Part shown: positions 1-64,000 of the stretch, in pieces | Numbering within the stretch: position 1 is the stretch's first letter | Layout: each line of letters starts with the position of its first letter | Origin: an uncultured Erysipelotrichaceae bacterium | GTDB taxonomy: Bacteria > Bacillota_I > Bacilli_A > RFN20 > CAG-826 | Assembly (NCBI GenBank): GCA_947166565.1 | Contig: CAMVEL010000005.1 | Coordinates: forward strand, 1 to 64,000 | Reading direction: 5' to 3' | Length of the DNA: 64,000 nucleotides | Translations under genes and position numbers: made by a program | The notes under the pieces: generated by a model | Told to the model about the DNA's origin: nothing | Seen by the model: only the letters and a program-made list of their open reading frames with translations | The model's database searches: none

Positions 1-10
1 TCTAAAACGC

Positions 11-43
11 AAACTAAAAGGGGCTTAGTCACCTTTTAGGTTT
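11..43 (-). terminator. Possible terminator of the sugar-uptake operon
   Basis: On the minus strand, just after the small membrane protein gene, CTAAAAGG and CCTTTTAG form an 8-bp stem around a loop of about 10 nt, followed by a T-rich stretch. The stem is AT-rich, so this is only a moderate candidate. Confidence 0.45.
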
Positions 44-69
44 CTTAACAGCCCCAATTATCGAAATGA

Positions 70-393
70 TTATTGTCCAGCTTCGGCGGCTTTTTCCTCG
101 GCTTCTTTGAACTTGTCGCTAACGGCAAGCCCAACGCCGACGGAAGCAAGGGCCAAAATGGATGAGACGTAGGAAATGACGGCGCAGACGGTATAGGAAA
201 CATTGATACCCGCTTGTTGGGCCCGAAGTTGCTCCAATTCAGGATCTCCGGCGCTTAAGCCCGCGATCTTTACGCTAAGGTCGTTGAAAGTGGCTTTGAA
301 TGAGTCGCCGACCACGAAGAACGTGATGAATAACGCGATAAAGAGGGCGACGCAGGCAAACATGACAATCGTTGCAATTTTCGATTTCTTCAT
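70..393 (-). CDS. Small two-segment membrane protein, last gene of sugar ABC operon
   Basis: This is a 107-residue protein of unknown function. It has a hydrophobic N-terminal segment (about residues 8-28), a polar middle part (about 30-65) and a second hydrophobic segment (about 66-92), then a charged Lys/Glu/Ala-rich tail. The topology suggests a small membrane protein with one short outside loop. It starts 15 bp after the stop of the ATPase gene and is read in the same direction, so it is probably co-transcribed with the sugar transporter. Nothing in the sequence shows whether it takes part in transport. I do not recognise the family. Confidence 0.65.
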   Translation of the reverse strand: MKKSKIATIVMFACVALFIALFITFFVVGDSFKATFNDLSVKIAGLSAGDPELEQLRAQQAGINVSYTVCAVISYVSSILALASVGVGLAVSDKFKEAEEKAAEAGQ

Positions 394-408
394 GTTGATT
401 GCCTCCGT

Positions 409-1674
409 TTAGCTAGCCATCGACGCTTCCGCTTCCTCGCCAGGACCGTATAGAAGGTTGGTCTTGAGTTTTCCCGCATCGGCGGTGAAGAAATGCATGA
501 CCTTTCCTTCCGCACCAAGGTAGATTTCCTTGCCCGGAATGAGTTCGGCGCGTTGCTGCTCCGTGAGATTGACGGTTGGGATGCGAACGATGAGTTTCTT
601 CCTTCCGCCAGCGAGGAATTCCTTGTCTTCGGCATAAGCCGGATTCTTGGCTTCTTCTTCGCTCAATGAACCAAAGGTTCCTTCAGGAACTTCTGGGGTA
701 AGAACGTGGAGATGGAGCTCGGAGCCCATCATTTCGTTGACCTGGATCTCGCAGGGGATAAGTCCTTCGCCCGGTTTGTCGGAGAAGGTCATATGCTCTG
801 GACGGATGCCAAGGATAACGGTGCGGGAATCGATGCCCTTATCGGCAAGTTCTTTGGCTTTTTCACCCTTGATTGGGAGTTTTCCACCAAAGGCCTCGAC
901 ATAATACTCGCCGCCTCTGTGTTCGAGTCTAGCGAGGAAGGTGTTCATCTTCGGGGCACCGATGAATTCGGCGACGAAGAGGTTGCCTGGACGGTCGAAG
1001 ACCTCAACAGGAGTACCGACTTGCATGATGAAGCCGTCTTTCATGATGACGATCCTATCGCCGAGGGTCATAGCTTCAGTCTGGTCATGAGTGACGTAGA
1101 TGAAGGTGGTTTGGATCCTCTTGCGGAGAAGGATGATCTCGGCACGCATCTGGTTACGGAGTTTGGCGTCGAGGTTGGAAAGAGGCTCGTCCATGCAGAA
1201 GACCTTGGAGTCACGGACCATGGCGCGACCGATCGCGACACGCTGACGCTGACCACCGGAGAGGTTCTTCGGCTTACGGGTGAGGTATTGAGTGATGCCG
1301 AGGATCTTCGCGGCTTCGGTGACGCGCTGATAGATCTCGTCGTTGCTCATCTTTGGATGCTTCAACAAACGAAGCGGGAAGGCCATGTTCTCGTAAACCG
1401 TGAGGTGTGGATAGAGAGCATAGTTCTGGAAGACCATCGAGACGTTGCGGTCTTTTGGTTGGAGGTCGTTGACGACGACGCCATCGATCTCGACCGTACC
1501 TTCGGAGATGTCCTCAAGGCCGGCGATCATACGGAGGGTTGTGGATTTACCGCAGCCGGAAGGACCGACTAAGACGATGAATTCCTTATCTTTGATGGAG
1601 AGGTTGAAGTCATGGACGGCAACAACGCCGCCATTGTAGATTTTCTTTACGTTTTTTAAGACAACAGTAGCCAT
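409..1674 (-). CDS. msmK: Sugar ABC transporter ATP-binding protein (MsmK/UgpC/MalK type)
   Basis: This is the cytoplasmic ATPase that powers carbohydrate uptake through the adjacent MalF/MalG-type permeases. The 421-residue protein has Walker A GPSGCGKST at 37-45, the Q-loop near Q83, the signature LSGGQ at 138-142 and Walker B ending in MDEP near 161-164. A C-terminal regulatory region (about 240-400) with the PEHMTF-type OB/TOBE motif is typical of the MalK/UgpC/MsmK group. Such ATPases often serve several sugar transporters in Gram-positive bacteria. The gene lies 20 bp after malG. The family call is secure, but the exact sugar is inferred from the neighbouring amylase. Confidence 0.93.
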   Translation of the reverse strand: MATVVLKNVKKIYNGGVVAVHDFNLSIKDKEFIVLVGPSGCGKSTTLRMIAGLEDISEGTVEIDGVVVNDLQPKDRNVSMVFQNYALYPHLTVYENMAFPLRLLKHPKMSNDEIYQRVTEAAKILGITQYLTRKPKNLSGGQRQRVAIGRAMVRDSKVFCMDEPLSNLDAKLRNQMRAEIILLRKRIQTTFIYVTHDQTEAMTLGDRIVIMKDGFIMQVGTPVEVFDRPGNLFVAEFIGAPKMNTFLARLEHRGGEYYVEAFGGKLPIKGEKAKELADKGIDSRTVILGIRPEHMTFSDKPGEGLIPCEIQVNEMMGSELHLHVLTPEVPEGTFGSLSEEEAKNPAYAEDKEFLAGGRKKLIVRIPTVNLTEQQRAELIPGKEIYLGAEGKVMHFFTADAGKLKTNLLYGPGEEAEASMAS

Positions 1675-1694
1675 TGGTAAGCTCCTTTCTTTGA

Positions 1695-2609
1695 TTAACC
1701 TTTAACGGCACCGCCCGTGACGCCTTCAACGTAGTAACGCTGGAGCATCAAGAACAACGTGATGACTGGGATAGAGACGACTACACCACCAGCGCAGAAA
1801 TGCGTGTAGTGGTAAGGAATCTGTTCCTTGGTGAGCCATTGGAACAAACCGACGGCCACGTTATAGCCTTGCGGGTTGCCGAAGGCGATATAGGAAGCAA
1901 ATACGTAGTCACCCCACGGACCCATGAAGGCGGTGAGGAGGGCGTAGATGACGATTGGCTTAGCAAGGGGGAGGATAACCTTAACGAATACCTGCGCCCT
2001 TGTCGCGCCGTCGATCATCGCGGCCTCGTCAAGAGATTTGGAAACGGTGTCGAAGAAGCCTTTGATGACATAGTAGCCCATACCGGAGGAGGCGATACCG
2101 ACGATGATTAAGCCGGGGACCGCATTTGCTTGGGTAAGGCCAAGGTCCTTCAAGACGTTATAGAGAATGATCATCGTGAGGAAGCCAGGGAACATGCCCA
2201 AGATGAGCATGAGGTTCATGAGTTTCTTCCTCATTTTGAAGCGGAAGCGCGAGAGGACATAAGCCATCGCAAGTTGCATGGCGGTTTGTCCTATACATAG
2301 CGATAACGCGATGATGAAGGTGTTGAAGTACCACCTATTGAAGTCCGCGTTCGCGGAGAATAGGTAGACGTAGTTATCAAATCCGAATTTGCTCGGGATG
2401 ATGCTCGCGCTCCAACCTGTGCCCGCAGTTTCGAATGACTGGAGGACAAGGAAGACGAATGGCGTGATCCAGATGATGGAGATCAACACGAGTCCGATAT
2501 AGGAGAACGTGTTGCCGATACGGCGACGGGCCTTTAGACCCATGCCGTGCTTTTGGTTGCCTCTTTCTAACTTTTCCATTGGGGATTCTTGGTTCTTATT
2601 GTTTTCCAT
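1695..2609 (-). CDS. malG: Maltodextrin-type ABC permease, MalG-like
   Basis: This 304-residue inner-membrane permease has about six transmembrane segments. The EAA loop that docks on the ATPase is visible as EAAMIDGATRAQVFVKVILP near residues 190-210. The N-terminus begins with about 35 polar residues and then a hydrophobic segment ending in the ITPFVFLVLQS-like motif found in MalG proteins. It follows malF by 14 bp and precedes the ATPase gene, giving the standard order binding protein, MalF, MalG, ATPase. The partner is the MalF-like protein encoded upstream. Maltodextrin as substrate is an inference from the amylase gene behind the operon promoter. Confidence 0.92.
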   Translation of the reverse strand: MENNKNQESPMEKLERGNQKHGMGLKARRRIGNTFSYIGLVLISIIWITPFVFLVLQSFETAGTGWSASIIPSKFGFDNYVYLFSANADFNRWYFNTFIIALSLCIGQTAMQLAMAYVLSRFRFKMRKKLMNLMLILGMFPGFLTMIILYNVLKDLGLTQANAVPGLIIVGIASSGMGYYVIKGFFDTVSKSLDEAAMIDGATRAQVFVKVILPLAKPIVIYALLTAFMGPWGDYVFASYIAFGNPQGYNVAVGLFQWLTKEQIPYHYTHFCAGGVVVSIPVITLFLMLQRYYVEGVTGGAVKG

Positions 2610-2623
2610 AATCCATTACCTCC

Positions 2624-4144
2624 TCAGGAGAAGTCTTCCTCATTCCTCGTGGAAGGAATGATGTTATAGACAACGACGGAAATGAGCGCGACCACCAAGA
2701 AGACCATGATACCGATAACTGAGGCAAGCGCGTAGTTGCTGTCGTCGACGGTCATGCTGTAAAGCCAGGTGATGAGCAAGTTGGATTGACCGGCGGACTG
2801 GTAGAGACGTCCGGTTTTCGGACCGCCGCCAGTCAGCAAGTAGATGACGTTGAAGTTATTCATGTTACCCGTGAAGGATGTTAACAGGTACGGGCCCGTT
2901 ACGAACAACATATAAGGTAAGGTAATCTTCATATATTGCTGCATGGGGTTCGCGCCGTCGATCTTCGCGGATTCGTAAAGGTCGGCAGGGATGTTCATCA
3001 AAATACCGGTGACCATCAACATAAGATAGGGGATACCAATCCAGATGTTGATGACGATGACGGTGATTTTGGCCCACATCGGGTCGGTCCAGAATGGGAG
3101 TGGCCTATCGATCCAGCCCCAATCCATAAAGGCTTTGTTGACGATACCGTTCTCACCGAACATCTTGGAGATGTAAAGCAAGGAGATGAATTGCGGGATC
3201 GTAACGGTCAAGACGAGGATAGTACGCCATCCCTTCTTGAATTTGATACCTTTCTTGTTGATAAGAAGGGCAACCAACATTCCAAGGAAGTAGTTGGTGA
3301 AGGTCGCGAAGAACGCCCAGATGAGGGTCCAAACGAGGATCTCACCAAACGTCGCCGCGAAGCTTGTGCTACCGCTGGTCCAATTGAATAACTGACCGAA
3401 GTTATCAAAACCAACCCAGTTAAATAATTTGTATGGGGGCGTGTGATTGACGTCGTAGTTGGTAAAGGCGACGAGAATCATGAAGACGATCGGCATAATC
3501 GTGAAGACGACGATACCGATGGTTGGAAGTGAGAGGAGGGTCTTGTAGAACTCGCGGTCGACGAGGGCGCGTAAATCGTCCTTTGCGTAGCGGAGTTTCT
3601 TATTCTCCTCGTCAAGCTTCTCATTGACGCGGCATTGCTTGATATTGAGATACCAAGTATAGAGCAAGGCGACGATGAAGAAGACGGTCAAAACGCCATA
3701 AAGCAAGATTTTAAAGGAGTTGTCACCCTCAACAATAGTGGCCCAACCCTCTTCGCTTTCGACCTCTTCTGTCGGCCTCGTGCCTAAGGAGAAGAGCATT
3801 CCAAGCCAATAGCCTCCGGCGAAGACCATATAGAAGACGAATGCTGCTTCGAATAAAAGGAAAATGCACCCACGCATGATCTGCTTATGGGCGAAGTTCC
3901 CGGTTCCCATGACGAGGTATGATAGTTTTGTCCACCATTTCCCGTGGACGAAAGTAAGAACCAAATCACGGAAGAATCGGCCAATTCCGAAGAAGGCCTT
4001 TTTAAAGAACAATCCAATCGAGACGAACAAATGCACGAATCGACCGGGGAGACGACGGAAGAAGTTAACGAATTTGCGTCCGAATTTTTGGAACGGGTTC
4101 AATCGTAGCGCTTCAATGTCGGCCTCGGTAGGGACCATTGCCAT
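2624..4144 (-). CDS. malF: Maltodextrin-type ABC permease, MalF-like, with N-terminal extension
   Basis: This is the second permease subunit, 506 residues long. The EAA loop ESAKIDGANPMQQYMKITLP lies in the last third and marks the ATPase contact. Compared with about 290-residue permeases, it has an N-terminal extension of roughly 190 residues with extra hydrophobic segments (about 30-60, 90-120, 150-172) and a charged coiled stretch rich in Lys, Glu and Asn before the permease core. Long MalF proteins are known in both Gram-negative and Gram-positive maltose systems. The stop is 14 bp before malG. The gene is separated from malE by an intergenic hairpin that may set the ratio of binding protein to permease. 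Confidence 0.92.
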   Translation of the reverse strand: MAMVPTEADIEALRLNPFQKFGRKFVNFFRRLPGRFVHLFVSIGLFFKKAFFGIGRFFRDLVLTFVHGKWWTKLSYLVMGTGNFAHKQIMRGCIFLLFEAAFVFYMVFAGGYWLGMLFSLGTRPTEEVESEEGWATIVEGDNSFKILLYGVLTVFFIVALLYTWYLNIKQCRVNEKLDEENKKLRYAKDDLRALVDREFYKTLLSLPTIGIVVFTIMPIVFMILVAFTNYDVNHTPPYKLFNWVGFDNFGQLFNWTSGSTSFAATFGEILVWTLIWAFFATFTNYFLGMLVALLINKKGIKFKKGWRTILVLTVTIPQFISLLYISKMFGENGIVNKAFMDWGWIDRPLPFWTDPMWAKITVIVINIWIGIPYLMLMVTGILMNIPADLYESAKIDGANPMQQYMKITLPYMLFVTGPYLLTSFTGNMNNFNVIYLLTGGGPKTGRLYQSAGQSNLLITWLYSMTVDDSNYALASVIGIMVFLVVALISVVVYNIIPSTRNEEDFS

Positions 4145-4183
4145 GATTCTCTTCCTTTCTGCAACAATGTGCTTTTATGCAAA

Positions 4184-4213
4184 GCGGGCCAGCCAGCTAA
4201 CTGGCCAGCCCGC
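4184..4213 (-). promoter_or_regulatory. Intercistronic hairpin between malE and malF
   Basis: The 116-bp gap between the binding-protein gene and malF contains a GC-rich inverted repeat of 13-nt arms (4184-4196 and 4201-4213, two mismatched positions) with a 4-nt loop. It lacks a good U-run, so it looks like a processing or mRNA-stabilising hairpin or partial attenuator. Such hairpins are common after binding-protein genes, where they favour higher expression of the binding protein. Confidence 0.6.
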
Positions 4214-4260
4214 GTTACGCCAACTAAATTATCTTGAGGCTGGCGGATTTTGATTGAAAG

Positions 4261-5511
4261 TTATTTTTCATCGGTGCCTTTGAGCTCTTCGATGGCAGCG
4301 GCGTAGACAGTGAGGAGTCTCCTGTAATCAGCGTCAGCTGGATCTCCACTCTTGCGGAGGTCGATGGCATCTTTTGGAAGAGCACCGGCGAGGTCCCACC
4401 ATTTCTTCGGGAATTGGCCCTGTGGCTTGGAGTAGACGTTCTGAGCGGCAAGAGCAGCGATCTGAGGAGCGGCTTTGACGGTGTCAGAGGCGGCGACTTT
4501 CTTGTTGGATGGACCCCACTGGAGTTTCTCGAAGCGTTCGGCTTGTCCAGCTTCACCGGTGAGATAGTCGGCGATAGCATAGAGGAGCTTCACTTTCTTT
4601 TCGTCGGTCTGTGGCTTGACGCCAACGAACTTCATACCAGAGAAGGAAGCGGTGTGGATTTTTTGATCGCCAACGGTGAAGGTTGGGAGCTCGACGCAGC
4701 GGAGGTCGTCACCCCATTTTTCCTTCATGGCTTTGAAGTCCCAAGTACCAGAGACGAGGGCGGCGCAGTTATCACCGATTCCGCCAGCGGTGGAGTTGTC
4801 GACGACGACAGAGGAACCGAAGATGGTGGCCATTGCCTTTAAAGCCTTGACGCCATTGTCGGAATCATAGGTATCGGTGTAGTCGGTGAAGACACCATCT
4901 TTATCGGTTTCCCAAACGGAATCGCAGCCAGTGGCATAGAAGAATCCGAAATTATACCAAGCGGAGGTATAATTAAAGTCGACTTCGAGTTTGTCGGCTT
5001 CGGCTTTGGCGATGATCTTTTCCCATTCCTTGACATCGTCAGCACCGAGCTTGGAGGCATTGTAATAGAGGTAGTAGCCGTTATCGGAAGTGCATGGGAA
5101 GGCATAGACCTTATCACCAAGGCTCGCGGCTCTGACAGCGACTTCGCCGTTGTTGTTGATGATGTTCTCTTTGTATTTTCCACCGATGGAGGAGAGAGCC
5201 TGAGCGGTACGGAGGCTGGCGAGCTGGTCCTGAGCGAAGAAGTAGATGTCGGCACCGGCGGTGACGTCAGTGGTCATCTTGCTGGAAGCATCACCTTCAC
5301 CAACTGGGGCAACGGTGAGTTTGACTTTCTGGTCAAGTCCGGCGTCCTTAAGGAACTTCGCGACTTGGGAGGTGGTGAGAGCCTGGGCGGCTTCAGCGCA
5401 CCAAACGAGGATGTCACCTTCGTAGTCGAAGGTTTCGGCGGGGGCACCGCCACCGCAGCTGCTAAGAGCAAATAGCGCAGATGCGGCAAGAAGCAATGTT
5501 GCTTTTTTCAT
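4261..5511 (-). CDS. malE: Sugar-binding lipoprotein of ABC transporter (MalE-like)
   Basis: This 416-residue solute-binding protein is predicted to be anchored outside the membrane. The N-terminus MKKATLLLAASALFALSSC is a lipoprotein signal with lipobox LSSC at the cysteine, followed by a GGG linker. The body has the features of family-1 extracellular sugar-binding proteins (DILVWCAEA start, a central GTWDFKAM segment, and a C-terminal Gln/Lys-rich region). It is the first gene of the operon with malF, malG and the ATPase gene. The start is preceded by an AGGAG-like site in a purine-rich stretch. A cre-type operator overlaps the predicted promoter. The ligand is probably maltodextrin, by context. 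Confidence 0.92.
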   Translation of the reverse strand: MKKATLLLAASALFALSSCGGGAPAETFDYEGDILVWCAEAAQALTTSQVAKFLKDAGLDQKVKLTVAPVGEGDASSKMTTDVTAGADIYFFAQDQLASLRTAQALSSIGGKYKENIINNNGEVAVRAASLGDKVYAFPCTSDNGYYLYYNASKLGADDVKEWEKIIAKAEADKLEVDFNYTSAWYNFGFFYATGCDSVWETDKDGVFTDYTDTYDSDNGVKALKAMATIFGSSVVVDNSTAGGIGDNCAALVSGTWDFKAMKEKWGDDLRCVELPTFTVGDQKIHTASFSGMKFVGVKPQTDEKKVKLLYAIADYLTGEAGQAERFEKLQWGPSNKKVAASDTVKAAPQIAALAAQNVYSKPQGQFPKKWWDLAGALPKDAIDLRKSGDPADADYRRLLTVYAAAIEELKGTDEK

Positions 5512-5607
5512 GAATTATTTTTTCTCCTTTTTCTTTTTTGGTGGGCAAAGGAATCATGACGATCTCGCATGCCCACTTTTAATTCATTGCCGTAATTCTA
5601 AACCGCG

Positions 5608-5636
5608 TATTTAACCAAAACAATAGTTTTTTGTAA
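5608..5636 (-). promoter_or_regulatory. Predicted promoter of the malEFG operon
   Basis: Reading the minus strand, TTACAA (5631-5636) and TAAATA (5608-5613) are spaced by 17 nt and lie about 100 bp before malE. The -35 box is overlapped by the cre sequence at 5632-5645, so binding there would block RNA polymerase. Confidence 0.55.
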
Positions 5637-5645
5637 GCGCTTGCA
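5632..5645. promoter_or_regulatory. cre site / LacI-family operator
   Basis: TGTAAGCGCTTGCA matches the CcpA cre consensus TGWAARCGYTWNCW at every position and is nearly palindromic. It overlaps the -35 box of the malE promoter. It could be bound by CcpA (glucose repression) or by a local MalR-like LacI-family repressor, whose operators look alike. No regulator gene is in the window. Confidence 0.75.
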
Positions 5646-5684
5646 ATAACGAAAACCACGATTGAATCGATATTCCGTCAATGC

Positions 5685-5748
5685 AAAAAGCCACCTTATT
5701 AGGGAAAACGAGGTTGCATTTTCCGCATGCTTTTCAAGGTGGCTTTTT
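5685..5748 (-). terminator. Terminator of the amylase gene
   Basis: Arms AAAAAGCCACCTT (5685-5697) and AAGGTGGCTTTTT (5736-5748) are perfect inverted repeats, with a smaller nested GGAAAA/TTTTCC hairpin inside. On the minus strand the stem ends in a T-run. It lies just after the amylase stop and before the malE promoter. Confidence 0.75.
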
Positions 5749-5769
5749 ATATAGATATTCGGATTTTTC

Positions 5770-7392
5770 TTATGATTTTGCCAAAACAACCAAAGCGCCA
5801 GGCTCAAGGAAAAGCGTGCCGTTTTTGGCGGTGGATTTCCCACTGACAGATAGTTCTGCCACAGGTTTATAACCTTCCAAATGGGCAAAATTGTATTGGT
5901 AGGATTTTGTGGTAGATGGATTGATGACGAGATAAATCTCGGAAGTTTCCGTTTTCTTGGAGATGACGGCGATGACCGTATCGTCATCCATCTCTTTTTC
6001 GTCAATCAAAGCGGTGGTTCCGCGAGCGATTTCCGGGAATTGTTTCCTTAAGAGATTGACCTTTTTGACATGGGAGACGATGGAATTTGGATCGGCGAGC
6101 TGTGCTTTGACGGTTCCGTAAGGGTAGGTCGCCTCTTTATCGTAGGCGCATGATCCTGGCGGATCGTTCGTGACATAGGAATCGCCCCATTCGACATGAA
6201 GCCTCTTGTCTGGGTCTTCGTTGCCGTTAATCGGAACGGATTGCCCAGTCTCGTCCCCATAATAATTAAAGATAGCTCCAGGGAGGATGCCTAAAAGGGT
6301 ATGTCCGAACTTCGCGGCAAGGGCGTTGCTTCTGCCTCCGGTTGGGCCAACCAGGCGGACAGTGTCATGGTTTCCGATGAAATTCGCGGGGATTCCATTA
6401 GAAGCGGTCTTCCATTGTTGGGACATGCCTTTGGCGAGCTTGGACGCATCACGGGAAAGTATGACTGAAGGAATGGAATATAGTTCCGCCGCGGATTGAT
6501 TCATGAAATTGAAGAAGGAGTCGACCCCGGAATCCTGATATGTACGGTTTTCCGAGGAATTGCCCGACCAACTGCCTTCCCCAACGAGATAGCAATCGTC
6601 ATTGATGGCTTTGCATTCGTTGTTTAGCCAAGTCATGAATTCGAGATTCTTGTCCTTGCTGGAAGTGAAATAGGAGGTGACCGCGTCAAGGCGGAAGCCA
6701 TCGACTTTATGGTCGCCAAGCCAGAATTGGAATATACGCTTCAACTCATTTGCGAGATTTCCATCAGGATTATCGAGGACATCCTGCAAATTTAAGTCTG
6801 GCATGCCTGACCAGAATTGACCTTCATAGGCATATTTGTTGGAGCCTGGAACGGAATGCCAAGCGCCTCCCGCGGACCTTTCTTGGATGTTATAGAAGGA
6901 ATAATAGTAATTGGAGGTGTCCTCATCGACCCAGGCTTGACAGCATTTCTTAAACCATTCATGGGAATTGGAGGTATGGTTGACCGCCAAATCGAGGATG
7001 ACCTTGATGCCTTTTTCGTGGGCTTTGGCCACCAAGGAATCAAAATCCTCGAGGCTGCCGAATTGCGGATCGATGCTGAAATAATCGGTCGCGTCATATT
7101 TATGATATGTGGGGGAAGGGAAGATCGGGGTCATCCAAATGCCCGTGTAATTTAAATTGGCTAGATAATCGAGCTTATCCTCAATGCCTTTCAAATCACC
7201 GATTTTATCGCCGTTGGAATCGGCGAAGGAATAGGGGACTATTTCATAGAAGGTCCGATAATTGTCGTCGTTCTCCCTAAGTGGAAGATCATCGCCTCCG
7301 ATTGGGTCTCCGGAAGTTGGGGCGCCTCCTCCGCAAGCGGACAGAGAAAGGACGAGCAAGAAGGGAAAGCAAAGTAATTGTTTACGTCTCAT
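5770..7392 (-). CDS. Secreted alpha-amylase family (GH13) lipoprotein
   Basis: This enzyme hydrolyses alpha-glucans outside the cell and would feed maltodextrins to the neighbouring transporter. The 540-residue protein begins MRRKQLLCFPFLL and has lipobox LSAC followed by GGG. All four GH13 conserved regions are present: DLAVNH (region I), GFRLDAV with the nucleophile Asp (II), VGEGSW with the acid/base Glu (III) and FIGNHD (IV). A C-terminal beta domain follows. An ATG 21 nt upstream is in frame but sits inside the TATAAT -10 box (7412-7417), while the chosen ATG has GAGG 8 nt before it, so I prefer the inner start. Precise specificity (amylase, neopullulanase or oligo-1,6-glucosidase) cannot be read by eye. 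Confidence 0.9.
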   Translation of the reverse strand: MRRKQLLCFPFLLVLSLSACGGGAPTSGDPIGGDDLPLRENDDNYRTFYEIVPYSFADSNGDKIGDLKGIEDKLDYLANLNYTGIWMTPIFPSPTYHKYDATDYFSIDPQFGSLEDFDSLVAKAHEKGIKVILDLAVNHTSNSHEWFKKCCQAWVDEDTSNYYYSFYNIQERSAGGAWHSVPGSNKYAYEGQFWSGMPDLNLQDVLDNPDGNLANELKRIFQFWLGDHKVDGFRLDAVTSYFTSSKDKNLEFMTWLNNECKAINDDCYLVGEGSWSGNSSENRTYQDSGVDSFFNFMNQSAAELYSIPSVILSRDASKLAKGMSQQWKTASNGIPANFIGNHDTVRLVGPTGGRSNALAAKFGHTLLGILPGAIFNYYGDETGQSVPINGNEDPDKRLHVEWGDSYVTNDPPGSCAYDKEATYPYGTVKAQLADPNSIVSHVKKVNLLRKQFPEIARGTTALIDEKEMDDDTVIAVISKKTETSEIYLVINPSTTKSYQYNFAHLEGYKPVAELSVSGKSTAKNGTLFLEPGALVVLAKS

Positions 7393-7631
7393 GTGTTTTA
7401 CCTCGCCTTCCATTATATCTTTTCGGAGCCTTTATAAAAAAGCGGAAAAATTTGAGTTTACAAAGGATAATAATGAGGACTACTATAAAAACCAAATAAG
7501 GAGTCGACAATATTATGGTCATGACTGAATTGTTTTTCCTAGCGGGGTATCTATTATCTTTTGCCCAAAGCCCTAATAACGAGTCAAATGCAAAGCTTAA
7601 TTTAATATAAAAAGGGAGGGATCGTTGGAAT

Positions 7632-8201
7632 ATGGAAAGAAATCTTTGGTTAATCGCCTCTATGGTGCTTTTGCTAATTCCTTCATGTGGTCAATCCTCT
7701 TCGCCTTCATCTACCCGGAGTTTTCCAGAAGAGATAGTTGAAGAAGAAATCGATGCCATAATGGGAAACTATTCTTTTTCAGCAAAATACAATTGGTACG
7801 TTAAAAATCCTCAATGTAACCCAACCGACCTCCTTTTTGAAAAAGATGATTTATTTACCCTAAATCTAGGCGAAAACAGTTATAAGGGTTCCTTCGATTT
7901 AGTTAGGGCGACTCAAAAAGAAGCCGCTAAGGGAGGAAATTACATTACTGTTTATGACGACGAATACGCTTTGGTTTATCGAGTGACTTTTTCGCCAATC
8001 CACGAAACTATCCCCAGTCCAATAAACCTCATTTTTAAAGAAAATGACGAACAGGGCACCTTCATTTATCGTTGGTTAAAAACTACGCCAGACTATTCTC
8101 ATATCAAAGGAACAATTTGCCTAGTGCGCCATGGTTATAGTAGCTACGACCCAGATACCGAAGAAATCTCTTCTACGGAGGTCTCGTTCGACAAGGACTA
8201 A
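7632..8201 (+). CDS. Small lipoprotein of unknown function
   Basis: This is a 189-residue protein with a lipoprotein signal: a hydrophobic stretch MVLLLIPSC gives the lipobox and is followed by a Ser/Pro-rich linker (about 20-32). The mature part is rich in aromatic and acidic residues (YNWYVKNPQ, YDDEYALVYRV) and looks like a beta-rich secreted domain. I do not recognise a family. A GGGAGG stretch stands 12 nt before the start, farther than usual. The codon use is more AT-rich than in neighbours, which may mean a recently acquired or poorly expressed gene. Its stop is followed by about 180 bp without a gene that holds the promoter of the next gene. Confidence 0.65.
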   Translation: MERNLWLIASMVLLLIPSCGQSSSPSSTRSFPEEIVEEEIDAIMGNYSFSAKYNWYVKNPQCNPTDLLFEKDDLFTLNLGENSYKGSFDLVRATQKEAAKGGNYITVYDDEYALVYRVTFSPIHETIPSPINLIFKENDEQGTFIYRWLKTTPDYSHIKGTICLVRHGYSSYDPDTEEISSTEVSFDKD

Positions 8202-8342
8202 CAAAGAATTGAGAGATATAACGCAAAATAGGCGATGCATTACATAGTTTTTGATGTGAAACGCCTTTATTTTGGAGGGCATAGAAATCTGAGGCCCCGA
8301 TAGTTCAAACGGTTGTTTTTCAAAGGATAATTGCTTGTTGCC

Positions 8343-8370
8343 TTGCTTAAATAGGGCCCTTTTCTTTAAT
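8343..8370 (+). promoter_or_regulatory. Promoter of the CBS-domain gene, leaderless type
   Basis: TTGCTT (8343-8348) and TTTAAT (8365-8370) are 16 nt apart. The ATG follows only 8 nt after the -10 box, with no Shine-Dalgarno sequence between them. Confidence 0.55.
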
Positions 8371-8378
8371 CTATAGAC

Positions 8379-8804
8379 ATGAAACGCAAGGACCCCAAAA
8401 GCATCTTTGAGATGCTGACGCCAAAGGCTTTGACATTTTATTTGGAAAAAGGCATGACCGTCCGTCAGGCCATGGAAAAATTCGACGCCCATAAGTTTTC
8501 GGTTGTCCCTATCCTTTCAGAAGAAGGGGATTACATAACCACGGTTTCGGAAGGGGATTTGTTACGCTTCATCAAAAACGATTGCAGTTTCGATATGGCT
8601 AGAGCCAACTCAACCGGCATTATGAAGATAGAGCATTACCGTCCATATTCCGCGGTCAGCGCCACAGTTTCCTTTGATGAGCTCTTCTTTTTGATGCTAT
8701 CCCAAAACTTCGTCCCGGTCCTCGATGACCGCGGCAAATTCATCGGAATCATTAAAAGGAGCGAGGTTTTCAAATATCTCAGGAAGAAAGCCTCCACAAA
8801 ATAG
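8379..8804 (+). CDS. CBS-domain pair protein
   Basis: This 141-residue cytoplasmic protein consists almost entirely of two CBS motifs, about residues 10-65 and 78-138. The motif signs are GMTVRQAMEKF, FSVVPILSEEGDYITTVSEGDLLRFI and the second half FVPVLDDRGKFIGIIKRSEVFKYL. Stand-alone CBS pairs bind adenine nucleotides or other ligands and act as sensors for partner proteins. No partner is fused here, so the role is unknown. The next gene, an ABC exporter, starts 88 bp downstream with its own Shine-Dalgarno sequence. The start codon lies very close to a predicted -10 box. Confidence 0.85.
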   Translation: MKRKDPKSIFEMLTPKALTFYLEKGMTVRQAMEKFDAHKFSVVPILSEEGDYITTVSEGDLLRFIKNDCSFDMARANSTGIMKIEHYRPYSAVSATVSFDELFFLMLSQNFVPVLDDRGKFIGIIKRSEVFKYLRKKASTK

Positions 8805-8892
8805 TTATGACGCTTTCTTAAGAAAGTGTATTGTCTTTTTCCTGTTTTGACCGCAAACTTTTTTCCGCTGGAAAAATCAGCAGGAGAAAAAG

Positions 8893-10686
8893 ATGCTATT
8901 TGGCAAGCACATCAACAAATATTACGCCAAATATTGGTATTTCTTCCTTCTTGGAGTCGTTTTCCTCGTCCTTGTTGATTTGGTCCAGACGATGATTCCT
9001 AGGTTCCTTGGCGAAATCATCGATAACGACAATGAGCTAATCGCGGATTTGAATAAACTTGGCCCGACCATCGGTTGGATTTTAGGCTGCGCTGGCGTTA
9101 TGTTCATCGGCCGTTTTGTTTGGAGGGTTGCGATTTTCCGTGCTTCCACTGGTATTTCCGCTAACGTTCGCAGCGAAATGTTCGATAAGGCCGAAAAGCT
9201 TTCGGCTTCCTATTACCACGAAAACAAAGTCGGGAACATCATGAACTGGTTCACGAGCGATATCGACGAGATCAGCGAATTCTTCGGCTGGGGGACTGTC
9301 ATGATCGTCGACGCCCTCTTCCTTTCCGTCTCGGTTTTGATTTCGATGTTCAACCTCAACGTCTGGTTGACCCTCGTGAGCTTGGTTCCGATCCTCCTTA
9401 TCGTCTTATGGGGCGCAATCGGCGATAAATTCTGGACGAAGATGTGGGGAGAAAGGCAGAAGGAGTTCGACGCCCTCTATGATTTTGCCAACGAGAACTT
9501 CACCGGAATCCGCGTCATCAAATCCTTCAACAAGCAGATTAAGGAAATCCGTGCCTTCGCAAAGGTTGCTAAGCGCAACGAGGAAGTTAACGTCAAATTC
9601 GCGAGGATGTATCTCCTATTTGACGCCTTCATCGAAGTCATCCTCTTCCTCCAGATGGCCTTCCTTTTGGGTTTCGGGGGCTATTTCATTTATTCTTTCG
9701 TAACGGGTAACCCGGTCATCCTCTTCGGGAACGAAATCCATTTGACCGTTGGTGAACTCGTCCGTTTCGCAGGCTACGTCGATTTGATCATCTGGCCGAT
9801 GATCGCCTTAGGGCAAATCATCTCCATGAGGAGTAGGGCCAAGGCCTCATTGAAACGTATATCCGAATTCCTTGATGCCCCACTAGACGTCAAAAACCCG
9901 GAAAACGGGTATGTTTTATCGAATGTGAAAGGGCGGATTGAGTTCCGTGACTTTTCCTTTACCTACCCCACCTCCAAAACCCCGTCTTTGGCTGATCTGA
10001 ACCTTGTTATTGAGGAGGGGAGCCATGTTGGGATAGTCGGAAAAGTCGGATGCGGGAAAACCACTCTGGTGAATTCCTTGTTTAGACTCTATAACGTTGA
10101 ATCGGGCCATCTATTCATCGATGGACACGACATCATGGAAGTCGATATCCCTTCCTTAAGGAGCGCTCTTGCCTATGGCCCACAGGATAATTTCCTCTAT
10201 AGCGATAAAATCGAGAACAACATCGCTTTTTCTGGCGAGAAGGATATGGAGAAAGTCAAGGAGGCCGCGGAATTCGCGGATGTCGCCTCCAATATCGAGG
10301 GCTTTGAGAAAGGTTATGAGACAATCTCCGGCGAAAGGGGCGTCACCCTTTCAGGCGGACAAAAACAAAGGATTTCCATCGCCAGGGCCTTCTATAAGGA
10401 TTCCCCGATCCTCGTCCTCGATGACTGCGTGTCCGCGGTCGATTTGAAGACCGAGGAAACGATCCTCCATAACATAATGACGATGCGCAAGGGCCAAACC
10501 ACAATCCTTATCGCCTCGCGCGTCTCCACCGTCATGAAGATGGATAAGATCATCGTCCTTGACGAAGGACGCCTCGCGGCCTATGGAAACCATGACGAAT
10601 TGATGAAGACCTCCCCCTTATATGAAAGGATGGTTTATCTCCAAGAACTTGAGAAAGAAGTGAAGGGAGGTGATTCCAATGGATGA
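8893..10686 (+). CDS. ABC exporter half-transporter A, degenerate ATP-site subunit
   Basis: This 597-residue protein has an exporter membrane domain of six segments (about 15-300) fused to an ATPase domain (about 340-590). Walker A is GKVGCGKTT near 383-391 and the signature LSGGQKQR is intact. Two key residues are changed: Walker B reads LVLDDCVSAVD, so the catalytic Glu is Asp, and the H-loop reads ASRVSTV, with Ser in place of His. This is the pattern of the non-catalytic subunit of heterodimeric exporters such as TM287/288 or BmrC/D. The stop overlaps the next gene by 8 bp. A Shine-Dalgarno AGGAG precedes the start. The substrate is unknown; drugs or lipids are typical. Confidence 0.92.
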   Translation: MLFGKHINKYYAKYWYFFLLGVVFLVLVDLVQTMIPRFLGEIIDNDNELIADLNKLGPTIGWILGCAGVMFIGRFVWRVAIFRASTGISANVRSEMFDKAEKLSASYYHENKVGNIMNWFTSDIDEISEFFGWGTVMIVDALFLSVSVLISMFNLNVWLTLVSLVPILLIVLWGAIGDKFWTKMWGERQKEFDALYDFANENFTGIRVIKSFNKQIKEIRAFAKVAKRNEEVNVKFARMYLLFDAFIEVILFLQMAFLLGFGGYFIYSFVTGNPVILFGNEIHLTVGELVRFAGYVDLIIWPMIALGQIISMRSRAKASLKRISEFLDAPLDVKNPENGYVLSNVKGRIEFRDFSFTYPTSKTPSLADLNLVIEEGSHVGIVGKVGCGKTTLVNSLFRLYNVESGHLFIDGHDIMEVDIPSLRSALAYGPQDNFLYSDKIENNIAFSGEKDMEKVKEAAEFADVASNIEGFEKGYETISGERGVTLSGGQKQRISIARAFYKDSPILVLDDCVSAVDLKTEETILHNIMTMRKGQTTILIASRVSTVMKMDKIIVLDEGRLAAYGNHDELMKTSPLYERMVYLQELEKEVKGGDSNG

Positions 10687-12454
10687 TGAAAAGGAACGTC
10701 TTTCCGGCGATAGGAAGATGAAACTAGGCGAAATCCTCCGCCATTCCTGGCCTTACATCAAAAAAGAGAAGTGGGCCATCGTTTTGGCGTTGTTCCTAAT
10801 CCTTCTTAACGTTGCCATCCATATAGTCTTGCCTCTTATCACCAGCCGCTATGTCGATATCCTCAAAAAGGACATCGATCACGTCACGGTCAGGATGATA
10901 GTCTCCATCGCAATCGGCTATGGCTCTTTGGCGGTTGCCGGCGAAATCATTAGGTACGTGCAGTCGATTACGTTAGCAAAAGCCGGTCAAAGAATCGTAT
11001 ACAAGATGAGGATGGATATCTTTGAGCACATCGAGAACATGTCCCTCAACCAGTTCAATCAGATGCCGGTTGGTTCTTTGGTGACGCGCGTTGCCAATTA
11101 CACCTCCGCGGTCAGCGAGCTTTTCACGAGCGTCCTCGTCAACCTCATTTCCAACGCGATGACGATAATCGGGGTCATGATCGTCATGTTCGTCATCTCT
11201 TGGAAGCTATCTTTATATCTTCTTATCTTCGCGATCGTCGCCGGAGTTAGTTCGTTCTTCTTCTGGAGGATAGTCGGAAAGATATTCCATAAGGAAAGAG
11301 GGGCCATCTCCGATTTGAATACCTTCCTATCCGAAAACCTCTCCGGTATGCGCCTTACCCAAATCTTCAACGCCGAGAAACGGAAGAAGGAGGAGTTCGA
11401 GGTCAAGAACAAGAACATCCGCAAGGCCAATTACCAAGTCGTCTTGGCTTTTGCCATCTACCGCCCGTTCATCACCTTCCTCTATTATGGGTCGCTTGCC
11501 TTGACTTTCTTCGTCGGTTTATCGATAGCCCTAAGTTCCGCGGAGATAGTTGCTTTCTACCTCTATTTGTCACAGTTCTTCAACCCGATTCAGAATATCG
11601 CGGACCAAATCAACCAGGTTCAACGCGCCGTCACGGCCGCGGAGAGGCTATATAGTCTATTGGATGTCCCTCCTGAAGTCGTCGATAAGGAAGACGCGGT
11701 TGAAATCGACCATTTCGAAGGGAAGATCGAATTCCGCAACGTTTGGTTTGCCTATGAGAAGGAGAATTGGATCCTTAAGGACGTTTCCTTCGTGGTCAAT
11801 CCCAAGGAAACCGTGGCCTTCGTTGGGGCGACTGGGGCTGGCAAGACCACGATCCTTTCCTTGATCGTCAGGAACTATGAAATTCAAAAGGGCCAAATCC
11901 TCATAGACGATATCGATATCACCAAAATAAAAATCAGCTCATTGCATAAAGCCATAGGCCAAATGCTGCAGGATGTCTTCCTTTTCTCTGGCTCCATTAG
12001 GACCAACCTCACCCTCCATGACGATTCCTTCACCGACGAAGAGGTCGAAGCCGCTTCCAAATACGTCAACGCGAATTCCTTTATCGATAAACTCCCCAAT
12101 AAATACGATGAGGAGATTATCGAAAGGGGCGAGAACCTATCAAGCGGTCAGCGTCAGCTTCTTTCCTTTGCCCGCACGATCCTCCATAAGCCGGAGATCC
12201 TCATCCTTGACGAAGCGACCGCCAATATCGACACCGAGACCGAATTATTGATACAGGACTCCCTTGAACGCATCAAAAACATCGGGACGATGCTCGTGGT
12301 CGCCCACCGTCTTTCCACCATTCAGCACGCGGATAACATCATCGTGCTCCAAAACGGGGAAATCCTTGAACAGGGAACCCATCAGGAACTACTCAAAAAG
12401 AAGGGCCATTATTACAAACTCTATGAGCTCCAATACGCGGGGCAAGAGGATTAG
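10679..12454 (+). CDS. ABC exporter half-transporter B, catalytic ATP-site subunit
   Basis: This 591-residue partner has the same layout: membrane domain (about 25-330) and ATPase domain (about 350-590). Walker A is GATGAGKTT, Walker B is ILILDEATANID with the catalytic Glu, and the H-loop is VAHRLSTI. Its signature is LSSGQRQ rather than LSGGQ, the matching change for a heterodimer whose one ATP site is dead. I start at the ATG 6 nt after a perfect GGAGGTG, within the end of the previous gene; a GTG 9 nt upstream is part of that ribosome-binding site. The gene ends convergent with, and 4 bp into, the nuclease gene. Confidence 0.92.
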   Translation: MDDEKERLSGDRKMKLGEILRHSWPYIKKEKWAIVLALFLILLNVAIHIVLPLITSRYVDILKKDIDHVTVRMIVSIAIGYGSLAVAGEIIRYVQSITLAKAGQRIVYKMRMDIFEHIENMSLNQFNQMPVGSLVTRVANYTSAVSELFTSVLVNLISNAMTIIGVMIVMFVISWKLSLYLLIFAIVAGVSSFFFWRIVGKIFHKERGAISDLNTFLSENLSGMRLTQIFNAEKRKKEEFEVKNKNIRKANYQVVLAFAIYRPFITFLYYGSLALTFFVGLSIALSSAEIVAFYLYLSQFFNPIQNIADQINQVQRAVTAAERLYSLLDVPPEVVDKEDAVEIDHFEGKIEFRNVWFAYEKENWILKDVSFVVNPKETVAFVGATGAGKTTILSLIVRNYEIQKGQILIDDIDITKIKISSLHKAIGQMLQDVFLFSGSIRTNLTLHDDSFTDEEVEAASKYVNANSFIDKLPNKYDEEIIERGENLSSGQRQLLSFARTILHKPEILILDEATANIDTETELLIQDSLERIKNIGTMLVVAHRLSTIQHADNIIVLQNGEILEQGTHQELLKKKGHYYKLYELQYAGQED

Positions 12455-14088
12455 GCGTTATCCCAGATGCGGTGAGCGTATTCTGGGTGATCAATGAAGG
12501 GGTTGCGGTTAAGCTGGATTTTCGCAATCTCCTCGTTACGGATTATCTCCTTATCGGAAACGGGGTCTTCATCGGACCAACGCAAGTACAAATCGATGGC
12601 CCATGAGGATAATCCCGGGAAGGGTTTCTTATCAAAACAAGCATAGGTCTTCCAATTAGGGAGTTTTTCCTCGTAACGGGTAACCATATAGAAGTAGATT
12701 CGCGCGAAATCGCCTTTGTATTGGTCTGGAACCTCGCACGCTCCACCGCTATAACCCTTGACGGTCGAAGTGCCGATTTTGGTTCCGTTTGTTGAGGTAT
12801 AGGTGACGTTATTTACTTCTGCGTGAGGCAGATTCCCCCTCTTGTTATTGACGTACGCGTCGGTTGGCAAAAGGTGATGGAGGTCGGATTTCATCGGGGA
12901 TCCTTCGCTAAATACGCTTTGGGGGATGGTGTGTTCGCGGTTGAACATCTGCCCTTCGGCGTTGTAATTCGATTTGCCAGGCGCGCCTTGATGGTCGGTC
13001 TCTGGGTCAAAGCGATAGGCGGAATACATGTCGATGATCTTCTTATCCGCGTCGACATCGGTTGTCTGATAGGCCGTGTAGGCGTAGTCGTAACCTTTGT
13101 TGGTGTGGTCATCGATTAGGTGGCAAAGCTCCGTTTTCAATTCCTTTCCCGATATGTTCGCCCCGATATCCTCATAATATGAGGTTGTATCCGTCGGATC
13201 TATTGGGGGAAGGGTTATGTTCCCCGTTCCGGTTTCGATCGTTTCGGAAGAGGAGGTATCTTCGCTAGGCGGGAGGATTTCGATATCTGAAGAAGAATAG
13301 ACTAGCGAGATCGATTTGATATACGCCGCGGAGCTTCCCACGGTCAAACGGAAATGGGTATAGCCTGAAGGTACCCCAAGGGTCTCGTTGCTTTTTAAGG
13401 CGGTAGAGAGGGTATAGGATTCGTTTTGTCCTTTGGTGACCTCGAGTTTCATGTTGCCGGAACTAGACAAGGTAACCGTAATCGCCTTAAGCTCGCCTAA
13501 GGAGGAAATCGAATACAGGACCCCCTCGTTTTTCTTCATTTGGGCATAGCCATAATTGCTATTTGTGGATCCCATGCACATCTTATAACCGATTTTGAAT
13601 GGGTCCCCGTTATCGTCTTTTCCGGAATTGTTGATGGTCTCACTCGACGAATATGATCCGCTTATCTTTCCATTGCTCTCATCAAGGATGAATTCGTGAT
13701 GATATTCTTCGACCGGCTCTTCGGTCGATTCGTCTTCGGATGGTTCCGAAGAAGTTTCGATTGGCTCTTCCTCGCTAGATTCGATAGAGGAGTCCTCGCC
13801 TGTTTCAATCGAAGACTCGCTAGATTCTTCGGAAGAATAAATTTCTGAGGTTGGTTCTTCGCTGAAACCCTCGCTTGATTCACTTTCTCCTAAAGAAGAT
13901 TCCGATGCCTCTGAGGATGAGGATTCCTCTTCCGTTGTTGTTGAAGAAGACGTTGAAGGCGATTCCTCGTTTGAAGACGAAGTCGATTCCGCGGTGGTCT
14001 CGCTTGGTTTTTCGGAAGCCGTAGATGAAGATGTCCCCCCGCAGGAAAGAAGGAAAGCGCAAAGAAGTGGAAGACTAAATTTCTTCAT
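12451..14088 (-). CDS. Secreted endonuclease I (EndA/NucM family) lipoprotein
   Basis: This is a predicted cell-surface DNase of 545 residues. The signal MKKFSLPLLCAFLLSC has lipobox LLSC. About 105 residues of Ser/Glu/Thr/Pro low-complexity linker (about 20-128) follow, then a beta-rich domain (about 129-270) that may bind DNA or wall. A short linker leads to the endonuclease I domain (about 300-530), with the metal/HNH-like motif FNREHTIPQSVF near 378-390 and DLHHLLPTDAYVN just after it. Family members degrade extracellular DNA for nutrition or uptake. The start overlaps the stop of the upstream phosphatidyltransferase gene by 4 bp, so it is translationally coupled to a membrane-lipid gene, an odd pairing. 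Confidence 0.85.
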   Translation of the reverse strand: MKKFSLPLLCAFLLSCGGTSSSTASEKPSETTAESTSSSNEESPSTSSSTTTEEESSSSEASESSLGESESSEGFSEEPTSEIYSSEESSESSIETGEDSSIESSEEEPIETSSEPSEDESTEEPVEEYHHEFILDESNGKISGSYSSSETINNSGKDDNGDPFKIGYKMCMGSTNSNYGYAQMKKNEGVLYSISSLGELKAITVTLSSSGNMKLEVTKGQNESYTLSTALKSNETLGVPSGYTHFRLTVGSSAAYIKSISLVYSSSDIEILPPSEDTSSSETIETGTGNITLPPIDPTDTTSYYEDIGANISGKELKTELCHLIDDHTNKGYDYAYTAYQTTDVDADKKIIDMYSAYRFDPETDHQGAPGKSNYNAEGQMFNREHTIPQSVFSEGSPMKSDLHHLLPTDAYVNNKRGNLPHAEVNNVTYTSTNGTKIGTSTVKGYSGGACEVPDQYKGDFARIYFYMVTRYEEKLPNWKTYACFDKKPFPGLSSWAIDLYLRWSDEDPVSDKEIIRNEEIAKIQLNRNPFIDHPEYAHRIWDNA

Positions 14089-14690
14089 ATCGTTTCCTCT
14101 CCTTTTTCATTAGGCTCTTCTTTCTTTTTCCTAAGGAAAAGGAATATCGATTTTCTCGATGTGTCATATTCTTTGTTGATGATATGAATCGCGCAGACTT
14201 CAAGCCCGCCAAAGATGGCAATCGCGGCACCCGTGTAGAAATAAATGGTGTAAAGAAGGAAGATCTCTCCAATAAGAGCGAAGGGGAAAAGATAAAAATA
14301 AACCCCAAGGATTTTGTTCGCGTATGTATGCAGCGCGGAAAAGGCATGGAATTTGATCGCGCAGATGATATAGCCAATGAGTTGGAAAAATAAGCCAACC
14401 CCTGCCGTTATTAAACCGGGAATTCCAATTGTCCTTAGGATATGGTTCCACAAGGTGATGACCATGACGGTGTAGAAGAAGAGGTCGCTGAAACTATCGA
14501 GGATGGAACCGAATTTTGATTCGGCGTGCAGTTTCCTAGCCAAAAACCCATCTATGGCATCGCTAAAACCACAGACGCCCCAAACTATAAGGTAAGGAAC
14601 TGACATCGGTTCGATGAAGAAAAGGGAAATAGCTGCCCCAATCCTAATTAGGGTGACCATGTTCGGGATTTGCTTCACAAATCGGTTCAT
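14085..14690 (-). CDS. CDP-alcohol phosphatidyltransferase family membrane enzyme
   Basis: This integral membrane enzyme would transfer a phosphatidyl group from CDP-diacylglycerol to an alcohol such as glycerol phosphate. The signature D-x2-D-G-x2-A-R-x8-G-x3-D-x3-D is complete (DAIDGFLARKLHAESKFGSILD then SFSD). Four to six hydrophobic segments surround it. At 201 residues it fits the PgsA/PssA size. I use the ATG at 14690; the frame is open 93 nt further upstream into mscS, and a TTG at 14696 with GGGGAG 7 nt before it is another possible start. It lies between mscS and the nuclease, all read leftward. PgsA is the likeliest specific identity but is not proven. Confidence 0.8.
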   Translation of the reverse strand: MNRFVKQIPNMVTLIRIGAAISLFFIEPMSVPYLIVWGVCGFSDAIDGFLARKLHAESKFGSILDSFSDLFFYTVMVITLWNHILRTIGIPGLITAGVGLFFQLIGYIICAIKFHAFSALHTYANKILGVYFYLFPFALIGEIFLLYTIYFYTGAAIAIFGGLEVCAIHIINKEYDTSRKSIFLFLRKKKEEPNEKGEETI

Positions 14691-14739
14691 ATTCAAGATG
14701 ATACTCCCCGAGTAGCTAGATAAAAAGGAAAAATAAAGA

Positions 14740-15810
14740 TTATTTTTGTTCCTCGACGCCGCGGGAAAGTTCCCTTTGCTCATCGGTGAATTCCGTGGCT
14801 TTTTGCTCTTCCTTCTTGGTGACTTTCATCGAGGAAGCCTCCTCGGCTTCATGAACGACGATTTGATTGTATGGAATCTCAATGCCGTTTTCGTCGAACA
14901 TGATCTTGATTTGCCTGTTGAGGTCACGTTGGACCTGATAGATGTCGTCCTCTTTGCATTTGGCAACGAAAAGGAGGTTGACGGATGATTCGCCAAGCTC
15001 ATCGACACCCTTATAGAATGGGCCTTCAACGATAGCAGGTATCGCCTCTTTTATCTTTTCGAGGTTATCCGCGATGACCGATTCGACCTTCTCGATACGG
15101 ACGTCGTAAGAGATACCAACCATAGCTTTGGCAACCGAAAGTTCCTTGGTTTGGTTGATAAGGGATTTGATTTCGGAGTTATTGACGATTTTGACGTTTC
15201 CTCCGGCATCCATCAATTTGGTGGTGCGGATTCCAATGAAAATAACTTCGCCCCTCCATCCATCGATGATGACGATATCGCCGACTTGGAAATCGCTTTC
15301 GAAGACGATGAAGACACCGGCGAGGATATCGGCGACTAGGGTTTGGGAACCAAGACCTATGATAAGGGTCATGACGCCAGCGGAAGCAATCATCGTCGTG
15401 GTGTCCGCGCCCCAAGCCTTGATAACTAAGAAGAAAGCGGTGATGGCAATCGCCCATTTAAGGAAGTTCGCGATCAATTTGGAGATGGTGAGGCCTTTCC
15501 TGGAATGGAAGGTGATCAAGGCCAAATAATGGAGGATGATGCCCAGGGTCACCGCGATTCCAATGATTTGGATCGTGTTGATCGTGTTTGGGATAGCGTG
15601 TTGGAAAAGATATTGGAGAAACGCATTGTCGGAAACGGTTTGGTTAAAGACGGAACGGGGATCCCATTGGATGACCCCATCGACGATTCCGACTTGGACG
15701 CCATAAATCTGTTTGGCGAAGACGAAGCCGAGGATGGTCCCGACCATCAAGACTCCGTAGACTATCCATTTGGCGAAGTCCTTTTTCTCCATTTTCTTAG
15801 CTTTTTTCAT
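14740..15810 (-). CDS. mscS: Small-conductance mechanosensitive channel, MscS family
   Basis: This 356-residue channel protein would release solutes under osmotic shock. There are three hydrophobic segments (about 15-32, 75-100, 112-130), then the pore-lining helix with Ala/Gly repeats (TMIASAGVMTLIIGLGSQTL-like, about 134-155) and the conserved beta domain start FQVGDIVIIDGWRGEV (about 175-190). A charged C-terminal tail rich in Glu and Lys extends past the usual end. AGGAGG stands 8 nt before the start. The gene is 12 bp after the 955-residue repeat protein gene and is likely co-transcribed with it. Confidence 0.92.
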   Translation of the reverse strand: MKKAKKMEKKDFAKWIVYGVLMVGTILGFVFAKQIYGVQVGIVDGVIQWDPRSVFNQTVSDNAFLQYLFQHAIPNTINTIQIIGIAVTLGIILHYLALITFHSRKGLTISKLIANFLKWAIAITAFFLVIKAWGADTTTMIASAGVMTLIIGLGSQTLVADILAGVFIVFESDFQVGDIVIIDGWRGEVIFIGIRTTKLMDAGGNVKIVNNSEIKSLINQTKELSVAKAMVGISYDVRIEKVESVIADNLEKIKEAIPAIVEGPFYKGVDELGESSVNLLFVAKCKEDDIYQVQRDLNRQIKIMFDENGIEIPYNQIVVHEAEEASSMKVTKKEEQKATEFTDEQRELSRGVEEQK

Positions 15811-15822
15811 TGTTTTATCCTC

Positions 15823-18690
15823 CTATCCATTGATATAGAATTCATAGTTTTCGGCAATTGTAATCGCTCTTTCGATACTGCCCTCGGTATACATAAACTC
15901 GATTTTGGCCCCTTCGGACAAACTTCTAACGAACGTTTCCGCATCATATGAGCCTGCGACTGAAGTAGACATATCGACATAAGTGTAGTTTTGCCTTGGA
16001 TCAGGAAGCTCGTAATCATAAACGTGCGCTTCCCCGTCTTGATTGGAGACCCTAACGCTTGTGTTGCTGAAATGGCTTCCTTTTTGGAAATACAGGATCT
16101 GCAATCCGATTTGTGGGGATGTGGCCACGATTTCCTGCGAGATTATCCTTCCGCCATAGACAACAGGCTCCTCCGCTTCGGTGAAGGTGGCTTTTCCGGA
16201 ATAGACGATTTCATCTTCACCCGTTCCGGTGGTTTCGTCGTAATAGAATGCCGTTATTTGATAATCGTATTCCTGGTTGAGGTTCACGCAATAATCGGAA
16301 CCGGTTGAATAATCCGCCATTCCTAGATATACCCAATCCTCTGGCCGTTGTCCTTCCTCTCCGAAGAGTTTGGAAGTAACTTCGGTATCACCATCTAAAA
16401 CATGGAAAGTATATGAAGAGTATTTATCGAAAGGAGTAGTGAATTCCATTTTCGCGGCCATCATGTAATCGGCGCTCGAAATCGTGAAGTCGCAATTAAG
16501 CCCCGTTATTCCCGAAGCACTGATGGGGCTAAACGAGGTCATGCCCGATTCATAGACTAGGTTTTTCGTGCCGTCATAGACATAACGGACTTCGTAATAT
16601 AAGGAAGAGAAGATATCGATGATGTATGAGCCGTCTGTCGGATTGACCGTTTCGAAGGTTTGCTCTTCCCCGATTACGTCGAGAGGGAATTCAACTCCAT
16701 CGACGCTTCCTGAGGTTTGAAGGAATAGGGTAATGTCGCTTATGCGACTAAGGGGGTCAAGGACATCGACCCCGAAAGTGAATTCACGGGTTTTCGAATT
16801 CGCGGTTTTGGGCCATAGCAATTCGGTGATCGACCCTTTTTCCAAATCGGTGAATTGGACGCTGCCGGATTCGAAAACGACATCCTCGCCCAAATCGTCG
16901 TCATGATATTTAAAGGTATAGGAATAGGTGGTCTCTTCGTCCAATTCAATGTCGGAAGGGAATTCCGCGGTTTGGGAATCCGATATTCCCTGCAAGGCGA
17001 CATCATAATTTTTCCCTTCGTATTCGAAGGTCAACGTGAAATCGGAAAGATTGCCGTCTGGATCCTCATAGCCAAGGAAGACGTCGAAGGTGCGGGAATA
17101 GAATTTGGCGTTTGGATTGATTTCGAAGTAGGAGAAATTCGATCCAGTCGGTTCCAAAACAACGGTTCCCAAATCAAAACTTGATACCGTTTCGCCGTCT
17201 TTATACATAATGTAGGCCGAAACGGTAATCGATGAATCAACCATTTCAAGGCCGTCGAGGAAGATGGTTTGCGGATCTAGGGTCTTATCTAGAGGATATT
17301 CAAGGTGATCGCCCCAATCCGCTAGATCCATATGGAGAACGAACTCGCTCAAACGGTTGTCGGGGTCGGTGTAATTCAAGGATAAGGTGGTAAGGCGGCT
17401 CCCTACGGTAACCTTATGGTCCCAATCGACTCCGATGAATTCGGGATCGTGCTGAACGAAGTTATTGTTCTTGAAGGTGATTTCGCCTTCTCCGTTAGGC
17501 ATAACGACCTCAACCCCTTTATCCAAATAGGAGAAGCGGTAAGTGTATGGCATGGTCTCGATGAACAGCTCGCTATCATCGTAGGAAATGGTTTGGACCC
17601 CGTTTTTCTTCTCAATCTCAAAACTAACTGGGTCAGGAGCATCCGCGGTTGCGGTAGCCGTTGGGGAAAGAAGGAGTTTGAAATCGGAGAAGCGATTGAA
17701 ATCATCGACGTAGATTAGTTCGATATCGAAGGTGTTATTCTCAAAGTCCGCGGTCTTGTCCCATTTGATGCCATGGACGCGGCTAACCCCAAGGGAGCAG
17801 TCATCGATGAAAGTTTCGAGCCACTTGGTTTCCTTCAATTCCCCGTTTTCCATATAGGAAACGTTATATTGGAAAACCCTATCCTCGAGATCACCCAAAT
17901 CGGCGATATCGATGGATTGCATTTCGCGTGTTTTATTCAATGCGAAGCGATATGGTTCTTCTTGCTCTTCCTCTTTCAATTGGAAGAAGATATCGGAAAT
18001 GACATCCCTATCATCCACGTAATTGAGTTCAAAATCGATGGTATGGGTCAAGTAATTTGCCATTCTATCCCATCTAACGCCATAGACGCGGGATATCTCC
18101 ACGCTGGTGAAACTGTCTTCGTAAAGATTCTTTCCGCCGTAACGTTCTTGCCTTACCGCGACGTTATAGACTTGCTTGCTTCCAAGACCATCAAAAGTTC
18201 CTTCGTTGATGCCTTCATGAAGCTCGACTTTTTGGCTGTAATTCTCGTTCCTTACATAAAGGAAGAATGGGTCTTTCTCGTCGAGAACCCCTTCTAATTC
18301 GAGTCTGTAGTCGAGCCTTTCAGAAGAAAGGGAGAAGTCGGTGAAATTCAAATTGATTTTGTTTTCGGAAACGACGCTGATGCCGACTACGGTCGAGACG
18401 GTAGTGACCGAAATGACGGTCGCCGCAACCACCGCGGCATGCCCTGCGGTCGCTACGGAAGTGGCCTTTACCGATTTGGTGATATTCTCGGCATATCCTT
18501 TCCTTTGCGACGCCTTGAAGGTATTTTCCTTCACGGAATCGTTTTTGATATGTGAGGAGTTGAAAGAGGGGACGTCTTTGTTTTCTTTTTGGAAAAAAGA
18601 TTCGCTCTTCGGGGTATGGGAAAATTCATGGACACGCTTCGAAGAGTCCTCATTCACTGGTTTAAATGAATTAAATTCGTCTTCCCTCAT
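15823..18690 (-). CDS. 955-residue membrane-anchored protein with five beta-type repeats
   Basis: I do not recognise a named family. The first 85 residues are polar and charged, without a signal peptide, and a single hydrophobic segment (about 86-108) suggests a type II membrane protein with most of the chain outside. The outer part holds at least five repeats beginning near residues 203, 305, 418, 520 and 622, with a period of about 100-115. Each repeat has an aromatic-Asp pattern: YVDDRDVISD (224), YVDDFNRFSD (327), YTDPDNRLSE (440), YEDPDGNLSD (541) and VLDPLSRISD (643). Before it stands W-D in the first three repeats (VRWD, IKWD, VDWD). This looks like a tandem beta-sandwich (Ig or fibronectin-like) adhesin or wall protein. 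A diverged domain fills the last 240 residues. Confidence 0.75.
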   Translation of the reverse strand: MREDEFNSFKPVNEDSSKRVHEFSHTPKSESFFQKENKDVPSFNSSHIKNDSVKENTFKASQRKGYAENITKSVKATSVATAGHAAVVAATVISVTTVSTVVGISVVSENKINLNFTDFSLSSERLDYRLELEGVLDEKDPFFLYVRNENYSQKVELHEGINEGTFDGLGSKQVYNVAVRQERYGGKNLYEDSFTSVEISRVYGVRWDRMANYLTHTIDFELNYVDDRDVISDIFFQLKEEEQEEPYRFALNKTREMQSIDIADLGDLEDRVFQYNVSYMENGELKETKWLETFIDDCSLGVSRVHGIKWDKTADFENNTFDIELIYVDDFNRFSDFKLLLSPTATATADAPDPVSFEIEKKNGVQTISYDDSELFIETMPYTYRFSYLDKGVEVVMPNGEGEITFKNNNFVQHDPEFIGVDWDHKVTVGSRLTTLSLNYTDPDNRLSEFVLHMDLADWGDHLEYPLDKTLDPQTIFLDGLEMVDSSITVSAYIMYKDGETVSSFDLGTVVLEPTGSNFSYFEINPNAKFYSRTFDVFLGYEDPDGNLSDFTLTFEYEGKNYDVALQGISDSQTAEFPSDIELDEETTYSYTFKYHDDDLGEDVVFESGSVQFTDLEKGSITELLWPKTANSKTREFTFGVDVLDPLSRISDITLFLQTSGSVDGVEFPLDVIGEEQTFETVNPTDGSYIIDIFSSLYYEVRYVYDGTKNLVYESGMTSFSPISASGITGLNCDFTISSADYMMAAKMEFTTPFDKYSSYTFHVLDGDTEVTSKLFGEEGQRPEDWVYLGMADYSTGSDYCVNLNQEYDYQITAFYYDETTGTGEDEIVYSGKATFTEAEEPVVYGGRIISQEIVATSPQIGLQILYFQKGSHFSNTSVRVSNQDGEAHVYDYELPDPRQNYTYVDMSTSVAGSYDAETFVRSLSEGAKIEFMYTEGSIERAITIAENYEFYING

Positions 18691-18698
18691 GATTACAA

Positions 18699-18726
18699 AT
18701 TATCCTACACCTTTTGTTGAAAACAA
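18699..18726 (-). promoter_or_regulatory. Promoter of the 955-residue protein gene, leaderless type
   Basis: On the minus strand TTGTTT (18721-18726) and GATAAT (18699-18704) are 16 nt apart. The ATG follows 8 nt after the -10 box and no Shine-Dalgarno sequence is present. Confidence 0.5.
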
Positions 18727-18795
18727 CCACACACATCAAAAAGAAAGTAGACAATCTTGCCCCTTTTGGAGTTTTCGATTCCATTATTTCTTCGC

Positions 18796-18826
18796 TTGCA
18801 CATTTGCGCGTGCGAAGTGGTAGAAT
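18796..18826 (+). promoter_or_regulatory. Possible promoter of pgk-tpiA
   Basis: TTGCAC (18796-18801) and TAGAAT (18821-18826) are 19 nt apart, about 30 bp before the pgk start. A GCAC/GTGC inverted repeat lies between and around the -35 box and could be an operator. Confidence 0.4.
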
Positions 18827-18854
18827 ATCCACCGTAAGCAAGGAGAAAAACAAA

Positions 18855-20093
18855 ATGCTTAAAACAATTGAAGACCTCAAAAATCTCAAAGGGTTGAAAG
18901 TCCTCGTCCGCGTCGACTTCAACGTCCCCCAAAAAGGCGGAGTCATCCGTGATGACAACCGCATCCGCGCCGCTCTCCCGACCATCAATTACCTAGTCAA
19001 CGCCGGCGCCAAAGTCATCCTCATGAGCCACCTTGGCAAAATCAAATGGAAAGAACCAGATCCAGCCAAGATCGAGGAGATGAAGGCTGCTAACGACATG
19101 GCCCCAATCGCCGCTCGCTTAGGCGAACTCGTCGCCCCTGTCAAGGTTTCCTTCTCCAAGGCCACCCGCGGCGAAGAACTCGCTAATGCCGTCGCCGGAT
19201 TGAAGGATGGCGAAATCCTTGTTGTCCAAAACACCCGTTATGAAAAGGGCGAAGAAAAGAATGATGAAGCCCTTGCCAAGGAATGGGCCGCCCTTGCGGA
19301 TGCCTATGTCCTCGACGCCTTTGGCTCCTCTCACCGTGCCCACGCCTCCACCGTCGGCGTCCCCGCGATCCTCAAGGCAGAAGGCAAACCAGTCGCCGAA
19401 GGCTACCTCATGATCAAAGAGGTCGATAACCTCACCCGTTGCGTCGAAGTCGCCAAGGAAGACCGCCCGTATATCGCGATCCTCGGCGGATTCAAGGTCT
19501 CCGACAAGATCAAAGTAATCGACTCCCTCCTCAAGAAGTGCGATAAGCTCATCATCGGCGGAGCCATGGCTTATACCTTCAAGAAAGCCCTTGGCCAAAA
19601 CGTCGGAAATAGCCCAGTTCAAGATGATCAACTCGAATATGCCCTCCGCTGCGTCGAAGACGCGAAGAAAGCCGGCAAGGAAATCCTCCTTCCAGTCGAT
19701 TCCGTCGTCACCGATTCCTTCGAACCGGTCGAAGGCCGTGTGATCAAAGTCGTCGAAGGCGATATCCCAGAAGGTTTCCAAGGCGTCGATATCGGCCCGA
19801 AGACCATGGAACTCTATAAGAAGGCCATCCACTCCGCGAAGATGATCTTCTGGAATGGTCCAATGGGCGTCTTCGAACAGGAAGAATTCCAAGCTGGTAC
19901 CAAAGCCGTCTGCGAAGCTATCAAAGACCTCGAAGGCAAGGCCTTCACCGTCTGCGGTGGTGGCGATTCCGCTTCCGCGGTCAAGCAATTTGGCTACAAG
20001 GCTAGCTTCAGCCACGTTTCCACCGGTGGCGGAGCCTCCCTCGAGATGATCGAGAACGATGGCCACCTCCCAGGTGTCGACGTCCTTCGCTAA
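18855..20093 (+). CDS. pgk: Phosphoglycerate kinase
   Basis: This glycolytic enzyme makes ATP from 1,3-bisphosphoglycerate. The 412-residue protein has the N-terminal substrate motif RVDFNVP near 20-26, DNRIRAALPTI, the SHLGK loop and the C-terminal nucleotide motif CGGGDSASA. The frame is open 47 codons upstream, but the ATG at 18855 is preceded by AGGAG 8-9 nt away and matches the normal pgk N-terminus. It is followed 15 bp later by tpiA. Codon use is strongly biased (GCC, GTC, AAG, ATC), as expected for a highly expressed gene. Confidence 0.97.
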   Translation: MLKTIEDLKNLKGLKVLVRVDFNVPQKGGVIRDDNRIRAALPTINYLVNAGAKVILMSHLGKIKWKEPDPAKIEEMKAANDMAPIAARLGELVAPVKVSFSKATRGEELANAVAGLKDGEILVVQNTRYEKGEEKNDEALAKEWAALADAYVLDAFGSSHRAHASTVGVPAILKAEGKPVAEGYLMIKEVDNLTRCVEVAKEDRPYIAILGGFKVSDKIKVIDSLLKKCDKLIIGGAMAYTFKKALGQNVGNSPVQDDQLEYALRCVEDAKKAGKEILLPVDSVVTDSFEPVEGRVIKVVEGDIPEGFQGVDIGPKTMELYKKAIHSAKMIFWNGPMGVFEQEEFQAGTKAVCEAIKDLEGKAFTVCGGGDSASAVKQFGYKASFSHVSTGGGASLEMIENDGHLPGVDVLR

Positions 20094-20108
20094 TTAGGAG
20101 AAACGAAA

Positions 20109-20864
20109 ATGCGTAAAAAACTTCTTCTTGGCAACTGGAAGATGAACAAGACCCCATCCGAAGCAAAGCAGTTCGCCCTTCTTTCCAAGGATATGGTCGA
20201 TAACGCCGTTGCCAACAACATCGATTTGGGGGTTGCCCCAACATATGTCTGCTTGCAGACCGTCAAGGAAAACGCCAGCAAGAACCTCATCGTCGCCGCG
20301 CAAAACGTCCACGCCGCCGATCATGGTGCCTATACTGGCGAAATCTCCATCCCCATGCTTAAGGAAATCGGTATCGATTGGGTAATCCTCGGCCATTCCG
20401 AGAGAAGGACCTACGATAACGAAACCTCCGAAAAGTGCAACGCGAAGATCAAGGCTCTCCTTGCCAATGACATGATCCCCGTTTATTGCTGCGGTGAATC
20501 CCTCGAGACCTTCGAAGCCGGCAAGACCGCTTCCTTCGTCGAAGAGCAGATCCGCAAAGGCTTTGAGGGCCTAACCCCCGAACAAGCCGCCAAAGTCGTC
20601 GTCGCCTATGAGCCGATTTGGGCCATTGGAACCGGCAAAAACGCCACCAAGGAAATCGCGGAAGAGACCATTGCCTCTATCCGTGCCGTCCTTCGCGATA
20701 TGTTTGGCAAAGTCGCCGAGGAGATCCGTATCCTCTATGGCGGCTCCGTCAAGCCGAACAACATCGCCGAATACATGTCCGAGCCCGATATCGATGGTGC
20801 CTTGGTCGGTGGAGCTTCCCTTGAGCTCGCCTCCTATCAGGCCCTCATTGAGAATCTAAAGTAA
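20109..20864 (+). CDS. tpiA: Triosephosphate isomerase
   Basis: This enzyme interconverts dihydroxyacetone phosphate and glyceraldehyde 3-phosphate. The 251-residue protein has the N-terminal LLGNWKMNK with the catalytic Lys, HSERR with the catalytic His (ILGHSERRTY), the catalytic Glu in VVAYEPIWAIGTG and the phosphate loop YGGSVKPNN. An AGGAG site precedes the start. It lies directly after pgk in a two-gene glycolytic unit. Confidence 0.97.
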   Translation: MRKKLLLGNWKMNKTPSEAKQFALLSKDMVDNAVANNIDLGVAPTYVCLQTVKENASKNLIVAAQNVHAADHGAYTGEISIPMLKEIGIDWVILGHSERRTYDNETSEKCNAKIKALLANDMIPVYCCGESLETFEAGKTASFVEEQIRKGFEGLTPEQAAKVVVAYEPIWAIGTGKNATKEIAEETIASIRAVLRDMFGKVAEEIRILYGGSVKPNNIAEYMSEPDIDGALVGGASLELASYQALIENLK

Positions 20865-20868
20865 GCAT

Positions 20869-21672
20869 ATGCCTTTGGAATCCTATCAAGAGCTCAACAC
20901 GAACAACTATTCCTCGAATTCCGGTAGCGAAGACCTTTCTTCTTCCAAAGCGATCGGCAAGGTCTTCCTCTACATGGGAGTCGCTCTCCTAGTCACGGCC
21001 TTGGTCGCGGTAGGAGTAGGGGCGTTGTTTGCGGGGTGGCTCACAAACTGGACGTTCGATTACTCGGTATTTAGGAATATCGGCACGGCCTTTGAGGCTT
21101 CGAGGACCCCTTGGATAGTTTATTTTGCTTCCGTCATCGTCTCATTCATCGGCATGTTGATCTGCACGGTAGCTCTTGGAAGAGCCGCCGCGACAGGACG
21201 TCATTCCGCCTGGCCGGCCTTTATCGTCTATTCGATCTTTATGGGGATTACCCTCTCGATCATCCTGATCGCCGGCATCGACTTCGTCACCATCGGAGAG
21301 GCCTTCGGTATCTCCGCTGGGGCGTTCGCGATAATGGGCTTCATCGGGTATAAATCGAAGAGGAATCTCAATATCCTTGGGATGGTGGCTTGGACCGCCC
21401 TCATCATGGTCCTGATCTCCGGACTCATCTTCGGCTTGATCTTCGCCTTCAACCGCGCGGCCTTCAACGTCTTCAATATCGTTTATACCGCGATCGTCTT
21501 GGTGATCTTCCTAATTCTCACCGCGGTCGATATGTATAACGTCAAGAGGATCGTCGAAAAAGGCGCTGATTCAAAGAACCTTTGCCTCTTCTGCGCGTTC
21601 ACCCTCTATACCGACTTCATCAATATCTTCATCCGCGTTCTTCTCCTTCTTGCCAAACTCAAGAGCAGATAA
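20869..21672 (+). CDS. Bax inhibitor-1 family (YbhL/YccA type) membrane protein
   Basis: This is a 267-residue protein with a polar Ser/Asn-rich N-terminus (about 1-30) and seven hydrophobic segments. The C-terminal half matches the Bax inhibitor-1/YccA pattern, including the ILTAVDMYNVKRI segment and the final TLYTDFINIFIRVLLLLAK helix. Bacterial members may be calcium leak channels or modulate membrane proteases. It starts 4 bp after tpiA, so it is read with the glycolytic pair. A strong hairpin terminator follows. Confidence 0.88.
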   Translation: MPLESYQELNTNNYSSNSGSEDLSSSKAIGKVFLYMGVALLVTALVAVGVGALFAGWLTNWTFDYSVFRNIGTAFEASRTPWIVYFASVIVSFIGMLICTVALGRAAATGRHSAWPAFIVYSIFMGITLSIILIAGIDFVTIGEAFGISAGAFAIMGFIGYKSKRNLNILGMVAWTALIMVLISGLIFGLIFAFNRAAFNVFNIVYTAIVLVIFLILTAVDMYNVKRIVEKGADSKNLCLFCAFTLYTDFINIFIRVLLLLAKLKSR

Positions 21673-21685
21673 ACGCGAGGACAAC

Positions 21686-21715
21686 AAAATAGCCAGGCAT
21701 GCCCTGGCTATTTTT
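21686..21715. terminator. Bidirectional terminator between convergent genes
   Basis: AAAATAGCCAGG (21686-21697) and CCTGGCTATTTT (21703-21714) form a perfect 12-bp stem with a 5-nt loop and A/T tails on both sides, serving the tpiA unit and the leftward membrane protein gene. Confidence 0.85.
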
Positions 21716-21726
21716 CGTATTTATGG

Positions 21727-22539
21727 CTATTTGCCTTCTTCTTTCTTTGCTTCCAATTTGGCTTTCCTGCCATATAGATAACGGGATAATCCGTAATAGG
21801 AAAGATAGAAGATACCCATATATCCGCATTGGAGGACATAGATGGATATTTGATAAGGAATAAGGGCCCCGCCGAACATATTGAGGAAGATGGTAAACGG
21901 GGTGCCTCCCCCATCGAAGAAGAACATGAAATTGGAGCCACGGATATAATCGATGACCAAGGCGAGGGTCATGAAGAAGACGAGGATGCCGATGACAAAG
22001 GGGATATCGCGTTTTTCGAATTTGGCCATCTTCGCCCTAAGGACGAACATCGAGGCGAAGGCGGAGATGAGGTGATTAAGGAGGCTATTGATGGCCGCGA
22101 ATCCGATTACGCAGTGGACGGGATAGATGTTCCCGGCGAAATAAGTCCCCATAAAGCCCATCGTGATGCCCCATATGGCAACGAAATCGAGGCACCATTT
22201 TTGGAATCTGCCTTTGGTGATGGCCGCTAAAGGGATAATGAAGATTTGCAAATCGCAGAGGTATAACGGGGCGTTTCCGACAATGACGTTCCAAAACGTA
22301 TCCGTCGATTCATGGAGCAAAAAGGCGATCTTCGAGATTTGGACGGCAAGGATGAGGAATCCTGCGACTATCATGACAAGCCTTTGCTTTCTTTTGTTAT
22401 CGACAAAGGATTTGCCAAGGAAATAGGCAAGACCTAACGCCAAAACGAAAGTCATCGTGACGGAGACGAGGTGCTGCCAGGAAAATAGTCCTTCGGGCGT
22501 GCGACCTTTTTCTAAGAAAAACCAATCGTAAAAGCTCAT
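21727..22539 (-). CDS. YwaF/TIGR02206-like integral membrane protein
   Basis: This 270-residue protein has about seven hydrophobic segments. The FSWQHLVSV start, the APLYLCDLQIFIIPL segment and the GYMGIFYLSYYGL end resemble the YwaF / TIGR02206 family of uncharacterised Gram-positive membrane proteins. A basic tail rich in Lys and Glu ends it. No function is known for the family. The upstream AGG is 7 nt from the start and weak, so a short or absent leader is possible. A bidirectional terminator follows the stop. Confidence 0.65.
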   Translation of the reverse strand: MSFYDWFFLEKGRTPEGLFSWQHLVSVTMTFVLALGLAYFLGKSFVDNKRKQRLVMIVAGFLILAVQISKIAFLLHESTDTFWNVIVGNAPLYLCDLQIFIIPLAAITKGRFQKWCLDFVAIWGITMGFMGTYFAGNIYPVHCVIGFAAINSLLNHLISAFASMFVLRAKMAKFEKRDIPFVIGILVFFMTLALVIDYIRGSNFMFFFDGGGTPFTIFLNMFGGALIPYQISIYVLQCGYMGIFYLSYYGLSRYLYGRKAKLEAKKEEGK

Positions 22540-22604
22540 TTTGAGACCTATAAGAATAACCTTACATTAGTAATTGGTGCTTAGCAATAGTATAAAAAGC
22601 TGGT

Positions 22605-23363
22605 CTATGCATCTATGGGTGAATAATAAAGTTTATCGTAATAGGCAATGTGCTTCTTGTTGTCTTTGGAATAATCTCCAAGCCAAAGCCTGGTGGTAAG
22701 ATCATCAGTTTTTCCCGCCCAAACGTTGCAATAGAAGAACCCCCATTGGGGCAAACTCGCGTCCACTCGGTAAACAGGGAATGAATCGACATACCAAGTG
22801 ATGCGGTTTTCTTCCCAAAGGAACCCATAATCATGGAAATCTTCCGCGGCATCAAAACCTAGTTCATAGAGATATTCATGCCCGCCTTGACCGTTATGGT
22901 AATAATTGAATTGGACCTTGGTTGTATCTTTCCCGAGAAACTCAATATCAATTTCATCCCAAGCATAGCGACCGCCGTTATAAGTAAAAATCGACTGCAC
23001 GGTCCCGCTCTTTTTGAAAGGTTTCATCCTTCCACCGAAATAACCATAGAGGAAGCCTTGCCTTGTGCGAATCTCCGCTCCATAGTTTTTCCCGTCTTCA
23101 TCATCATGAATGGACATCTCGGCCATCCCATTATTTATGGATAGACTTTTCCTAGACCAATAGGAAAGGAAGTTGCCGCTGTTGGAATAGCCGTTTGATG
23201 GGTCATAAAGCGTTCCGTTCTCGTTTTTGTCGTTAAAGGTTATGTATTCTTCTCCCTCGAATCTATCTTCGGAAGAGAAATGGTCGCTTGGAAAACCCCT
23301 TCCACCTTTAGCGCAAGATAGAAGAAGCGGAAGAAGCGTTAAAAGAAGAACCTTTTTCTTCAT
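22605..23363 (-). CDS. GH16 family beta-glucanase lipoprotein
   Basis: This is a predicted secreted endo-beta-glucanase (lichenase/laminarinase type) of 252 residues. The signal MKKKVLLLTLLPLLLSC gives a lipobox cysteine at 17. The catalytic motif of GH16, E-[ILV]-D-[IVAF]-x-E, is seen as DEIDIEFLG near 136-144, with nucleophile and acid/base Glu both present. Other family signs are the HDYGFLWEENRITWYVDS segment and the GFFYCNVWAG end. The exact glucan (mixed-linkage, beta-1,3 or a red-algal galactan) cannot be fixed by eye. TACAAT stands only 7 nt before the ATG, so the transcript may be leaderless. Confidence 0.85.
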   Translation of the reverse strand: MKKKVLLLTLLPLLLSCAKGGRGFPSDHFSSEDRFEGEEYITFNDKNENGTLYDPSNGYSNSGNFLSYWSRKSLSINNGMAEMSIHDDEDGKNYGAEIRTRQGFLYGYFGGRMKPFKKSGTVQSIFTYNGGRYAWDEIDIEFLGKDTTKVQFNYYHNGQGGHEYLYELGFDAAEDFHDYGFLWEENRITWYVDSFPVYRVDASLPQWGFFYCNVWAGKTDDLTTRLWLGDYSKDNKKHIAYYDKLYYSPIDA

Positions 23364-23370
23364 GTCCTTT

Positions 23371-23376
23371 ATTGTA
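23371..23376 (-). promoter_or_regulatory. -10 box of the GH16 gene, leaderless type
   Basis: TACAAT on the minus strand is followed 7 nt later by the ATG; AAAGGAC in between is too close to the ATG to act as a normal ribosome-binding site. Confidence 0.4.
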
Positions 23377-23469
23377 ATTGGAAAAGTGTTTTTTGCTATG
23401 CTTTATTCCTAAATTTAATGAAAACAGACTAATTATGCGATGCGCTTATGGACAACGATCATCATCGTT

Positions 23470-25050
23470 TCAGGACGGATGGTGATCTTCTCCCTTGCTT
23501 TCGCTTCCTTGTTCATTCGCTTCGGGAATGGGTTCCTCTTGAACTGGAACATCGGGATTCGTTGCTTCCAATGCGGGTTCAGGATTTGGGACGCCTTTTC
23601 TTAAAATGGTCTTAACTAGGTAAAAACCAAATAAGGCAATGGATAGGCTTGCCCCAACGATGACCGCGACGTTATAGGGGATGAAGGCCCCTAAGGCTAG
23701 ACGAGGTTCCGCCAGGATATAAGTGATTACAACCGCGGTCATGAAGGTCGCGGGAATCGCGGTGAAAAGCGAATAGAATTTATGCTTATTGGTCATATAC
23801 AGGAATCCCGTACACACCCATAAGCAGACTGCCGCGAGGACCTGGTTCGACCAAGCGAACCATCGCCATAATATGAGGAAATTGTCGTGGTTCATGAAAT
23901 TCCAGATGCTGATGCCTACCACAAAAGCAAAAAGTGGCAATGTCAAGATAATGCGGTTACGGATTTTCTTCTGATCGAAGTGAAGAGATTCCCCAACGAT
24001 TAACCTACAACTTCGCAAGGCGGTATCTCCGCTTGTAATTGGACAAATGACGACCCCGACAATCGCAAGGACGGTCCCAACTGGTCCCAAAACCCCTCTT
24101 GCTATGTCATTGACGGTGGATGAATCGCCACCTACTTTGTTAAGAACGGCCCAACTTTCGGCATCGCCAACACGGAAGAAAGCCATGGCTGCAGCCGCCC
24201 AAATCAAAGCGATGATCCCTTCCGCAACCATCGCGCCATAGAAGACCTGACGTCCTTCCTTTTCGCTTTTGATGCATTTGGCGATCATTGGGGACTGGGT
24301 CGCGTGGAATCCGCTGACGGCACCGCAGGCGACGGTCGTCATCATGAATGGCCACCATGGCAAAGAGCCGTTGGCCTTCGAGAAGTCGCGGATATTACCA
24401 ATGAGTTCTAACATTGGGTATTTGTCAGATTGGATCATGACGCCGATTATGACCGCTAAGGCCATGGCGATGAGAATAACGCCAAAAACCGGATAAAGCT
24501 TGCCGATGACCTTATCGATAGGAACGATGGTGCTAATAAAATAATAAGCAAGGATGATGATCATCCAAATCCAGGCATGAACGTTGCCTTCCGTCAAGGT
24601 TTGCAACAAAACGGATGGGGAGACGACGAAAACGGCGGTAACAAGGATTAGAAGGGCAACGGAGAACACCCTCATGATGATCTCGACCACCTTCCCGGTA
24701 TATTTGCCGGCGAGTTTAACGATGGAGTCGCCGTTGTTCCTTGAGGAAATCATTCCCGAGAAATAATCGTGGACGGCTCCACCCAAAATGCAGCCAAGGA
24801 CTATCCAAATGAAGACGATTGGACCGAAAAGGGCACCGCTGATAGCCCCAAATATTGGACCCGTGCCTGCGATATTCAAAAGTTCGATTAAGAAAGCCTT
24901 CCATTTTGGGAGAGGAGTAATGTCAACTCCATCTGGATTGGCGATTGCGGGTGTTTTGCGATTATCGATACCGAAAACCCTTTCGCTGACGCGACTATAG
25001 ACAAGATATCCGCCAATCAATAGAGCCAATGCAATAAAGAATGTTGCCAT
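23470..25050 (-). CDS. cstA: Carbon starvation protein CstA family transporter
   Basis: This 526-residue membrane protein of the CstA family (peptide or pyruvate uptake) has about 14 hydrophobic segments. Conserved parts are GTGPIFGAISGALFGP near 60-77, a GAVHDYFSGMISSRNNG segment near 93-110 and SGFHATQSPMIAKCIKSE near 245-262. The C-terminus is an acidic Pro/Glu-rich tail. The length fits the shorter Gram-positive CstA type (about 480-560) rather than the 700-residue E. coli type. TATAAT lies 6 nt before the ATG, so translation is probably leaderless. The GH16 gene starts about 100 bp downstream. Confidence 0.93.
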   Translation of the reverse strand: MATFFIALALLIGGYLVYSRVSERVFGIDNRKTPAIANPDGVDITPLPKWKAFLIELLNIAGTGPIFGAISGALFGPIVFIWIVLGCILGGAVHDYFSGMISSRNNGDSIVKLAGKYTGKVVEIIMRVFSVALLILVTAVFVVSPSVLLQTLTEGNVHAWIWMIIILAYYFISTIVPIDKVIGKLYPVFGVILIAMALAVIIGVMIQSDKYPMLELIGNIRDFSKANGSLPWWPFMMTTVACGAVSGFHATQSPMIAKCIKSEKEGRQVFYGAMVAEGIIALIWAAAAMAFFRVGDAESWAVLNKVGGDSSTVNDIARGVLGPVGTVLAIVGVVICPITSGDTALRSCRLIVGESLHFDQKKIRNRIILTLPLFAFVVGISIWNFMNHDNFLILWRWFAWSNQVLAAVCLWVCTGFLYMTNKHKFYSLFTAIPATFMTAVVITYILAEPRLALGAFIPYNVAVIVGASLSIALFGFYLVKTILRKGVPNPEPALEATNPDVPVQEEPIPEANEQGSESKGEDHHPS

Positions 25051-25056
25051 AGGACG

Positions 25057-25062
25057 ATTATA
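25057..25062 (-). promoter_or_regulatory. -10 box of cstA, leaderless type
   Basis: A perfect TATAAT on the minus strand is separated from the ATG by only 6 nt (CGTCCT). The GGGAG upstream of it is 12 nt from the ATG, too far for a normal ribosome-binding site. Confidence 0.5.
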
Positions 25063-25108
25063 CTCCCTGTAGGCTTTTTGGAATTAGCAAAACTATGTTT
25101 TAGTTAGA

Positions 25109-28100
25109 TTAATTCGATTTCCTTTTACGGATTATGACTGCCGCACCGATACCAACGCAAGCCGCGATGACGATAGGCATGACAACGAAGGCGGCATTGT
25201 TATCGATTTCGTTGATTCCCTTGAAGGAATTGGCTGGAGTCATGTCGATCTTGCCGTAGCCTATACGGCCAAGGAAATCGACCATATAAGGATCGGAATC
25301 GTGATAACGCTTCATAATGAGATCATAACGCTCCAACGCCCTGCTGATAATGGTCGCCCCGGCGATATCTTCTTTGTCGTAATCGGCATGTCCTAGATAG
25401 TTATAAACCTGTTGGCGGACTGTGCTATCTGGCACGGTTTTGGAACTGATTGATTCCTTCCATTTCATCCACCAATCCTCGACGTTGCTCGCGCAATCGA
25501 CGGAGAGGAAGGAATAAGCCCATTCCTTAGCGGCCTCATAGGCGTCTTTCACAATTTGCAAAGCCCTATCATGATTTGTTTGATGGAGGGATGAACGTTG
25601 AGAATCGGTCAAATCGTTATAAAGTTGAGTCGCGACTTCGAGCTTTGCTTCGTAGGTAGTGTTCGCCGAGTTGTCCTTAGAAAGGTCGGCGATTACGTTA
25701 CGGACGTAGTTAACCTCAATGTTATCGAGATAGTCGGTAGTCGCGGAAGAGATTAGAGCGCGCGCTTCGTCGCAAAGGTTGTTATAAGCGGCCCTTGCGT
25801 AAAGGATACGGTCATAGGAGGCGGCGTCCGCGCCCATATTACGGTCCGCGTGAAGCATCAACTCCATTACGTACATCGCTTCCTTTTCGAGGAATTCGTC
25901 ATAGTTGGTGACGAATTGCTTTTCGTCTTCGCTTAAGGCGTCGTATCCATTTCTAGCCAAGGCGATTTTCTCGCGGTAATACTCAGTATCCTCGATGTCT
26001 TGTTTTAGGCCAATGTCGTTGATGTCGTGCATTACTTGCTGGTATGGCAAGAACATGCCTTCACCAACGACGTTGATGACAAAGTTGCGGTCGCTTCCTT
26101 GGCCAACGTATTCGATTTCATAGATATAGCCGGCAGAGGCGAGGGCTTGTTTGGTTCCATAAGAGAGATCGAGACTAAAGTTATAGGCGTCCTCGTCATG
26201 AGGATAATCGAGGAGGTTGATGGAGAAATGCCAATACGGGGCATTGTTTTGAATCGGCTTGCCTTCAGCGTCTTCCGTTGGGGCGGTTACGACGGCTCCC
26301 CTACTCGTATATTCGCCATTGTTATATAAAAGGATATTGAGCTCGGTAGGACGGTTCGCGGGGTCATAACTTGGCGATGAGGTGTCTTCGCTCCAGATAA
26401 TTACACCGCCCATGACCATGACTTCCTTTTGGAGGACATAAGTTGCACGGAACCCCCTGGTAACCAGTTCGTATCCGTCGATTTCCGGCAATTCCAAGGT
26501 GTAGACGTCTTCTTCACCATCGATGAATCTGGTGAAGGTGCCAAAATCATGGGTCCAGTTATTGGCGGCGTTTAAAGTATATGCGGCATAGGCTTCACCG
26601 TTTTTCATGATGGTTGCCTCAACGCTTTCGGGTCGCCTTCCGCTTTCGTTATCGAAATCATTCCATTCGATGAGCGGTTTGACATCTACTTCAAGATCTC
26701 CCCTTCCGGAATCGACTGGGGTATGGATCATCGTCAAGGTGAATTTCTGATTCTCATAATCCGCTTCGAGGGTGTAGCGGTATTTCCCTGCGCCATCGAT
26801 TCCAAACGGATGTTCGTTATCCTTTCCGGTTAGGGCCTGGTTTGGCCTGATGACGGTGTTATCAAACCTTATAGGTGCTCCGGGAAGATCGTATTCGCCA
26901 CGATAATAATATGTCAAATGCATTGTTTCCGTATTTCCGTCGCTCTTATCGTAATCAACGGTAAAGAAGTAAGGCCTGATATTATCGAAATTCCGACCAT
27001 CGCGCCAAATGACGTTGAGGGTTGGGTTTTTGATGTCACTCCATTCGCAGGTGAAGACGACGTTATCGGTAACGATGTAGTTATAACCTGGATAATACCT
27101 GTGGCCTCCATTATCACGATAAGATACCAAGTACTTTCCCGTGGAACTGGATTTTTCGAAGATGTCATTCGATAGTTTGAGCCTAGTTCCGCGGATGACT
27201 TTTATGTTTTGGATTTCTTCTGGATTCTCGCCTGTATCGTCTTTGACGACGGTGACGTTCCTGACTTGCAGTTCGTTATTTGGATAATTCGTTTGCCAAA
27301 TTGTCCTGAATTCGCTGGCGGTGCCTCCATCAAGGCGAAGCCATCCGAGGTATTTCCCCGAATACTGGCCGAAGCTATTTGGCGAATTCTCACTGAAGAA
27401 TTTGGGGTTTACTTCATCCGCGCATTCAAGAGGGGTAGCGGTCGGAATGCTGGCAAGGGTTGGGACAACGTTGAAGCCCATCTTGTACATTATGTCGAGG
27501 TGTTCCCCTGGTTCAGGAATCATGACAGCCTCATTGGTGTTGATTTTACGGTCGTTGATGAAGGCTTTGGTGTCCTCAATCTTTTCGTCTATTTGGCAAT
27601 CGTATCCCAAAGAAGGACTGTAAGCGGTGTTGACGGAACCAAATTCATAATTCCCGCCCGGCATCCCGCCGAATCTTTCTTCTGGGGCAATAAGGAAAAT
27701 CTGCCCTCTAACGTCTTCGAGCTCTGGATAATCGCTATATGGGTTTCCGAATATGCCTTTTTCCATATAAAGGAAGGGCTTTTGGGTAGATGGGTTGATT
27801 TCGGCCGAAAAATCCTTTAATCGGTCATAAAGGGTATTGAGGATGATTTCCGTTTCATCGCCAACAGCAAGGTTTGCCCTATGCTCTGGGGCGAATTCAC
27901 AGATAACCGTTTCGGAGGGGTTCTTGATAAGGAAGGCCTTAACCCAATTCAAAACCTGGGTAAGGGTGAGGTCGTGTCCTTGCCTATCAAGTGCCCAGAA
28001 GGTTCCGCCGATATAGGTTTTGCCATGGCAGATATAAAGTTCTGGAAGGTTTCTTTCCTCGGTGTAATAAGGAACGATGCCAAGGAATTTATGTTTGACT

Positions 28101-35889: not shown

Positions 35890-37263
35890 GATAGCGTTTC
35901 ACGAATGTAGGTGACAAATAACAAAAGCCGCCCCACAATGTTCTTCGCAACAACAACAAGGAGAAGCGGCGTGGACATTGTAGCAAAACGGAAGACGATA
36001 TTCGACGATTTAATTGACGACGCAAGGGAGAACGCCCCCAAGAAGGCCGCGCTCGCGATCGAGAGGACGGATAAGGCCATCCATTCGATGATGGACCACA
36101 AGAGGTTCCTATCCGTGAAGGTCGCGCAGAGAACGATAATGACCTCCGTCGGCCCGGTGACGTACAGGAGGAGATGCTATTACGACACATTCGGGGAGAG
36201 ATACATATGGCCGCTGGACTCGTTGCTGGGGATATCCCCAAGGGCCAAGGTCTCGCCTGAGCTGAAGAGGATCGCCGTCGAGAAGGCCGCCTTCATGACG
36301 TATTCGCTCGCCGGCGAGAACTGCTCGGCGATGGGCTGGATATCGAAATCGACGGTCTGCAGGGCCGTCAGGGACGCGACCGTGTCGGAAGCCGCCGGGA
36401 GGTCCTTCGCATCCGCCGCAACCATCCATCTCCAGATAGACGAGAAATACATGGGGTTCTGCGGCTCGAAGAGGAAGAGGCCGCGGTATACCGCGGCAAT
36501 ACACTGCGGGGCCGTTCCCGCGGGGAAGAAAGGCAGAAAGCGGCTCGCCAAAAGGACGCTGCTCTCGGCGGAGACGCCGGCGAAGCTGGCGAAGAAGGTC
36601 AACGCCAGGCTAAGAAGGTCATACGGCATCGGCCTAAGCGACAGGATCTGGGTAAGCGGGGACCTCGCCGCCTACATCAGGAGCTTCCCGGAGAGGATAA
36701 CGTGCTGCGAATCGGTCTACGTCCCCGACAAATGGCACGTCTGCAAGGCCATATCCGATGCATACCCGGAATTCGGCGAGATGGCGCCCTCGGCCGTCCA
36801 GGGAATGATGGACCTCATCATGGAGGTGGGCGACCTGACGAGGCTCGAGAAGGCGAACGCGCTGGATCTTGTGGAGCTCTACCGAAAGGACCCAAGATGC
36901 TTCGAGAGATGGGGCGACCCGGGGTATTCCGGATGCTCCCAAGAGGGCATGAACTCGCATTATTACGCCCCGAGGTTCGCGAAGCTGGCGAGCAGATTCA
37001 AGCCGTCCACGGTGGAGAAGCTGTGCAGGATCGCAGAGGCCAGGCGCAACGGCGAGCCGATATCCATAAGCATAAAGGGGAGGGCCCCGGATGACATGGA
37101 GGAACTGCCTTGGCTGGGCAAAGCCTACGAGGACAGGATGAAATACGACATCGACACCAGCCGGATGGACGTCGGGACGAGAAAGGCGATTGATTCGATC
37201 AGGTACGGGGGCCTATTATAATCAGGACAGATGTGGGGAGACCTACGTTAAAGAAACGCTACC
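35890..37263 (+). mobile_element. Complete ISLre2-family insertion sequence
   Basis: The element is 1374 bp long and bounded by imperfect inverted repeats: left GATAGCGTTTCACGAATGTA and, reversed, right GGTAGCGTTTCTTTAACGTA, both continuing GGT. A 9-bp duplication GGGCGTGTA flanks it, the size known for ISLre2 elements. It holds one transposase gene. GC content is visibly higher than in neighbouring genes and AGG/CGG/CTG codons are frequent, which points to horizontal origin. With ends and duplication intact, the insertion seems recent. Confidence 0.88.
35971..37221 (+). CDS. ISLre2 family (UPF0236) transposase
   Basis: This 416-residue DDE-type transposase has an N-terminal HTH-containing part with the YYDTFGERYIWPLDSLLG segment, then catalytic-domain motifs of the UPF0236/ISLre2 family: LQIDEKYMG near 155-163, WVSGDLAAYI near 229-238, VPDKWHV near 256-262 and GCSQEGMNSHYYAPRF near 323-338. 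I use the GTG at 35971 because AAGGAG stands 7 nt before it; the frame is open 20 codons upstream. No frameshift or stop interrupts it, so it is probably active. Codon use (AGG, CCG, GGG) differs strongly from the host genes. Confidence 0.88.
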   Translation: MDIVAKRKTIFDDLIDDARENAPKKAALAIERTDKAIHSMMDHKRFLSVKVAQRTIMTSVGPVTYRRRCYYDTFGERYIWPLDSLLGISPRAKVSPELKRIAVEKAAFMTYSLAGENCSAMGWISKSTVCRAVRDATVSEAAGRSFASAATIHLQIDEKYMGFCGSKRKRPRYTAAIHCGAVPAGKKGRKRLAKRTLLSAETPAKLAKKVNARLRRSYGIGLSDRIWVSGDLAAYIRSFPERITCCESVYVPDKWHVCKAISDAYPEFGEMAPSAVQGMMDLIMEVGDLTRLEKANALDLVELYRKDPRCFERWGDPGYSGCSQEGMNSHYYAPRFAKLASRFKPSTVEKLCRIAEARRNGEPISISIKGRAPDDMEELPWLGKAYEDRMKYDIDTSRMDVGTRKAIDSIRYGGLL

Positions 37264-37272
37264 GGGCGTGTA
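37264..37272. repeat. Target-site duplication, right copy
   Basis: GGGCGTGTA, identical to 35881-35889. Confidence 0.85.
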
Positions 37273-37344
37273 TGTGCAATAGGACTATGTCTGAAAAAGC
37301 CCGAAAACAAATACATGCATCTCCTCTTTTCTTAAGAATTGCGG

Positions 37345-37379
37345 AAATAAAAAAGGGAATCATTTTTTGTGATTCCCTT
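37345..37379 (-). terminator. Terminator of the HAD-phosphatase gene
   Basis: AAGGGAATCA (37353-37362) and TGATTCCCTT (37370-37379) form a 10-bp stem on the minus strand, followed by TTTTATTT. Confidence 0.85.
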
Positions 37380-37391
37380 CCCTTTCTGTCT

Positions 37392-38225
37392 TTAGTCCGC
37401 TGGACGATCGCGGTTTTCGGAGATATTCAACTGGTGGTTGACCGAGATGGATTGGATGATGAGCTTCATGATCTTCTCCAAGTTCTTACCGGAAGAATAA
37501 TCCGCTGGGGAGATGAAGTTGACGCGGCCATCGTCATAGAGGTCTTGGACCTTTTCTTCCTTACCCTTTGGGTAAACGGCGATGGAACGTCCACCGTTAT
37601 TCTTGACGATAATCATGGAGGGGATGTCTGTCATTCCATCTCCGATATAGACGATGTTGGAATAAGGGATGCGACGGGATTTGGCCTTTTCGTTGACCCC
37701 CGCATCATCGTTGACCTCATACGCCCCTTTGGAGATGCGGAAGAAGTATTGCGTTTTCTGAGTGTAGTTGATCGCGAGTTTTGGCCAGCAGGCGACGCCG
37801 TTTTCGTCATAGACGTATTCGCAACCGTAGATTTTCATGAATTCCTTGGCGATTGAGCATCCTTCGATGATCTCGGTGTTCCCGGAAGAAACGATGTAAT
37901 GCTCGACTTTGACCCCTAACTCCTCACCATAGGCGTTGATGCGGGAGAACCAAGTCGTGACACCCGGGAAGAAGGAGATGTTTTTGCCGCATTCGCGAAG
38001 GTATTCGCGCGTTAAGGGGATGCCTTTCTTCTTGGCTTGGTCAATCATCGTATACAAGAAGGAAAGGATTCTTTCGCAACCCGTTCTTTCGGAGAACTTC
38101 GCGGTCTCACCCCAGAATTCGGCGGGGGTCATGCCGAGGTTTGGAATGAACCCAAAATTCTGCATATCGGTGACAGCGAGGGTGGAATCAAAGTCATAAA
38201 GGATTGCGCAAATCGGTTTTTTCAT
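37392..38225 (-). CDS. HAD-superfamily phosphatase of unknown substrate
   Basis: This 277-residue HAD hydrolase has motif I YDFDSTLAV near 9-17 (DxDxT), motif II Ser in YIVSSGNTEI near 120 and motif III/IV in YIGDGMTDIPS near 203-213. A large cap domain (about 25-110) with GMTPAEFWGET lies between motifs I and II. The ATG at 38225 has GGAGG 8 nt before it and is preferred over an ATG 21 nt upstream. A TATAAT box lies about 30 bp before it. The gene stands alone with its own terminator. Substrate unknown; a phosphoserine- or sugar-phosphatase role is possible. Confidence 0.87.
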   Translation of the reverse strand: MKKPICAILYDFDSTLAVTDMQNFGFIPNLGMTPAEFWGETAKFSERTGCERILSFLYTMIDQAKKKGIPLTREYLRECGKNISFFPGVTTWFSRINAYGEELGVKVEHYIVSSGNTEIIEGCSIAKEFMKIYGCEYVYDENGVACWPKLAINYTQKTQYFFRISKGAYEVNDDAGVNEKAKSRRIPYSNIVYIGDGMTDIPSMIIVKNNGGRSIAVYPKGKEEKVQDLYDDGRVNFISPADYSSGKNLEKIMKLIIQSISVNHQLNISENRDRPAD

Positions 38226-38434
38226 CTTTTCTGCCTCCTTGGGCAAGGCATTATATTATACTTTAATGATTGAACACATGCAAATCGGCCATATCCTTCC
38301 AAGCGCCATAGGCGAGGATAAGGAAAACCTAGATTTATTGACGATAATCGAATAATTATTTTTGCTTCCCCTGCCAAAAAGACTTCCTTCAAAGAGAAGA
38401 CTCAAAGTCTTACAATATGCGTCGAGGCAAAAAC

Positions 38435-38962
38435 ATGCAGGCTTATCAAATCATCCTTCTAATCGTCCTAATCCTAGCCTTCTTGTATTTTATTGTCCTT
38501 TTCTTCGTCTTCTCACACGTCCTTGAATTCAATAAGAGAATGAACAAAAAGCTCAGGGCCATGAACATCCTTCTTTCAGAAAGGGCCCAGCTTCTTGGGA
38601 CGATAGGCGATGATTTTCTTTCGATGAAGGTCGTTTTCTCAAAGGCGGATAAGGAGGCTCTTAGCAATCTATCTTCCTTGAAATTCGATACCTCCCGTTA
38701 TGAGAGGGTATGCGAGAATTCGGCGATCATCGATAACGCCGCGAAACACATATCATTCCTCGCCTCCACCAATAAATGGGCGACCAAAAGCGAGGTCTAC
38801 ATATCCTCAAAGGCCTTGCTCGATGATATCGATAAGAACTTCAGGCAGTGTTCCGTTTTATATAACGGCGATTTGGTCGCCTACAACTATTGGATAACGA
38901 TCCCAACGACAAGGCTGTTCGTTAGGATGTTTGGTTTCAAAAAAGGAAAACAGGTCTCCTAG
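38435..38962 (+). CDS. LemA-like membrane-anchored protein
   Basis: This 175-residue protein has an N-terminal hydrophobic segment (about 3-27) and a helical, charged body. The C-terminal stretch RQCSVLYNGDLVAYNYWI followed by IPTTRLFVRMFGFKKG matches the LemA pattern YNxxVxxYN...P....A...GF. LemA proteins have an outside N-terminus and a helical cytoplasmic bundle; their role is poorly known. I start at the ATG with GAGG 7 nt before it; an upstream ATG at 38417 lies next to a TACAAT -10 box. The gene ends convergent with and 4 bp inside the ABC-F gene. Confidence 0.7.
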   Translation: MQAYQIILLIVLILAFLYFIVLFFVFSHVLEFNKRMNKKLRAMNILLSERAQLLGTIGDDFLSMKVVFSKADKEALSNLSSLKFDTSRYERVCENSAIIDNAAKHISFLASTNKWATKSEVYISSKALLDDIDKNFRQCSVLYNGDLVAYNYWITIPTTRLFVRMFGFKKGKQVS

Positions 38963-40494
38963 AAATGGAGTTCATAATCCACTAAGCCATCATAGAAGTC
39001 TTTTTCATGCGAGACGATGATGACGCACCCTTCGAATTTATCAATGGCCTCGAATAAGGATTCCTTGGCTTTCTTGTCCAAATGGTTCGTGGGCTCATCG
39101 AGGATAAGGAAGTTCGTTTTCCTCATGGTCATGACGGCAAAGACGGCTTTGGTCCTTTCTCCACCGGAGAGTTCGCCCATCTTCCTTAAGGCGAGTTCTT
39201 TCTTGACCCCAACCGCGGCCAATGCGCTTCTAACCGCCGTGTTGTCAAGGTTTGGATAGAAGGACTTTACGTAATCGAATGGGGAAAGGGAAAGGTCCAC
39301 TTTGGCGTCGTTATCGAAATAATTGATTTCGGTGCCTTCAAGGAAACGGAATGATCCGCCTAGGCTATCGATCTTTTTGAGGATGGTCTTGATGAAGGTG
39401 GTCTTTCCGACCCCGTTTTGTCCGAGTATGGCGATCTTCTCGCCTTTTTTGAGAATGAAGCTTATAGGATCGAGAAGCGGTTCGCCATCGTAGCCGATCG
39501 AGAGGTCTTCCACGATCAAAGGCTTCTCTCCAACATGGCGGGAAAAAGGGAAAAAGAAGTGCACGTCCCCGCCTTCTTTCTTGGGAGCCTCAAGCCTTTT
39601 GATGTGAGATAGTCTTGCCCGATGGCTTTTCGCGGCTTTGGCGCTGGTGGCCCTAACTATGTGGGAAGCGATGAATTGCTCTTCCTTTTTTATATGCCTT
39701 TGCTGGGCTTCATAATTCTTCGCGTATTGTTCTTTGGCAAGTTCGTGAGCCACAAGGTAATCATCATAACTGCCTTTATACCTAGTTAAGGTTCTATTTT
39801 CCAAACAGAACACGACATTCGCGATTCTTCTTAGGAAGGATTCGTCGTGGCTAACAACCAAGAAGGCCTTTGGATAGGAATTCAAATAGGAGGCAAGCCA
39901 GGAGACTTGGGTGGCATCAAGGAAGTTGGTGGGCTCGTCCATCAATAAAACGTCCTTTTCTTCTAGAAGCATTTTGGCTAAATAAGCCTTTTCCCTCTGT
40001 CCCGAGGAAAGGGTGGCAAGGCTTTTGACCAAATCGCTTGATTCAAACCCAAGGCCATCGGTGAGCCTCCCGACTTTTTCCTGTAAGGAATAGAAACCGG
40101 AATTGGCGAGTTCGTCCCCTAGGCGCATGGCCTTATCGAGGAGTTTTTCATAACCGTCTTCGCCTAAAGCGGCCTTTTCATAAAGACCCTGCATTTGCCT
40201 TTCTTTAGCAAACAAAGGTTCGTATACACCGTATAGATAAGCGACCACGCTCATGTCGTTTTTGACCTTGAGTTGCTGATCCAAATAGGAATAGGAAGTA
40301 TGGGGGTCCCAGGTTATTTTGCCTTTATCTGGCCTGATATCCCCAACAAGAAGGGAAAGGAAAGTCGTCTTTCCAGAACCGTTGATGCCAACCAAAACCG
40401 CGTGTTCTCCGGGATTGAGCTTAAAAGATATTCCCGAATAAAGGTCTTTATCGGAATAATTGAATTCGATGTTTTCCGCTTCGAGTAATGCCAT
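38959..40494 (-). CDS. ABC-F family ATPase
   Basis: This 511-residue soluble protein has two ATPase cassettes and no membrane part. The first Walker A is GINGSGKTTF near 36-45 with the signature LSSGQREKAYLA and LLMDEPTNFLD. The second Walker A is GQNGVGKTTF, with LSGGERTKAVFA and LILDEPTNHLD. The linker between (about 235-315) has the basic ABC-F arm with HIKKEEQFI. ABC-F proteins act on the ribosome, as translation factors or resistance proteins. The ATG 40494 is chosen over one 18 nt upstream, which overlaps a TATAAT box. The subtype cannot be named from sequence alone. Confidence 0.92.
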   Translation of the reverse strand: MALLEAENIEFNYSDKDLYSGISFKLNPGEHAVLVGINGSGKTTFLSLLVGDIRPDKGKITWDPHTSYSYLDQQLKVKNDMSVVAYLYGVYEPLFAKERQMQGLYEKAALGEDGYEKLLDKAMRLGDELANSGFYSLQEKVGRLTDGLGFESSDLVKSLATLSSGQREKAYLAKMLLEEKDVLLMDEPTNFLDATQVSWLASYLNSYPKAFLVVSHDESFLRRIANVVFCLENRTLTRYKGSYDDYLVAHELAKEQYAKNYEAQQRHIKKEEQFIASHIVRATSAKAAKSHRARLSHIKRLEAPKKEGGDVHFFFPFSRHVGEKPLIVEDLSIGYDGEPLLDPISFILKKGEKIAILGQNGVGKTTFIKTILKKIDSLGGSFRFLEGTEINYFDNDAKVDLSLSPFDYVKSFYPNLDNTAVRSALAAVGVKKELALRKMGELSGGERTKAVFAVMTMRKTNFLILDEPTNHLDKKAKESLFEAIDKFEGCVIIVSHEKDFYDGLVDYELHF

Positions 40495-40503
40495 AGCAAA
40501 GAG

Positions 40504-40509
40504 ATTATA
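40504..40509 (-). promoter_or_regulatory. -10 box of the ABC-F gene, leaderless type
   Basis: TATAAT on the minus strand is 9 nt before the ATG (CTCTTTGCT between), the same spacing as recN. TTGACA lies 22 nt farther upstream, too far for a standard -35 box. Confidence 0.5.
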
Positions 40510-40589
40510 CATACAAAGTTTCCCCTTTTGTTGTCAAAGAAGAAATATCGCTACATGCATGGCTTATTTTCTTTATTTTTATAAGCATG

Positions 40590-40616
40590 AAAAAAAGCGC
40601 CGAATCTCTTCGGCGC
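40590..40616 (-). terminator. Terminator of tRNA-Leu(GAG)
   Basis: GCGCCGAA (40597-40604) and TTCGGCGC (40609-40616) form an 8-bp stem; the minus strand then runs into a T-run. It lies 13 bp after the tRNA 3' end. Confidence 0.85.
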
Positions 40617-40629
40617 ATTCTTTGCGGTT

Positions 40630-40714
40630 TGGTGTGGAGAATGAGACTTGAACTCACACGGGTTCCCCCATACGCCCCTCAAACGTACGCGTCTACCAAT
40701 TCCGCCATCCCCAC
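40630..40714 (-). tRNA. tRNA-Leu (anticodon GAG)
   Basis: An 85-nt class II tRNA with encoded CCA. The acceptor GTGGGGA pairs with TCTCCAC; the anticodon loop TTGAGGG with GAG lies between TACGT and GCGTA; a long variable arm is present. Confidence 0.95.
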
Positions 40715-40765
40715 ACGGCGAAGCAAATTATATCAATTTGGAAACTCAATGCAATAGTGAGTTTA

Positions 40766-42385
40766 TTATAGGAGTGAAAGGACCAAAGCCTCGGCGATCG
40801 CGAAATAAATAAGAAGGCTCGAGACGTCGATAATCGTGGTGAGAATCGGTTGAGCAACAATCGCCGGGTCTTTTTTCAACGCGCTCGCGGTAATCGGCAA
40901 GAGGACCGCGATGAGTTTGGAGACGACGGTGGTGATGAACAAAGTCAAGGAGACGAGACCCGATACGCGGAAGACCTGAGCCGCGTAGCCCCATTGCCAG
41001 CACTTTCCGTTCCAAATGGTGGCGATTTCCGTGCTCCCTGCCCCGAATATCGCTTCGTTAGCGGAAGTGTTGTTGACGATGCCGGTATATTGTTCCATCG
41101 TGAACCAAAGGAAGGAGAACAAAGCGATGCATCCGGAGATTATAAGGGCGCTAACGAATTCCTTCCTGATGATTTTCCAAGCGTCTTTAGGACCGAATTC
41201 CTTTAAGGCCAATCCGCGGATCATGAGGGCGATTGTCTGTCCGCCCGCATTTCCACCTGTATCCATCAACACGGGGATAAAGGCCGCTAGAACCGGTAGG
41301 ACCGAAAGCCTTTCCTGGAAAATGGAAAGAACCATGGAGGAGAAAGTCCCCAAAACCAACAAGACGATGATCCAAGGAACGCATTTCTTGGCCATCGAAA
41401 TCGGTTTGGTGTTCAAATAGGAATCGTCAAGGGTGCCGACCGCGTTCATCTTCTCGATATCTTCGGTGGCCTCTTCGACGGCGACATCGATAGCATCGTC
41501 GATGGTGACGATACCGGTAAGGCAATCGTCATCGTTGAGGACGGCCATCGCGTGGAGGTTGTATTTCGCCATCATGTTCGCGACTTCTTCCTTATCGGTG
41601 TTGACGTGGACGAACGGGGCGTCTTTGGCCATGATTTCATATAACCTTTCGTCCCCGTTAGCGAAGATCAAATCGTCGAGATCGACCGTGCCGACGAATT
41701 TCCTCTTCTCGTTTCTAACGAAGATGGTGTAAATGGTTTCGGCGTCCTTACCGATTTTCCTAACGAGCTCGATGGTCTTGGAAACGGTGAGGTTGGATTT
41801 GAATTCAAGGAACTCGGTGGTCATGATCGCTCCGGCCGTATCGTCTTCATAACGGAGCAATTTGTTGATGTCATCCCTCATGTCCTTATCGGCGGCCCTA
41901 AGGACTTTGTTAGCCAAATTCGCGGGCATGTCCCCGACGATATCGGCAAGGTCGTCCGCGGAGGACTCGTTGATGATACGGACGAGTTCCCTATCGGTCA
42001 TGGCTTTGACGAGCTCTTCCTTGGTTTCCTGTGGAAGTTCATCAAAGATGGCCGCGGAGTTTTCGCTTGGGCTTAATTTAAAAAGGTAAATAAGGTCTTT
42101 GATATCCTCGAGTTCGCTGGCGGCTTGGGCGATATCGATATCCGGGATGTAAGTGAAAATATCCTTTAGTTTCGCAAGGTCGCGACGCTTAATCGCGTCC
42201 TCGAGGATTTCGGGCGAGATACGTTCGTCGTTGATTTCTTCGGAGGTGACTTCGCTTTCGTCGAGTTCCTCCTCGTTATTTTCCGCGTTCAAAGGGGTCT
42301 CTTCCGACAAAGGGACGTCCTTTTTGTCGTTTTCTTTTTCGATTACGTCTTCGGCTTCTTTGTTCTTGTTTTCTTCTTCGTCCAT
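40766..42385 (-). CDS. mgtE: Magnesium transporter MgtE
   Basis: This 539-residue magnesium channel has a very acidic N-terminal tail (about 1-55, rich in Glu and Asp) that is longer than usual. It is followed by the MgtE N domain (about 58-170, superhelix with ETKEELVKAM), two CBS domains (about 185-310, magnesium-sensing) and the five-helix membrane domain (about 340-535) with the conserved FIPVLMDTGGNAGGQT motif. GGGGG lies about 8 nt before the start. I see no M-box riboswitch upstream; the 245-bp gap to pduL holds only promoters and a weak TTTTCTC/GAGAAAA inverted repeat. Confidence 0.95.
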   Translation of the reverse strand: MDEEENKNKEAEDVIEKENDKKDVPLSEETPLNAENNEEELDESEVTSEEINDERISPEILEDAIKRRDLAKLKDIFTYIPDIDIAQAASELEDIKDLIYLFKLSPSENSAAIFDELPQETKEELVKAMTDRELVRIINESSADDLADIVGDMPANLANKVLRAADKDMRDDINKLLRYEDDTAGAIMTTEFLEFKSNLTVSKTIELVRKIGKDAETIYTIFVRNEKRKFVGTVDLDDLIFANGDERLYEIMAKDAPFVHVNTDKEEVANMMAKYNLHAMAVLNDDDCLTGIVTIDDAIDVAVEEATEDIEKMNAVGTLDDSYLNTKPISMAKKCVPWIIVLLVLGTFSSMVLSIFQERLSVLPVLAAFIPVLMDTGGNAGGQTIALMIRGLALKEFGPKDAWKIIRKEFVSALIISGCIALFSFLWFTMEQYTGIVNNTSANEAIFGAGSTEIATIWNGKCWQWGYAAQVFRVSGLVSLTLFITTVVSKLIAVLLPITASALKKDPAIVAQPILTTIIDVSSLLIYFAIAEALVLSLL

Positions 42386-42630
42386 CGGTCTTTCCCCCTT
42401 TCGGAGAAAATGATAAGAACATTCTTCTCTTTTCTCAATAGAGAAAAATTTTAAGTTGATAAAATATGAACTTTTTATCCGTTTTTTAATGCACGCCCCC
42501 TCTATTTTTATTTCTTGAGGCGAAATATCGGTCTTACGTCAAAGAAAAATGGATTTAAAAATAATCCTCCCATGCGCGGGCGAAATGTCTATAATGTATC
42601 CGCACAAAGAAAGGCAGTTGAAAATCATTT

Positions 42631-43263
42631 ATGGAAAACAAATTCATCGTTGAGACCAGCGCTCATCATATCCACGTTACCCAGGAAGCCCTTGAGGCTC
42701 TCTGCGGAGAAGGAGCTCAATTAGAATGCATCAAAGAGCTTTCCCAGCCTGGCCAATTCGCCTCGCAAGTTAGGCTAGACGTCATCTACCACGCGGAAAT
42801 CAAAGACCGTAAGACCGGCGAAGTCGTTAAGAAAGATAACGTCCTCAAAGGACTCCGCATCCTTGGACCGGTCCGCAAGGAGAACCAAGTCGAGATCTCC
42901 CTTACCGAAGCCCGTTCCTTAAAGGCCAATGTCCCAGTTCGTGAATCCGGAGACGTCGCCGGCACCCCTGGCTGCACCCTCTTCAATCCAGAAACCGGGA
43001 AATCCATCGATATCAAAGAAGGCATGATCGTCGCCAAACGCCATGTCCATATGACTCCGGAAGATGCCAAGAGATTTGGCGTTGAAAACGGTGAAATCGT
43101 CGCAGTTAAGATCTGCGAAGGCCTTGGCCGTGACGCGATCCTTGGCGATGTCGTTATCCGTGTCTCCCCAAAATACGCCCTTGCCATGCATATCGATACC
43201 GATGAATGCAACGCTATCGGCGGCGGAGCCAACGAAGTCTACGGCGAGATCGTCAAATTCTAA
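42631..43263 (+). CDS. pduL: Phosphate acyltransferase, PduL type
   Basis: This enzyme converts acetyl- or propanoyl-CoA and phosphate to acyl phosphate and CoA, the first step of ATP-forming acetate fermentation. The 210-residue protein has the two zinc-binding motifs of PduL: HHIHVTQEAL near 12-21 and the second RHVHMTPEDA near 136-145. No shell-targeting extension or microcompartment gene is present, so it probably serves as the housekeeping phosphotransacetylase. TATAAT stands about 40 bp upstream and AAAGG is a weak ribosome-binding site. The TSCPD gene follows 9 bp later. Confidence 0.92.
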   Translation: MENKFIVETSAHHIHVTQEALEALCGEGAQLECIKELSQPGQFASQVRLDVIYHAEIKDRKTGEVVKKDNVLKGLRILGPVRKENQVEISLTEARSLKANVPVRESGDVAGTPGCTLFNPETGKSIDIKEGMIVAKRHVHMTPEDAKRFGVENGEIVAVKICEGLGRDAILGDVVIRVSPKYALAMHIDTDECNAIGGGANEVYGEIVKF

Positions 43264-43272
43264 GGAAAGCCA

Positions 43273-43530
43273 ATGGTCAAACAATATACTTTCCAACCAA
43301 AAGGCGTCTGTTCTAGGGAAATGCGCATAGCTTACGAAGATAACAAAATCGTTTCCCTTGAAGTCATTGGGGGATGCCATGGTAATCTCCAAGGTATCGC
43401 CGCCCTTGTTAAGGGGATGGATATCGATGAAGCGATCGCTAGGCTAGAAGGCATCAATTGCCATGGCAGGGGAACAAGCTGCCCTGACCAATTCTCCAAA
43501 GCCCTTAAGGAAATCAAAGCCTTATATTAA
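43273..43530 (+). CDS. TSCPD-domain protein (TIGR03905 type)
   Basis: This 85-residue protein has three conserved parts: VCSREMRIAYEDNKI, the central GGCHGNLQGIAALVKGM, and the C-terminal RGTSCPDQFSKAL carrying the TSCPD motif. Such small proteins resemble the C-terminal domain of class II ribonucleotide reductases and may act as regulators or metal-binding partners. Cys at about 13, 35, 63 and 70 could bind metal. It is 9 bp after pduL with the same direction. Confidence 0.85.
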   Translation: MVKQYTFQPKGVCSREMRIAYEDNKIVSLEVIGGCHGNLQGIAALVKGMDIDEAIARLEGINCHGRGTSCPDQFSKALKEIKALY

Positions 43531-43631
43531 AAACCAAACAATGAATCGGTGGGGAATCCTGCCGATTTTTTGTTACCTCTAACAGACTTCATAATCAATA
43601 AAAGAGTATATTAAGGCCAAGAAGAGGATTT

Positions 43632-43790
43632 ATGGCTAATATAGTTGAAAAAGAATTGTTGAACTTCAAACCTCTTAAAGAGGAAGAGTTTTTGATTCGA
43701 TTGGATAATGCACGCGAACAAGAAAAACGCGGAGAAGTTTTTGACGCCAAAACCGTCCTCGAGACTATGAAAGCGAAATACAGACTTTAA
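43632..43790 (+). CDS. 52-residue antitoxin-like small protein
   Basis: This short reading frame starts at an ATG with GAGG 4 nt before it and ends in TAA. The product is highly charged and its end, REQEKRGEVFDAKTVLETMK then AKYRL, resembles the C-terminal toxin-binding tail of type II antitoxins (xxGxVxDAxxVxxxMxxKY). No toxin gene follows: after the stop come about 130 bp that hold only the next promoter. The N-terminal DNA-binding part typical of Phd or RelB is very short or missing. It may be an orphan antitoxin or a remnant. The gene is too short for standard gene finders. Confidence 0.5.
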   Translation: MANIVEKELLNFKPLKEEEFLIRLDNAREQEKRGEVFDAKTVLETMKAKYRL

Positions 43791-43889
43791 TCTTCTGTAT
43801 GAAATAGTCTCAATCGGTTTTTAACATAGTCTATAGGCATTCGATTGATGAATCTAAACTTTTATATCGACATTAATTGATGATTTTTC

Positions 43890-43918
43890 TTTGCAAAGGG
43901 GAAGTTAACCTGTATATT
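43890..43918 (+). promoter_or_regulatory. Promoter of the phosphodiesterase gene, leaderless type
   Basis: TTTGCA (43890-43895) and TATATT (43913-43918) are 17 nt apart, with TG just before the -10 box. The ATG follows after 9 nt (TACCCTCCT). The AAGGGGA-N-AACCTGTATATT stretch closely resembles the metK promoter. Confidence 0.6.
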
Positions 43919-43927
43919 TACCCTCCT

Positions 43928-45055
43928 ATGGAAAAAATCCTTACCTCCCCATGGATATGGGACCGTTCTAAAACACTCGTAAACCTCTCATCCTCGATCC
44001 TCAAGCACTTCGGAGTCACTCCGTTCCACCAAAGCATTGACGAGATTGACTCTCTTCTTGATGGGAGAAAGAAAGTGGCTTTGTTCCTTTTTGATGGAAT
44101 GGGCGAATATAACTTGCACGTTCACGATGTCGCGGGGAAGACCTTCCTCGACCATCGCTACATGACGATCTATTCGACCAACCCTCCGACCACGGTCGCG
44201 GCCACGACCGCTTTACTTACTGGCAAATACCCAATCGAGACGGGTTGGCTTGGATGGAGCCTCCATATCGAGGAATTGGGTATTCCGGTAGACGTCTTTC
44301 CATCGCAGTCTTCAATTGACGGCAGCAACGTCGAAAACGGTATCATGTTCCGCTTATGTCCAATCAAAACCATTGACGAATTGATGATTGAAAAAGGCGT
44401 TAAGGCCCACATGTTCTTCCAAGATGGCGTCGGCGGACGCTTTGGAGGACCAAAGACGATGGACGATGCCCCTGCGATGGTCGGTGATTTCTTCCAAAAC
44501 CAAGGCGGACAGTTCGCCTATATCTATTTCAATAATCCAGATGGCGTCACCCATCATCATGGCGTCGCCTCTAAAGAAGTTGACGATATGATCGCTTCCG
44601 CGGCTAGGTGCGTCGATAAATTCACCAAAGAGAACCCCGATGTCCTGACTCTGGTCATCGCTGACCACGGCCTAATCGATGTCGAATACGTCGATATCGG
44701 TCCCTTCGATGACCTCAACGATTGCCTTAAGGAAATCCCAAGTATTGAGGGACGTCTCGCTTCTTTCTTCTTAAAAGAGGGGAAAGAGGAACAATTCCTT
44801 GCCGCCATGAAGAAGCATTTGCCTTCCTTCGTTTTGTTCAAAAAAGAGGAAATTATGAAAAACGGCTTTTTCGGGGAAGGAATTCCTTGCGAAAAGGCGT
44901 ATGATTTCATCGGTGATTATATCGGCATCTCCACCGACAAGACGATCATCCATGATACGGTCCATAAGAGCAACACCTATCATCTCCATGCCCATCATGC
45001 TGGTCCGAGTAAGGAGGAGAAGGAGATCCTCCTAGCCGCCTATAACGCCAAATAA
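43928..45055 (+). CDS. Alkaline-phosphatase superfamily phosphodiesterase / nucleotide pyrophosphatase
   Basis: This 375-residue metal-dependent enzyme hydrolyses phosphodiester or pyrophosphate bonds. The first metal Asp is in LFLFDGMGEYN near 47, the nucleophile Thr in NPPTTVAATTALLTGKYP near 80-97, and later metal residues in VTHHHG and VIADHGLIDVEY and the final HLHAHHAGPSKEE segment. This pattern is that of the PF01663 type-I phosphodiesterase group. No signal peptide is seen, so it acts in the cytoplasm. I start at ATG 43928; the frame is open 17 codons upstream, but those codons cover the promoter. The substrate is unknown. Confidence 0.88.
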   Translation: MEKILTSPWIWDRSKTLVNLSSSILKHFGVTPFHQSIDEIDSLLDGRKKVALFLFDGMGEYNLHVHDVAGKTFLDHRYMTIYSTNPPTTVAATTALLTGKYPIETGWLGWSLHIEELGIPVDVFPSQSSIDGSNVENGIMFRLCPIKTIDELMIEKGVKAHMFFQDGVGGRFGGPKTMDDAPAMVGDFFQNQGGQFAYIYFNNPDGVTHHHGVASKEVDDMIASAARCVDKFTKENPDVLTLVIADHGLIDVEYVDIGPFDDLNDCLKEIPSIEGRLASFFLKEGKEEQFLAAMKKHLPSFVLFKKEEIMKNGFFGEGIPCEKAYDFIGDYIGISTDKTIIHDTVHKSNTYHLHAHHAGPSKEEKEILLAAYNAK

Positions 45056-45079
45056 AGAATATAAAAGGAGTAATTAAGT

Positions 45080-45601
45080 ATGAATTACAAAAAAGCTGGT
45101 TCGGTTTTGCTTCTAATCTCCGGGATCCTCGCGATTCTCGGCGGTCTAGGTTTGCTTATCGCTGGAGTCGTCTTCTTCACCATGAAGGACAACCCGGAAA
45201 TTAGGAACGCCCTTATCCAAGGATTAGATAACGGAACCATCACTTCCACTCTTCCGGGGACCCATGCCCAGCAAGCGGAGCAAATCCAAACCGTGATGTT
45301 CCCAAGCATGGCAATCGCCTTCATAATTGCCGCTATCCTCCTTGTGGTTTCGGCAATTATCTATCTCGTGGCGAGAAAGAGCATGGCAAGGACTCCGGTC
45401 ATCGTCGCCCTTGTCTTCTCGATCATTTCCGGCGGCATTCTCCCGATCATCGGTTCCGTCCTTGGTTTAATCGGATCTGATGGAAGTAAAAAACCAGCTG
45501 AACCCGTTGCTTCTAACGAAGAGCCAAAGCAAGAGGAAAACAAAGAAGAACAAAAAGAGAAAGACGAGAACGATATCTTCGGCGATATCGATGATCGTTA
45601 A
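45080..45601 (+). CDS. Small membrane protein, DUF4064-like
   Basis: This 173-residue protein has an N-terminal hydrophobic segment (about 7-33), an outside loop (34-72), two further hydrophobic segments (about 73-98 and 107-131) and a long acidic cytoplasmic tail rich in Glu, Lys and Asn (about 132-173). The pattern resembles the DUF4064 family of Gram-positive membrane proteins. The function is unknown. It begins 24 bp after the phosphodiesterase gene with an AAGGAG site, so the two are likely co-transcribed. Confidence 0.7.
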   Translation: MNYKKAGSVLLLISGILAILGGLGLLIAGVVFFTMKDNPEIRNALIQGLDNGTITSTLPGTHAQQAEQIQTVMFPSMAIAFIIAAILLVVSAIIYLVARKSMARTPVIVALVFSIISGGILPIIGSVLGLIGSDGSKKPAEPVASNEEPKQEENKEEQKEKDENDIFGDIDDR

Positions 45602-45618
45602 TAAAGATTTAACCCCCC

Positions 45619-45647
45619 TTCTCAACAAGGGGATAAACCTGTATATT
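45619..45647 (+). promoter_or_regulatory. Promoter of metK
   Basis: TTCTCA (45619-45624) and TATATT (45642-45647) are 17 nt apart with TG before the -10 box, directly ahead of the structured leader. Confidence 0.5.
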
Positions 45648-45654
45648 ACTGACG

Positions 45655-45808
45655 CACCAAGCATCAAGAAGCGCCCCATCTTAGCGTAACCAGGGACGCT
45701 AGCAACTCCGCTATAGCGGTAAGTGCTCGCTAAGAGCCCGTAAGGGAACGATGTTTGAAGGAACTTATTCATCTTAGGCCTTCCATCGTTTCGTGGAAGG
45801 CTTTTCTT
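45655..45808 (+). promoter_or_regulatory. SAM-clan (SAM-I/IV-like) riboswitch with terminator before metK
   Basis: The leader between the predicted promoter and metK folds into a closing helix CAAGCATC (45658-45665) with GATGTTTG (45750-45757), followed inside by AAGA as in SAM-I, where P1 ends in AUC-AAGA. A hairpin TAGCGT/ACGCTA leads to the conserved GCAAC; then come a CCGC-TATA-GCGG hairpin with GTGCT after it and CCCGTAAGGG. TCTTAGCG (45680-45687) can pair with CGCTAAGA (45728-45735) as an outer helix. A terminator stem GCCTTCCA/TGGAAGGC (45778-45785, 45794-45801) with TTTTCTT ends the leader. I expect SAM to favour termination. The core is not a perfect SAM-I, so a variant is likely. 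Confidence 0.68.
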
Positions 45809-45830
45809 AAAGTCCAAAGGAGGGAAAACC

Positions 45831-47015
45831 ATGGAAGCCCCAAAATTCCTATTCTCAAGCGAATCCGTTTCGGAAGGCCACCCCGATAAGGTGTGCGACC
45901 AAATCTCAGACGCCATTTTAGACGCCGCGCTTGCCCAAGATAAGGATGCCCACGTCGCCTGCGAAACGTTCGCGACCACCGAATTCATCCTCATCGGAGG
46001 AGAGCTTTCCTATAAAGGACCACGCCTTCCATATGAGCGAATAGCGAGGGACGTCCTCCGTAAAATCGGTTATACCTCCAAGGAAATCGGCATTGGGGCC
46101 GATAGCTGCGAAATCATGGTGAAGGTCCAAGACCAATCCGCGGATATCGCCATGGGAGTCAATAGGGGTGACATTCTCCAAATGGGCGCCGGAGACCAAG
46201 GCATTATGTTCGGCTATGCGACTAGCGAATCCGAAGGATACATGCCTTTGCCGATTACCATCGCCCATAAATTGGTCCGTGTCGCCACCTCCTTAAGGAA
46301 AAACGGTGAGCTCAAAGGATCAAGACCAGACATGAAGAGCCAAGTCACCATCGAATACCTTCCCGAAGGACCCCGCATCGACACCGTCTTGATGTCCGTT
46401 CAGCATGATCCCGACATCGTTTTCGAGGATTTCAAAAAGGAAATAGTGAATAAGGTCATGATCCCCGTCGCGGAAAGCTTCGGGCTCAATACCGATTTCC
46501 GTATCCTCCTTAACCCAACCGGCCGCTTCGTTATCGGAGGACCAAGGGGCGATACCGGTTTAACCGGCAGAAAGCTTATCGTCGATACCTATGGCGGTTC
46601 GTCCCGCCATGGAGGCGGAGCCTTCTCTGGCAAGGACCCATCAAAAGTCGACCGTTCGGCCTCTTATTATGCTAGATACATCGCTAAGAACCTCGTTGCC
46701 GCCGGAGCGGCTGAAAGACTTGAGGTTCAGCTTTCCTATGCGATAGGAGTGGCGGAGCCCCTAAGCTTCTCCCTTTCGACGTTTGGCACGAAGCATTATG
46801 AAGATAGCGATATCCTAATGGCCATTGAGAAATTCTTCGATGCCCGTCCAGGGGCCATCATCTCCGCCTTCGGTTTGAATACCCCGACCTGGAAATACGC
46901 GGATATCTGCAATTATGGCGTTTTCGGGAGACCTGACATCGATTTGCCTTGGGAAAGGCTTGATAAAGTGGAGGCCATTAAGGCCTTCTTCAAAGACAAG
47001 AAGAGGGTCGATTGA
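45831..47015 (+). CDS. metK: S-adenosylmethionine synthetase
   Basis: This enzyme makes SAM from methionine and ATP. The 394-residue protein has the N-terminal SSESVSEGHPDKVCDQISDA with ATP-binding His and Asp, the GAGDQGIMFGYA signature near 121-132 and the GGGAFSGKDPSKVDRSAAY-like loop (here SASYYARYI) near 260-278. AGGAGGG precedes the start. The upstream leader is a candidate SAM-responsive riboswitch, which gives direct feedback. The stop overlaps the next gene's ATG by one base. Confidence 0.97.
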   Translation: MEAPKFLFSSESVSEGHPDKVCDQISDAILDAALAQDKDAHVACETFATTEFILIGGELSYKGPRLPYERIARDVLRKIGYTSKEIGIGADSCEIMVKVQDQSADIAMGVNRGDILQMGAGDQGIMFGYATSESEGYMPLPITIAHKLVRVATSLRKNGELKGSRPDMKSQVTIEYLPEGPRIDTVLMSVQHDPDIVFEDFKKEIVNKVMIPVAESFGLNTDFRILLNPTGRFVIGGPRGDTGLTGRKLIVDTYGGSSRHGGGAFSGKDPSKVDRSASYYARYIAKNLVAAGAAERLEVQLSYAIGVAEPLSFSLSTFGTKHYEDSDILMAIEKFFDARPGAIISAFGLNTPTWKYADICNYGVFGRPDIDLPWERLDKVEAIKAFFKDKKRVD

Positions 47016-47785
47016 TGGATAGGGAAACAATCAAGGTTCCCGGAGTCAATAATTTCAGAGGTCTAGGAGGGATCAAGGTCGGCGATAAATGCTTTAACAA
47101 CGGACTCGTCTATCGTTCCGCGGGCCTTCATAAGATAAAAAAGAAGGGAATCGAAACCCTTAGGGAATTAAAAATAACCACCGTTTTGGACCTTCGTAAC
47201 GAAAATGAGCAAGCCCAGAACAAAGATCCGGATATCCCATTCATCAAAACGCTCGGGTTTGATTTCACGGGAGGCGCCCTTCCCGGAATCACGAGGGAGC
47301 AACTTGGCGAAATGGCCCCAAGCCAATTCATCAAGAAGGCCCCGAGGATGGAGGAGCTCTATGCCTTTATCCTCGACGGAGACCATATAGGCGAAGTAGG
47401 AAGGGCCCTTAACGCCCTCATAGCCACGCTTCTTAATGGCGAGACCGTCCTTTACCATTGCTCCGCGGGCAAGGATAGGACTGGCATCCTCACGATGCTT
47501 TTGCTTAAGCTTCTTGGGGCAAGCGAAGAGGAGATCTTCAAGGATTACCTTCTCACCAACGATTGGGCCATCCCTAGCGCGAAACGCCTTATGTTCCTGG
47601 CGAGATTCAAAGATAAGGAAATGGCCAAAGCCATCTATCCCCTCTATATCGCGGACGCCTCGTACCTTCATTCCGCTATTGACGCGGTTATCAATAATTA
47701 CGGTTCCTTCGATAGCCTTTTCGATAATGTCTTCAAGATCGAAAAAGAGACGGTCTCCCGCCTCAAAGAACTCTGCCTTTCCTAA
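47015..47785 (+). CDS. Tyrosine-protein phosphatase family (Y_phosphatase3)
   Basis: This 256-residue protein has the N-terminal NFRGLGG motif near 8-14 that is typical of PF13350 phosphatases, FTGGALPG in the middle and the catalytic P-loop YHCSAGKDRTGI near 146-157 with the nucleophile Cys and Arg. An all-helical part follows. Members act on phosphotyrosine or phosphoinositides and lipids. The ATG overlaps the metK TGA (TGATG), so translation is coupled. Why a phosphatase follows metK is unclear; co-expression under the SAM leader is expected. Confidence 0.87.
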   Translation: MDRETIKVPGVNNFRGLGGIKVGDKCFNNGLVYRSAGLHKIKKKGIETLRELKITTVLDLRNENEQAQNKDPDIPFIKTLGFDFTGGALPGITREQLGEMAPSQFIKKAPRMEELYAFILDGDHIGEVGRALNALIATLLNGETVLYHCSAGKDRTGILTMLLLKLLGASEEEIFKDYLLTNDWAIPSAKRLMFLARFKDKEMAKAIYPLYIADASYLHSAIDAVINNYGSFDSLFDNVFKIEKETVSRLKELCLS

Positions 47786-47841
47786 AGGAAGGTATAGCCC
47801 CAACTATATATTGAATACGTGAAAAGAGTTCCTGTCAAGAC

Positions 47842-47869
47842 TTGTCCTTTCTTCTATTTTTCATACAAT
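47842..47869 (+). promoter_or_regulatory. Promoter of hpf
   Basis: TTGTCC (47842-47847) and TACAAT (47864-47869) are 16 nt apart, about 35 bp before the hpf start, with an AGGAGG site between. Confidence 0.55.
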
Positions 47870-47903
47870 AATGACGTAAGCCCTATAGGAGGGGCAGAAA
47901 CAT

Positions 47904-48458
47904 ATGAAATATCAAATAATCGGAAAGAACATCGAGGTCACCGATGCTATTCGCGCAGACATTGAGCGAAAACTCGGGAAGATGGACAAGTATTTCGTCA
48001 TCGACGACGAAGTCCTTTGCCGCGCCGTCGTCAGGAGCTATAACGTCGGCGCCAAAGTCGAGCTCACCATCTTCACCAAATTGATGACCTTCCGCGCCGA
48101 GGTCAGGGATAACGACCTCTACGCCGCCGTCGATTTAGCCGTCGACAAACTCGAAGACCAAATGAGGAAACTCAAAACCCGTCTTAGCCGCCGTTCCGAG
48201 AAGAACATCAACCTCGGAAAGGCCCTCGTCATGGAACGCCTCGAGGAAGAGGAAGAAGAGGAGGAGAACGATGAAATCGTCCGCACCAAATCCATCTACC
48301 TCGATCCAATGGATATCGATGAAGCCATCACCCGTATGGAAGCGATCGGCCACGATTTCTTCCTCTATCTCGATAGGGAAGACGACCAAATCTCCGTCGT
48401 CTATCGCCGCGTCGATGGAGGCTATGGCATCATCCAGGCCGAGAACAAGCTTAAATAA
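47904..48458 (+). CDS. hpf: Long ribosome hibernation promoting factor
   Basis: This factor binds idle ribosomes and makes 100S dimers in stationary phase. The 184-residue protein has an N-terminal RaiA/YfiA domain (about 1-105; ITDAIR-like start, KLMTFRAEVRDNDLYAAVDLAVDKLEDQ) and a C-terminal dimerisation domain (about 122-180; YLDPMDIDEAITRMEAIGHDFFLY and VVYRRVDGGYGIIQ). The linker is highly acidic. The long form with two domains is typical of Bacillota. AGGAGG stands about 11 nt before the start. Confidence 0.95.
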   Translation: MKYQIIGKNIEVTDAIRADIERKLGKMDKYFVIDDEVLCRAVVRSYNVGAKVELTIFTKLMTFRAEVRDNDLYAAVDLAVDKLEDQMRKLKTRLSRRSEKNINLGKALVMERLEEEEEEEENDEIVRTKSIYLDPMDIDEAITRMEAIGHDFFLYLDREDDQISVVYRRVDGGYGIIQAENKLK

Positions 48459-48476
48459 GCTTATTCAACGATCCCT

Positions 48477-48508
48477 AGGGCAAGAAAAAACTTGCCCTTT
48501 TCTTTTTG
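48477..48508 (+). terminator. Terminator of hpf
   Basis: AGGGCAAG (48477-48484) and CTTGCCCT (48491-48498) form the stem, followed by TTTCTTTTT. Confidence 0.85.
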
Positions 48509-48523
48509 GCAAGCCTTCCGTCA

Positions 48524-48832
48524 TCAACTGTGTTTTATGATTTCCTTAATCTCAATTTTTTTGAAGATTTCCCTGAAGGTGAATCTTCCCTTCCCCTTGA
48601 TGTTGAATAGTTTTTCTTTGTCCTTGAATAAACCGTGGTAAAGGCTTTTCTCACTTCCGTCTTTGGTTAACCTCATCTCGATGCATTCAAAAGATTTTAT
48701 CCCGTTTATTTCAAGATAGACCCTTCTAAGGACGCATTCTCGATAATGGGGGTAGGAGGGAATGGCGAAACGAACCTCATCCAAAGTGCCTTCGTTTATT
48801 CCTTTTATGATTTCCTCGTAGGTATAATCCAT
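48524..48832 (-). CDS. Small conserved-looking protein of unknown function
   Basis: This 102-residue protein has no recognisable family. It is soluble and basic, with an alternating hydrophobic pattern (VRFAIPSYPHYRECVLRRVYLEI), two Cys residues and a Lys-rich C-terminus. It runs opposite to hpf and the next HAD gene. A GATAAT -10-like box lies 6 nt before the ATG and TTTACA 18 nt before that, a leaderless layout. That the promoter fits the frame supports a real gene; the lack of homology recall leaves it open. Confidence 0.6.
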   Translation of the reverse strand: MDYTYEEIIKGINEGTLDEVRFAIPSYPHYRECVLRRVYLEINGIKSFECIEMRLTKDGSEKSLYHGLFKDKEKLFNIKGKGRFTFREIFKKIEIKEIIKHS

Positions 48833-48838
48833 AAGGGA

Positions 48839-48868
48839 ATTATCCCTTTAGATATTGGTTGGTGTAAA
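48839..48868 (-). promoter_or_regulatory. Promoter of the 102-residue protein gene, leaderless type
   Basis: TTTACA (48863-48868) and GATAAT (48839-48844) on the minus strand are 18 nt apart; the ATG follows after 6 nt (TCCCTT). Confidence 0.45.
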
Positions 48869-48971
48869 GACTAAAGCAACCACCTTTTTGCAAGGTTATT
48901 CTAAAATATTTAGAACCTGCGTTTAAATTGCTACCACGTAATGGCAAAACCTAGTATTGTAATTGCGTTCT

Positions 48972-49835
48972 ATGGTTAAGGTAATCGCAACGGATTTAGA
49001 CGGTACCCTCTTCTACCCGAAGAGACGTATCTCGATGATCGCGAAGAAGAACAAAAAATTCCTCTATCGCTTCATTGATGACGGGGGCAAACTCGCCCTG
49101 GTTTCCTCGCGTTCCGATAACTTCCGTAAGAAGATTGCCAAACATTTCGATAGGCCATTCGACTTCATCGGGGCCGAAGGCTGCTTTATCACGATCGATG
49201 ATCAGATGAAGGAAGAAACCTTCTTCCCTCAGGATCTTCTCCGCGAATTGATCCCCTATATCCGCGAGAAATACGCGCCTTGGATCTTTATGCTTACCTC
49301 CAAGAACCGTCCCTTTGTCGTCGCTAGAAGCGGGGTCAAACGCATCGTCACGGCCATCTATTTCCTCTATATGTTCTTCCAAGGGGCCTATAAGGAAAAA
49401 GGCGTCAGAAGCGATTATGTCTTCTTCGACGAAATCAATAAGGGCGAAGTCTACAAACTTATGCTTTTCGTCGGCTTCACCAAAAAGCAGAAACTGATGT
49501 CCAAGAAGCTATGCGAGGAAATCAACGCCAAATACGATTCCATCGAGGCCCATTGGCTAGGAGAAGTTGCGGAAATCACCCCAAAAGGCTGCACAAAAGC
49601 CGAGGGGGTTGCAAAATACCTTGATTATCTTAAGATAAACCACGATAATGTTTTAGTTGTCGGCGATGGGGGCAATGACGTTCCGATGTTCGATAGATTC
49701 CACGAACATTCCTACGCCATGAGCCATGCTCACCTCTCGGTGAAGTCCCATGCCTCGGCAACGATCAAGCATTTCCACGACTTGGAAGATGAACTATACC
49801 CATCGGTGGATAGAAAATCATCGAAAAAGAATTGA
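48972..49835 (+). CDS. HAD-superfamily hydrolase, Cof/type IIB
   Basis: This 287-residue cytoplasmic phosphatase has motif I ATDLDGTLF near 6-14, motif II VSSRS near 41-45, the late Lys and motif IV VVGDGGNDVPMF near 230-241. A cap domain lies between (about 85-195). Cof-type proteins dephosphorylate sugar phosphates, FMN or pyridoxal phosphate. The ATG is chosen over a TTG three codons upstream. TGTAAT lies 8 nt before it and there is no Shine-Dalgarno sequence. The next gene follows after 15 bp with a good ribosome-binding site. Confidence 0.87.
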   Translation: MVKVIATDLDGTLFYPKRRISMIAKKNKKFLYRFIDDGGKLALVSSRSDNFRKKIAKHFDRPFDFIGAEGCFITIDDQMKEETFFPQDLLRELIPYIREKYAPWIFMLTSKNRPFVVARSGVKRIVTAIYFLYMFFQGAYKEKGVRSDYVFFDEINKGEVYKLMLFVGFTKKQKLMSKKLCEEINAKYDSIEAHWLGEVAEITPKGCTKAEGVAKYLDYLKINHDNVLVVGDGGNDVPMFDRFHEHSYAMSHAHLSVKSHASATIKHFHDLEDELYPSVDRKSSKKN

Positions 49836-49850
49836 ACAGGAGAAAATAAC

Positions 49851-50726
49851 ATGCCAGAAAATCAATTGAATCAGGCATCTGTCGTCGTTACCACGCTGCT
49901 CCATTATAACGTGACCATCCGCGACACCCTCGAGTATTGCCTCAATAAGTCGTCCTATGATGTCGAGCTCTTCAAGAACAAAAAGAGAGCCGTCCTCATC
50001 GAGGTCGACCAGAACACCCCGCTTAAGAACATCATCAACAACTCGACCGAGAACGAAGCGGGCGCCAAACTTGAAAAGCAGATCCGCGACTTCTATGAGG
50101 AAGTCTATGGCGATTCCAGCACCATCCTTTCCCTTGGCACCAATGCCGATGGCAAAGAGGAAGTCCGCGTCGACGCCAACCAGCATCTTGCCATCTATAA
50201 GTACGTCCTTCCAATCCATACCCAGATCTCTTCCATGATCACCGGTATCCTCAACGACGCCCACAGCAAGAACATCGATGTCGCCGAAGTCGAGAAGGTC
50301 TATCGCTCCGAAGAGAAGATGTTCGCCGCGGTTTCCTATCTCACCCTCGTCGGCGATCTCAACAAGCTTTTCGCCGATTACAACAAGGCCCGTCAGGAAG
50401 CCCAAGGTGCGATTACCCCAGCCTCCAACTTCATCCAGCAGGACCTCGAGACCGTCATCCGCAACATCAACACCGTCCGCGCGACCTCCCGCGTTACCTC
50501 CCTTGTCTTCAAGCAGATGGAAGATAAGATCAACGCCCTCATCGAGACGATGACCGGTCGCCGTGACCTCCCAGAAGGCAAGAACCACAACGACCTTATG
50601 CGCGAAACCGCGGAAACCGTCAACCTCTATGTCCGCGACGCCGAAGCCGAATTCCGTGCCTTCTATCCACCTCTAATCAACAAGCTCCTCGCCCAAGTCG
50701 GACAAAACGGCCAGGCGGCTGCCTAA
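49851..50726 (+). CDS. Unrecognised 291-residue soluble helical protein
   Basis: I do not recognise this family. The protein is soluble, rich in Asn, Glu and Ala, and predicted to be largely helical from about 90 onward, with a C-terminal Gln/Ala tail. An N-terminal part (about 1-85) includes VVVTTLLHYNVTIRDTLEYCL and a stretch of alternating strands (KKRAVLIEVDQNTPLKNII). AGGAG precedes the ATG. Codon use is very strongly biased (ATC, GTC, GCC, AAG), like pgk and tpiA, which suggests high expression. It is followed 25 bp later by a two-segment membrane protein; the two probably work together. Confidence 0.75.
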   Translation: MPENQLNQASVVVTTLLHYNVTIRDTLEYCLNKSSYDVELFKNKKRAVLIEVDQNTPLKNIINNSTENEAGAKLEKQIRDFYEEVYGDSSTILSLGTNADGKEEVRVDANQHLAIYKYVLPIHTQISSMITGILNDAHSKNIDVAEVEKVYRSEEKMFAAVSYLTLVGDLNKLFADYNKARQEAQGAITPASNFIQQDLETVIRNINTVRATSRVTSLVFKQMEDKINALIETMTGRRDLPEGKNHNDLMRETAETVNLYVRDAEAEFRAFYPPLINKLLAQVGQNGQAAA

Positions 50727-50751
50727 TTAAGGAAAGGACGTTAACCCCATC

Positions 50752-51111
50752 ATGGCCGAAACGAAAGCAAGGAAATTCAGCGGGAAGGAACTCGTGTGGT
50801 ATATCATCGCGGGTGTTTTCGCCCTCGCTGGTTTGGTTTTCATCGTCTTCGCTTTGATCGGCGATTACACCCCAGGCCTCGCTTCCGATAACTGGGTCGC
50901 GACCTCCGAATCCGCATGGCTTACCAATTGGTCGCCCCTAGGCTATCGTCAATGGGGATTGATCCTCATTGGTGTCGGAGTCCTAATCTCCGTCATCGCC
51001 CTTAACTTCTTCGCTAGAGAAGGAGATAGGGACGAGGAACGCGCCCTTCGCCGCGCTCAACGCCTCGCTCTTGAAAACGAAGCCGTTGACGCCGAAGTCG
51101 AGAGCAAATAA
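50752..51111 (+). CDS. Unrecognised 119-residue membrane protein
   Basis: This protein has two hydrophobic segments (about 13-37 and 64-87) joined by an outside loop rich in Trp and Ser, and a charged cytoplasmic C-terminus with Arg/Glu repeats (DRDEERALRRAQRLALENEA). The layout suggests a small anchor or scaffold. It is read with the preceding 291-residue gene and both use the high-expression codon set. An AAGGA site precedes the ATG. A strong terminator follows. Confidence 0.72.
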   Translation: MAETKARKFSGKELVWYIIAGVFALAGLVFIVFALIGDYTPGLASDNWVATSESAWLTNWSPLGYRQWGLILIGVGVLISVIALNFFAREGDRDEERALRRAQRLALENEAVDAEVESK

Positions 51112-51127
51112 CCATTCCGAAATAATC

Positions 51128-51158
51128 AAGGCTCACCGCGCGGTGAGCCTTTTCTTTA
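51128..51158. terminator. Bidirectional terminator
   Basis: AAGGCTCACC (51128-51137) and GGTGAGCCTT (51142-51151) form a perfect 10-bp stem with a 4-nt loop and T-rich end, between convergent genes. Confidence 0.88.
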
Positions 51159-52493
51159 TTTCTTACGATGTTCTTCCTTCCATTTGAGGATCGCTTCTAG
51201 CCGCGGTCCGTATTTAGCTTCCATGCCTTGCTTTGATGGACGGTAATAACGTTTATCCTTAAGAGAAGGAGGCAAACAGACCATCGGGGTTAGTTTCTCC
51301 TCGAAGTCATGGGCGTAAAGATAACCTTCGCCATAGCCAAGATCCTTCATGAGCTTGGTTGGGGCGTTACGGATATATAAAGGCACGGGTTCCGCGATTC
51401 CTTCAAGCGCGTCTTTGGCCGCTTCGTTATAAGCGACTTCCAGGGCGTTGCTTTTTGGGGCAAGCGACATATAGACGACGGCCTCAGTAAGGATGACGTT
51501 GCATTCTGGCATGCCGATGTTCTTGCAGGCTTCGAAAGCGGCGACTGCAAGGGGTAAGGCGTGGGTATCGGCCATACCGACATCTTCGGATGCGCAACGG
51601 ATGACGCGTCTAGCGATATATAGGGGGTCTTCCCCGGCTTCAAGCATCCTTGCAAGCCAATATGTCGCGGCATCGGGGTCGCTGTTCCTCATCGATTTAT
51701 GGAGGGCGGAGATGATGTCATATTTCTGATCGCCTCCCTTATCGTAAAGAAGCGACTTGCGCGCGGTTATCTCCTCAACGGAAGCGATGCTGATATGGGT
51801 TAAGCCTTCCGCATCGACTTCGCCATTCAAAACGGCCATCTCCAAGGTAGATAAGGCTTTTCTAGCATCCCCGTTAGCGAAAGAAGCGATCATCGGGATT
51901 GCGCCTTCCTCCGCCTCAATCTTTTGTTTGCCAAAGCCGTTCTCGGAGGTTAAGGCCCTATTGAGCAACACTTCTATATCCTTGCTTGAAAGAGCTTGGA
52001 GGACGAAGACTTTGCATCTTGAAAGAAGAGCGGCGTTAACCTCAAACGAGGGGTTTTCGGTCGTGGCCCCAATAAGGATGATCGAGCCTTTTTCGACATA
52101 AGGGAGGAAAGCGTCTTGCTGAGCTTTGTTGAATCGATGGATTTCATCGACGAAAAGAATCGTCCTTTCGCCTATTTTCCTTCCTTCCTCGCTTTGCTCC
52201 ATGACCTCCTTGATCTCCTTGATGCCAGAGGTGACCGCGGAGAAATTGATGAAGCGGGATTTGGTTTTCTCGGCGATGATTGAGGCAAGGGTCGTCTTCC
52301 CGACTCCGGGAGGACCCCAAAAGATCATCGAGGTGACCTTATCTTCCTCGATTAGTCTTCTAAGGACCTTACCTTCTCCTAAAAGATGGGTTTGGCCCAC
52401 GAATTCGTCTAAGCCCTTTGGACGGAGCCTAGCCGCAAGAGGAAGGGCTTCGCTAGCCTTTTCCTCGAATAGGTTCAACTGTTCGTTAATCAT
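51156..52493 (-). CDS. rarA: Replication-associated recombination ATPase RarA (MgsA)
   Basis: This AAA+ protein acts at stalled replication forks. The 445-residue protein has PLAARLRPKGLDEFVGQTHLLG near the N-terminus, Walker A FWGPPGVGKTTLA near 58-70, Walker B ILFVDEIHRFNKAQQDAFLP near 111-130, sensor 1 IGATTENPSF and the C-terminal tetramer domain with LGYGEGYLYAHDF. The length fits the family. It begins 6 bp after the PP2C/ATPase gene of the NRPS operon, with no terminator between, so it may be co-transcribed by read-through. Confidence 0.95.
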   Translation of the reverse strand: MINEQLNLFEEKASEALPLAARLRPKGLDEFVGQTHLLGEGKVLRRLIEEDKVTSMIFWGPPGVGKTTLASIIAEKTKSRFINFSAVTSGIKEIKEVMEQSEEGRKIGERTILFVDEIHRFNKAQQDAFLPYVEKGSIILIGATTENPSFEVNAALLSRCKVFVLQALSSKDIEVLLNRALTSENGFGKQKIEAEEGAIPMIASFANGDARKALSTLEMAVLNGEVDAEGLTHISIASVEEITARKSLLYDKGGDQKYDIISALHKSMRNSDPDAATYWLARMLEAGEDPLYIARRVIRCASEDVGMADTHALPLAVAAFEACKNIGMPECNVILTEAVVYMSLAPKSNALEVAYNEAAKDALEGIAEPVPLYIRNAPTKLMKDLGYGEGYLYAHDFEEKLTPMVCLPPSLKDKRYYRPSKQGMEAKYGPRLEAILKWKEEHRKK

Positions 52494-52499
52494 CGTCTT

Positions 52500-54566
52500 T
52501 TATTTATAGTCTTTCCTGAACGAAAGGATGTTACGCCTTGCAACGTAGGTGTGGGTGATTTCATCAAGCATCGACTGGGCCATCAAAATCCCAAGGCCAC
52601 CCGCTTCGTTTTCATCATACTCCGGTTTATCGGTAAGAGGATCAAATTGAATGCCGTGATCGACGAGGGTTCCCTTAACGGAAGAACCATCATCGCGAAG
52701 GACGAGCATCGCTGGCTTATCGCCGGATTCCGAATAATTGACGACATTGGAGCAAAGTTCATCCATGATAACCTGGATTTTGCTGATGAAGGCCATATCT
52801 TTGCCTTCGAGGAAGTCATCGATGAAGGGCTCGACTTTTGTTAGTCCTTCGGGAGTGGCTTCGAATATCAAAGTGCGTTCCCTGACGTAATCGAGCGAGA
52901 CCATGCAGGCATCATCGCTTTGTTCAGCGGTTTTGACGAAGTCCGCGACGGCTTCCCACATCGCGTGGAAGCTAAGCTCGCTAGGAAGGGAGGCGTTTTT
53001 GTTGAGGGCCTCGCGGATCCTTTCCTTGCCGAAGAGGTTGCCATCGATATCCATGGCTTCGGAGACCCCGTCTGTATAAAGGAAGAGGCGGTCGCCTGGG
53101 ACCAATTTTATCTTTTGATCAACGAATTCAAGGCCTTCGTCCATGCCAAGCATGAGGTTAGCTTCTTCATCGAGGGGTTCATACACCCCGTTATGGCCAA
53201 GGAAGACGGGTTCATGCCCGCAGTTGACGTAATGGAGCCATCCCGTCTTGACATTGAGGACCGCTAAGAAGGCGGTGACGAAGAAATTCTCCGCATTGTC
53301 TTCGCAAAGGATCTTGTTGGCTTCGTCGACATCAAGGTCTTTTAAGGCAAGACGCAAGAGCATATTGGCCTTAGCCATGAACAAAGCGGCCGGAACGCCC
53401 TTGCCGGAAACGTCGCCAACGAAGAATCCGACATGGTCTTCATCGATTTGGAAATAGTTATACAAATCACCACCGACTTCCTTCGCCGGCTTCATGGTGC
53501 CTCTTATTAGGAAATTCTCGCCAATCAATGGAGCGGAAGGGACCATTGAGGATTGGATGCGTTCGGCCAAGGCGAGGTCGGCGTTGATCTTCTCCTCGAA
53601 TATTGCCGATTGACGTACCTTTTCTGAATAATCGGCGATAGCTTCTTGGGTGAAATAAAGCGAATTGTTGAGGTCGCTTATCTCGTTCTCGGTCCTTCGT
53701 TTGCTTAAGCCAAAGAGCACCTCCGGCTTTCCTTCTTTTAAGGAGGCGACGTATTCGTTCCCCGTTTTGGAAAGGCGATGGAGGGGGTTGATGATAAGAA
53801 GATAAAGCAATAAGGCGATGATGCCGGTTAAGACCACTAAGAGGATGCTAGCGACGATCGCGAAGTTTTGGGTGAATCTTGACATAGCCGCGTAGACTTC
53901 GCCGACCGCGGTTTCCCTAACAAGCCAATAACGATGGGCCCCACCATAATCCTCGGGATGGACGGGGTGGGCCACTTCGCATAGATAAAGACCGCTTACG
54001 AGCAATTTTCCAAGGTGTCTATCATTCACCGTCTCTCCATAGAATCCTTCTTCGACGGCATAGGAGGGTTTTTCGAAGAAAGCCCCGATATAAAGGGAAA
54101 TCGCATCGACCTTATCGGCCTCGTCGATTGCATCTGAACTGCAAATCAAGACGAAACGGTTCGTGGCGGTATCTTCATAGAAAATGCCAACGAAGGTGGT
54201 AACATAACGTTGGAGTCGTTCTCTGCAAGCTACATAAAGCTGGGTGAAGGAGCTCGATTGGATTGTCGCGACGTATTCTTTTTCTTCCGCGCTTCCTGGA
54301 ACAAAGGGCTTTTCGGGCTTGTTGTCCTCGTATTTTTTGACGATTGGGGAACAGGCATACCCGATAATGTTTTCCTCTTCATCGGAAGTAAAAGACGACT
54401 GCAATGTATGAAGATCGGTGTTATCGTTGGTGACAGCAGCTTGGTATGAGGAGTCCTGGATAACGAAATAGGCTCCCGTATAAATTCCGCCCAATCCCAA
54501 AACTATTGCCAAGATTGTAGGCAAAAGAATCGACAAAGCCAGTGGGAAACGGCGTTTCTTTTTCAT
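52500..54566 (-). CDS. Membrane sensor with SpoIIE/RsbU PP2C phosphatase and RsbW-like ATPase domain
   Basis: This 688-residue protein has a membrane segment at about 8-36, an outside sensor part (about 37-233) and a second membrane segment (about 234-259). A HAMP-like linker and coiled stretch (about 260-340) follow, then a PP2C/SpoIIE phosphatase domain (about 345-560) with metal residues in EVGGDLYN (D367), GDVSGKG (D385), YTDGVSE (D499) and SDDACMV (D551/552). A C-terminal GHKL ATPase domain (about 575-688) has the N-box E603-N607 and GGLGI (656-660). The phosphatase should dephosphorylate the STAS protein; the kinase domain should phosphorylate it. Both activities in one chain is unusual. 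The gene overlaps the STAS gene by 4 bp. Confidence 0.9.
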   Translation of the reverse strand: MKKKRRFPLALSILLPTILAIVLGLGGIYTGAYFVIQDSSYQAAVTNDNTDLHTLQSSFTSDEEENIIGYACSPIVKKYEDNKPEKPFVPGSAEEKEYVATIQSSSFTQLYVACRERLQRYVTTFVGIFYEDTATNRFVLICSSDAIDEADKVDAISLYIGAFFEKPSYAVEEGFYGETVNDRHLGKLLVSGLYLCEVAHPVHPEDYGGAHRYWLVRETAVGEVYAAMSRFTQNFAIVASILLVVLTGIIALLLYLLIINPLHRLSKTGNEYVASLKEGKPEVLFGLSKRRTENEISDLNNSLYFTQEAIADYSEKVRQSAIFEEKINADLALAERIQSSMVPSAPLIGENFLIRGTMKPAKEVGGDLYNYFQIDEDHVGFFVGDVSGKGVPAALFMAKANMLLRLALKDLDVDEANKILCEDNAENFFVTAFLAVLNVKTGWLHYVNCGHEPVFLGHNGVYEPLDEEANLMLGMDEGLEFVDQKIKLVPGDRLFLYTDGVSEAMDIDGNLFGKERIREALNKNASLPSELSFHAMWEAVADFVKTAEQSDDACMVSLDYVRERTLIFEATPEGLTKVEPFIDDFLEGKDMAFISKIQVIMDELCSNVVNYSESGDKPAMLVLRDDGSSVKGTLVDHGIQFDPLTDKPEYDENEAGGLGILMAQSMLDEITHTYVARRNILSFRKDYK

Positions 54567-54859
54567 TGTTTTAAGGTAACCTGATTGTTAAAGCCGGTGA
54601 CGCGGAATATTTCGAGGATGACCTCGTTCGAGTTTTCGACGATGACGTGTTCTTTGCCGCCTAAATTCTTACGGCAGGTGAAGAGCAACCTTAGTCCAGA
54701 AGAAGAAAGGTATTCGAGCTTCGCGAAGTCAAATACGATATCCGTGTAGCCGTTTTCCTCATCTAGGGATTTCGCAAGAAGGGGTGAGGTGTTGGTATCA
54801 AGCCTTCCTTCAAGCGCGACATGAAGGACATTTCCTTCGAGTTTCTTTGAGATTTCCAT
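54563..54859 (-). CDS. STAS-domain anti-anti-sigma factor (RsbV/SpoIIAA-like)
   Basis: This 98-residue protein is one STAS domain. The phosphorylation site is expected at S54 in YLSSSGLRLL (50-59), aligned with DSSG of SpoIIAA, where Ser replaces the usual Asp at 52. The N-terminal ISKKLEGNVLHVALEGRLDT is typical. It should switch between an unphosphorylated form that binds an RsbW-type kinase and a phosphorylated form. The partners are probably the ATPase domains encoded on either side. It overlaps the phosphatase gene by 4 bp and follows the MATE-kinase gene by 12 bp, with AGGAG 9 nt from the start. Confidence 0.92.
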   Translation of the reverse strand: MEISKKLEGNVLHVALEGRLDTNTSPLLAKSLDEENGYTDIVFDFAKLEYLSSSGLRLLFTCRKNLGGKEHVIVENSNEVILEIFRVTGFNNQVTLKQ

Positions 54860-54871
54860 AATCTATTTCTC

Positions 54872-56683
54872 CTAGGCAATTTTGATTTCCATAATTGTGT
54901 TATTTGTATTGAGAACGCGCAAGTACTTGAAATCGCTTGCGATTTTGCGTACAAGCTCGATTCCGTGGAATTTGCTTTCCTCGTCCTCATCCGCCTTATA
55001 CGCGGTTGGGTCGAAGGTTAGCCCGTCGTCACGAACCCTCAACAATAGACCGACTTCGGTCCTTGTCAGGTTGACGTCGATATAACGGGCATGCGAATCC
55101 CTCTTATAACCGTATTCGATGATGTTGTCGATGATTTCCTCGGTCGCTAGAGCCAAGATGGCGGAAGCCTTCTCATCATGGGAGAGTTCGAGGGCTTTGG
55201 CTTGAATCGTCTCGATGATCGAGGATATCTCGTTGCTGTTAGCGGGAATCGACAAATCGACGACCCCCTCGTTTTTCTTGGTATAAGGTAAAAGCAATAA
55301 GCCTTTCCCGCTATAATGCTTGGTCTTTTTGCCAACGATGACCCAGACGATCGTCGCAATGGCGCCGACCCCTTCCATGATGATGACCCCGTAGGAGAAG
55401 CCCATTACGCCCATTGCCATCATTAGGAAATAGACGGATATCGGCCCTGCCAATCCTACGCGTACCGCATTGCCTACCAAAACTGGGGCATTGATCATCA
55501 GCGAAGGATAATAATAGGAGAAGAAGCGGTTCAATGAATAAAGCAGGAAGGATGTCGAGTAGATGCGCATGACCAATAACGGATCCAAATCGGCTTTCGA
55601 CGAAGCTAGAAGCTCGCTGTTCACGTTATCTAGGCTGACACCAAATATATATAGATAAATATTTGGGAAAGCGATGGATACGACCATCAGGACAACCGTT
55701 ACCCCCATGGCGATAAGGAAGACCCTTCTTGTCACCGCACGCACTCCAAAATAGTCTTTCTCCCCGAACAACGAGGAAACGACCGAAGGCATTACCTGGA
55801 AAATGCCGATTATGAAGAGATCGATGACGAAGGAGATGTTGCTTAGCATCGCAAACACGGGCATCTCGCCAGTCGTCAAATAGGAAGTGGCCGCTAGATT
55901 CAAAACAAGGCAATAGACCACGGACAAGGCGATCAATAACCCTGATGAACTTCCCGCCCTAAGGATGTCTTTGGCAAAGGCAAAAGACCCTTTGAATGGG
56001 GTTTTGAGATTGATGGCCCTCGTCTTGGATTTAAGATAGGGGAAGAAGACGACCATCCCCGCAATTAGGCCGATTCCTAAACTTCCGGCGACCCCATACA
56101 TCACATAATCGGGAGGAAGGGTCAAGCAGAAAAGTATTTCGACGCCGATATGGACGACGTTGCCAATGACAAAGAACAATGCCCCAAGGTTTGGGCTATT
56201 GTCCGAAGGAAGGAAATAGGCGAGGACTAGGGCAAGGGCAATGATGGGGGATTGGAAGCAATAGACTTTGACGTATTGGGAAATCATCGGGGCGAGATCT
56301 TGGAAATTGCCCGCAAACCAATTGGAGATGATATCGCCAAGAAACAAACCTAATGGGACGAAGATGAGACTGACGAAAAAGGCGAGGAACATCGATAGTT
56401 TGAAAGCCTTTGAGGCTTCCGAAACAAGTCGTTTTCCTAAGAATCCGGCTCCAACGATAGCAACGCCGGAAGCTATGGTCATGCCAGGGAGTTGGACGAG
56501 ATAAACGATTGGTAAGGCCAAAGAAGAGGCACTAAGAGCATCTCCCCCAAGGAAGTTACCGATGACGATCGCATCCGCCAAGGAACCGAATTGCATGGCC
56601 AAAACCATCAATACCGTGGGGATGAGGTATTGGTAGAACTTCTTACGGAGAATGTTGTCGTTACGCGAATAGGAGATAGCCAT
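54872..56683 (-). CDS. MATE-family exporter fused to an RsbW-like ATPase domain
   Basis: This 603-residue fusion has a MATE/MOP flippase part with twelve hydrophobic segments (about 1-460). Typical features are the MQFGSLADAIVIGNFLG start and repeated GxG-rich helices. A cytoplasmic GHKL serine-kinase-type domain (about 475-603) follows, with N-box E516-N520 (EEIIDN), the DDGLTFDP nucleotide motif (552-559) and a G2 region FHGIELVRK (572-580) that lacks one of the usual glycines. The gene starts 8 bp after the NRPS stop with GAGGTG ahead of the ATG. It likely exports the NRPS product and signals through its kinase domain to the STAS protein. A regulator kinase fused to a transporter is very unusual. 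Confidence 0.88.
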   Translation of the reverse strand: MAISYSRNDNILRKKFYQYLIPTVLMVLAMQFGSLADAIVIGNFLGGDALSASSLALPIVYLVQLPGMTIASGVAIVGAGFLGKRLVSEASKAFKLSMFLAFFVSLIFVPLGLFLGDIISNWFAGNFQDLAPMISQYVKVYCFQSPIIALALVLAYFLPSDNSPNLGALFFVIGNVVHIGVEILFCLTLPPDYVMYGVAGSLGIGLIAGMVVFFPYLKSKTRAINLKTPFKGSFAFAKDILRAGSSSGLLIALSVVYCLVLNLAATSYLTTGEMPVFAMLSNISFVIDLFIIGIFQVMPSVVSSLFGEKDYFGVRAVTRRVFLIAMGVTVVLMVVSIAFPNIYLYIFGVSLDNVNSELLASSKADLDPLLVMRIYSTSFLLYSLNRFFSYYYPSLMINAPVLVGNAVRVGLAGPISVYFLMMAMGVMGFSYGVIIMEGVGAIATIVWVIVGKKTKHYSGKGLLLLPYTKKNEGVVDLSIPANSNEISSIIETIQAKALELSHDEKASAILALATEEIIDNIIEYGYKRDSHARYIDVNLTRTEVGLLLRVRDDGLTFDPTAYKADEDEESKFHGIELVRKIASDFKYLRVLNTNNTIMEIKIA

Positions 56684-56691
56684 ATTTCACC

Positions 56692-59600
56692 TCATTCGAA
56701 GAAGCCAAGCGTGGAGAGCGAGGCAATGGAACGATCGAGATATTTCTCGTCGGTAATCGGCCATTTATAGCCAAGGCGATAAAGGGCTTTAATGGTGAAG
56801 GAGTTATCGGAAAGGATATATTCCCTAGCGACGGATTCGGAGGAGTTATAGGAAATAAGACAGGAGACATCCATCTGTTTTTCCTCATCGCTCATGTATT
56901 CGTTTAACTTTGCCATGAATGTTTCGTCATCGACCATGGCAATCGGATAACCAAAGTCGTTCATCGCGGCGATGACGTCGCCAAGTTCGATTTCATGGGA
57001 GTTCGCGCTATGGAAGATGGTGAAGTCCTTCTTGGTCTTCGCAAGGAGGAGGATGGTCTTGGCGACCTCATCGATTGGCGAGAAGTCGATTGTGGAATCG
57101 GCCGCGGAAACCGGGAAGACCCCAAGTTTCTTGTAGGCTCTAATCGTCGCCATGAAGTTGTTGGTTCCGGAATTGACCTGGAATTCGCCATCCCTCGCAC
57201 GGCCCATGAGGTTGCCGACGCGGACGACTTTGGCGTCGAGTCCACGGTCATTGACCGCCTCAATCAAGGCTTCCTCGGCCTTGATCTTGGAATTGATGTA
57301 TTTGTTGGAAACGTCTTGCCCGAAGAAGATTTCACTCTCGTGGATACGTTTTTCCTTCGGGAATTTGTGTCCGACGTTCTCCCCAGCGACGGAAAGCGTC
57401 GAAACCTGCACCAAACGGGCTTTATGTTCCAAAGCCACCTCGATGAGGTTCTTGACCCCGCCGAAATTGACTTTCTCGATCGCGTCGGAGTTGGAGAAAT
57501 GCTTAACGACCGCGGCGCAGTTGACGATGAGTTCGAACTTCACGTCTTTTAAGACGTCGAGGAGGTTTTCGTTGGTGACGTCGGCCTCGAGTATTTGCAC
57601 GCGCTCACCCATTTCCTCGATGAAAGGATTATCGAAGTAGTATTCAAGCAACCCGTGTAGCCGTTCTTTGCCACTGATTGTCTTAGAGCCACGGACCAAG
57701 GCGAGGATCTTGGCTTTGCTATTCAGAAGCAATTCATGGAGGATATGGATTCCAAGGAAGCCGGTCGCCCCGGTTAGGAGGATGGCCTTGAAATCCGCTA
57801 GGCCCTCGGTGACCTCGTCGACTTTTTCGATGACGTTATTCTCAAGTCCTTGTTTGATTGGGGCGAGGTCTTCTTTCTTGGCCTCCTCTTTATGGCCTTG
57901 CGAAAGGGCCAAAGCCGCCAAATCGATGACGGTTGGGTTATCGAAGACGTCGGAATAGGAGATATTAAGGCCTTTGCCCATGGCAAGCATCGTGACTTTG
58001 GAGGCGCTTAAGGATGTGCCGCCGAGATCGAAGAAGTCGTCGTCTATCGACAATTCGTCGACGCCGAGGACGTGCTTGAAGATGTCATAAATCGTCTGCT
58101 GGGTCTCATTGCGTGGCAAACGTATACCTTTTTTGCTTTCCTTGGCGTTCATGACAGGATCTGGCAATGCCTTCTTGTTGACCTTCCCGTTATTGGTCAT
58201 CGGGATGGATTCAAGCCTCATGAAGACCTTTGGAATCATGTATGGGGTAAGGGTCTTCCCCAGATGTTCCTTCAAGGAAGCAACGGGGATTTCCTCTTTC
58301 GCTAGATAATAGCCAACGAGGAACTGACCTTCCTCTTTGGTCTCCTTGACGACGACGACGGAACGGGAAATGCCGGGATAGGAGCCCATGGCGTTTTCGA
58401 TTTCATCGAGTTCGACGCGAAGACCGCGTAATTTGACTTGGTTATCCTTGCGGCCGAAGAATTCGATGCGTCCATCGTAATTGATGCGGGCAAGGTCGCC
58501 TGAACGATAGGAGTAGACGCCATGGAAGTCGATGAATTTCTCTTTGGTGAGGTCGTCTCTATGGACATAGCCCCTAGCGACGCCTTCGCCTCCGATGAGG
58601 AGCTCGCCAATCGCCCCAAACGGCAAACGGCGGAGATTTCCGTCGATGATATAGGTCTTGACGTTATTATCTGGATAACCAATGGTGATGCGATCGCTGG
58701 TGACGCGGTCCATCGTGCAGGAAACGGTGGCCTCGGTTGGGCCGTAGCCGTTTTGAATGAAGCACTTCATACCGCGGTCGCGCATCTTGGCGATCATTGA
58801 GGCCGGAAGAGCCTCCGCGCCCAAATCGATGATGTTAAGGTTGCGGAAAGCGACCATGACGTCTTCGATATCCAAGACGTTATTGACGTAAGATGGAGTG
58901 GTCGTGATGATATCGACCTTATTCTCGATCATGCGCTTTGCGAGCATGACGGGGTTAAGGATTTCGTCTTCGGAGGCAATCATGACGGTCATGCCATTAG
59001 CTAATGGGACGAATTCTTCCTGGATGGAAAGATCGAAGCTTAGGGATGCCAAGGAAGCCGCGACATGGCAATAGTTGATATATTCGTCAACGATGAAGTT
59101 ATGTGGGGTGTTATACACGAAATTGGAAAGGCTATGATGCTCGATCATGACGCCTTTTGGCTTGCCGGTCGAACCGGAGGTGTAGATGCAATAGGCAAGC
59201 GAATTCTTCGGGATTTCCACGCGGATTGGGTCTTTTGGTTCGTTGGCCAAGATATCTTCCAATAGGAGGAAGTTGGTATTTCCGAACGTGGCCTTTTTCG
59301 CTTCATAGAGGGCTTTGGTGGTCAAAACCGCTTTCGCTTCGGAATCCTCGGCGATATAGAGGATGCGTTCATCCGGGTAAGCGGGATCGACGGGGACGAA
59401 ACAAGCGCCAGCCCGCATAACGCCTTCCCTAGCGACATAGCAATTGGCAATGCGCGGGACCATGACGACGACCTTATCGTCAGGCTTGAGGCCAAGTTTC
59501 AATAAGGCGGAGGCCACTTGGTTCATGCGCTCATCCATTTGGGCGTAGGTGAGGCTTTCGTCGATGCCGACGACCGCGAGTTTATCGGGATTGGCCTTGA

Positions 59601-62600
59601 CCTGTTCCTCGAACATATCCAAATAGGAGCCTTTTGGTAGAGGATCTTCGGTTTGGTTATGGACGTCCATTTCCTTTGCGACTTTTTCATCACAAAGAAC
59701 GATTTCGTTTAGGGCCTTCTTGGAAATGAATCCCTTGATGACCATCTCAAAGAGGGAGGTGAAATAACGCATCGTCTCTTCGCGATAGAGGTTACTTGGG
59801 TATTCGTAATGGAGACGGTAGCAATCCTTTCCTTCTAAGCAATCGACGGAGAAGGCGGCTTTGACTTCATCGCCGTTGAGGTGGATTAGTTCGGCCTTCT
59901 CGCCGCCGATGGAATCCGGGAGGAAACCATCCCCTTGGTAAGCGAACATGACGTCTGCTTTGACATCGAAGTCACGGCTGATGTCGGCAAAGGAATAAAG
60001 GGTGCGTTCCTCGCTCTTTTGGAGTTGTTCGGAAAGTTTTTTGATGAAGTCCAAGGTATTCTCGTTGGCCTCGATTTTCGCGTAAGCCGGCAAGGTCTTG
60101 ACCATCATCGTGACGCTTCTAGCGGTGAAGGAGCTATCGCGCCCTGAATAAATGGAGGTGAACAAGGCGTCCTCGTTCCCGTTCCATTTGGCTAAGGCAT
60201 AGGCGAAAACGGCATTGAAGAATCCGTTTTGGTTGAGGCCATTATCCTTTAGGAACTTCGCGATGTCACCCTTAGAAACGGATAGATCATAGTCTTGCTC
60301 CAAAGGTTTTTCTTCTTTGGGCAATTCGTATTCTTTGCGCGGTAAAGACGGCGAATCGACGCCATCGAGGAAGGAAGCGTAATGGGCTTTTTGCTCATTA
60401 AGCGCATCGGGGGTTGCCTCTTTTTCTTCCTTCAAGGCGATTTGGAAGCCGTTGCGGCGTTCCCCTTCGATTTCTTCGCCTTTGTATAGTTTATCGATAT
60501 CTTCCATCAAAACCGCTAAGGAAGAGCCGTCGCTAGCGATATGGTGGGTATCAAGGAAGAGGTAGTTTTCCTTTCCTTCATAGATCCTCGCCTGATAGAA
60601 AGGACCCTTTATCAAGTCATAGGCGGTTAAGGCAAACGGCATCTTTGGATCGCCTTTGATGCGCTCGACCCTAACTTCGTCGTTAAGGGCGGGGACGACG
60701 CGGGGATCGCCGGATTCGCCGACGATGAGATGGCCCTTCAAATAAGGATGGGCATCGATCGCCTTCTTGATGGATTCCTCAAGACGGTTCAAATCGGTCT
60801 TCTTGGAAAGGCGATAAAGAAGCGGGATGTTATAGAGGGTTGAGCCAGGATGGGAGAAGCATTCGACGTAAATGCCCTGCTGGGTTTTCGTCAATGGGTA
60901 ATCCGGAAGCTCTTCGTATTCTTCTTCCTCGTTGCCTCCGCTTAAGGAAGCAAGCGCGCGGATCGTTGAGTTTTGACGGAGCAAGGCCGTAGTCAAATCA
61001 ACGCCCATAGTCTGCGAGAAGATGGTGATGAATTTGATGGAGGAGATCGAAGTCAAACCCGATTCGAACAAATCGGCGGTGACGGAAATGTCGTTATAGC
61101 CAAGGATCTTCCTGGCGATTTCGAGGATTTTCGTTTCCGCTTCGTTAGCAGGAGGAACGACCTCCGCTTCCTTTCTTTCTGGAAGTGGAAGGGCGCGTTT
61201 ATTGACCTTGCTGTTTTGGTTTAGAGGAATCTTCTCGATCTGCATCATGACCTCTGGGACCATGTAAGGAGGTTTGCGTTCCCCGATGAAGGATTTGATA
61301 TCATCCAAATCAAGGGTCTTGTCGGAAACGACGTAACCGGCGATGAAGGAACCTCCGCTTGGGGCGGGATAGGCGTTGACGGTCGCGTCTTTCACGCCTG
61401 GATAATCGCGAATTACGCGTTCGACTTCGCTAAGCTCGATACGGAAGCCACGGATCTTGACCTGCCCGTCCTTACGGCCAATGAAATCGCAGGTCCCGTC
61501 TTTTAGGAATCGCACCACGTCACCCGTGAAATACATTCTGGAGTAGTAGCCATCGTCCTCGAACGGATTCTTGAGGAAGGCCTTCGCGTTTTCCTCCGGT
61601 CTATTCTTATAGCCTCTAGCAACCTGAGGTCCGGAGCAATATAAATAGCCAGGAACCCCATATGGGAGAGGCCTCATCTTCTTATCGAGGACATAGAGAT
61701 GGCAAATCGCATGTCCTTTGCCAATGGGAACACGGTAATAGAGGCGATCGACCTCATGACCGGTGATGGTGATCGTGCATTCGGTTGGGCCATAGCCATT
61801 CACGAGGATAAAGCCCTTAGGAGGCTTCACTGGAACGAGTTTCTCACCGCCAACCGTTAGATATACAAGGCTATTGTTCTCATAGTCTTCCGCAAATTGG
61901 CGCCCGACCTGGGTGGTCATCAAACCATGGGTTAAGTGGTTTTCCTCGATGTATTCGTTGAGGCGCTTCAAATCAAGACGCATGGTCTCGTCGATGATAT
62001 AAAGCGGCAAGCCATTGCATAAAGCCCCATAAAGGTCATACATGTTCGCGTCGAAACCATAAGAAGCGTAAGCGAAGAAGCGGGATTCCGGAGTGATCTT
62101 CAAGGTCTTCCTCTGCCATTGCACATAGGCGGAGATGTTATGGTGTTCAAGTTGGACGCCCTTTGGCTTTCCGGTGGAGCCGGAGGTATAGAGCATGATG
62201 TAGAGATCGTCTTTTCCTGGACGGGGTTGCTTTAAACCTAACCGTGGCAAATTCGGAATCTCATCGATGAAGAGGATTGGCCCTTTGAAGGAAGGAACGC
62301 GTTCCTCGAGCCCCCTTTGGCAAATGAGGATCTGGGCCTCCGCGTCTTCCATCATGAAGGCAAGACGTTCGTCTGGATAAGCGGGATCAAGGGGCTGATA
62401 GGCCGCGCCTGATTTCAAAACGCCCAAAGAGGCGATGGCCATGTATTCGTTTCTGCCGATTAGGATCGAGACGATTTGGTTTGGTTTAACGCCTTTATCG
62501 ATGATGTAATCTGAAATGCGGTCGGACAATTCCCCTAATTGCCCGTAGCTGATACGCCTATCGCCGGAGATGACCGCGTCTTTTTCCGGGTGAGCGGCGA

Positions 62601-63918
62601 TATGGTCGCGGATATCATCGACAAAGTCACGGTCGAAATCGTAACCCGTGAGGTCTTTTTCGTTATATGACCTTAGTAAAGCGGCATCCTCTTCATCGCA
62701 GGGGGAGATATCCTCGATATTCTCCTTTTCCATTAGGCCGAGGGCGAAATGTTCCATCCTTCTTATGAAGGAACGCAAGGAATCCTCTTCATAGAGGTCC
62801 GCGCGGTATTCGACATCCGCGAAATAGCCTCCGTTATAACGGAAGAGCTCGATGGCCATCTTCTCTTTGCCGTCTTTTGTCTGAACGACCTCGACCGGGG
62901 TGTCTTTTCCGTTAAGGGTCGTATGGTAGAAATAATCGCCTTGATAAGCGAAGAGGTTCTCCGCGGATACCCCGAAGTCAGCGACGAGATCGCTATAGGA
63001 GTAGTTGCTATGGGCGATCAAATCCTCCTGGGACTGATTGACTTTCCTAAGGAGGTCACCGGTTTTTCCTTCGCCTAGATTGTTGACGTAGAAAGGCAAT
63101 GTTTTTACATACATGCCATAGCTCTTTTTGACTTTATCACTCCTGCCATTATTGACGGTAAGGAACAAAACCTCCTCGGAGAAAGTCGCCTGGGCAAGGG
63201 TCAAGGAGTAGGCGGCGAGGAAGAAGCTCGAACGGCGAATGCCGTGTTTCTTCAAGGCCTTCGCGACCTCTTTGTCTTTTAATAAGGGCAATTCGACCCT
63301 GAATCTTCCATAGGAAACATTCTCTTCTTGCTTATCCAAGGTCAAGGAAGAATCGACGTCCATCCCTCCATAAGCGTTTTCAAAGAACGTTTTATCTTCT
63401 AAGAATGAAGGAGCTTCCCTTCCTTCTTTCTTGTTTAACGCATCATCGATGCCATCGTTTTCCTCTTTGGAGACCTCTTCCTTACCCTCATAGAAGGAGG
63501 CGAATTCATCAAGGAACATCTTTAAGGAGAATCCATCCATCAAGATGTGATGGAAATCCGCGAAGAGATAGTCGTCTTCCTTGGTTTCAAGGAAGAGGAA
63601 GCGATATAGGGGAGAATCCATCAAGGAGAAATATTGGACTAGTTCCTCTTTGTTCACCTTATCGGTTTTTTTGATTTCCATCTTCGGGGCAAGAGGAACG
63701 ATATGCTTATATGTTTCTCCGTCTTGTCCTTGAACCAATTGCATGTTGAGATAAGGGTGGGAAAGGAAGACTTTCTCAATCGCCTTTTGGGCTTTTTCCT
63801 TATCTCCATGCTCGCCTAAAGGAATTAGCAATGGGAGGTTGTAGGCTAGAGTCGGTTCCATGCAGGAAAGGAAAATGCCGAGTTCTTCTCGAGAAATGGG
63901 GGCCATGCGTTCAGACAT
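56692..63918 (-). CDS. Two-module NRPS, C-A-T-C-A-T-R, reductive release
   Basis: This 2408-residue synthetase builds a dipeptide. Domains: C1 (about 1-420, HHILMDG at 123-129); A1 (about 430-910, TSGSTGKPKG at 578-587, catalytic Lys K904); T1 (about 925-990, ESGLTS with Ser S957); C2 (about 1005-1410, HHIASDG 1125-1131); A2 (about 1430-1915, TSGSTGKPKG 1580-1589, Lys K1912); T2 (about 1935-2005, FDLGGTS with S1969); thioester reductase (about 2045-2408, GATGFLG 2050-2056, Tyr/Lys Y2207 and K2211). All catalytic residues are present. The N-terminal C domain suggests an N-acylated product, and the R domain suggests an aldehyde or alcohol. AAGGAG stands 8 nt before the start. No phosphopantetheinyl transferase is nearby. 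Confidence 0.95.
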   Translation of the reverse strand: MSERMAPISREELGIFLSCMEPTLAYNLPLLIPLGEHGDKEKAQKAIEKVFLSHPYLNMQLVQGQDGETYKHIVPLAPKMEIKKTDKVNKEELVQYFSLMDSPLYRFLFLETKEDDYLFADFHHILMDGFSLKMFLDEFASFYEGKEEVSKEENDGIDDALNKKEGREAPSFLEDKTFFENAYGGMDVDSSLTLDKQEENVSYGRFRVELPLLKDKEVAKALKKHGIRRSSFFLAAYSLTLAQATFSEEVLFLTVNNGRSDKVKKSYGMYVKTLPFYVNNLGEGKTGDLLRKVNQSQEDLIAHSNYSYSDLVADFGVSAENLFAYQGDYFYHTTLNGKDTPVEVVQTKDGKEKMAIELFRYNGGYFADVEYRADLYEEDSLRSFIRRMEHFALGLMEKENIEDISPCDEEDAALLRSYNEKDLTGYDFDRDFVDDIRDHIAAHPEKDAVISGDRRISYGQLGELSDRISDYIIDKGVKPNQIVSILIGRNEYMAIASLGVLKSGAAYQPLDPAYPDERLAFMMEDAEAQILICQRGLEERVPSFKGPILFIDEIPNLPRLGLKQPRPGKDDLYIMLYTSGSTGKPKGVQLEHHNISAYVQWQRKTLKITPESRFFAYASYGFDANMYDLYGALCNGLPLYIIDETMRLDLKRLNEYIEENHLTHGLMTTQVGRQFAEDYENNSLVYLTVGGEKLVPVKPPKGFILVNGYGPTECTITITGHEVDRLYYRVPIGKGHAICHLYVLDKKMRPLPYGVPGYLYCSGPQVARGYKNRPEENAKAFLKNPFEDDGYYSRMYFTGDVVRFLKDGTCDFIGRKDGQVKIRGFRIELSEVERVIRDYPGVKDATVNAYPAPSGGSFIAGYVVSDKTLDLDDIKSFIGERKPPYMVPEVMMQIEKIPLNQNSKVNKRALPLPERKEAEVVPPANEAETKILEIARKILGYNDISVTADLFESGLTSISSIKFITIFSQTMGVDLTTALLRQNSTIRALASLSGGNEEEEYEELPDYPLTKTQQGIYVECFSHPGSTLYNIPLLYRLSKKTDLNRLEESIKKAIDAHPYLKGHLIVGESGDPRVVPALNDEVRVERIKGDPKMPFALTAYDLIKGPFYQARIYEGKENYLFLDTHHIASDGSSLAVLMEDIDKLYKGEEIEGERRNGFQIALKEEKEATPDALNEQKAHYASFLDGVDSPSLPRKEYELPKEEKPLEQDYDLSVSKGDIAKFLKDNGLNQNGFFNAVFAYALAKWNGNEDALFTSIYSGRDSSFTARSVTMMVKTLPAYAKIEANENTLDFIKKLSEQLQKSEERTLYSFADISRDFDVKADVMFAYQGDGFLPDSIGGEKAELIHLNGDEVKAAFSVDCLEGKDCYRLHYEYPSNLYREETMRYFTSLFEMVIKGFISKKALNEIVLCDEKVAKEMDVHNQTEDPLPKGSYLDMFEEQVKANPDKLAVVGIDESLTYAQMDERMNQVASALLKLGLKPDDKVVVMVPRIANCYVAREGVMRAGACFVPVDPAYPDERILYIAEDSEAKAVLTTKALYEAKKATFGNTNFLLLEDILANEPKDPIRVEIPKNSLAYCIYTSGSTGKPKGVMIEHHSLSNFVYNTPHNFIVDEYINYCHVAASLASLSFDLSIQEEFVPLANGMTVMIASEDEILNPVMLAKRMIENKVDIITTTPSYVNNVLDIEDVMVAFRNLNIIDLGAEALPASMIAKMRDRGMKCFIQNGYGPTEATVSCTMDRVTSDRITIGYPDNNVKTYIIDGNLRRLPFGAIGELLIGGEGVARGYVHRDDLTKEKFIDFHGVYSYRSGDLARINYDGRIEFFGRKDNQVKLRGLRVELDEIENAMGSYPGISRSVVVVKETKEEGQFLVGYYLAKEEIPVASLKEHLGKTLTPYMIPKVFMRLESIPMTNNGKVNKKALPDPVMNAKESKKGIRLPRNETQQTIYDIFKHVLGVDELSIDDDFFDLGGTSLSASKVTMLAMGKGLNISYSDVFDNPTVIDLAALALSQGHKEEAKKEDLAPIKQGLENNVIEKVDEVTEGLADFKAILLTGATGFLGIHILHELLLNSKAKILALVRGSKTISGKERLHGLLEYYFDNPFIEEMGERVQILEADVTNENLLDVLKDVKFELIVNCAAVVKHFSNSDAIEKVNFGGVKNLIEVALEHKARLVQVSTLSVAGENVGHKFPKEKRIHESEIFFGQDVSNKYINSKIKAEEALIEAVNDRGLDAKVVRVGNLMGRARDGEFQVNSGTNNFMATIRAYKKLGVFPVSAADSTIDFSPIDEVAKTILLLAKTKKDFTIFHSANSHEIELGDVIAAMNDFGYPIAMVDDETFMAKLNEYMSDEEKQMDVSCLISYNSSESVAREYILSDNSFTIKALYRLGYKWPITDEKYLDRSIASLSTLGFFE

Positions 63919-63937
63919 ATGGGTGCTCCTTAGGAAA

Positions 63938-63978
63938 ATAGTTTAGATAACTATACAACTTTTTTATGTGCGCGTGAA
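63938..63978 (-). promoter_or_regulatory. Predicted NRPS operon promoter with palindromic operator
   Basis: On the minus strand TTCACG (63973-63978) and TATAGT (63950-63955) are 17 nt apart. A palindrome ATAGTT-TAGAT-AACTAT (63938-63954) covers the -10 box and the start of transcription, and GTGCG/CGCAC (63968-63983) covers the -35 box. Both could be regulator sites. Confidence 0.5.
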
Positions 63979-64000
63979 CGCACCATGCGCGAAAGGAGAA

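What the first reader, a model, noticed from the sequence alone, without database searches (positions are those of the whole stretch)
52500..63918. NRPS, exporter and partner-switching relay in one operon
Four genes run without gaps: a two-module NRPS, a MATE exporter with a C-terminal RsbW-like kinase domain, a STAS protein, and a membrane PP2C phosphatase with its own kinase domain. The spacing is 8 bp, 12 bp and a 4-bp overlap. Partner-switching modules (RsbU/V/W, SpoIIAA/AB/IIE) are known to control sigma factors, but no sigma factor is present here. The inference is a module that controls peptide synthesis or export after translation, or that reports product level or export to an unlinked sigma factor. 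I know of no described system with this combination, though related clusters may exist in gut genomes.
Basis: partly seen in the sequence, partly recalled or inferred. Interest (0 to 1): 0.92.

Follow-up and report, generated by a model that had tools for sequence, protein, structure and literature searches.

The report
Peptide-synthesis operon with kinase-fused exporter
A bacterium, probably from the rumen, carries a four-gene unit in which a small-peptide assembly enzyme is tied to an export pump with a signalling kinase built into it, plus two proteins that could throw that switch; relatives suggest that the switch acts on export or synthesis rather than on gene expression.

Summary
In detail: NRPS (C-A-T-C-A-T-R), MATE exporter with a C-terminal RsbW-like ATPase domain, STAS protein, membrane PP2C phosphatase with its own ATPase domain; 8 bp, 12 bp, 4-bp overlap. 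It recurs. In 48 named loci found through the MATE part, an NRPS lies directly 5' in 47; of the 46 that run on, STAS follows in 40 and PP2C in 37. The nine genomes lacking STAS or PP2C there carry a STAS-PP2C pair elsewhere. In 196 family genomes NRPS and this PP2C co-occur (36 and 35 carriers, 33 shared; Fisher 1e-31, ancestry uncorrected). A sigma target looks unlikely: 28 of 30 carriers have a single region-3 sigma match, and one of 48 loci has an ECF-like gene nearby. Best reading: a sigma-free partner switch acting on the exporter, the kinase being part of the pump; phosphorylation, docking and gating are inferred. Against it: six genomes keep the STAS-PP2C pair without a detected fusion. 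Prior art: a rumen methanogen, an archaeon, has NRPS, MatE, anti-sigma antagonist and serine phosphatases together (PMC2812497). New variant of a known kind.

The parts
56692..63918 (-). NRPS, 2408 aa, C-A-T-C-A-T-R with reductive release domain
   Evidence: Pfam; condensation motifs HHILMDG (123) and HHIASDG (1125), reductase GATGFLG (2050)
62599..63918 (-). first condensation domain (residues 1-440, approximate)
   Evidence: boundary set by me
61159..62598 (-). first adenylation domain (residues 441-920, approximate), nine-letter code DAYMLVGIT
   Evidence: boundary set by me, code positions from recalled numbering
60946..61131 (-). first carrier (T) domain, residues 930-991
   Evidence: Pfam PP-binding
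59719..60903 (-). second condensation domain, residues 1006-1400
   Evidence: Pfam
58567..59613 (-). second adenylation domain, residues 1436-1784, nine-letter code DLQTILGVS
57052..57777 (-). thioester reductase (R) domain, residues 2048-2289
   Evidence: Pfam NAD_binding_4
54872..56683 (-). MATE exporter fused to a C-terminal HATPase_c_2 domain, 603 aa
54896..55243 (-). RsbW/SpoIIAB-like HATPase_c_2 domain of the exporter (481-596); E515 and E516 in 48 of 48 rows; N520, D552 D553 G554 and G574 in 47 of 48 (one row, cut by a contig end, has gaps)
54563..54859 (-). single-domain STAS protein, 98 aa
54701..54703 (-). Ser53 codon, aligned with the Ser of SpoIIAA/RsbV; Ser in 53 of 53 operon-type STAS
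   Evidence: alignment, counts; that this Ser is the phosphorylated one is recalled
52500..54566 (-). membrane PP2C phosphatase: TM, outer domain, TM, long helix, PP2C, HATPase_c_2
53907..54473 (-). predicted extracytoplasmic domain, about residues 32-220 (sensor role inferred)
   Evidence: model, hydropathy TMs 7-25 and 241-259
52890..53444 (-). PP2C catalytic domain (375-559); D385, D499, D551 invariant in 32 rows, D367 and D552 in 90% or more
52512..52865 (-). HATPase_c_2 domain of the phosphatase (568-685); G1 Asp (here D636) kept in 17 of 50 readable rows

Best explanation
The four genes form a sigma-free partner-switching unit that controls export of the NRPS product. SHOWN (sequence and comparative genomics): the parts, their recurrent linkage and co-occurrence, kept motifs, a single region-3 sigma match in 28 of 30 carriers. 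INFERRED, in order: (1) the NRPS makes a two-residue product released as an aldehyde by the R domain; (2) the MATE part exports it; (3) the ATPase domain on the pump phosphorylates STAS Ser53, as RsbW/SpoIIAB do, and is the docking site for unphosphorylated STAS; (4) the membrane phosphatase reads a signal outside the cell and dephosphorylates STAS; (5) free STAS docks on the pump and changes its activity, so that the exporter takes the place the sigma factor holds in the classical system. Direction (docking opens or closes the pump) is unknown; I lean to opening. The phosphatase's own ATPase domain may be a STAS docking domain or a second kinase.
For: The kinase domain is present in all 46 named copies not cut by a contig end near it; E515/E516 in 48 of 48 rows, N520 and DDG in 47 of 47 readable rows. 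NRPS directly 5' in 47 of 48 named loci; STAS next in 40 and PP2C in 37 of 46 (L115 STAS). The six genomes whose fusion lacks a neighbouring STAS carry a STAS-PP2C pair elsewhere (divergent in L250), and so do the three with STAS only. Fusion and PP2C: 30 and 35 carriers of 196, 29 shared, p 1e-27, ancestry uncorrected. One region-3 sigma match in 28 of 30 carriers. STAS Arg19, Asp21, Ser53 in 53 of 53. The second adenylation code is DAMFLVGIF in 3 of 3 compared NRPSs from genomes without a detected fusion and in 0 of 33 from genomes with one, so exporter and product class seem to go together. Best fold matches: MATE 4mlb; RsbU-RsbW 3ke6, then among others SiaA PP2C. Precedents for outputs other than a sigma factor: SypA (passages), BtrU/V/W and secretion (passages), SiaABC (abstract).
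Against: No phosphorylation, binding or transport was tested. Six of 35 genomes have the PP2C without a detected fusion (G006, G059, G082, G126, G168, G191), so STAS must have another partner there; three of these are only 58-87% complete. In all six the only HATPase_c_2 matches are PP2C-fused, and the four of these that I aligned lack the G1 Asp, which refuted my idea that it is kept when the pump kinase is absent. The pump kinase lacks the first Gly of the usual GxG motif (motif recalled). Linkage and correlated distances (0.86-0.91 over 37 loci) also fit co-inheritance without contact. An ECF-like sigma gene lies two genes behind PP2C in one of 48 loci, L092.
Confidence: 0.57

Rival explanations
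1. The switch acts on synthesis: STAS binds the NRPS or a helper, and the pump kinase reports export state to STAS, so that product is made only when it can leave.
For: The STAS-PP2C pair occurs with NRPS genes also where no fusion was detected: in G082 the order is NRPS-STAS-PP2C, in G006, G126 and G191 the pair is near an NRPS on the other strand. The PP2C is in 33 of 36 NRPS genomes.
Against: No domain in the NRPS resembles a known STAS partner; the pump keeps its kinase motifs in all readable copies.
Confidence: 0.22
2. Classical output: the module controls RNA polymerase through an unlinked sigma factor or RpoD itself.
For: All three partner-switch protein types are present. The window's genome has RpoD, an ECF-like protein with regions 2 and 4, and a 226-aa protein with region 2 over cut-off and a weak region 4. 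An ECF-like gene lies behind PP2C and a subtilase gene in L092.
Against: One region-3 sigma match in 28 of 30 carriers, none in G175, two in G093; in the other 47 named loci and the window no ORF resembles the sigma queries at E 1e-4; no separate RsbW-type protein in six STAS-PP2C genomes; a similar gene set in an archaeon, and no bona fide sigma factors known in Archaea (2009). A histidine kinase and HTH-response regulator just upstream of the NRPS are a simpler transcription control.
Confidence: 0.1
3. The ATPase domain on the pump is only a structural or targeting tail; export is constitutive and the STAS-PP2C pair does something unrelated.
For: Incomplete GxG motif in the pump kinase; linkage alone does not prove interaction.
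Against: N-box and DDG motifs kept in all readable rows, down to 33% identity; a STAS-PP2C pair is present in all nine split cases.
Confidence: 0.07

Closest known systems
Methanobrevibacter ruminantium M1 NRPS cluster around mru0068 (Leahy 2010, PMC2812497, passages read)
   Same: [quoted passage not shown] the authors proposed sensing, regulation of NRPS expression, and export
   Different: An archaeon; gene order differs; the main text calls the release domain a thioesterase, the Figure S8 legend a thioester reductase; the passages do not say whether MatE carries a kinase domain; homology not tested here
SpoIIAB/SpoIIAA/SpoIIE and RsbW/RsbV/RsbU
   Same: HATPase_c_2 domain, STAS with the conserved Ser, PP2C phosphatase
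   Different: No sigma partner found; the ATPase domains are fused to the exporter and to the phosphatase
SiaABCD of Pseudomonas aeruginosa (PMC7647112, abstract)
   Same: PP2C phosphatase SiaA and kinase SiaB act on SiaC in a partner switch whose system includes a diguanylate cyclase; SiaA is our PP2C's best NCBIfam match and among its best fold matches
   Different: Far below the SiaA cut-off (51.4 against 700 bits); no exporter in the abstract
BtrU/BtrV/BtrW of Bordetella (PMC7498569, passages)
   Same: Partner-switch proteins required for secretion; BtrU and BtrW assumed to govern the secretion process
   Different: Type III secretion; separate kinase
SypA/SypE of Vibrio fischeri (PMC10120452, passages)
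   Same: [quoted passage not shown] kinase and phosphatase in one protein
   Different: Polysaccharide biofilm; response-regulator input
Rv1364c RsbU-RsbW domains (3ke6)
   Same: PP2C-HATPase tandem, best PDB fold match
   Different: Mycobacterial; no exporter known to me (recalled)
ClbM (4z3n) and other MATE exporters
   Same: MATE fold, ClbM at rank 49; ClbM belongs to the colibactin pathway (recalled)
   Different: No kinase domain (recalled)

Membership tests
Partner-switching module (RsbU/V/W, SpoIIE/AA/AB) | single-domain STAS with the phosphorylatable Ser | tested here: met
   Ser53 in 53 of 53 operon-type STAS, aligned with SpoIIAA/RsbV
Partner-switching module (RsbU/V/W, SpoIIE/AA/AB) | HATPase_c_2 domain with N-box and G1 Asp | tested here: met
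   pump domain: 47 of 47 readable rows; phosphatase domain keeps the G1 Asp in only 17 of 50 readable rows
Partner-switching module (RsbU/V/W, SpoIIE/AA/AB) | PP2C phosphatase with metal-binding Asp residues | tested here: met
   D385, D499, D551 invariant in 32 rows; PF07228 147.8 bits
Partner-switching module (RsbU/V/W, SpoIIE/AA/AB) | a SigB/SigF-type sigma factor (with region 3) as target | tested here: not met
   none seen in the operon; one region-3 match in 28 of 30 carriers, none in G175, two in G093. The MAGs are incomplete, and sigma proteins without region 3 are not excluded
Partner-switching module (RsbU/V/W, SpoIIE/AA/AB) | phosphorylation cycle and binding | not testable with these tools
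   needs biochemistry
MATE transporter | MatE domain and fold | tested here: met
   PF01554 69.3 bits, cut-off 24.9; 4mlb TMt 0.79
MATE transporter | NCBIfam matE subfamily cut-off | tested here: not met
   TIGR00797 77.5 bits, cut-off 147.4
Reductive-release dipeptide NRPS (gut peptide-aldehyde type, recalled) | C-A-T-C-A-T-R architecture | tested here: met
Reductive-release dipeptide NRPS (gut peptide-aldehyde type, recalled) | aldehyde or pyrazinone product | not testable with these tools
   the paper I recall is not held
SiaA equivalog | NF038263 cut-off | tested here: not met
   51.4 bits, cut-off 700
SpoIIE equivalog | TIGR02865 cut-off | tested here: not met
   21.8 bits, cut-off 490.8
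M. ruminantium mru0068 type cluster | MatE fused to a kinase domain, and sequence homology | not tested
   genome not reached; gene content from text only

The most novel reading that the evidence does not exclude
An efflux pump is itself the effector of a partner switch: the anti-sigma-type kinase has become a domain of the exporter, so that STAS phosphorylation gates secretion of a nonribosomal product. Similar exporter-linked switches (NRPS-MATE here; a radical-SAM protein with NHLM-like ABC exporters in the same genomes; NRPS-MatE in a methanogen) would form a class of sigma-free export switches across bacteria and archaea, which would explain what anti-sigma proteins do in organisms without sigma factors.
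Probability: 0.42. Interest if true: 0.87.

Novelty: new variant of a known kind. Interest (0 to 1): 0.68.

Why it matters
It offers a concrete, purifiable case in which an RsbW-type kinase domain has a transporter as its covalent partner. That makes testable an old puzzle, stated in print for methanogens (PMC2686161, passages): what anti-sigma and anti-anti-sigma proteins act on where no sigma factor is known. It also gives a genomic handle for finding, and perhaps switching on, NRPS products of uncultured gut bacteria.

Tried and rejected
Idea that the phosphatase-fused ATPase keeps its G1 Asp when the pump kinase is absent: refuted (L254, L257, L258, L259 lack it). Idea that the orphan fusion L095 is unrelated to an NRPS: rejected, since the same genome has NRPS-STAS-PP2C without MATE on another contig (L248). 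Idea that this STAS-PP2C pair is general to the family: not borne out; some PP2C match at E 1e-60 exists in 78 of 196 genomes, but full-length matches of 700 bits or more in 35, 33 of them NRPS carriers. The 700-bit line was set after seeing the scores. Below it are divergent STAS-PP2C pairs in G115 (437 bits, an NRPS carrier, L250) and in G174 (462 bits, no NRPS match, L315). G059 has the pair on a 4.5-kb contig and no NRPS match. Adenylation codes were not assigned to amino acids. The fold of the outer domain stays unknown: the 50 PDB matches shown, of 408, are named as PP2C or related phosphatase/RssB proteins, and a viral 'Cache' hit was weak (E 0.018). A mirror-tree correlation was judged uninformative about contact. 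Early literature searches gave nothing on the combination; led to the methanogen paper. Two further methanogen papers (passages) added only that mru_0069 and mru_0352 (MatE) and mru_0351 (NRPS) rise with lauric acid and that another species has an NRPS. Bordetella and Pseudomonas served only as literature precedents. On re-checking I added the ECF-like gene of L092 and raised the sigma rival from 0.09 to 0.10.

Full report
WHAT IS THERE. Pfam gives two condensation, two adenylation and two carrier domains and a thioester-reductase-type NAD_binding_4 domain in the NRPS; MatE plus HATPase_c_2 in the exporter; STAS; and SpoIIE PP2C plus HATPase_c_2 in the phosphatase, all over cut-off. The AlphaFold model of the exporter has pLDDT 85.7 and pTM 0.85; its best PDB match is the MATE 4mlb, and ClbM, of the colibactin pathway (recalled), is at rank 49. 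The phosphatase model has pLDDT 81.4 but pTM 0.53; it has two hydrophobic stretches, 7-25 and 241-259, enclosing a domain that I take to be outside the cell. Its best PDB match is the RsbU-RsbW pair of Rv1364c, with SiaA's PP2C domain at rank 5.

IT RECURS. A scan of one genome per species, with patterns from the N-terminal MATE part, gave 48 loci that encode a relative of the fusion. Eleven record titles say Clostridia, Clostridiales, Ruminococcus or Christensenella, one Bacillota, the rest Erysipelotrichaceae, Bacilli or Bacillales; where a title names a source it is the gut of a ruminant. An NRPS lies directly 5' in 47 of 48. Of the 46 whose DNA runs past the MATE gene (L094 and L134 end inside it), STAS comes next in 40 and PP2C after it in 37; one of these PP2C, in L127, lies in two frames. 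A phosphopantetheinyl-transferase-like gene directly precedes the NRPS in 21 of 48 (one copy Pfam-checked). The scan patterns came from NRPS-linked copies, so a fusion of very different sequence would have been missed. Many of these loci are the same genomes as the unnamed ones and are not a second sample. In a draw of 392 genomes of the phylum, 3 had full-length matches to the fusion profile, the window's own genome and two of its family; the other matches listed at E 1e-20 are partial and lie in frames of 401-488 aa.

THE EXCEPTIONS SPEAK FOR A UNIT. Six loci lack STAS and PP2C after the MATE gene (L089, L091, L095, L116, L118, L120). All six genomes carry an operon-type STAS followed by a PP2C of this kind elsewhere, the one of L089's genome (L250) being divergent. 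In one, that pair sits behind an NRPS from which the MATE gene is missing (L248), and the MATE fusion is the orphan L095. Three genomes with STAS but no PP2C at the locus (L108, L110, L130) also have a full pair elsewhere. So nine of nine split cases keep the parts.

CO-OCCURRENCE. In 196 genomes of the family (E 1e-30) the MATE fusion is in 30 and the NRPS carrier-reductase region in 36; the full-length phosphatase (my line: 700 bits) is in 35. NRPS and phosphatase share 33 genomes (Fisher p 1.4e-31), NRPS and fusion 29, fusion and phosphatase 29. NRPS without the phosphatase: G067, G184, and G115, which has a divergent pair. Phosphatase without an NRPS match: G059, and G195, which has an NRPS end cut by the contig beside its fusion. 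G174 has a divergent pair and no NRPS match. NRPS without a detected fusion: G006, G067, G082, G126, G168, G184, G191; in G067 the NRPS runs into the contig end. These tests do not correct for shared ancestry or for genome incompleteness.

SIGMA. Region 3 (PF04539) is found once in 28 of 30 fusion-carrying genomes (frames of 407-541 aa, one of 187 aa), not at all in G175 (70% complete), and twice on one contig in G093 (4% contamination). In the window's genome the match is a full RpoD; it also has an ECF-like protein with regions 2 and 4, and a 226-aa protein with region 2 over cut-off and region 4 just under it. In one of the 48 loci, L092, a subtilase gene and then an ECF-like gene follow PP2C; no ORF of the other 47 or of the window resembles the sigma queries at E 1e-4. 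In six genomes that have the PP2C but no detected fusion, the only HATPase_c_2 matches are on that phosphatase; they are 96, 94, 96, 87, 71 and 58% complete. The 2010 genome paper of Methanobrevibacter ruminantium, an archaeon, lists a two-module NRPS with MatE, an anti-sigma factor antagonist and two serine phosphatases around it (passages). [quoted passage not shown] Partner switches with outputs other than a sigma factor are described: SypA, BtrU/V/W and secretion, SiaABC (abstract only).

MOTIFS. Operon-type STAS proteins keep Arg19, Asp21, Ser25, Ser52, Ser53 and Gly55 in 53 of 53; Ser53 aligns with the Ser of SpoIIAA and RsbV that is phosphorylated (recalled). The pump kinase keeps E515/E516 in 48 of 48 rows and N520, D552-D553-G554 and G574 in 47 of 47 readable rows, but not the first Gly of the usual GxG (motif recalled). 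The phosphatase keeps its metal-binding Asp residues. Its ATPase domain has the G1 Asp in only 17 of 50 readable rows, the window's genus among them. This suggests that the pump domain is the general STAS kinase. But the four copies that I aligned from genomes without a detected fusion also lack that Asp, which leaves the kinase there unexplained.

EXPORTER AND PRODUCT. The nine-letter code of the second adenylation domain falls into three groups in the 36 NRPSs over 2200 aa that I compared: DAQFLMG(I/V)T in 26, DLQT(I/L)LGV(S/T) in 7, DAMFLVGIF in 3. The last group is exactly the three from genomes without a detected fusion (L257, L258, L259). Two of these three are close relatives, and L259's genome is 58% complete, so this is a lead. 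The numbering behind the code is recalled and I assign no amino acid.

MECHANISM. I judge most likely that the membrane phosphatase reads an outside signal and dephosphorylates STAS, and that STAS then docks on the kinase domain of the pump and changes export; the pump kinase re-phosphorylates STAS. Parts, linkage and motifs are shown; phosphorylation, docking and gating are inferred. The main weakness is that six genomes keep STAS-PP2C without a detected fusion, which fits the rival that STAS also acts on synthesis. Transcription has its own candidate: just upstream of the NRPS, beyond the window end (contig positions 64285-66172), lie a histidine kinase (PF06580) and an HTH-response regulator.

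NOVELTY. The gene combination has been noted before in a methanogen. The kinase domain built into the exporter, its conservation and the split cases did not appear in the listings of the searches run; that library lacks most subscription journals, including the main gut-NRPS paper I recall. I rate it a new variant of a known kind.

Noticed in passing
L130 12191-21749, L110 8765-18317, L124 14358-21749, L123 5526-12927, L318 1097-10688; pieces in L114 and L246; in the window's genome L053, L054, L055: A second exporter-linked partner-switch cassette, whole or in part: response regulator, radical SAM-SPASM protein, HlyD-like stub and two NHLM-like ABC exporters (just below their NCBIfam cut-offs), STAS, STAS-APH fusion, PP2C-HATPase. 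In L110, L123, L124 and L130 it lies beside the NRPS operon.
   Followed up: partly
L052 5838-8513 (G000 contig C20): A membrane PP2C gene stands directly 5' of an LrgA and an LrgB gene.
   Followed up: no
L054 8058-9209 (G000 contig C11): STAS domain fused to an APH-type phosphotransferase domain, followed by a PP2C-HATPase gene; a similar fusion lies directly 5' of the NRPS in L126.
   Followed up: no
L050 1286-3173 (contig 64285-66172, past the window end): Histidine kinase (PF06580) and HTH-response regulator just upstream of the NRPS, same strand.
   Followed up: partly
L092 14162-16213: Subtilase gene and then an ECF-like sigma gene directly behind PP2C in this one relative.
   Followed up: partly
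L047 1012-1692: 226-aa sigma-like protein close behind rpoD with region 2 and a weak region 4; no region-3 match in the genome besides RpoD.
   Followed up: no
51156-52493: MgsA-type AAA ATPase gene 6 bp behind the phosphatase gene, same strand; a 445-aa gene sits at the same place in L087.
   Followed up: no
47012-47785 and L070 676-1392: Y_phosphatase3 proteins, in the window and right behind STAS in another genus.
   Followed up: no
L091 494-2616: A separate HATPase_c_2 protein and a membrane PP2C precede the NRPS in this locus, whose genome has its STAS-PP2C pair elsewhere.
   Followed up: partly
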